28,278 bases of DNA from a virus: IMG/VR virus record IMGVR_UViG_3300002514_000018, positions 366 through 28,643 of that record, one strand, 5' to 3'. Position numbers and translations under genes: made by a program. Positions 1-28,278 of this stretch are shown one piece after another (positions within the stretch are counted from its first letter, which is position 1; each line of letters opens with the position of its first letter). The notes below the pieces were generated by a model. That model had not been told where the DNA came from. It was given only the letters and a program-made list of their open reading frames with translations, and did not search any database.

Positions 1-3000
1 CTTCGCTATGAAGAAATCATATTCCCTCGAAAGAAAAATATTTATCTGGATGTCATTCGAGGACGAAACACATTTAGCGTAGAATACTGGAAGAACTTGC
101 GTGTTGATCGTGTTCAGAAGAACGTAAACAACTCTATGGAAAATGGACCTGTGTGGCAAAGCATTTGGCCACTTGACGGTCGCCAAAGCTCTGGTAGTTT
201 TGCAAATGCATACACTGTTGTTTCATCATCGGCTGCTGGCGGAAGAAGAAACGAACCAACAGGTTCCAATGGAGAGCTACAAAACCAATACAGTATCTTC
301 CATATGGGAGATAGAGGGATGGTATCAGGAAGCTCCTTGTTTGCAAGACCTCATCTTGATGAAGTCGTAGCTCTCGGAACAGCAGGGCAAGGTATATATG
401 GAGTTGCTGGTGATGCTAAGTGGGAAGCTGCTGAACAAGCAAGCGGGTCAACCCCTGGTCCGTTCTATGAAACTTACAAAGAATACGCTGACGCTCTGCG
501 AGCAGTTGGAAAGGGTCATTCACTAATTCCAGAATTTAGAATGTCTGAGAATATGGAATTTTATATCAACCAAAATTACGGTAACTTCCTTGTTGATAAT
601 CCTGGCTTCTTAAGCCTAACTGGCTCCACGTTGTCTTCTAGTGCCCAAGATGGGTTCTTTAAGACTTATTCTACGACAGACTTCTTGAAACATTTCAAGA
701 TGATCAAAGAAGATCACGATCAGTTTGCACCTCCTTCTTCCCTTAGACTTCAATGCAACGCTTTAATGAAGTTCTTGCCATACAAAGGATTTTATCCGGC
801 CCAAAGATGCTTACAGTTGGGAACACTGTTCTCATCATCTTATGCATCTGCGATAAGCCTAAAGGGTGCTCAAAAGAATATTCGAACTGTTCTAAAGCCG
901 TTGTTCGCTCCTGGCATTCTTTACAATTCAATTAAATCAGCAATTGCAGTTGATTACCCGATTTATACTGGTTCGTACAACAAGGTTACAACAATAAGCA
1001 ACATTGGTACGCCACGAAATGCGGCCAATTACGACTTTAGAGTTCCTTTTGAAGCCTTAGTAGATCCTTCTTTTTACTTGGCAGGGAAGCAAATTGTTGA
1101 CGACGAGCCCCACCCTTCCGCGTCCATTGATTCAACCGGATCACTTCCCGCAGGAGGTTCCGAGACATATCGACTTGCAATGCATAACTTCTTAGCAGAA
1201 GTTCCAAATTTCTTTTTGGAAAATCAAAAACTTACAACATTTGCTTCTAATGACGATAGGGTTCCATTTACTGTCGTTAATGCCAAAGATCCAGCTAGTG
1301 GTAAAGAATATGTTCCTGAGTATAGAATGCGAATTGTTATGTCTCATGCAAAACTTAGAACTCAAAAAGCTGTCAGAGATTTATTTCCACCAGTCTTTGA
1401 TGGTGGCTCTGTTGGGTTATATACGTCTGCTTCTTACGCACAGAATCCGCAAACAATAACTATTCACAGAAGATATCCTTCTGATGCTGCTAGAAAGACA
1501 CAGACAGGTGCAGGGTATGGAAAATTAATACCGTTACAAAATGCAAGATACGGTTCAGAATTTGGGCCACCAACAGGGCTCACAAACGGTGGCACAGCGT
1601 ATACTTTAGCGTTTAAACAACGCAATAATGCTGGAGCCGCCAGTGGAATCGGTGAATATGCCCCGCACACACCTCCTTATTATGATGGGTATGCAGAAGT
1701 TGAACTTGTTTTTAAGCCTACTTATGCAGATTCTTATAGCATCAGCGAGATTTTGTCTAATCTTCAAGTTGATTATGTTAGAACAGTCACTGGAGCGAGA
1801 TTCATAAAATCAAACTCCTTGATTCCAAGCACTAGCCCTGACGATTTCTTAGAAAGTGATTTTCCTTGGAAAAACGCAATGCAGCTTAGTTCAAGCTTGA
1901 ATTTCTTGCAACAAGCGACTGTATTGAATACAAAGTATAATCAGAATGGCGAGCCAATTGAAGTGGACACCCCAGAAAACCCTGCAACTCAATGGGTTAT
2001 TCAGCCTAAGTGGGAAACACCAGTTCTTGATTTCAGTAACGCACCAGTAACTTTGCCAAAACAAGGAACAGGGTCCGTACCTGTCGGAATTTGGCACCAG
2101 TACGGTGAGGTTCCAACAGCAAGCCCAACAACAGTAACTTCTGAGGACGGAACAGTTACATCCTTCAAGGGTTCTGAAAAGGGCCTGTTCATATCGCTTC
2201 AAGATCTAGACGAAAGTGAAAAGAAAATCCAAACCCTAACAGGCTCTCTTGCAGATCTTGTTGGATTCCCTAAAGAAGAAAAGAGAATTGGTCAAGTCGC
2301 TCGCGATCTTACTGTAAGCGAAGCCATTGTGGCAATACCGTTCATCAGAAAGCAAAACGGAGAAATGCAATTTTATCATTTCCCTAAATCACGCCTCAAG
2401 ACCATTTTGGAAAAGACAATTGCAATTAACACGGTTGGCCAATCGGTAATCAGTATGGTTGATGCGATGCAGCGATACGTAATACCACCACAGCTTGATT
2501 TTGTTACTAACTTCCCGAAGATCAAACCATTCTATATGTATGTGTTTGAGTTTAGTCATCAATTTAAGCGAGAAGATTTGACGAACATTTGGCAAAACTT
2601 ACCTCCTGAAAGCTTGATGAAAATTAAAGAACCACAAGATAGTGTCGCAGTTATTGAACATCCTTTGCTTATTAACGAAATGCTTGGCCTTAATGGTAAC
2701 GGAAAGAAAAATGATTTTAAGCCTGAGACTCAGTGGATGGTTTTCAAGGTCAAACAAAAGGCCCAAAAGAATTACTATGCAATGACGGCAGATTCCAAAG
2801 ATGACAGAAGATTTAAATTTAAATTTGATATTGGGGCTGGAAACTCAATAAAAGTTAGTGAGCCAAAATACAGTTACAATTGGCCATATGACTTCTTCTC
2901 AATGGTTGAACTCGCTGAGTTGGAAACGGCTGTTGACTTCCAGCCAACACAACCTGAACCTCCACCAGAACCAGGAGCAACAGAAGAAACAGAAGATACC

Positions 3001-3051
3001 GACTTCCAGGGCAGCGCTTTTACACAAGGTAATCCCTTCTTCGACTTATAA
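1..3051 (+). CDS. Large virion structural protein, 5' end outside window
   Basis: The reading frame is open from base 1, so the gene begins upstream; the TTG at 97 is only the first possible start inside the window and is very unlikely to be real. In all, 1016 residues are visible. I do not recognise a named family. The visible N-terminal part has aromatic and basic stretches (FPRKKNIYLDVIRG, SIWPLDGR), followed near bases 660-970 by a region with LPYKGFYPAQR and PLFAPGILYNSIKSAIAVDYPI-like segments. The body is Ser/Thr/Asn/Tyr-rich with short loops, as is usual for tail or baseplate proteins, and the last 35 residues are Pro/Glu-rich and probably flexible. There is no signal peptide or membrane segment. 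It is followed after 51 bases by another structural gene. I infer a tail or baseplate component from composition, size and neighbours; the exact role is unknown. Confidence 0.75.
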   Translation, partial: LRYEEIIFPRKKNIYLDVIRGRNTFSVEYWKNLRVDRVQKNVNNSMENGPVWQSIWPLDGRQSSGSFANAYTVVSSSAAGGRRNEPTGSNGELQNQYSIFHMGDRGMVSGSSLFARPHLDEVVALGTAGQGIYGVAGDAKWEAAEQASGSTPGPFYETYKEYADALRAVGKGHSLIPEFRMSENMEFYINQNYGNFLVDNPGFLSLTGSTLSSSAQDGFFKTYSTTDFLKHFKMIKEDHDQFAPPSSLRLQCNALMKFLPYKGFYPAQRCLQLGTLFSSSYASAISLKGAQKNIRTVLKPLFAPGILYNSIKSAIAVDYPIYTGSYNKVTTISNIGTPRNAANYDFRVPFEALVDPSFYLAGKQIVDDEPHPSASIDSTGSLPAGGSETYRLAMHNFLAEVPNFFLENQKLTTFASNDDRVPFTVVNAKDPASGKEYVPEYRMRIVMSHAKLRTQKAVRDLFPPVFDGGSVGLYTSASYAQNPQTITIHRRYPSDAARKTQTGAGYGKLIPLQNARYGSEFGPPTGLTNGGTAYTLAFKQRNNAGAASGIGEYAPHTPPYYDGYAEVELVFKPTYADSYSISEILSNLQVDYVRTVTGARFIKSNSLIPSTSPDDFLESDFPWKNAMQLSSSLNFLQQATVLNTKYNQNGEPIEVDTPENPATQWVIQPKWETPVLDFSNAPVTLPKQGTGSVPVGIWHQYGEVPTASPTTVTSEDGTVTSFKGSEKGLFISLQDLDESEKKIQTLTGSLADLVGFPKEEKRIGQVARDLTVSEAIVAIPFIRKQNGEMQFYHFPKSRLKTILEKTIAINTVGQSVISMVDAMQRYVIPPQLDFVTNFPKIKPFYMYVFEFSHQFKREDLTNIWQNLPPESLMKIKEPQDSVAVIEHPLLINEMLGLNGNGKKNDFKPETQWMVFKVKQKAQKNYYAMTADSKDDRRFKFKFDIGAGNSIKVSEPKYSYNWPYDFFSMVELAELETAVDFQPTQPEPPPEPGATEETEDTDFQGSAFTQGNPFFDL

Positions 3052-3102
3052 TAAGCGTATGAAATATAAACATAATCTAATTAACATAAAGGAACAAAGC
3101 TA

Positions 3103-4122
3103 ATGGCGAAGCTGTTTGATCCAAAACAAGATGTACTCGATATTCAACTGACCCAATACGGAAAGTATCTTCTTTCTAAGGGGCAGATGAGACCGCATTC
3201 CTATGCGTTCTTCGACAACGACATTATCTATGATGGACTATACGCTAACATTACAGAGTCCCAAAACGAAGCACAAGACAGAATTAAAAACAAAACTGTT
3301 CGTGTTCGACCACAATATGTTTTCCACGGAATTGAAACAGGGATAAAAAGAAATATTCAACAAACTTTAAATTCAAAAATAGATCTACACGCTCCCGCCT
3401 TACAAGTAACTGCGGACAAATTCTATTCCTTGAACGATCCTATTGGAACGTGTGACCCGAATACTGAAAACATTCCGGCCTGGACGGCCAAGTTCCTTAA
3501 TGCGCCATTATCGGCATCTGCAATGTATATGACAGGCAATCACCAAAACATTAACATCCCCCAACTGGATACAGTCTACGAATTAAAAGTTAGGGCGATC
3601 CCTGGAACTCCTGGGATGGAAATCGGTGAAGAAACCAGTGAAGAAGACTCAGCCATAAACGAAATCATATCTAGCAATTATCTAGACGGTTCTTATTTTG
3701 TTGGAGAACACGGCTATCTCTTTTTAGATGTAAAAGAATTAAACACAATAATGGGCACCAGTAATTTTGATATTGAAGTGTTTGAAATTGAAACAGAAAC
3801 TGATAGCAAAACAGGTGCCAATAAAGAGATTTTAAGATCACTTCAGTTTTTACCCGAGTCTAATGCCCGCATTGGAGTAGGAAGCGAAGAAGTTTTAGCA
3901 CAAAACTTCCCAGTTTTAAATCCTAGCTATGCAGGGTATTATTTCGATATTCTTGTGGATGACGAGATTGATGATAAAATGTTTTGCGCTGCGAAAACTA
4001 AGTTCAAAAAGATCGACATCTTCTCAGATTCAGATCGAGTATTCGATTGTGTAGACGTTGAGAGAGTCACTCCATCGTTGTATAATGAAATTGTTGAAGG
4101 CGAAGAGGAGTGCAACACGTAA
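3103..4122 (+). CDS. Virion structural protein with shared N-terminal module (copy 1)
   Basis: A 339-residue protein starting at an ATG preceded by AAAGGA. Residues 11-27 (VLDIQLTQYGKYLLSKG) and 34-47 (YAFFDNDIIYDGLY) match, at almost the same positions, the start of the protein encoded at 9991-10923 (ILDAVLTDTGRFRLAKG and FAFADDEINYGNY). The two therefore share an N-terminal module of about 50 residues, while the rest of each protein differs. The remainder is mixed alpha/beta with acidic loops and an acidic C-terminus, without a transmembrane segment. The shared module could be an attachment domain that docks two different proteins onto the same tail or baseplate surface; this is inference. 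The stop codon overlaps the next start (TAATG), so the two genes are translationally coupled. No enzymatic motif is visible. Confidence 0.72.
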   Translation: MAKLFDPKQDVLDIQLTQYGKYLLSKGQMRPHSYAFFDNDIIYDGLYANITESQNEAQDRIKNKTVRVRPQYVFHGIETGIKRNIQQTLNSKIDLHAPALQVTADKFYSLNDPIGTCDPNTENIPAWTAKFLNAPLSASAMYMTGNHQNINIPQLDTVYELKVRAIPGTPGMEIGEETSEEDSAINEIISSNYLDGSYFVGEHGYLFLDVKELNTIMGTSNFDIEVFEIETETDSKTGANKEILRSLQFLPESNARIGVGSEEVLAQNFPVLNPSYAGYYFDILVDDEIDDKMFCAAKTKFKKIDIFSDSDRVFDCVDVERVTPSLYNEIVEGEEECNT

Positions 4123-7100
4123 TGGACTTAGATGTCAAAAGCGCTGTAGGAGAAATCATTCCCGATGTTACTCTGTCTAGAATAATACTGGAATCTGCTG
4201 CTCAAGAAATATATCAAGATAATCCTCACATCGAAGCCGAAGGTGATGTTAAAATACCATATAACCAAGCAGGCACAAAACCTTTAAAGGTAACCATAGA
4301 TGTCAAAATGAAGGATATCGTAAATAATGATATGCTTTCCACTTGGGCCACCAATTTTGATTTTAATAAATACTTGCGCGTAGAGGTGATACAGGTTCGA
4401 GAAGCTCATGTAGCATCAAACTTGTTCCAAAAACTTTCTCTAGGGAAAAAACACTTTCTTGACGAACTACAGCTTTACAAAGAAGAGAATACTATCAGTT
4501 CAAATGACCTATTTCTTATTGACTTGAGACAAGATCAGATTGCTAACAACACAGCTAGAGTGCTGACTGAAAAAAAATATGTAAACTCTACGGGCCAAGA
4601 AATTCTCGAATTTGGGTTTACGGTTGTGTTTGGAGGAATGCCAAGTGACAAGCCAAATTTCTTACAGTATTTTGCATTTTCTTATTTGGACTTGCAAGAA
4701 TTAAGTAACGACTTTAATCTTGATTTGGCCGATTGGAGCAACAATCCTAGCGCACTCTCTGAAGACTTCATCGTTCAAAGTATGGGTTCAGTTAAAACAC
4801 TTGGTGTTATACGAAATGGTTCTCTTCTAAACTCTGCTTCTTATTATACACGTCAAGACGGCACTGTGTGGACAGGACAAATCTTTACCCAAGAAGACGG
4901 CACATTCTCAGGCAAACTAAATGGAGATATTCCTTTAACTGCCGTGCCAGTTCAAAACACCAAAATTCAAGATTTCCGCGCAAGAGATCGATATCTCGAA
5001 GCACCGATTGATATGAACTTTCTTGATCAAAAATTCTTTGCACCACTTACAAAAATGAAAATAAGTGGAGCAGATGATATCATCCCCTCAATTAAGCCTG
5101 CTTACTTTAGCGATATAATGGTTACAACAGATTGGGAGGGAAATAATCAATTATTTTTTACTGCCGATATGGAAACACTTTTTAGATACAATTCCAAATT
5201 TGGATCTTTTACAAATGCTTTCATTGGTAACCCTCTAAAAGAAATGTTGGCACTGAGCAGCATACAAACAATTAAGGTTTTCAAAAGAAGAGTTAGACTA
5301 GACAGTTCAGAACGCGACCCATTTAGCGGCAAAACGATATATGATTCAGAAGATCCCAACAGTTCTCCTGATCTTGTAGCTTTAGGGTCTTATGTAATAA
5401 GCAAGGGCAAGATCGCATTTTTAGATATAGAAGAATCTAAGAAACAAAAGAAATTTATATATTGCGGCGAAGAAGTTACCAATGTAAGTCTTTCAAATAA
5501 TAATGTAAGAAACTTTACTTTGACCGATCTTCATAAAGCACCTGGATCACTAGATAAGCCATCTTTTCAATATCATGTTGAATTTGAGTTTAATGACGGT
5601 GGTCACGCATATTTCTCGCAGATTTATCAAGATATACTTTTTGAATATAGTTTCCTCGATATGTATTCCAATGCTGCCCAAATACCAAAAGCGTTTAACC
5701 ACAAGACAAAAACCTTTAGTGAAGATTTTAAGCAAAAATATCAAGGTGTTTATTTGGACCATATCACAAATATTATTTCTCGACTAGTTCAGCTTGGCAC
5801 AGCAATCGCAGCTAGTGGCCCCGAAAACAATAGTTTTAATTATGTGGAGTTAGCCAATCTTCTTGCCAATTATGTAAACCCTCAGTCTGGGACCATTACT
5901 GGCATTGAAGCTCTTAAGACTATGACACTTGAAGCACTTTACAACTTGGAACGTATTTTAGATTTGAAAAGTCAAAAGCCTAAGTCTACTGCCCAAGAGC
6001 CCGCTGAGCCTAATGGAACAACAGGCCAGCGTCGAATTAGTGTGACGAATTATTTTGGTAATGTTGCAAGCCCAACTGATAAACACTTTGGATATGATTT
6101 TTTATCTGTAGATAAGACTGATGCAACGCAAGTTATTCCCACTGGATTAACTGTGGTCCAATCGGCTGCTTTTGATTTGAGGCTAAACAAAGAAGTAGAG
6201 AAATATTTCAAACCAGATACAACTGAGTTTGACATATTTTTTAACGGACAGGATTCCTTAATAAGTTTGGAAAGTTACAAACATTCGTATCTAACACCAA
6301 GCTATGTGTTTTTGAAAGACATAGATCCAAATTCACTTACAATTGAGAGCATATCTTCTTTGCAAAGTCTACAGTTTTTAGAATTGGCTACGAAGCTGAT
6401 TCTTAGAAAAAAGAACATCAATGGCCCACAAGCAGGATTTAACCTCAACAATCTTAAGGCCCTTTTGTCCGAAAAAGGCGCTATGCTCAAGGCAAAAACA
6501 TTAGGGAAATATGTTCCCGAAGAGCAGCCAATAGCTAACAACCTTGGCCAAAACCAGGAAGATTTAGATGAAAATTGGGATTCTGATGTACAAGATCAAC
6601 AAGCAGGTGAAGACTTGGACCAAGCGATGGAAGCGCTTATTGCGTCTTTGAATTCCCTGGAGGCTTTAAACACAATGATGGCTGACCAAGGCGATGCAAC
6701 ATCGTCCTCGTTTTCGCTTAATAAATATTTACTTTCATCCCCAGACAATGCGTTTGCTAAGGCACAATCTCTTCAGCCTGTTGCGCTTATGAGAAAGCTT
6801 CCGAACCAAATCAAATCTTTGTTTCTGGCTGGTGTGGACGGAATAGAGTCAACAAACGATAATTTATTATTTAATCCGTTCACTGAAGGCAATCCTATGA
6901 TGGACGTGGTTAAAAGTTTTTTCTTTTTCTTTTACTATCAGAACATAGTAAGGGTAGAATATCTTGATAGATATGAGATATCCGCAGATGGAAAAAATAG
7001 AAATTTTGTTTCTAAGCCTGAGTTTCAATTGTTGACTCAAGCTGCTTATGAATCCTTGAGAGGAAAGACGGTTTTATGTCGCTTGGTGCGGCATACCGAT

Positions 7101-7370
7101 TCTTTGTTCATCAGGCCATTTAAAAGCAACTTTATGGAGCTTCCTTTTATGAATGAATTCTTCCTTCTAAACATTACCAGCCAATCCGCAGTTGTTGTGG
7201 ATCAGGCTGTAGCCCCAACTGTTTATGAAGCAGCAAACGCCACAGCTACTGCCGCAGGCCAAGCAGTAACGCCCGACGTCATAATCACAGCAGACCCCGA
7301 ACCCACAGACATAACGCCAGAGCCGGATCCATTACCAAGTGCTGGAAATAGAGCCGGAGGAGGATATTGA
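4122..7370 (+). CDS. Very large virion structural protein (1082 aa)
   Basis: I start this gene at ATG 4122, which overlaps the previous stop (TAATG) and lies 11 bases after GAGGAG (4105-4110); the upstream GTG at 4110 overlaps that ribosome site and is less likely. I recognise no named family. The N-terminal half is beta-rich, with alternating hydrophobic residues (for example PLKVTIDVKMKDI near residue 55). A helical, Gln/Asp/Glu-rich segment is encoded around bases 6530-6700, and a striking aromatic cluster (SFFFFFYYQNIVRVEYL) around 6915-6965. The last 60 residues are Ala/Thr/Pro/Asp-rich and end in a Gly-rich tip, resembling the tail of the first gene in the window. No signal peptide is visible. 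Size and company suggest a baseplate or tail-tip component. The 3' end overlaps the next gene (TGATG). Confidence 0.72.
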   Translation: MDLDVKSAVGEIIPDVTLSRIILESAAQEIYQDNPHIEAEGDVKIPYNQAGTKPLKVTIDVKMKDIVNNDMLSTWATNFDFNKYLRVEVIQVREAHVASNLFQKLSLGKKHFLDELQLYKEENTISSNDLFLIDLRQDQIANNTARVLTEKKYVNSTGQEILEFGFTVVFGGMPSDKPNFLQYFAFSYLDLQELSNDFNLDLADWSNNPSALSEDFIVQSMGSVKTLGVIRNGSLLNSASYYTRQDGTVWTGQIFTQEDGTFSGKLNGDIPLTAVPVQNTKIQDFRARDRYLEAPIDMNFLDQKFFAPLTKMKISGADDIIPSIKPAYFSDIMVTTDWEGNNQLFFTADMETLFRYNSKFGSFTNAFIGNPLKEMLALSSIQTIKVFKRRVRLDSSERDPFSGKTIYDSEDPNSSPDLVALGSYVISKGKIAFLDIEESKKQKKFIYCGEEVTNVSLSNNNVRNFTLTDLHKAPGSLDKPSFQYHVEFEFNDGGHAYFSQIYQDILFEYSFLDMYSNAAQIPKAFNHKTKTFSEDFKQKYQGVYLDHITNIISRLVQLGTAIAASGPENNSFNYVELANLLANYVNPQSGTITGIEALKTMTLEALYNLERILDLKSQKPKSTAQEPAEPNGTTGQRRISVTNYFGNVASPTDKHFGYDFLSVDKTDATQVIPTGLTVVQSAAFDLRLNKEVEKYFKPDTTEFDIFFNGQDSLISLESYKHSYLTPSYVFLKDIDPNSLTIESISSLQSLQFLELATKLILRKKNINGPQAGFNLNNLKALLSEKGAMLKAKTLGKYVPEEQPIANNLGQNQEDLDENWDSDVQDQQAGEDLDQAMEALIASLNSLEALNTMMADQGDATSSSFSLNKYLLSSPDNAFAKAQSLQPVALMRKLPNQIKSLFLAGVDGIESTNDNLLFNPFTEGNPMMDVVKSFFFFFYYQNIVRVEYLDRYEISADGKNRNFVSKPEFQLLTQAAYESLRGKTVLCRLVRHTDSLFIRPFKSNFMELPFMNEFFLLNITSQSAVVVDQAVAPTVYEAANATATAAGQAVTPDVIITADPEPTDITPEPDPLPSAGNRAGGGY

Positions 7371-9946
7371 TGGAAAGTTTAGGAAAAAGATCGCTATACG
7401 TTCTGTCAGGCTCTTATACGAAAGGGGGCTTTTTTGGATTGTCTACCTTTGGAGAAAGCCCAGAGCAAGACCAATTCAGAAAAGATATGGAACTTGTGTG
7501 GTCAATTGCAACTTTAAACAAGGGACCATATGGCCTTCCTTACAACCAAAATGGAAAGCAAGGCATATTTGAATTTGTCAGTCTTGGAAAAAACCCTACA
7601 CCTTTGGAAAACGGTGGAACAAGCCAGCAAATTAATTTTGCTTATAAAAATTACGAAGAGCAAGCATTTGATGTCCTGGCCAAGATGGGCACCCTTAACG
7701 AAAGTAAAAGCCCCACAGGAAACAAGCTAGCTAGACTATTGTTTCGTAAACAAATTATAGGCGAAGAACATTTTTCATATGTTGTTGCCGGTGAGAACAA
7801 AAATGGAATTATGGATGATTTTTACACCAATTTAGCTGGCCACAGTTTGGTAAATTATCCTGTCATCAATACTGAAAAAATGTTTGGTGATTACACTTTT
7901 GAACTAGTCTCGCCTTTTAGTAAAGAAGAAGCAAACACATTTGCTCAATTTACAAAGCCAAATTATGTTGATTATTCTTGCGATTATGTCTTTAGCGAAG
8001 TTGAATATGAATCAGTAATCAAGCGTTCTACTGTTCCAGAAACGTTGCTTCCTAATTTTTATTCATTTTTGACAAAAGAATTTGCAGAAGATCCGGCCAC
8101 CATTCCTTTAGATCCGGCAGAATTGGATCCTGAAAGCGTTATACCTCTTTTGAAACAGACACCAAAAGAGGATATGGAAAATAAAAAGAACAAACCGTTC
8201 TTTTCTACTTACGCTAAAAACTTGGACCTGGTAACTCCTGAACAAAAATTAACTTTTCAAAAAGCGCAAGAAAACATTGTAATCACAGCAAAGAATTTTT
8301 CTTTTGCAAAAGACTACAACGACAAGGCAGTTATGTTTCCTATGCACAGTCGAATAGAGTGGTCCACGCCAAGCGTTGGCCCTCTGGGCTTAGCCATTAG
8401 AGACGCTAAGTTAGACCAGCAATTGATAAAGTGGTTGATCTCCAATCTTGCTGGTGGCCAAGCCCCAGTCCCGAATCGACCCGCCCTCTTTAGTCCTACC
8501 CCTTACATTGTCGATCGGACAGTGGTAGATGCCCAAACGGCGCAGATGACCAAGACTACTTCAAAAATCATAGCGCCAGATATAAACGCTCAGTCTGCTT
8601 TGGAAAACTTTAGCAAAGATGTAAGTGCTTGGTATACTCAAGAATTTATAGACCAGTATGCTACCATGATTGGTAACGTAGAAGACGCAGACATAAAACC
8701 CAACAATCCAATTTCTTTTAGTCAAGTTCTTATGTATCTTATCACCAAAGGGAAATTACAAAAAATACTCAAAGAAAAGTCACGAAGTTATCAAGAGATC
8801 ATAGAAGGTAAACCTGCACATTCTGAAACAATATTTTATCGCGTTGCTAAACATCGTATCGACTCTAATGGCAATCCAACAGTGGCACCAATTCAAAATT
8901 ACTGGGTTACTAATCCTGTGGATGCACAGAAGATTGTATTGTATGACACGCAAGTTAAATATGATAAGTCTTATCGTTATTTAATTTTTGCTTATGTGAT
9001 GGTTATAGGCTCTGAATATCAATACAAGAACCTTGATCTTCAAGGAGTGGAAGACGACTTGTGGCAAACAAGCTGTGATGTAGAAACAACGCCTAACTTA
9101 AAGTTGATACAGGTTCCGTACTATGGTTTTGCCAACACTGAAGATAGTGACTTATTTATCTACGACGATCCACCTCCTGCACCTGATGCGTCTTTCTATC
9201 CGATTAGAGGAAACGACACGCGAATAAAAATCTTTTTAAATGGAAATGTTGATCGATATGAAATGTATCCCACTTTCTTGACAGAAGAAGACGAACAAAA
9301 GTATGATAAGGTGCGAAGATATCAAAAGAAAACAGTTGAAGAAAAAATAAAGTTTGAAGCTGATGATATGGCCGCCTCCTTTGAGATATTTCGTATCTCG
9401 CCCGATCCTACTACCGGAATAGTAACGCCACCAGAATCGTACAAAGATTTCGAGACTCATTTACATATGATAGTCAATGACGCGAATCCAAAGTCCACCG
9501 GCTTTACAATAGATCGATTGGCTCCTAATAAAAAATATTATTATTGTTTTAGGACTATCGATAGCAAAGGAAATGTATCAAACCCAAGCGCAGTATTCGA
9601 GGTCGAAATCCAGTCCCAACCGGGAATTTCCCTTGGATTTCCAATAATTAAAACATACGAAATGTCAGAAAAAGAGACAAAAGTGGCTACTAAACCTTTT
9701 AGAAGATACTTATATTTGAAGGCAACAACACCTCAAGTAACAATACCAACAACTGATGACGGCCCGTCAACAGCTATAGATACAAATATTAGTGATCTTG
9801 GAGTCGCAAATGAAAAAATATTTGCTTCAGAGAACAGCCAGGGCAATCCCAATGAAGCAAAAAAATTCAAAATTCGCTTAACATCTAGGCAAACTGGTAG
9901 GAAAATAGATGTTAATGTGCGCTTTGTGTATAAACAAACGGAATAA
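7370..9946 (+). CDS. Large virion structural protein with fibronectin III-like domain
   Basis: An 858-residue protein. I choose ATG 7370, which overlaps the preceding stop (TGATG) and follows a strong GGAGGAGG site (7356-7363); TTG 7367 is an alternative one codon upstream. The N-terminal part is unassigned. Residues of about 667-747 look like a fibronectin type III fold: a first strand FEIFRI, a central FTIDRLAPNKKYYYCFRTID (the typical L-x-P-x-x-x-Y-x-x-x-x-x-x-x-D pattern) and a closing NPSAVFEVEI. Such domains are common on phage tail and baseplate surfaces and often bind carbohydrate or serve as spacers. There is no lysozyme, peptidase or other catalytic motif that I can see. The neighbours are other large structural genes, so a baseplate, hub or tail-surface role is likely but not proven. 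Confidence 0.72.
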   Translation: MESLGKRSLYVLSGSYTKGGFFGLSTFGESPEQDQFRKDMELVWSIATLNKGPYGLPYNQNGKQGIFEFVSLGKNPTPLENGGTSQQINFAYKNYEEQAFDVLAKMGTLNESKSPTGNKLARLLFRKQIIGEEHFSYVVAGENKNGIMDDFYTNLAGHSLVNYPVINTEKMFGDYTFELVSPFSKEEANTFAQFTKPNYVDYSCDYVFSEVEYESVIKRSTVPETLLPNFYSFLTKEFAEDPATIPLDPAELDPESVIPLLKQTPKEDMENKKNKPFFSTYAKNLDLVTPEQKLTFQKAQENIVITAKNFSFAKDYNDKAVMFPMHSRIEWSTPSVGPLGLAIRDAKLDQQLIKWLISNLAGGQAPVPNRPALFSPTPYIVDRTVVDAQTAQMTKTTSKIIAPDINAQSALENFSKDVSAWYTQEFIDQYATMIGNVEDADIKPNNPISFSQVLMYLITKGKLQKILKEKSRSYQEIIEGKPAHSETIFYRVAKHRIDSNGNPTVAPIQNYWVTNPVDAQKIVLYDTQVKYDKSYRYLIFAYVMVIGSEYQYKNLDLQGVEDDLWQTSCDVETTPNLKLIQVPYYGFANTEDSDLFIYDDPPPAPDASFYPIRGNDTRIKIFLNGNVDRYEMYPTFLTEEDEQKYDKVRRYQKKTVEEKIKFEADDMAASFEIFRISPDPTTGIVTPPESYKDFETHLHMIVNDANPKSTGFTIDRLAPNKKYYYCFRTIDSKGNVSNPSAVFEVEIQSQPGISLGFPIIKTYEMSEKETKVATKPFRRYLYLKATTPQVTIPTTDDGPSTAIDTNISDLGVANEKIFASENSQGNPNEAKKFKIRLTSRQTGRKIDVNVRFVYKQTE

Positions 9947-9971
9947 TTTGGTTTTTTGACCTAATTATAAA
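9944..9971 (+). promoter_or_regulatory. Imperfect hairpin and TATAAA box between structural genes
   Basis: The gap between two structural genes holds an inverted repeat, TAATTTGGT (9944-9952) against ACCTAATTA (9959-9967), pairing at 8 of 9 positions around a 6-base T-rich loop. No T-tract follows, so it is a poor intrinsic terminator. Its 3' arm overlaps TATAAA (9966-9971), which could be a -10 or phage late-promoter box; no good -35 sits 17 bases upstream. GAGGAG at 9975-9980 is the ribosome site of the following gene. The arrangement could be an mRNA processing or stability element, or chance in AT-rich DNA. Confidence 0.3.
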
Positions 9972-9990
9972 GACGAGGAGTCAATATAAA

Positions 9991-10923
9991 ATGGCATTTT
10001 TAGATAATTCAGGGGACATCATCCTTGACGCAGTGCTAACAGACACTGGAAGATTTAGATTGGCGAAGGGTGACGGAAGCTTTAAGATTGTGAAGTTTGC
10101 CTTTGCCGATGATGAAATTAATTATGGCAACTACGATAAGAACAATGCAAGCGGAAGTGCGTATTATGACTTGAGCATACTACAGACACCAGTTCTGGAA
10201 GCATTTACCAACAACACTTCCACGATGAAATCAAAGTTGGTTTCAATTCCCCGCACAAATTTGCTCTACTTGCCTGTTTTAGAAATTAATAATGTAGGAA
10301 AATCAAACAATACATATGGCACTACTGGTGCTTATGAAGTTTCTTGCAATGCTAACACTAGCACTTTGTTTACTGGCGGTAATACTACTAACACTAATGG
10401 TATTATGGACGGCATCGATCCAACCAGTAGCGATGTCTGGGTCCGCGTAGATCAAGGGCTTGACACCACTGAAATTTCTGCACTTAGTACGCTTGACTCC
10501 GACTTGTTAGAGACCCAATACGTTATTCAATTAGATAATCGCTTGGGCCAGATTACAGACAAGAACGGAGCCAAGACCAATCCCAGCTTTATTGACGATG
10601 ACAACATTGCTCATTATTATGTTTCGCAAGGCGAAGGCGCATATGTTACCAACATTGAAGCCAAAACTGCGGCTACAATTAATCAAGGTATGGTTATTTC
10701 AGGCCCACGCGGAACAAAACTTGAATTAAAAATTAAGTCCAGTACAGAGCTTGAAGCAAGCAACTACCTCTTTACAAAGATTGGTAGCACTGGCACGCAA
10801 GCTGATAATCAAAGTCCAGCCGTAACACAAAATATCTATTTCATTGATACGATTATGCGGGTTATGGGCGCAACCACAGGCAACTCAATTGACATTCCAT
10901 TAAGATTTATTAAGATTCAGTAA
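9991..10923 (+). CDS. Virion structural protein with shared N-terminal module (copy 2)
   Basis: A 310-residue protein; ATG 9991 follows GAGGAG by 10 bases. Its first 50 residues repeat the module seen at the start of the 3103-4122 protein, with conserved LD-x-x-LT-x-x-G-(R/K)-(F/Y)-x-L-(A/S)-KG at residues 12-27 and (F/Y)-AF-x-(D/N)-(D/N) at 37-42. Beyond this the two differ: this one continues as a Thr/Ser/Asn-rich, beta-looking protein ending in VMGATTGNSIDIPLRFIKIQ. The family is common, to my recollection, in marine phage genomes as an unnamed structural protein; that is unverified. It starts a compact group of three genes (11- and 15-base gaps) that ends in the two paralogues downstream. 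A tail or neck-associated structural role is inferred. Confidence 0.72.
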   Translation: MAFLDNSGDIILDAVLTDTGRFRLAKGDGSFKIVKFAFADDEINYGNYDKNNASGSAYYDLSILQTPVLEAFTNNTSTMKSKLVSIPRTNLLYLPVLEINNVGKSNNTYGTTGAYEVSCNANTSTLFTGGNTTNTNGIMDGIDPTSSDVWVRVDQGLDTTEISALSTLDSDLLETQYVIQLDNRLGQITDKNGAKTNPSFIDDDNIAHYYVSQGEGAYVTNIEAKTAATINQGMVISGPRGTKLELKIKSSTELEASNYLFTKIGSTGTQADNQSPAVTQNIYFIDTIMRVMGATTGNSIDIPLRFIKIQ

Positions 10924-10934
10924 GGAAAACAAAA

Positions 10935-12062
10935 ATGGCAACAACTTTTAAAACTTTTTTAAGCAACGATCAGGCATCGACAAGAACGATGCTCCACGAA
11001 GCAGTCCCCGTAACAGGAACAATTGTTTCTGGAACTTATGATACAACGGGAACTCCCGAGAATGTTAAAAATTATTCTCACGGAATGTTTCAGTCTGTTT
11101 ACGACTACCCTTACTTGAGTTCTTCCGCAAATCATATTCTCGACATTACAATGGGGTATTCATCTAAATCCTATCTGTCCGGTGCATCTCCAACGGTATC
11201 AGGCTCAACTTTGGACCAACAAAAAAAGAAAATTAACATCTACAATGAAATGGCTCAAGTCCTAGTCGGATACGATACTGTTGGTAACATTCAAGAATTT
11301 GATGTAGATGGAGATATCCTAGCTGGTGGTGCCAAGATACAAGAAGCTTTCTTTATCAATTTTGCTCGTTTGCTTACAAAAGACGAAATTAAAAAAGGCA
11401 GCTTTTCTATGTCCTTTATAACTGGAGGCTATGATCCTTGCTGTGTTTCTGGTGGCGTTTTTACTATTGCGGACACAAATGCACAAAACGCTTACAAAGT
11501 AAACTCACCAGCAGGAGAATATGCGCTTCTTAAAGTTAGCGCTTGCGATGCTAATAAAGGCCACGCAGTTGGCGACACTGTTGGTCAAATATACTATCAG
11601 GCAGGTATTGCAGTTTTATCGGCCAGCGCGATTTTTGCATCCCAAAGAGCAGGAGCCGCCAAAGCTACAGAACGCCCTCATTGTTCTTTTTTCGCTCCGA
11701 ACACAACTGCTGCAACAGGAACAGTGTGGCAAACAATGGGATCAGGAACCATTCAGCAAAACGCTGATGCTTTTAGAACACGTTTAAACAACATTAGCTT
11801 TAACAATACCACAGAACTTAATTCAACGATTTATTTCTGTAGAGCTAACAACACTGATTTCAACTACAGTACAAATCCGACATACACGAATGCAAGTAAG
11901 ATTGTGGTGAAGAATAACACCTTTGATAATCCCGTCTCATACATTACAACGGTTGGTTTGTACTCGGCAGACAATGAGCTTCTAGCGGTTGCAAAATTGT
12001 CCGAGCCTATCAAGAAAGACCCAACAAACGAACTGACCTTCCGTGTACGACTGGACTACTAA
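10935..12062 (+). CDS. Virion structural protein, paralogue A
   Basis: A 375-residue protein, ATG 10935 preceded by AAGGA. It is a paralogue of the next gene: both contain an F-x-x-x-x-x-x-x-x-x-x-IKKG-(S/T)-(F/M) strand (residue 151-157 here), a (I/V)-x-Y-(Q/D)-x-GI-(A/V)-(V/L)-L segment, and a nearly identical C-terminus (YITTVGLYSADNELLAVAKL here, YISSIGIYDKEQNLIAVAKV there, each followed by a charged turn and a final strand (T/Y)F-(R/K)-(V/L)-(R/K)-LD). There is no signal peptide, membrane segment or catalytic motif. Paired beta-rich paralogues of this kind in a tail cluster could form a hetero-oligomeric ring or fibre. The function is not known to me. CC at residues 169-170 is unusual for an intracellular structural protein. 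Confidence 0.72.
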   Translation: MATTFKTFLSNDQASTRTMLHEAVPVTGTIVSGTYDTTGTPENVKNYSHGMFQSVYDYPYLSSSANHILDITMGYSSKSYLSGASPTVSGSTLDQQKKKINIYNEMAQVLVGYDTVGNIQEFDVDGDILAGGAKIQEAFFINFARLLTKDEIKKGSFSMSFITGGYDPCCVSGGVFTIADTNAQNAYKVNSPAGEYALLKVSACDANKGHAVGDTVGQIYYQAGIAVLSASAIFASQRAGAAKATERPHCSFFAPNTTAATGTVWQTMGSGTIQQNADAFRTRLNNISFNNTTELNSTIYFCRANNTDFNYSTNPTYTNASKIVVKNNTFDNPVSYITTVGLYSADNELLAVAKLSEPIKKDPTNELTFRVRLDY

Positions 12063-12077
12063 AATGGATGTTAAAAA

Positions 12078-13217
12078 ATGCCATACTATAAATTTGGACC
12101 AAATGATCTTCTCTACAACCAATTAAAGGCACATCCACAAACAGAGTTCATTATTTACAACAGAGCATCTTACTATAATAAGGTGCCGCAAATAACGGGA
12201 TCTCATGTTGTTAACGTTGGTTGTATTGGGACTGGCAATGTAAGCCTTTATGAGCTTAATGTTGACAGAGCCTCTGATAATCTCATTTATCCTTTCGTAA
12301 CGAAAGACAGTGGCTTAACTTCTTTCAACACAGTTTCAACTAGCCAGTACAATCAAGACTTTAATTATGGAGACGTGATTAGCTCAAGCTATCCAATGTC
12401 GTCTTCGTATCATCGAGAGTACTATGCAAGCACAACACTTAGTCGCCCGCGCCTAGATTCTATCAAGACGGCGATGAGGTCTTACACTCCATTGAGTCCG
12501 AACTTTAGAATTTCAAGTGATTTTGGAGATTATACAACAGGTTCTTTGAATATGTTCTCCATACCTTCTATCTTTTACGGATCGACAATCAAGAAGGGTA
12601 CAATGGATTTAAATTTTTATGTCACTGGTACTTTAGTTGGCCGCGCCCAAGATTTAAATAGAAATGGTAACCTTGTACAAACATTGCCAGAAGCAAGCCC
12701 TGGAAGCGGCAGCACAATTGGCGTAGTTCTTTACGACGAAGGGATCGTTTTGCTTAATGGCATAACTGACTTATCTGCTGGAAAATTTAAAGCCCTTTAC
12801 GATGGCTCACAGCTTGACGGCCCCCGCTGGATTTACTTTGGCGCATCAAAGGTTAGTAGCTCTCTTTACTCTATGTCGTTTAGTGGAACTGAATATGTTC
12901 CAACCATCACTATGTTTGCCAAGGCCCCACAAGGTCAATTAAACTCTTCGAACAATCCAACGTTTAAGTCTAAGACCTCGTTGACAAGTTCGCACACTAC
13001 CTCGTCTTTGGGATTCTTTGAAGTCCCCACTCCTATAAAAAACATTAACACTAGCTCATTTGCGAATTATAATGAGAGATTCGAGAATGTGACTTATATT
13101 TCTTCGATTGGGATTTACGATAAAGAACAGAACTTAATTGCCGTGGCCAAAGTGGCTAACCCGATCAGAAAGTTAGAGTCAGAAGATTACACATTTAAAT
13201 TAAAATTGGATATATGA
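12078..13217 (+). CDS. Virion structural protein, paralogue B
   Basis: A 379-residue protein starting at ATG 12078 behind a weak GGAT site. It is clearly related to the preceding gene over the C-terminal two thirds, best seen in the last 45 residues. Its N-terminus (YYKFGPNDLLYNQLKAHPQT) is different and Tyr-rich, so divergence after duplication, or fusion of a new N-terminal domain, seems likely. Long Ser/Thr/Tyr/Asn-rich stretches are typical of surface virion proteins. Its TGA overlaps the start of the resolvase gene (ATGA at 13214-13217), which places DNA-processing genes in the same transcript as the structural genes. I infer a tail or neck role from context only. Confidence 0.72.
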   Translation: MPYYKFGPNDLLYNQLKAHPQTEFIIYNRASYYNKVPQITGSHVVNVGCIGTGNVSLYELNVDRASDNLIYPFVTKDSGLTSFNTVSTSQYNQDFNYGDVISSSYPMSSSYHREYYASTTLSRPRLDSIKTAMRSYTPLSPNFRISSDFGDYTTGSLNMFSIPSIFYGSTIKKGTMDLNFYVTGTLVGRAQDLNRNGNLVQTLPEASPGSGSTIGVVLYDEGIVLLNGITDLSAGKFKALYDGSQLDGPRWIYFGASKVSSSLYSMSFSGTEYVPTITMFAKAPQGQLNSSNNPTFKSKTSLTSSHTTSSLGFFEVPTPIKNINTSSFANYNERFENVTYISSIGIYDKEQNLIAVAKVANPIRKLESEDYTFKLKLDI

Positions 13218-13750
13218 TTTTAGGACTAGATGTCAGTACGAGTATTACTGGCGCAACAATACTTGACAGCGAAGGAGAAGTTGTCTACAATGAAGCTTGG
13301 GACACGAGAAAGTTTAAAAATTTCTTTGCCAAGGCAAGCTACGTTGAGGAAAGGATTGTACACCTTAGTAAACTTCACGGAGGGTTCGAAAGAGTATTTA
13401 TCGAAGAATCTCTCCAGACTTTCAGATCTGGATTCTCCTCGGCAAAAACTTTGTCAACTCTCGCTCGTTTTAATGGGGTTGTGTCATGGCTTGTATATCG
13501 AATATTGCAGACAGAGCCAGAATATATAGCAGCAACCTCTGCCCGTAAGCTATGTGGCATAAGAATACCAAAGGGCGTAAAGGCAAAAGGCGTCGTTATA
13601 AATTATGTTCTTGACAACGTACCCAACGTCACGATACAATATACAAAATTTGGTAATCCTAAACCTGAATGCTATGATAAAGCAGACAGTTGGGTTATCG
13701 CCACAGCAGGCCATACTTTATGTCAGAGGGAAAAAAGCTCCGAGTCTTAA
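13214..13750 (+). CDS. RuvC-like Holliday junction resolvase (RNase H fold)
   Basis: A 178-residue protein with the RuvC/RNase H-like nuclease pattern: an opening strand ending in D6 (ILGLDVSTS), an acidic pair at the end of a second strand (VFIEES, E64/E65) and a C-terminal D-x-x-D helix (YDKADSWVIA, D155 and D158). These would bind the two metal ions that cut symmetrical strands of a four-way junction. RuvC-type proteins are usually about 160-190 residues, so the length fits. The start overlaps the previous stop as ATGA, and the 3' end overlaps the primase gene by 31 bases. In T4, debranching before packaging is done by the unrelated endonuclease VII (gp49); this enzyme may fill that place. 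The fold is fairly secure; substrate specificity is inferred. Confidence 0.8.
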   Translation: MILGLDVSTSITGATILDSEGEVVYNEAWDTRKFKNFFAKASYVEERIVHLSKLHGGFERVFIEESLQTFRSGFSSAKTLSTLARFNGVVSWLVYRILQTEPEYIAATSARKLCGIRIPKGVKAKGVVINYVLDNVPNVTIQYTKFGNPKPECYDKADSWVIATAGHTLCQREKSSES

Positions 13751-14661
13751 AAGAAATCTTAGGGGGTTTCTATAATTCAAGCGACGAGTATCTTTTCTAT
13801 TGTCCAAAGTGCGACCATCACAAGAAAAAGCTATCAGTCAATTTAGATAAGAACGCTTTTAAATGTTGGATCTGCGATTACTCTGGAACTTCTCTTCGCC
13901 GTCTAGTACGCAAATACGGAGATTACAACCACCTTTCTCGATGGTCCGAGCTTACCGATGAGGTCGATTTAAATTTATTTTCTGATGATCTCTTTGCGAC
14001 AGAAGAAACAGACCCAGATCAGAGGTTAGATATACCAGGTGAATTCATATCATTAGCAAATAAAAATTTACCTCTCACTTCCAGAAACGCCCAAATATAC
14101 CTCAGAGACCGTGGGCTTACAAAAAAAGATGTTATTTATTGGAAAATTGGATATTGCGATGGCGGCCAATACGATGGCCGCGTTCTTATTCCATCATTCA
14201 ATAAAGATGGTTATTGTAATTATTTTGTTACAAGAACGTATGTTGGAGATTGGAGGAAGTATTTAAATCCGACAGCGAGTAAAGATATAATTTTTAACGA
14301 GTTGTATTTAGATTTTGACTCGGATTTGATCTTGGTCGAAGGAGTTTTTGATGCAATCGTCTCAGGCCCAAATTCAGTTCCTCTGCTCGGGTCAACACTT
14401 AAGGACACGTCCAAGCTGTTCCAAGAAATCGTCAGGAACGATACGTCGGTTTATATCGCGCTTGATCCTGATGCTTCAAAAAAGGAAGACAGTTTAATAA
14501 AAAAGTTTTTGAATTATGGTATTGAGGTTTACAAAATTGATATCTCGCCATATAATGATGTTGGCGAAATGACAAGAAAAGAGTTCAAGATCAGAAAGTC
14601 TCAAGCCGTCCACATTGAAGAAGGCACTTATATGTTGACTAAAGCCATTATGGCTATCTGA
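13720..14661 (+). CDS. DnaG-type DNA primase with zinc finger and TOPRIM domain
   Basis: A 313-residue protein if started at ATG 13720 (AGCAGG lies about 9 bases upstream); a TTG at 13690 would add ten residues inside the resolvase gene. The N-terminus carries a CPKC...CWIC zinc ribbon (C28, C31, C49, C52) as in CHC2 primases. Residues 120-200 resemble the DnaG catalytic N-subdomain (IYLRDRGLTKKDVIYWKIGY, VLIPSFNKDGYCNYFVTRTY, KYLNPT). The TOPRIM motifs follow: LVEGVFDAI (E207, D211) and ALDPDA (D249, D251). The protein is shorter than bacterial DnaG (about 580) and close to phage primases such as T4 gp61 (342). No helicase domain is present, so a separate helicase is expected elsewhere. It would make RNA primers for lagging-strand synthesis. 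Confidence 0.85.
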   Translation: MSEGKKLRVLKEILGGFYNSSDEYLFYCPKCDHHKKKLSVNLDKNAFKCWICDYSGTSLRRLVRKYGDYNHLSRWSELTDEVDLNLFSDDLFATEETDPDQRLDIPGEFISLANKNLPLTSRNAQIYLRDRGLTKKDVIYWKIGYCDGGQYDGRVLIPSFNKDGYCNYFVTRTYVGDWRKYLNPTASKDIIFNELYLDFDSDLILVEGVFDAIVSGPNSVPLLGSTLKDTSKLFQEIVRNDTSVYIALDPDASKKEDSLIKKFLNYGIEVYKIDISPYNDVGEMTRKEFKIRKSQAVHIEEGTYMLTKAIMAI

Positions 14662-14720
14662 TTAAAAACAGATTTTACTTGTATTTACGACTATTTATTG
14701 TGTCTCAAGAGGATTCCTAA

Positions 14721-15266
14721 ATGAAACTTAAGAAATCAAGACTTAGAAAGATTATTAGCGAAGAGCTTGTTCGAGTAATGTTAGAGGGCGAAACAAAGCG
14801 CGTCCTGTCCCTGAAAGAAGGCCACGGCCAAGAACGGGATGAAGAAGGCAGAATGGCCCGAGCACAACTCATCAGAACAATGAAGAACGCAGAGATGCTC
14901 GCCACATCGATACAAGACGAGCAACAGTTGGACGGATGGGTTCAATCTAAGATCACGAAGGCGTCGGATTATTTGCAATCGGTTGCAAACCATCTCGAAG
15001 CAGAAGCGATGCTGGAAGATATGCAAGATCCTTCTGATACTACCTTGAGAAGAGATAGTGACTACGTTGTTACAAACAGTATGGGCTTGGCAGATCCTCA
15101 CGCAAACGATGCAAACCAGGATGATTGGTTCAACAACATTCAAATTGCATCCCGTATCTTGGAAGACTTGCCATTAGAAAATTTGCCTGATCCTGTTACA
15201 CTGGCAGCAAAAATGCTGAGAGACGCAGTAGATCTAATGACTAACCCGTTGGTGGAAGAAGAATAA
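14721..15266 (+). CDS. Protein with basic N-terminal tag (KKSRLRKIISEEL) and WVQ.KITKA motif
   Basis: A 181-residue protein with a good AAGAGGA site 7 bases before ATG 14721. Residues 1-15 (MKLKKSRLRKIISEE) are nearly the same as the start of the protein at 23801, while the rest of the two proteins is unrelated. After an acidic linker comes a helical segment around residues 45-95 (MARAQLIRTMKNAEMLA, then WVQSKITKASDYLQSVANHL), a pattern I recall from other marine phage proteins of unknown function. The C-terminal half is acidic, with a final helix. The tag contains I-S-E followed by E, which fits the (I/L)-x-E cut site of T4-type prohead proteases, so a prohead-internal or scaffold-associated role is a reasonable hypothesis. 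It sits in a 59-base gap after the primase and is not overlapped by any gene. Confidence 0.7.
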   Translation: MKLKKSRLRKIISEELVRVMLEGETKRVLSLKEGHGQERDEEGRMARAQLIRTMKNAEMLATSIQDEQQLDGWVQSKITKASDYLQSVANHLEAEAMLEDMQDPSDTTLRRDSDYVVTNSMGLADPHANDANQDDWFNNIQIASRILEDLPLENLPDPVTLAAKMLRDAVDLMTNPLVEEE

Positions 15267-15274
15267 AAAACTTC

Positions 15275-15302
15275 TTGACTTAGATTTTTAGGCTGCTATT
15301 AT
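15275..15302 (+). promoter_or_regulatory. Strong sigma70-like promoter with extended -10
   Basis: TTGACT (15275-15280; 5 of 6 matches to TTGACA) and TATTAT (15297-15302; 5 of 6 matches to TATAAT) are separated by 16 bases, with a TGC just before the -10 box (TG at 15294-15295), which makes an extended -10. The predicted transcript would begin near 15308-15310, about 25 bases before the TTG start of the Mre11-Rad50 gene, leaving room for GGAGG at 15324-15328. This is the best bacterial-type promoter I see in the window and suggests that recombination genes can be read early by host polymerase. Confidence 0.65.
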
Positions 15303-15333
15303 AAGAGTATCCTGTCACAATGCGGAGGTTCGC

Positions 15334-18300
15334 TTGAAAATAGCGCACATTAGCGACGTTCACATTAGGAACTATCGCTATCACAAAGAGTATCAAGATG
15401 TATTTGAACAACTTTACGAAAAGTTAAAAGAACTTAAGCCTGACATTATTGTCAACACAGGCGACACGGCTCATACCAAGCTAAATCTTAGTCCATCATA
15501 TTTCGATATGACAGCTAAGATGTTTAAAAAGCTGGGAGACATTGCGCCTTATCACGTTATCTTGGGTAACCACGACTTGAATTTGAGAAATCTTTCTCGT
15601 GTCGATGCTATTACTCCGATCGTTGAAGCACTGGGCCACCCTGATATCTTCTTGCATAAAGACACTGCTCAGGTTGATGTAGGAAACGACTGCGTTCTAA
15701 ACGTCCTTTCTATTATCGATCCTGAAAACTGGGAAGCTCCTATTGATAAAGACAAGATTAACATTGCGCTTTATCACGGTTGCGTCTCTGGTGTAACCAC
15801 TGACGCCGGTTTTGTTTTGAGTCACGGCGACATTAGCTTATCCGAACTTATGGGATATGATTACGTCTTGCTTGGAGATATTCACAAGACAAATCAAAAA
15901 GTAGATAAGAAAGGAAAGATGCGATACCCTGGGTCACTCATCCAACAAAACTTTGGTGAAACCGGAGACAAGGGGTTTTTATTATGGGACATCAAGAATA
16001 AAGATGAGTTTACTTGCGACCACTACGTTTTAAATAATCCTAAACCGTTTGTCACAGTAGACCTAACCAGACAAGGCCGTCTGCCAAAGAACCTAGATTT
16101 GCAGCCAGACGCCCGCCTCCGGCTCGTATCTGAGAACACACTGCCTCTTGATGTGATTCGTCGCAGCATTGAAATTGCTAAGACCAAGTTTAAGCCTGAG
16201 TCTGTTACTTATATATGTCGCGCTAATGGCTCTAAAGGAACTTCTAACGAGATCATAGAGGGTTTAGAAAACGATGATCTTCGAGACATTGAAGTCCAAG
16301 AAGAACTCATCGATGAATATCTCAGTGAGTATCAAGTGGACTCAGAAACTCTTCAAAGGGTTTTCCACCTTAACCACAAATATAATGCTATAGCGGAAGA
16401 AGAAGAGGAGGTTAGAAGAAACATTAATTGGTCCCTTCGCTCTTTTAAATGGGACAATCTCTTCAATTATGGAGAGGGCAATTACATTAACTTTGAAAAG
16501 CTCAATGGAGTTGTTGGTGTGTTGGGCAAAAACTTTAGTGGTAAAAGCTCGATTATCGACAGTATGCTTTATACTCTCTTTAATTCAACATCGAAGAATG
16601 AAAGAAAAAATTTAAATCTTATGAACCAAAACAAAGAAGAAGCATCCGCTTCTGTTGAATTGGCGGTCGGCCATTCTGTTTATAGGATTGAACGCGAAAG
16701 CAAAAAATACGAACGTACTTTAAAGGGTAATACAACTCAAGAAGCCAAAACTGACGTGGAGTTTATTCGAAGCGATCAAGACACTGGAGAAGAGATTGTT
16801 CTAACAGGAGACAAAAGGTCAAGTACAGATAAGAGTATTCGTAGTATTTTTGGAACGCTAGACGATTTTCTATTAACCTCTATGGCATCCCAGCTTGGCT
16901 CTTTGAATTACATCAACGAGGGCTCGACCAAAAGGAAGGAGATACTTGCAAAGTTTCTTGACTTGGAGATCTTTGAGAAGAAATTTAAAAAGGCCAAGGA
17001 TGACGCCTCGGATCTAAAGGCTTCACTCAAACGATTTGATGGAAAAGATTTCGAGAAGGAATTGACTGAGTTAAGAACAGAGCTTGCTCGAAATGAAACT
17101 TCTATCGAACACAAAGAGCGAATATGCGACGAAATAGAAAGCGCCATCTCTTCGCTTGTATCGAAGAAGAAGGACATCAAGGACGCCCTGTCATCCATCC
17201 CTGAAGAGATAATCGACATCAACGAAGTCTTGAAGGAGATAAAAACAAGCACAGAGACCCTGGAGAACACATTAGAGAAAAATAAAAAGAATAAAAAGTT
17301 GTTATCTGAGAAGCAGGAAACTAATTCAAAAATTGAACAGTTCATTGGTGAGTTTCCCCTTGACAACATTCAAGACGCTCGCAACAAGATCTCTAACAAC
17401 GAAGAGAAAATAAACGATCTTGACAAAGAGCTTAACATCTTGTTACTTAAACTCAGGCAACAAGAAAAGAAGACAACGCTGTTAGATGAGGTTCCGTGTG
17501 GCGATGAGTATTCTCATTGTAAATTTATCAAAGATGCCCATAAGGCCTCGGAGATTTGTAAAACCACGAAGAAGTCGGTTGAGGACCTTAAGATTTCACG
17601 CAACAAAGTCCAGAGAGAACTGGATCAACTGGATGGGACCAAGGTTGAGCAAAGGTATGAAAAATATTTAAAAATACTAGAAAAAAAGAACACCATTGCC
17701 AACGAGATTAGCAGCACCTTGCTTTCCCTAGAAAAGAATAAAACTTTAATTATTAAAACACAAAATACTATTGATTTCTTAGAAGAAAAGAAAAGCCTCT
17801 ATAACGAAAACAAAGAGGCCATTGAAAACTATGAATCCTTAGAAAAGGAATTTAAAGATATATCAAAACAGATTCTCTTAAAGACCGAGGATCATGAGTG
17901 CTGCAAGAAAGAAAGGCTTGAATTTTACAAGTTAAATGGCTCTCTTGAGCAAAAGCTCCTTCAGTTGAAAACCGAGCAGGATGAGAAAGAATTAATGCAG
18001 AAGCAATTCTCTGCTTATCATTTACTTATGACCTGTATGCACACTAACGGCGTTTCTTATGACATTATCAAAAAGAAACTTCCTGTTATCAATGAAGAGG
18101 TTTCTAAGATCTTAACAAACATTGTTTCCTTCGAGGCAATGTTCGTTACTGATGATAAAAAGCTTGATATTTTAATTAAGCACCCTGGTTATGACCCGCG
18201 CCCAATCGAAATGGGTTCAGGTGCAGAGAAGACTCTTGTCGCAATGGCCATAAGACTGGCGCTTTTAAATGTAACAACGATGCCAAAAGGTGATATATTT

Positions 18301-18489
18301 ATCTTAGATGAGCCGGGAACTGCTCTTGATGAGGAAAATATGGAAGGTTTTGTGAGAATGCTTGAGATGATCAAGTCTCAGTTTAAGACCGTGCTACTCA
18401 TTTCACACTTAGACGCTCTAAAAGATATTGTGGACAAGCAAATTATCATCGAGAAAGAAGATGGATTCGCAAAGGTATGTGAGGGATAA
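15334..18489 (+). CDS. Mre11-Rad50 (SbcD-SbcC) fusion, T4 gp47-gp46 type recombination nuclease
   Basis: One 1051-residue chain joins two proteins that T4 and bacteria encode separately. Start TTG 15334 is set by GGAGG five bases upstream and by the immediate MKIAHISDVH. The Mre11 part (about 1-345) shows D8/H10, GDTAH (D44), GNHD (N79, H80, D81), YHG (H148) and a variant last motif GDIH (D182, H184) where GHxH is usual. The Rad50 part (about 365-1051) has Walker A GKNFSGKS (398-405), a long coiled coil, a hook with C722 and C729, signature MGSGAEKT (960-967), Walker B DIFILDE (987-993) and H-loop H1025. As a fused ATP-driven exo/endonuclease it should process DNA ends for recombination-dependent replication. 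The hook spacing is CX6C rather than CXXC. It has its own promoter upstream, and the stop directly abuts the next gene's ATG. Confidence 0.92.
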   Translation: MKIAHISDVHIRNYRYHKEYQDVFEQLYEKLKELKPDIIVNTGDTAHTKLNLSPSYFDMTAKMFKKLGDIAPYHVILGNHDLNLRNLSRVDAITPIVEALGHPDIFLHKDTAQVDVGNDCVLNVLSIIDPENWEAPIDKDKINIALYHGCVSGVTTDAGFVLSHGDISLSELMGYDYVLLGDIHKTNQKVDKKGKMRYPGSLIQQNFGETGDKGFLLWDIKNKDEFTCDHYVLNNPKPFVTVDLTRQGRLPKNLDLQPDARLRLVSENTLPLDVIRRSIEIAKTKFKPESVTYICRANGSKGTSNEIIEGLENDDLRDIEVQEELIDEYLSEYQVDSETLQRVFHLNHKYNAIAEEEEEVRRNINWSLRSFKWDNLFNYGEGNYINFEKLNGVVGVLGKNFSGKSSIIDSMLYTLFNSTSKNERKNLNLMNQNKEEASASVELAVGHSVYRIERESKKYERTLKGNTTQEAKTDVEFIRSDQDTGEEIVLTGDKRSSTDKSIRSIFGTLDDFLLTSMASQLGSLNYINEGSTKRKEILAKFLDLEIFEKKFKKAKDDASDLKASLKRFDGKDFEKELTELRTELARNETSIEHKERICDEIESAISSLVSKKKDIKDALSSIPEEIIDINEVLKEIKTSTETLENTLEKNKKNKKLLSEKQETNSKIEQFIGEFPLDNIQDARNKISNNEEKINDLDKELNILLLKLRQQEKKTTLLDEVPCGDEYSHCKFIKDAHKASEICKTTKKSVEDLKISRNKVQRELDQLDGTKVEQRYEKYLKILEKKNTIANEISSTLLSLEKNKTLIIKTQNTIDFLEEKKSLYNENKEAIENYESLEKEFKDISKQILLKTEDHECCKKERLEFYKLNGSLEQKLLQLKTEQDEKELMQKQFSAYHLLMTCMHTNGVSYDIIKKKLPVINEEVSKILTNIVSFEAMFVTDDKKLDILIKHPGYDPRPIEMGSGAEKTLVAMAIRLALLNVTTMPKGDIFILDEPGTALDEENMEGFVRMLEMIKSQFKTVLLISHLDALKDIVDKQIIIEKEDGFAKVCEG

Positions 18490-19326
18490 ATGGATACAAT
18501 CGGAATTATTGGACAAGGATTTGTAGGAACAGCGATACGTGAAGGAATGAAGCATCGCTTTCATGTTGAGACTTATGACAAGTTTAAGGAATCGACTTGC
18601 GACAGTATTCAAGAGTTGATGAAGAGAACTAAGATGTTTTTTGTTTGTTTGCCCACCCCAATGCGCCAAGACGGGTCGTGCGACCTTTCGATCATTGAAG
18701 ATACGATACGCGAAGCAGATAATCACTCTGATGGTCATATCGCGATCATTAAATCAACTGTCGTCCCCACCACAACCAGGCGTCTTAACGATGAAACAAA
18801 AAATCTTTCAGTTACGTTTAGTCCTGAGTTCTTGACAGAGGCAAATTATATCGACGATTTCAAAAATCAGAACAGGATAATCATAGGAGGCCCAGAAGAG
18901 CCATCCAACTATGTGGCCAATATGTTCAAGAAAGTGTTCCCAAATGTTTTGATTGTCAAGACTGATCCTACAATTGCAGAGATGGTTAAATATTTTACGA
19001 ATACGTTTCTTGCAACCAAGGTAAGCTTTGCCAATGAGATGAGAAAGGTTTGCGCCAACATCAATATCGATTACGACAAAGTCTTGGGTTACGCTCTGTA
19101 CGACACCCGCATCGGAGGAACGCACCTATCTGTTCCAGGTCCAGATGGAAATCAAGGGTTCGGCGGATCTTGTTTCCCTAAAGATATCAATGCTTTAATA
19201 CACTTTGCGAGAACTCTAGGCTTTGAGCCAACCATTTTATCATCGGTGTGGAAAAAGAATTTAGAAGTGAGGCCTGAAAGGGATTGGGAGAAGCTTAAAG
19301 GCCGAGCAGTCTCTGAAACAGAATAA
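18490..19326 (+). CDS. Short UDP-glucose/GDP-mannose 6-dehydrogenase-like protein
   Basis: A 278-residue protein beginning right after the preceding stop, with GAGGG as ribosome site. The N-terminal Rossmann motif is GIIGQGFVG (G8, G10, G13), followed by FSPEFLTEANYIDDF, a central helix EMVKYFTNTFLATKVSFANE (K167, N171) and the active-site GGSCFPKD (C228, K231, D232). These are the hallmark residues of nucleotide-sugar 6-dehydrogenases, which oxidise UDP-glucose or a related sugar to the uronic acid with NAD. Family members usually have about 390-450 residues; this one stops soon after the catalytic loop and lacks the C-terminal nucleotide-sugar-binding domain. It could be a minimal enzyme, one that uses a partner, or one with a different substrate. 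Possible roles are capsule or LPS remodelling in the infected cell; the substrate is unknown. Confidence 0.85.
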   Translation: MDTIGIIGQGFVGTAIREGMKHRFHVETYDKFKESTCDSIQELMKRTKMFFVCLPTPMRQDGSCDLSIIEDTIREADNHSDGHIAIIKSTVVPTTTRRLNDETKNLSVTFSPEFLTEANYIDDFKNQNRIIIGGPEEPSNYVANMFKKVFPNVLIVKTDPTIAEMVKYFTNTFLATKVSFANEMRKVCANINIDYDKVLGYALYDTRIGGTHLSVPGPDGNQGFGGSCFPKDINALIHFARTLGFEPTILSSVWKKNLEVRPERDWEKLKGRAVSETE

Positions 19327-19334
19327 GGAACTAC

Positions 19335-19340
19335 TTATAA
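19335..19340 (+). promoter_or_regulatory. TTATAA box before the small membrane gene cluster
   Basis: TTATAA followed by T gives a perfect TATAAT (19336-19341) in the 30-base gap ahead of the 19357 gene. I see no convincing -35. The same TTATAA core occurs in the gaps before the genes at 9991, 15334 and 23422, so it may be part of a phage-specific promoter. GGAG at 19344-19347 is the ribosome site of the next gene. Confidence 0.3.
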
Positions 19341-19356
19341 TACGGAGACTTTCACA

Positions 19357-19551
19357 ATGGAAAAAGTTAAATCATTTTTAGATAGAATGACTGAAAAAGC
19401 CATTAGCCGCAAATTTCTTGCTTGGGTTACGGCAACAGTTCTAGCCGCCTACGGGCACATTGATTCTAGCGACTGGGTTGCTGTTACTACTATGTACATC
19501 GGCTCTGAGGCGCTGGTAGACCTTGCTTCACGATGGAGGCACGGATCTTGA
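19357..19551 (+). CDS. Small membrane protein, holin-like
   Basis: A 64-residue protein with GGAG nine bases before its ATG. The N-terminal 18 residues are charged (MEKVKSFLDRMTEKAISR), followed by two short hydrophobic segments, about 20-33 (FLAWVTATVLAAYG) and 40-57 (WVAVTTMYIGSEALVDLA), separated by a HIDSSD turn, and a basic C-terminal tail (RWRHGS). Size and topology fit a two-segment holin or another small phage membrane protein. The two genes that follow encode membrane-anchored coiled-coil proteins, which supports, without proving, a lysis cassette. No endolysin gene is recognisable next to it, which weakens the assignment. Confidence 0.6.
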   Translation: MEKVKSFLDRMTEKAISRKFLAWVTATVLAAYGHIDSSDWVAVTTMYIGSEALVDLASRWRHGS

Positions 19552-19552
19552 T

Positions 19553-19951
19553 ATGGCGCTTAAACTAAAAAAAGCCTGGGTCTGGCTCAAGAAGCACTGG
19601 TATGTGCCTGTAATGGCCATCGTGTTGTTGGTCTTCCTTATTTTATGTCCTTTGTGTGCATCGAAAGACAATAAGCTGCTTCAGATGTTTAAATTAAACA
19701 AAGAGAGTTATGAAAAGGAAATTGATGCTATTAACAAAGCCCAAGAAGAGAAAGATAAAAAACGAACAGAGCTTTATGAAAAGTATGTAGAAACGATGAA
19801 AGATTTGACCATCAAGCACAACGTCGATATGGACTCGCTCGAAGACAAACAGAAGAAAAAATTAGACACTTTAGTTAAAAAGTACAAAGGAACTCCTGAT
19901 GAGTTAGCTCGCGAGCTAGGTGAAATGTTCGGTGTGGACTATGTGGAATAA
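19553..19951 (+). CDS. Membrane-anchored coiled-coil protein, i-spanin-like
   Basis: A 132-residue protein from ATG 19553, one base after the stop of the previous gene; GGAGG lies at 19535-19539 (13-base spacing). A TTG start at 19523 would add ten residues but lies upstream of that ribosome site. A basic N-terminus (KLKKAWVWLKKHW) leads into one transmembrane helix (residues 16-35, ending CPLCA) and then a highly charged, heptad-like coiled coil (about 40-112) with a short acidic C-terminus. N-in/C-out anchoring with a periplasmic coiled coil is the layout of Rz-type inner-membrane spanins. No lipoprotein (Rz1-like) gene is nested inside. The gene overlaps the following one by 11 bases. The spanin role is inferred from architecture and context. 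Confidence 0.6.
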   Translation: MALKLKKAWVWLKKHWYVPVMAIVLLVFLILCPLCASKDNKLLQMFKLNKESYEKEIDAINKAQEEKDKKRTELYEKYVETMKDLTIKHNVDMDSLEDKQKKKLDTLVKKYKGTPDELARELGEMFGVDYVE

Positions 19952-20420
19952 ACTTTTAGCACTCGTGTTAAGCGTTACTTTGATGTGCATACCTTTCTAT
20001 GCGTATGCTGGAGAAGCAGATCCCGACGACAGTCTCAATATCAATGGCAAAGTTACGGCCCTTGGCAAAGGAGAAAAGGCTCCATACCAAGGAATCCTTT
20101 TTGACATCCAAGCTGCAACCAAATTGAAGCTTGACAAGGAGTTTGCTCAAAAAAAGTTCGAACTTGAATTAGACTACGAAAAGAAAAAGATTTCTGCCGA
20201 CCTTACATTAAAACTGAATGCTCTGCAAATTCAGCACGATACCCTTAAAAGCAAGACTGATACACTGTTGACAATAAAAAATGATGAAATAAACAGACTT
20301 CAAGACCTAGTTAAAGATAGTCCGAATGATTACAACAACTGGTTCTTTGCCGGCGGCGTCGTTGCAGGCGTCCTGTTGTCTATCGGAATTTTTTATGCAA
20401 CAGTGGAGATTAGAGATTAG
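19941..20420 (+). CDS. Exported coiled-coil protein with C-terminal membrane anchor
   Basis: A 159-residue protein from ATG 19941; a GTG at 19920 would add seven residues, but ATG 19941 gives a proper signal peptide: MWNK, a hydrophobic core, then a signal peptidase I site after AYA (residues 21-23). The nearby Cys (TLMC16) does not fit a lipobox well. The mature part begins with an acidic linker and a KGEKAPYQGILFD stretch (43-55), continues as a coiled coil (about 60-125) and ends in a transmembrane segment (133-153) with a seven-residue tail. This would place a coiled coil in the periplasm, facing that of the previous gene's product. The signal-plus-C-terminal-anchor layout recalls unimolecular spanins, but the lipid anchor is missing. 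The APxxGxL stretch is a pattern I recall from marine phage proteins of unknown role. Confidence 0.6.
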   Translation: MWNKLLALVLSVTLMCIPFYAYAGEADPDDSLNINGKVTALGKGEKAPYQGILFDIQAATKLKLDKEFAQKKFELELDYEKKKISADLTLKLNALQIQHDTLKSKTDTLLTIKNDEINRLQDLVKDSPNDYNNWFFAGGVVAGVLLSIGIFYATVEIRD

Positions 20421-21226
20421 TGGGTAGATCAAATGCAATTGGTAAATATAGTCGAGCGAAGTTAAACCATCTGATTGAGCAGGCCGCCATAGACGGCGCA
20501 GGCGACATCACTGCCGTCACTGCTGGAAATGGTTTATCTGGCGGCGGCACAACTGGTGCCCTCGCGATAGCTGTTGATATTAACGACGCAACTGATGGAA
20601 CAACAATAGCGGTCGCCAGTGGCGACCTCTTGTTGATTGCCGACGCCAATGACTCCAACAATGTCAAGAAAATACAAGTGTCCCAGCTTCCCGCCGGGTC
20701 ACCTGCCGGTTCTAATACTCAGATCCAGTTTAACAATGATGGCGCTCTGGGAGCCTCTGCTAACTTAGTTTTTGACGGGTCTACTTTATCAGTCACTGGC
20801 TCGGTGGAGTTGACTGGTTCTATGGGCCTTAATGTCAAAGGCGCGAGCGTCACGCACGGCCTTACACTCCCTAATGAGACGACTGACAACAGCGGAATGA
20901 TAAAGGCCACGGCCTACCTTACTTATAGTTCAATTAAGTATAAGAAAAACGTACAGCCGATTGAAAATCCTCTGGAGAAGTTAAAGAACCTTCGAGGCGT
21001 AAGATTTGATTGGAAGGACAGCGGTAAAAAGGATATTGGATTTATTGTTGAAGAAGTTTTCGAGGAATTGCCAGAAGTGGTCGGATATGACAATGGCACT
21101 CCATCATCTATGGACTATGCAAAAATGACTTCGTTCCTACTACAGTGCGTTAAAGAACAACAAGCTGAGTTGAAAGAACAGAGAGAGAAGATCAATTTTT
21201 TAGAAAAACACATATGTAAATCATAG
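20420..21226 (+). CDS. Tail fibre with C-terminal S74 intramolecular chaperone (short)
   Basis: A 268-residue protein starting at GTG 20420, which overlaps the previous stop (TAGTG); GGAG lies at 20405-20408. The N-terminus (MGRSNAIGKYSRAKLNHLIE) may attach to the virion. Residues 30-140 are Gly/Thr/Asn/Asp-rich, trimeric-fibre-like, with a DLLLIADANDSNNVKKIQ segment that is mirrored in the next gene. From about residue 165 comes an S74 chaperone domain: SSIKYKKNVQP (S170, K175), GVRFDWKDSGKKDIGFIVEEV, LPEVV and MDYAKMTSFL, then a terminal coiled coil. S74 domains fold the trimer and cut themselves off just before the conserved Ser. The Asp normally next to that Ser is a Ser here. The likely role is a receptor-binding or side fibre. 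Confidence 0.82.
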   Translation: MGRSNAIGKYSRAKLNHLIEQAAIDGAGDITAVTAGNGLSGGGTTGALAIAVDINDATDGTTIAVASGDLLLIADANDSNNVKKIQVSQLPAGSPAGSNTQIQFNNDGALGASANLVFDGSTLSVTGSVELTGSMGLNVKGASVTHGLTLPNETTDNSGMIKATAYLTYSSIKYKKNVQPIENPLEKLKNLRGVRFDWKDSGKKDIGFIVEEVFEELPEVVGYDNGTPSSMDYAKMTSFLLQCVKEQQAELKEQREKINFLEKHICKS

Positions 21227-21259
21227 TTTACAGATTTGTTACTAAAAAAGATCTAAAAA

Positions 21260-21302
21260 GAGCAGACTGCTCCCTAGTTAAAGCGTCGGGCGAAAGCTCG
21301 AC
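21260..21302 (+). promoter_or_regulatory. Two-hairpin leader of the long fibre gene (possible structured RNA)
   Basis: The 114-base gap before the second fibre gene is the longest in the window and contains two compact stems. Stem 1 is GAGCA/TGCTC (21260-21264 with 21268-21272) around a GAC loop. Stem 2 is GTCGGGC/GCTCGAC (21285-21291 with 21296-21302; one G-T pair) closed by GAAA, a classical GNRA tetraloop. ACTA (21241-21244) can pair with TAGT (21275-21278), enclosing stem 1. No T-tract follows, so these are not ordinary terminators. AGGGGGA just before the ATG (about 21328-21334) is the ribosome site. I match this to no known riboswitch. mRNA stabilisation or translational control is plausible. 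Confidence 0.45.
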
Positions 21303-21340
21303 AGCACAATAAATTTTCAAAATTATAGGGGGAAAATATT

Positions 21341-23326
21341 ATGGCTGCACCTTTTGACGCAAGTAATGCTAGTATTTACGGAGATTACATTCAGCTTAGT
21401 GGTTCTGGAACCGCTGCACCGACTGGATCTAGCCGTGGACTATCATTCTTATTCGCTTCTTCTTCCACAGGAAATGAAGCAGACACCAAAGTTTACCTTG
21501 TAAACGGAACCGGCTCGGCTTCTCCAGTTCTTACTGAGGGAGAGAGCTTTAACTTCTCGGTCGCTGGCGACGCGGGATCTGCACAATCCATCACTGATGG
21601 TAATACATTAACACTCGCAGGTGGCGACGGACTCGCTTCTACTGCTTCCGCAACTGATACTGTTACGTTTAACGTTAACATCACATCCGAGAGCGCTCTT
21701 GCTACGGTTGCTGACGGCGACACGATTCTTATCGATGACGGCGACGGCGGAACGATCAAAAAGATCACTCGTGCTAACTTCATCGAGTCTGCACCTCTTG
21801 ATGCTATTGACATCGATGGTGGTGCGATTGACGGAACTGCAATTGGAGCCAATTCGCGTTCCACTATTCAGTGTACAACTCTTGACGCTAACGGCAACGT
21901 TACTCTTGGAGATGCTGCTACTGACGTAACAACGGTAACTGGACGGCTTACAGCTTCTGTTGGAATTGCGCTCGTTGATGATGCTTACATCGCTGACGAT
22001 AAAAAACTTTACTTCGGTAATGGAGCCGATGCATCTATTGAATACGACGAGAACGGCACTGACGAACTTCGCTTTGCAGGAGCCGCTGTTACTTTTGAAC
22101 AGGCCGTCTCGATGGACGCCAACGTTACTCTTGGTAACGCCAGTTCCGATGTAATTACAACAACTGGTATGCTTACAGCATCTAACGGCATCAACCTCGC
22201 TCTAGACAGTGTTGTTAACGATGACACTAGACTTTTCTTCGGATCCAACCTTGATGCATCCATCGAATACGATGAGAACGGTACTGACGAACTTCGTTTC
22301 GCAGGAGCCGCTGTTACTTTTGAACAGAATGTATCCTTTGACGAAGACGTTGCTCTTGGTCTTACAATGGCCGATGTTGTCACTGTTAACGGACAGCTTA
22401 CAGCTTCTCAGGGACTTTTGTCTTCGCAGATTCTAAAGCTCGCTGACGACACCAAGCTTGTTTTTGGTACTGGAGATGACGCTTCTATTGAGTACGATGA
22501 GGACGGCACCGACGAACTTCGTTTCGCTGGCGCTGCCGTCACCTTCGAGCAGAACGTATCCTTCGACGAAGATGTTACTCTCGGCCTAAGTGACGCTGAT
22601 GTTGCTACTGTTGCTGGACAGCTTACAGCTTCGCACGGTCTTTCGATCGCTGCCGGTAAGCCAATCCACGTCAGCACGGGCGACCTCATCTTGACTGATA
22701 ACCAAGCTGCTGCTCTTGAAATCAAAGAAGGCGGTAACGTCTATATGGTTTTCAACACTGCTGACAGTGGTGGAGAAGTTGTGGGAATTGGTAAACACCT
22801 CGTCCCAACATCCGACGGCGCGGTTGACCTTGGAGCATCGGCTCTTCAGTACAAAGACATTTACATCAATGGCGCTGCTTACATCGACCAACTCGGTGAA
22901 GCTCTTGACGCTAACAGCCAGAACATTACTGGTGTTGGTAACTTAGCTGCTACTACGATTGGCGTCGCTGGCGCTACGGCATCCGGCGATGTTGCTCTTG
23001 CGCTTCCATCCGGCAAAGACGTTAAAGCTCGCTCTTTCGTCACTTACTCGGAAAGAAGCCTCAAGACTAACATTCAACCAATGAATGACGCTATTGACAC
23101 TGTTAAAAAGATGCAAGGTGTTACCTACGATCTTAGAAACAGCGGAAAGAATGAAGTCGGTTTCATCGCTGATGAAATGGCTCAGGTTGTTCCAGAAGTT
23201 GTCTCCTTTAAGGAAGACGGCACGGCTGCTGGTCTTGACTACGGTCGCTTAACTTCGGTTCTTGTTGAAGCTATTAAAGCACAACAGGTTCAAATCGAAA
23301 ACTTGATGAGCAAACTCAACAAGTAA
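21341..23326 (+). CDS. Long tail fibre with internal 75-residue repeats and S74 chaperone
   Basis: A 661-residue protein with a strong AGGGGGA site before ATG 21341. The N-terminal 120 residues are Ser/Gly/Ala/Thr-rich and include a TVADGDTILIDDGDGGTIKK segment resembling one in the preceding fibre. Residues of about 219-443 are three 75-residue repeats carrying DASIEYDE(N/D)GTDELRFAGA and LTAS. A knob-like region follows, and from about residue 565 an S74 domain: SERSLKTNIQP, GVTYDLRNSGKNEVGFIADEM, VPEVV, LDYGRLTSVLVEAI, ending in a short coiled coil. The protein should form a trimer and release its own chaperone. Codon choice differs from neighbours: Arg is mostly CGT/CGC, and Ala, Thr and Val are mostly GCT, ACT and GTT, where neighbours use AGA and mixed codons. 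This suggests strong expression. It has its own leader and terminator. Confidence 0.87.
   Translation: MAAPFDASNASIYGDYIQLSGSGTAAPTGSSRGLSFLFASSSTGNEADTKVYLVNGTGSASPVLTEGESFNFSVAGDAGSAQSITDGNTLTLAGGDGLASTASATDTVTFNVNITSESALATVADGDTILIDDGDGGTIKKITRANFIESAPLDAIDIDGGAIDGTAIGANSRSTIQCTTLDANGNVTLGDAATDVTTVTGRLTASVGIALVDDAYIADDKKLYFGNGADASIEYDENGTDELRFAGAAVTFEQAVSMDANVTLGNASSDVITTTGMLTASNGINLALDSVVNDDTRLFFGSNLDASIEYDENGTDELRFAGAAVTFEQNVSFDEDVALGLTMADVVTVNGQLTASQGLLSSQILKLADDTKLVFGTGDDASIEYDEDGTDELRFAGAAVTFEQNVSFDEDVTLGLSDADVATVAGQLTASHGLSIAAGKPIHVSTGDLILTDNQAAALEIKEGGNVYMVFNTADSGGEVVGIGKHLVPTSDGAVDLGASALQYKDIYINGAAYIDQLGEALDANSQNITGVGNLAATTIGVAGATASGDVALALPSGKDVKARSFVTYSERSLKTNIQPMNDAIDTVKKMQGVTYDLRNSGKNEVGFIADEMAQVVPEVVSFKEDGTAAGLDYGRLTSVLVEAIKAQQVQIENLMSKLNK
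21995..22669 (+). repeat. Three tandem 225-base repeats inside the long fibre gene
   Basis: Copies at 21995-22219, 22220-22444 and 22445-22669 have an identical period of 225 bases (75 codons). Each begins D-D-x-(K/R)-L-x-FG and continues DASIEYDE and LRFAGAAVTFEQ. Copies 2 and 3 share NVSFDEDV, while copy 1 has AVSMDANV. A partial copy of the second half (VTLGDAATDV, LTAS) precedes copy 1. Synonymous differences between copies show that the repeats are not a recent duplication. Confidence 0.9.
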
Positions 23327-23333
23327 ATAAAAT

Positions 23334-23351
23334 AACCTTTTAGGTTTTTTT
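23334..23351 (+). terminator. Small intrinsic terminator, first of a tandem pair
   Basis: AACCT (23334-23338) and AGGTT (23342-23346) form a 5-bp stem with a TTT loop, followed by five further T. It lies 8 bases after the stop of the long fibre gene and just ahead of a much stronger terminator. Weak alone, it probably adds to termination. Confidence 0.5.
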
Positions 23352-23389
23352 GCCGGTCCCCTCTTCGTGGGGGGATCGGCTTTTCTTTT
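23352..23389 (+). terminator. Strong intrinsic terminator of the long fibre gene
   Basis: A 12-bp stem (23352-23363 with 23369-23380; two G-T pairs) is closed by a TTCGT loop that includes the stable TTCG tetraloop sequence, followed by TTTTCTTTT (23381-23389). It is the only strong intrinsic terminator in the window and ends the fibre transcription unit. Confidence 0.93.
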
Positions 23390-23421
23390 ACATTAATAAG
23401 AAGATGTGTTATATTTATAAT

Positions 23422-23811
23422 ATGACCGAGACAAAAGATTGGAACTATATTGTTAAGTTGGAAAAGGCCATAGAACAAAAATATGGTAAAGAAGCTGTAC
23501 ACAATCCTAACTCTAGTTGGGACAGTACCAAAGAGAAAGAATACTTGGAGCAACTTAAGAAATTGGCTGATAAAGATACCATTATCGAGCAACAACAAGA
23601 AATGATTGAAGTTGATGGGTTTTTAGTTCCTAAAAAACTACTTAATAGAGACAAGAGTAAAAACTGTCCGGTTTGTGACAGTTATTTAAAAACAATTAAA
23701 GACGATATCTATATGGCAAAGTATGAGTGTTGCGACCCTTGTTTCATTCAGTATGTCGAAGATAGAGAAGAAAGATGGCTAACTGGCTGGAGGCCCAACA
23801 ATGAAAATTAA
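23422..23811 (+). CDS. Small Cys-rich (putative zinc-binding) protein of unknown function
   Basis: A 129-residue protein if started at ATG 23422; the frame is open further upstream, but that part runs through the terminator and is not coding. ATG 23404 is an alternative; neither has a clear ribosome site, so the start is uncertain. A helical, charged N-terminal half (EKAIEQKYGKEAV, EYLEQLKKLADKDTIIEQQQ) precedes a Cys-rich part: CPVC (C82, C85) and CCDPC (C103, C104, C107), which could bind zinc as a treble-clef or ribbon-like site. It ends in ERWLTGWRPN. A TATAAT sits directly before the ATG. The gene overlaps the next one by 11 bases. I cannot assign a function; a DNA- or protein-binding adaptor is conceivable. 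Confidence 0.65.
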   Translation: MTETKDWNYIVKLEKAIEQKYGKEAVHNPNSSWDSTKEKEYLEQLKKLADKDTIIEQQQEMIEVDGFLVPKKLLNRDKSKNCPVCDSYLKTIKDDIYMAKYECCDPCFIQYVEDREERWLTGWRPNNEN

Positions 23812-24109
23812 AAAATCAAGACTTAAGCAGATCATTAAAGAAGAGCTAGATAATCTATCATTCGATACCGATGAAGAAGAAATGGATCTCAATGAGCCTA
23901 TGTACCGCCTTCGCGATGAGATCCAAGACGCAGCAAGAGATGCAATGAGGACCATCGCCATTAGAGAGTTAAAAGGAAGAGTCAGTCAAGATAAACTAGC
24001 ATCAACAGTCCAAGACATCGAGCATGAGTTTGAACAAGTCTTGATGGATGCTTTAACACCAGCGGCAGGAGGTCTTATGGCCATCATTGCTACCGCAAAA
24101 GGAAATTAA
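23801..24109 (+). CDS. Small protein with basic N-terminal tag (KKSRLKQIIKEEL)
   Basis: A 102-residue protein; GGAGG lies at about 23789-23793, eight bases before ATG 23801. Residues 1-15 (MKIKKSRLKQIIKEE) repeat the start of the 14721 protein at 12 of 15 positions. The tag has I-K-E followed by E, matching the (I/L)-x-E cut rule of T4 prohead protease. After an acidic segment (FDTDEEEMDLNE) the rest is amphipathic helix (LRDEIQDAARDAMRTIAIRELKGRV, DIEHEFEQVLMDAL) ending in a small hydrophobic stretch (GGLMAIIATAKGN). It precedes the terminase region, where head genes cluster. I infer an internal head or scaffold-associated protein; no homologous family is known to me by name. Confidence 0.7.
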   Translation: MKIKKSRLKQIIKEELDNLSFDTDEEEMDLNEPMYRLRDEIQDAARDAMRTIAIRELKGRVSQDKLASTVQDIEHEFEQVLMDALTPAAGGLMAIIATAKGN

Positions 24110-24112
24110 ACA

Positions 24113-24604
24113 ATGTCAGAGAAAACACTAACCATTATCCGAGGACTAGCTCAGGCAGCAGCAGGAGCATATGACGGAGCCAAAGATTCAGAAGGCAAGC
24201 CAGTGGAACTTGGCTTGAAAAGAGAAGATGGAAACATTATTGTAGATTCCCGTGTTATTGATGGGTTTAAATGCCGTTTCGCTGGCCCTATTATGATTGT
24301 TTCTTATCAGTCAGATATTCAACTCAAAGATGTGTACAGTGGAAGTTTCGAAAATGACATTGAAGCTACGTTTGGTGATATTATCAAATACATCAAAAAA
24401 GAATATCACAAGATCACTGGCAAAGCTTGCAACCTAAAGGCGCAAGGAGAGGCTGATATCCTAATCCAAGAGACATCTAGAGTCAGAGTCTTCGTGACAG
24501 CCCATAAAAACTACTTGATTGGCGATTTGGCTGATGTAAAAGATCCAGAAAAGGTTTTGTCCGAAAGGTTTGAGTCCAAATTTAGAACATTCCTTGATTT
24601 GTAA
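24113..24604 (+). CDS. Unknown protein directly upstream of the large terminase
   Basis: A 163-residue protein, ATG 24113 with AAAGGA upstream and a 3-base gap from the preceding gene. The N-terminus is a short helix rich in Ala and Gly (IIRGLAQAAAGAYDG); the rest looks alpha/beta, with strands GNIIVDSRVID, GPIMIVSYQSD and SRVRVFVTAHKNYLIGD and a helix IIKYIKKEYHKITG. Position and length recall T4 gp16, the small terminase (164 residues, just upstream of gene 17), but small terminases are mainly helical with a central coiled coil, which I do not see here. I therefore leave it unnamed. It could be a head-assembly or packaging accessory. Only 3 bases separate it from the terminase gene. Confidence 0.65.
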   Translation: MSEKTLTIIRGLAQAAAGAYDGAKDSEGKPVELGLKREDGNIIVDSRVIDGFKCRFAGPIMIVSYQSDIQLKDVYSGSFENDIEATFGDIIKYIKKEYHKITGKACNLKAQGEADILIQETSRVRVFVTAHKNYLIGDLADVKDPEKVLSERFESKFRTFLDL

Positions 24605-24607
24605 ACT

Positions 24608-26182
24608 ATGGCTTATAGCTTAACAAGAGAAGAAATTCTAAAAGAACTTGTTAAATGTGGCAAAAATCCGGCATATTTTATCAACAACTATGCTAAGATT
24701 TCACACCCACTGAAGGGCCTAATACCGTTCAAAATGTATCCCTTTCAGGAGCAGCTTGTACACGATTTTAGTGACCATCGTTTTAACATTATTTTAAAAG
24801 CTCGGCAGCTTGGCATATCAACCGTCTCAGCAGCTTATATCGCTTGGATGATGATGTTTCACCGAGATAAGAATGTTTTGGTTATTGCTACAAAGTTTGG
24901 TACAGCCGCCAACCTTGTTAAAAAGGTAAAAGCGATCCATCGTAACCTTCCCGAATGGATGCGTATCGCCAAGATATCCATTGACAACAGAACATCCTTT
25001 GAGTTGTCTAATGGTTCGCAAATCAAAGCGTCTTCAACATCTTCAGACGCCGGTCGTTCTGAAGCGCTATCCCTCCTCGTTATTGATGAGGCCGCCCACG
25101 TTGAGGGTCTCGATGAGTTATGGACTGGCCTTTACCCTACATTGTCAACTGGAGGCCGCTGTATCGCCCTTTCAACCCCAAACGGGTGTGGTAATTGGTT
25201 TCATCAAACGTATATTGATTCTGAAGAGAATCGTAACGATTTTTATCAAACACGGCTACCGTGGGATGTACATCCCGACAGAGATATGGTTTGGTTTGAT
25301 AAAGAGACAAAGAATATGTCTCGAACTCAAATAGCCCAAGAGCTTGAGTGCAACTTCAATATGTCAGGTGAAACAGTATTTCATCCTGAAGATATGGAAA
25401 AACTAAGAGTTTTTGTCAAGGAGCCCAAGTATCGCACTGGATTCGATCGTAACTTTTGGATCTGGGAAGAATATCAAGAAGGCTTCACCTATATGGTCTC
25501 GGCTGATGTCGCCCGTGGCGACGGCAAAGATTATTCCACATTTCATATTTTTAAAATTGAGACAATGGAGGTCGTAGGAGAATACCAGGGCAAGCTAACC
25601 CCAGATATGTTTGCAAGAATGCTGCTGGATGTTGGCCGCCAATATGGTGAATGTATGGTGGTAGTAGAAAATAACACAATCGGATGGACAGTACTGGATA
25701 AAATACAAGAATCAGGATACCCTAATTTATTTTATTCCTACAAGTCTTCTCACGATTATGTAGATCCTCTAACTGCTGAAACAAAAAACAACACTGTTAT
25801 GGGTTTTTCGATGACATCCAAGACAAGACCATTAGTTGTTGCAAAATTAGAAGAATTCGTTAGAAATAAACTAGTTACAGTGTATTCTAAGCGATTACTT
25901 AATGAAATGGAGACTTTTATTTGGCACAATGGCAAGCCCCAAGCTATGAAAAAGTACAATGATGATTTAATCATGGCTTTTGCAATTGGGTGTTGGGTCA
26001 AAGACACAGTATATACAACAAACCAAAGAGACGCAGAATATAGAAAAGCGTTTCTTTCTACAATGGCAAAATCATCATCAGAACTGAACACTTCTATCTC
26101 AGGTATGGTAGGATACAAGGTAAATAAGAAGACGCAGCAAATCGAACAAAACAAAGAATTCATCTGGCTTCTCAAGGGTTAA
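24608..26182 (+). CDS. terL: Terminase large subunit (T4 gp17 type)
   Basis: A 524-residue packaging motor with N-terminal ATPase and C-terminal RNase H-like nuclease. The ATPase has a variant Walker A KARQLGIST (64-72), where the usual P-loop Lys at the GK position is Ile and K64 may serve instead, as in other terminases with a displaced lysine. Walker B is LLVIDEA (D160, E161), and the coupling motif is ALSTPNG (188-193). The nuclease acidic residues are D300 (VSADVARGDGKDYS), E354 (VVVENN) and D452/D453 (NDDLIMAFAI), in the same order as in gp17. T4 gp17 has 610 residues, so this one lacks some terminal sequence. No clear ribosome site precedes the ATG, so coupling to the gene three bases upstream is likely. 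The portal gene follows after 5 bases. Confidence 0.95.
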   Translation: MAYSLTREEILKELVKCGKNPAYFINNYAKISHPLKGLIPFKMYPFQEQLVHDFSDHRFNIILKARQLGISTVSAAYIAWMMMFHRDKNVLVIATKFGTAANLVKKVKAIHRNLPEWMRIAKISIDNRTSFELSNGSQIKASSTSSDAGRSEALSLLVIDEAAHVEGLDELWTGLYPTLSTGGRCIALSTPNGCGNWFHQTYIDSEENRNDFYQTRLPWDVHPDRDMVWFDKETKNMSRTQIAQELECNFNMSGETVFHPEDMEKLRVFVKEPKYRTGFDRNFWIWEEYQEGFTYMVSADVARGDGKDYSTFHIFKIETMEVVGEYQGKLTPDMFARMLLDVGRQYGECMVVVENNTIGWTVLDKIQESGYPNLFYSYKSSHDYVDPLTAETKNNTVMGFSMTSKTRPLVVAKLEEFVRNKLVTVYSKRLLNEMETFIWHNGKPQAMKKYNDDLIMAFAIGCWVKDTVYTTNQRDAEYRKAFLSTMAKSSSELNTSISGMVGYKVNKKTQQIEQNKEFIWLLKG

Positions 26183-26187
26183 CATAA

Positions 26188-28134
26188 ATGGCAAAAAATC
26201 AGAACTACAATCCGCGCAATCCCAAAAACTCTCTTTATCGCAAGCTTACGCGCCTTTTATCTGGGCCACTAGCTGATTACAAGCAGCAACAGCCCAGACA
26301 GCTAAAGAGACGACAACTTAACAAATACAATTTCCAATCGTCCAGCGGCCAATCTTTTAAGCGTGGGCAATATAATCCTTATGAGTTTTTAACTCCTAAC
26401 TTTATGTCGAATCAAAATCGTGCCGAGAGGTATGCCGATTTTGATCAAATGGAATACACACCAGAGATTGCTTCAGCGCTAGACATCTACGCTGATGAAA
26501 TGACTACATCGACACCAATCAACCCTTTATTGGGGATCAAATGTCGAAATGAAGAAATAAAATTAGTTCTTGAGCACTTGTACCATGAAGTTTTAAACAT
26601 TGATTTTAACTTGTTTGGATGGTGCCGAACAATGTGTAAGTATGGTGATTTCTTCCTGTACTTGGACATCGATGACAAAGAAGGCGTGCAATACGCCGTT
26701 GGCTTACCTTCTAGCGAAGTTGAAAGATTAGAGGGCCAAGATAAAACAAACCCTAACTACGTCACTTACCAATGGAACTCAGGCGGAATCACCTTTGAGA
26801 ATTGGCAATTGGCTCACTTTCGTATTCTAGGCAACGACAAATACGCCCCCTATGGGACCTCGATCCTCGATGCTGCCCGTAGGATCTGGCGTCAGTTGAC
26901 GTTGCTAGAAGATGCGATGATGTCTTATCGTATCGTCCGATCACCCGAACGACGAGTTTTTTATGTTGATGTCGGAAACATCCCGCCAGAAGACGTTGAG
27001 CAATATATGCAAAAGGTTATGACTCAGATGAAGCGTAACCAAGTTGTGGATGCTGACAATGGCCGCGTGGACCTGCGCTACAATCCAATGAGCGTTGAGG
27101 AAGATTATTTCATCCCCCAGCGAGGAAATCAATCCACTCGTGTTGAATCTCTTCCTGGCGGAACGTATACGGGTGACATCGACGATGTTAAGTACCTAAG
27201 AGATAAACTCTTCTCAGCCCTTAAAATCCCGGCTTCTTATCTGGCTCAGACTGAGGGGGGCAACGAAGACAAGACTACATTAGCTCAAAAAGATATTCGG
27301 TTTGCAAGGACGATACATAGATTACAAAGGTCTGTCGTTGCAGAGTTGGAGAAAATTGGAATTGTTCATCTGTTTACTATGGGATATCGAGGAAAAGACC
27401 TCGTATCGTTTGATCTATCTCTTAACAATCCATCCAAACTTGCTGAATTACAAGAGCTAGAATCTTGGAGGACCAAATTTGAAGTAGCCTCCAGCGCTAC
27501 TGAAGGGTACTTCAGCAAGCGATGGGTTTTCAAAAACCTCTTTAACCTTCCTGAAGAAGAGATCGTGCGTATGCAAAGAGAATTATATTTCGATAAAAAG
27601 TTTGCTGCGGCCCTTGAGGGAGTTGCTGAAGAAATGGCGACCGACGAAGCTCCTGGCGGCGGCGGCCTAGACGCCGAATTTGGCGAAGAAGGCGACGATG
27701 CTGAGATGGAAGACATCTTAGACGAACCAGAAGGAGGCGCTCCCGAAGGCGAAGAAGATGTTCTTCTAGCTGAACCTGGAAAGCGAGATGTGGATAAAAA
27801 GACAGGCAAGACTACAGAAACTGATTGGATGGGCCGCCCAAAAACCACCACTCCTAAGTCTAAGGGAAAATGGTATATCCCAACAGAATGGGATGGAAGA
27901 CGGGACCAGAAAAAGAAAAGTTACAAGTCCCTCTACGCCGACGAGACAGGCAGAGCCACTGACAGAAATGTCGTCGGCGCTGGCCACCAGGCGTTATTAC
28001 GGCTAGGCAAAGGTGTGTTTACCGAAAATCAATCTAATTATAATACTGAAGAGAACAATTTGATGCGTCTTAACCATGAGTTGAAGATGCTGATCGAAAA
28101 AATGGAGTCGAAAAAAGATGAAGTTCAAACATAA
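26188..28134 (+). CDS. Portal protein (T4 gp20 type) with long acidic C-terminal extension
   Basis: A 648-residue protein, with AAGGG about nine bases before ATG 26188. The pattern RAERYADFDQMEYTPEIASA, ALDIYADEMTT, then MCKYGDFFLYL, SPERRVFYVDVGN, RVESLPGG and ALKIPASYLAQ is that of gp20-type portals: the clip/stem core around which the dodecamer forms at the unique head vertex and through which DNA is pumped by the terminase encoded upstream. T4 gp20 has 524 residues; here about 170 residues follow the core, beginning with a Gly/Glu/Asp-rich region (about 474-534) and then a Lys-rich part and a final coiled coil. The extension may contact scaffold, or may be trimmed during maturation. The gene overlaps the next by 17 bases. 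Confidence 0.93.
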   Translation: MAKNQNYNPRNPKNSLYRKLTRLLSGPLADYKQQQPRQLKRRQLNKYNFQSSSGQSFKRGQYNPYEFLTPNFMSNQNRAERYADFDQMEYTPEIASALDIYADEMTTSTPINPLLGIKCRNEEIKLVLEHLYHEVLNIDFNLFGWCRTMCKYGDFFLYLDIDDKEGVQYAVGLPSSEVERLEGQDKTNPNYVTYQWNSGGITFENWQLAHFRILGNDKYAPYGTSILDAARRIWRQLTLLEDAMMSYRIVRSPERRVFYVDVGNIPPEDVEQYMQKVMTQMKRNQVVDADNGRVDLRYNPMSVEEDYFIPQRGNQSTRVESLPGGTYTGDIDDVKYLRDKLFSALKIPASYLAQTEGGNEDKTTLAQKDIRFARTIHRLQRSVVAELEKIGIVHLFTMGYRGKDLVSFDLSLNNPSKLAELQELESWRTKFEVASSATEGYFSKRWVFKNLFNLPEEEIVRMQRELYFDKKFAAALEGVAEEMATDEAPGGGGLDAEFGEEGDDAEMEDILDEPEGGAPEGEEDVLLAEPGKRDVDKKTGKTTETDWMGRPKTTTPKSKGKWYIPTEWDGRRDQKKKSYKSLYADETGRATDRNVVGAGHQALLRLGKGVFTENQSNYNTEENNLMRLNHELKMLIEKMESKKDEVQT

Positions 28135-28278
28135 CAAGAAGAGGAACACGGCTCTGCTATATGAGTATCTTGTTAAAGAATTAACAAGATGTGTTTTAAA
28201 AGAAGACAAGTCTACAAAAAAGAAGATCGTCGCGATTCTAACTGAATTTTTTCAAAAAAATTCGATACTTGCAAAAGA
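28118..28278 (+). CDS. Start of a basic helical protein downstream of portal (3' end outside window)
   Basis: An ATG at 28118, inside the end of the portal gene, opens a frame that stays open to the window end (53 residues visible). The sequence begins MKFKHNKKRNTALLYEYLVKE and continues LTRCVLKEDKSTKKKIVAIL, so it is strongly basic and helical. Position after the portal is where T4-like phages carry prohead core, protease and scaffold genes. The start of this protein resembles one I recall from marine phages, of unknown function. The 17-base overlap and the continuing open frame support it as a real, translationally coupled gene. The product cannot be named from this fragment. Confidence 0.6.
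   Translation, partial: MKFKHNKKRNTALLYEYLVKELTRCVLKEDKSTKKKIVAILTEFFQKNSILAK

What the first reader, a model, noticed from the sequence alone, without database searches (positions are those of the whole stretch)
14721..24109. Two unrelated small phage proteins share one 15-residue N-terminal tag that fits a prohead-protease targeting signal
The proteins at 14721 and 23801 begin MKLKKSRLRKIISEE and MKIKKSRLKQIIKEE (12 of 15 identical) and then diverge completely. In T4, internal head proteins start with a short basic/amphipathic capsid targeting sequence (MKTYQEFIAE) that is cut by gp21 protease after (I/L)-x-E. Both tags here end in I-I-(S/K)-E followed by E, the same rule. A shared, transferable tag on different cargo would be a modular way to load proteins into the phage head. 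The match is seen; the function is inference.
Basis: partly seen in the sequence, partly recalled or inferred. Interest (0 to 1): 0.72.

Follow-up and report, generated by a model that had tools for sequence, protein, structure and literature searches.

The report
Phage-head loading tag on unrelated proteins
Many water-dwelling phages put one short, removable address label on the front of quite unrelated small proteins, and the sequence evidence says the label sends them into the forming virus head and is then cut off, so that these proteins are probably injected into the host with the DNA.

Summary
The shared N-terminal tag is real: 11 of 15 residues identical (not 12), at the stated coordinates. 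It belongs to a very widespread phage signal, MK[IL]TKxxLKQIIKEE[LI], found on at least 497 proteins in IMG/VR contigs that fall into 372 unrelated cargo clusters, with 1-12 copies per genome.

An independent test supports the proposed function. The gp21 motif [L/I]-x-E is enriched at residues 17-24 of tagged proteins. It is depleted in the cargo behind the tag (0.80 of shuffled) but not in untagged proteins of the same contigs (1.30; permutation p 5e-5), while scaffold-like proteins are enriched (1.48). Unbiased scans pick out I/L, spacing one, and E as the avoided combination; D, N and Q are not avoided.

Three further tag families follow the same rule. One copies the scaffold protein's C-terminus (RMQKLAGI), which suggests that tags work by mimicking scaffold or core proteins.

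Verdict: a capsid-targeting and processing signal of the T4 kind in a new, modular and far more widely used form. No proteomic proof.

The parts
14721..14768 (+). N-terminal tag MKLKKSRLRKIISEEL (residues 1-16) with I12-S-E14 motif
14769..14822 (+). linker after the tag (residues 17-34) with further candidate cleavage motif L31-K-E33/G34, the same P3-P1 as in the phage's own major capsid protein (LLKE/A)
   Evidence: sequence; capsid protein alignment
14721..15266 (+). tagged cargo protein 1, 181 aa, no recognised domain
   Evidence: no relative outside the tag in viral contigs at the sensitivity used
23801..23848 (+). N-terminal tag MKIKKSRLKQIIKEEL (residues 1-16) with I12-K-E14 motif; predicted helix residues 5-17
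23849..23893 (+). variable, low-confidence linker (residues 17-31) between tag helix and helical domain
   Evidence: length varies among relatives; residues 22-28 pLDDT below 50
23801..24109 (+). tagged cargo protein 2, 102 aa: tag helix, loose linker, helical domain 32-101; orthologues keep the tag and lie in phage contigs, the two closest beside a T4-type portal
24608..26182 (+). T4-type terminase large subunit, context of the tag cluster
26188..28134 (+). T4-type portal protein gp20 (PF07230, 5e-81). The S77 protease lies beyond the window at record position C1:30241-30891, gp23 capsid protein at C1:33046-34764

Best explanation
The tag is a capsid-targeting and processing signal of the T4 kind. 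A basic amphipathic helix of about 16 residues binds the protein core of the assembling head, probably by imitating a segment of a core or scaffold protein, so any protein that carries it is built into the prohead. The S77 (gp21-type) protease then cuts after [I/L]-x-E, at residue 14 and/or at a second site around residues 20-22, and frees the cargo inside the head, from where it would enter the host with the DNA. Shown: the tag, its modularity, the protease gene, the motif conservation, and selection against the motif in cargo. Inferred: docking partner, actual cleavage, packaging and injection.
For: (1) Modularity: 497 tagged proteins form 372 cargo clusters, 308 of them singletons; in the first set only 4 of 166 within-locus cases repeat a cargo. 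(2) Protease: S77 and gp23 in the own record; S77 in 44 of 51 tag contigs of at least 93 kb, and in 21 of 21 portal-bearing tag contigs that still have at least 2.8 kb beyond the portal; no HK97-type portal in 16 S77-negative contigs. (3) With residues 9-22 left free, I12 (93%) and E14 (94%) are the most conserved and residue 13 is variable (K58 R14 Q6 L4 N3 ...). (4) [LI]xE is 2.5-fold enriched at residues 17-24. (5) Avoidance in cargo: 0.88 (discovery), 0.78 (independent replication) against 1.20 in untagged ORFs; 0.80 against 1.30 for untagged ORFs without tag-like N-termini, permutation p 5e-5; scaffold-like proteins 1.48. The P3 scan picks I and L first, the gap scan only gap 1; at P1, E is avoided (0.77) while D, N, Q are over-represented. 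The known gp21 motif is L/I-X-E and an Asp at position 10 of the IPIII CTS blocks processing (PMC9026906). (6) The own capsid protein keeps the T4 gp23 E65/A66 site as LLKE/A, the tag has I-K-E. (7) Tag helix, loose linker, domain. (8) All 93 tags mapped in 17 records are on the portal strand and 45 lie within 16 kb upstream of the portal (10.9 expected if uniform).
Against: No virion proteomics of a tagged phage was found in the material at hand. S77 co-occurrence alone could be shared ancestry, since all these phages are T4-like. P1' at the first site is E, whereas the capsid-protein sites aligned have A. The tag is longer and more basic than the T4 CTS. Amphipathic helices alone favour regular I/L/E spacing (controlled by mirror motif and shuffles, not perfectly); hydrophobic residues at P1 are also lower in cargo. 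The profile match of the tag to the core-like protein is weak (hhalign probability 73%).
Confidence: 0.83

Rival explanations
1. The tag is an uncleaved docking helix that ties small proteins to some other phage structure (portal, terminase, tail or a host target), unrelated to the prohead protease.
For: Predicted amphipathic helix; many tagged genes sit just upstream of terminase and portal.
Against: Does not explain the invariant I-x-E with free middle residue, the second [LI]xE peak at 17-24, or avoidance of exactly [LI]xE in the cargo.
Confidence: 0.09
2. The shared 5' ends are a DNA-level effect: a recombination hotspot or recently copied gene starts, with no function for the peptide.
For: Within a contig, synonymous codons of tags differ somewhat less (K 0.29, E 0.24) than cargo codon use predicts (about 0.41), so tags share some recent descent.
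Against: 34% of same-residue codons differ between tags of one locus and 118 of 291 shared Thr codons differ in the third base, so the peptide is conserved, not the DNA; unrelated peptide tags with the same I/L-x-E rule occur in the same kind of phage.
Confidence: 0.03
3. Targeting signal for the head that is not processed: cargo is packaged by the helix, and avoidance of [LI]xE reflects only exposure to the protease inside the prohead.
For: In T4 an Asp at position 10 of the CTS blocks cutting but not targeting (PMC9026906); the cut in this tag is unproven.
Against: I12-x-E14 and the 20-22 motif are conserved inside the tag, while the same motif is selected against behind it.
Confidence: 0.05

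Closest known systems
T4 capsid targeting sequence (CTS) of internal proteins IPI-III and Alt, cut by gp21
   Same: Short N-terminal peptide on different cargo, I/L-x-E at its end, S77 protease in the genome, T4-type head; T4 work showed that a CTS alone carries foreign proteins into heads (PMC9026906)
   Different: Different and longer sequence (MKITKxxLKQIIKEEL against the 10-residue T4 CTS), usually a second cut motif, 1-12 copies per genome on unrelated proteins, uncultured aquatic phages; processing not yet shown
phiKZ / SPN3US propeptides of inner-body and ejection proteins cut by S80 proteases
   Same: Protease cuts after Glu, redundant sites in propeptides; SPN3US gp53/gp54 share 15 N-terminal residues (PMC5694885)
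   Different: There the protease motif is A-x-E or S-x-E and gp53/gp54 are paralogues; here the motif is I/L-x-E and cargo is unrelated
Encapsulin cargo-loading peptides (own knowledge)
   Same: Short transferable peptide loads unrelated proteins into an HK97-fold shell
   Different: C-terminal, binds the shell directly, not cleaved, not phage

Membership tests
T4-type CTS / gp21 processing system | Genome encodes a gp21-type (S77) prohead protease near a T4-type portal and gp23 | tested here: met
   across tag contigs
T4-type CTS / gp21 processing system | N-terminal peptide ends in the gp21 motif L/I-x-E | tested here: met
   I12 93%, E14 94%, position 13 free; own capsid protein keeps the T4 gp23 cut site
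T4-type CTS / gp21 processing system | Same peptide on cargo of unrelated sequence | tested here: met
   497 proteins, 372 clusters
T4-type CTS / gp21 processing system | Mature cargo resists the protease (motif avoided) | tested here: met
T4-type CTS / gp21 processing system | Tagged proteins are in the head and cut after the motif | not testable with these tools
   needs virion proteomics
T4-type CTS / gp21 processing system | Peptide alone targets a foreign protein to the head | not testable with these tools
   needs a fusion experiment
T4-type CTS / gp21 processing system | Sequence homology to the T4 CTS peptide itself | not tested
   10 residues are too short for a test; only the I/L-x-E end is visibly shared
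phiKZ-type S80 propeptide system | A-x-E or S-x-E motif | tested here: not met
   [AGST]xE is not avoided in cargo (1.08, 1.09); protease matches S77

The most novel reading that the evidence does not exclude
Environmental T4-type phages run a general cargo-loading code: several unrelated short tags (LKQIIKEE, MKLLIENWRxFLxE, FDLKKFLVENKLT, RMQKLAGI-xx-E), at least one of them a copy of the scaffold protein's own C-terminus, let proteins pose as scaffold, enter the prohead and be freed by the S77 protease. Any protein, including DnaJ, nucleotide-kinase-like and pentapeptide-repeat proteins, becomes an injected factor by gaining a tag, so the delivered repertoire of uncultured phages can be read from sequence.
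Probability: 0.6. Interest if true: 0.85.

Novelty: new variant of a known kind. Interest (0 to 1): 0.74.

Why it matters
Which proteins a phage injects beside its DNA is usually unknown and is learned one phage at a time by proteomics. If these tags are head-loading signals, hundreds of anonymous small proteins of uncultured aquatic phages become candidate injected factors at once, identifiable by sequence. The scaffold-mimic tag gives a concrete, testable docking mechanism for a targeting step that is only partly understood even in T4, and the tags would be ready-made handles for loading proteins into phage heads.

Tried and rejected
Pfam and PHROGs gave no domain for either window protein; a weak T5 p143 tail-completion match for the 102-aa protein (E 0.022) is below cut-off and not used. 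No relative of the 181-aa protein was found in viral contigs. tblastn of the 22-residue tag against cultured phages gave nothing even at E 10, probably too short to be significant in that collection. No paper of the library with the tag letters IIKEE or LAGII with scaffold and phage concerns these phages. Structural search of the 102-aa model gave no match below E 0.001. The strict tag in 84,980 bacterial and archaeal species genomes gave one contig, which holds a row of tagged genes and looks phage-like, so a cellular origin was rejected. Codon test: identity of codons between tags is higher than cargo codon use predicts, so some recent shared descent of tags is likely and was kept as part of a rival.

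Full report
OBSERVATION. Both ORFs are present at the stated coordinates. Their first 15 residues agree at 11 positions, not 12; both continue with L16. In the whole 75,057-base record the tag is found at these two places; three weaker variants by eye lie at C1:30888, C1:61313 and C1:71322.

CONTEXT. The window is C1:366-28643 of a virus record. It carries a T4-type terminase and portal; beyond it lie a Peptidase_S77 (gp21 type, C1:30241-30891, 1.8e-31), a scaffold candidate (C1:32034-33029) and a gp23 capsid protein (C1:33046-34764, 2.1e-69).

SPREAD AND MODULARITY. A search with the 102-aa protein brought contigs in which several neighbouring, otherwise unrelated small proteins start MK[IL]TKxxLKQIIKEE[LI]. 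From these loci 497 tagged proteins form 372 cargo clusters at blastp 1e-4; in the first set only 4 of 166 within-locus cases repeat a cargo. Most cargo has no known family; recognised ones among 104 examined include DnaJ, AAA_33/polynucleotide-kinase-like, pentapeptide repeats, leucine-rich repeats and DUF5661. Large S77-positive contigs hold 1-12 copies; all 93 mapped copies are on the portal strand and 45 lie within 16 kb upstream of the portal, where 10.9 are expected if uniform. Only one of 84,980 cellular species genomes has the strict tag, on a phage-like contig. Codons within tags of one locus differ at 34% of same-residue sites, so it is the peptide that is conserved.

PROTEASE. S77 is found in 44 of 51 tag contigs of at least 93 kb (the last set includes two other tag families). 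The seven without it either break off just behind the portal or show no T4 portal. Of portal-bearing tag contigs, all 21 with at least 2.8 kb beyond the portal have S77, and all without it have 2.4 kb or less. None of 16 checked S77-negative contigs has an HK97-type portal. This shows that the necessary enzyme is there; by itself it could be shared ancestry.

MOTIF. The literature motif of T4 gp21 is L/I-X-E, cut after Glu (PMC9026906); targeting by the T4 CTS depends mainly on residues 4 and 7, processing on 8 and 10, and Asp at 10 blocks processing. When tags are picked by their first eight residues only and those hit by the scan patterns are dropped, I12 (93%) and E14 (94%) are the most conserved following positions and residue 13 is variable. 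A second [LI]xE peaks at residues 17-24, 2.5 times the shuffled value, with N, K or S in the middle. The own capsid protein keeps the T4 gp23 site (E65/A66) as LLKE/A, immuto as IVSE/A, Mel-JY01 as LISE/A.

AVOIDANCE TEST. If cargo sits in the prohead with the protease, its body should avoid the motif. In cargo from residue 33 on, [LI]xE occurs at 0.88 (0.76-0.995) of shuffled in a discovery set and 0.78 (0.64-0.92) in a replication set sharing no cargo cluster, against 1.20 (1.16-1.23) in untagged ORFs of the same loci; the mirror motif, [LI]xD, [VM]xE, [AGST]xE and [FYW]xE are not depleted. Open scans over all residues at P3, all gaps and all residues at P1 single out I and L, gap 1, and, among polar residues, E; D, N and Q are over-represented instead. 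Against untagged ORFs without tag-like N-termini the contrast is 0.80 to 1.30, permutation p 5e-5, the limit of 20,000 permutations; scaffold-like proteins, whose T4 counterpart gp22 is cut to pieces, are enriched at 1.48 with a normal mirror motif. Caveats: secondary structure is controlled only by shuffles and mirror motifs; hydrophobic P1 residues are also somewhat low.

ANATOMY. Relatives of the 102-aa protein keep the tag, then a linker of variable length, then a conserved domain; the model has a helix 5-17, a low-confidence linker and a helical domain from 32 (mean pLDDT 76.7). In two contigs a 330-aa protein next to the protease bears the tag at both ends, like T4 Alt, both of whose termini are processed (PMC9026906).

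OTHER TAGS. The same rule appears in three further N-terminal tags on unrelated cargo: MKLLIENWRxFLxE (226 proteins, 118 clusters), FDLKKFLVENKLT (81, 39), and RMQKLAGI followed by I/L/N-x-E (31, 27). Cargo avoidance holds for the ENW family (0.97 against 1.20) and the RMQKLAGI family (0.67 against 1.34; there [LI]xxE is low too, small sample), and points the same way for the KFLVENKLT family (0.96, interval 0.77-1.16). RMQKLAGI is found 86 times at protein C-termini, mostly of scaffold-like proteins (...RMQKLAGIIK-end), with similar ends in the immuto and Mel-JY01 scaffolds. A cargo tag that copies the end of the scaffold protein is direct evidence for loading by mimicry, in that family. For the tag of this finding the candidate model is the small conserved protein encoded just behind the protease (MKKSELKEILKPLIKECIREAIFEEG; hhalign probability 73%, weak).

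WHAT IS SHOWN AND WHAT IS INFERRED. Shown: tag, modularity, protease gene, motif conservation, motif avoidance in cargo. Inferred: docking to the core, cutting, residence in the head, injection.

NOVELTY. The principle is the T4 CTS, and it has been suggested that the CTS lets T4-like phages package varied proteins (PMC9026906). New here are the tag sequence, its spread, several tags with one rule, a selection footprint on cargo, and scaffold mimicry. I found no description in the held papers, which omit most subscription journals.

Noticed in passing
L316:986-5239 (minus strand); IMG/VR loci L324-L398: A second tag, M[KR]xL[IL]ENWRxxLxE, on unrelated neighbouring proteins (226 proteins, 118 cargo clusters), with cargo avoiding I/L-x-E.
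   Followed up: yes
Flavobacterium phage immuto NC_055915: 1803, 103806, 117631, 118632; loci L436-L515: A third tag, FDLKKFLVENKLTxNSKxLxE, on unrelated proteins of cultured and uncultured phages, all seven large contigs checked S77-positive.
   Followed up: partly
immuto 111675; loci L518-L635: A fourth tag, LSEEFRRMQKLAGIITE, whose core RMQKLAGI is also found at the C-terminal end of scaffold-like proteins (86 C-terminal against 31 N-terminal occurrences).
   Followed up: yes
L319:1860-2852 and L320:3554-4546 (minus strand): A 330-aa protein beside the S77 protease with the tag at both its N- and C-terminus.
   Followed up: partly
record C1:31288-31485 (just outside the window); Mel-JY01 22183-22410: A small basic protein in the head operon, annotated as ribosomal protein S21 in Mel-JY01; similar small basic genes stand in the same place in the relatives read (L319-L323).
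   Followed up: no
window 15334-18489: One 1051-aa ORF joins a metallophosphoesterase and an SbcC-like ATPase, that is gp47 and gp46 fused in one protein.
   Followed up: no
window 20420-21226 and 21341-23326: Two fibre-like proteins with similar C-terminal ends that look like intramolecular chaperone domains (by eye, not searched).
   Followed up: no
window 18490-19326: UDP-glucose/GDP-mannose dehydrogenase-like gene in a phage genome.
   Followed up: no
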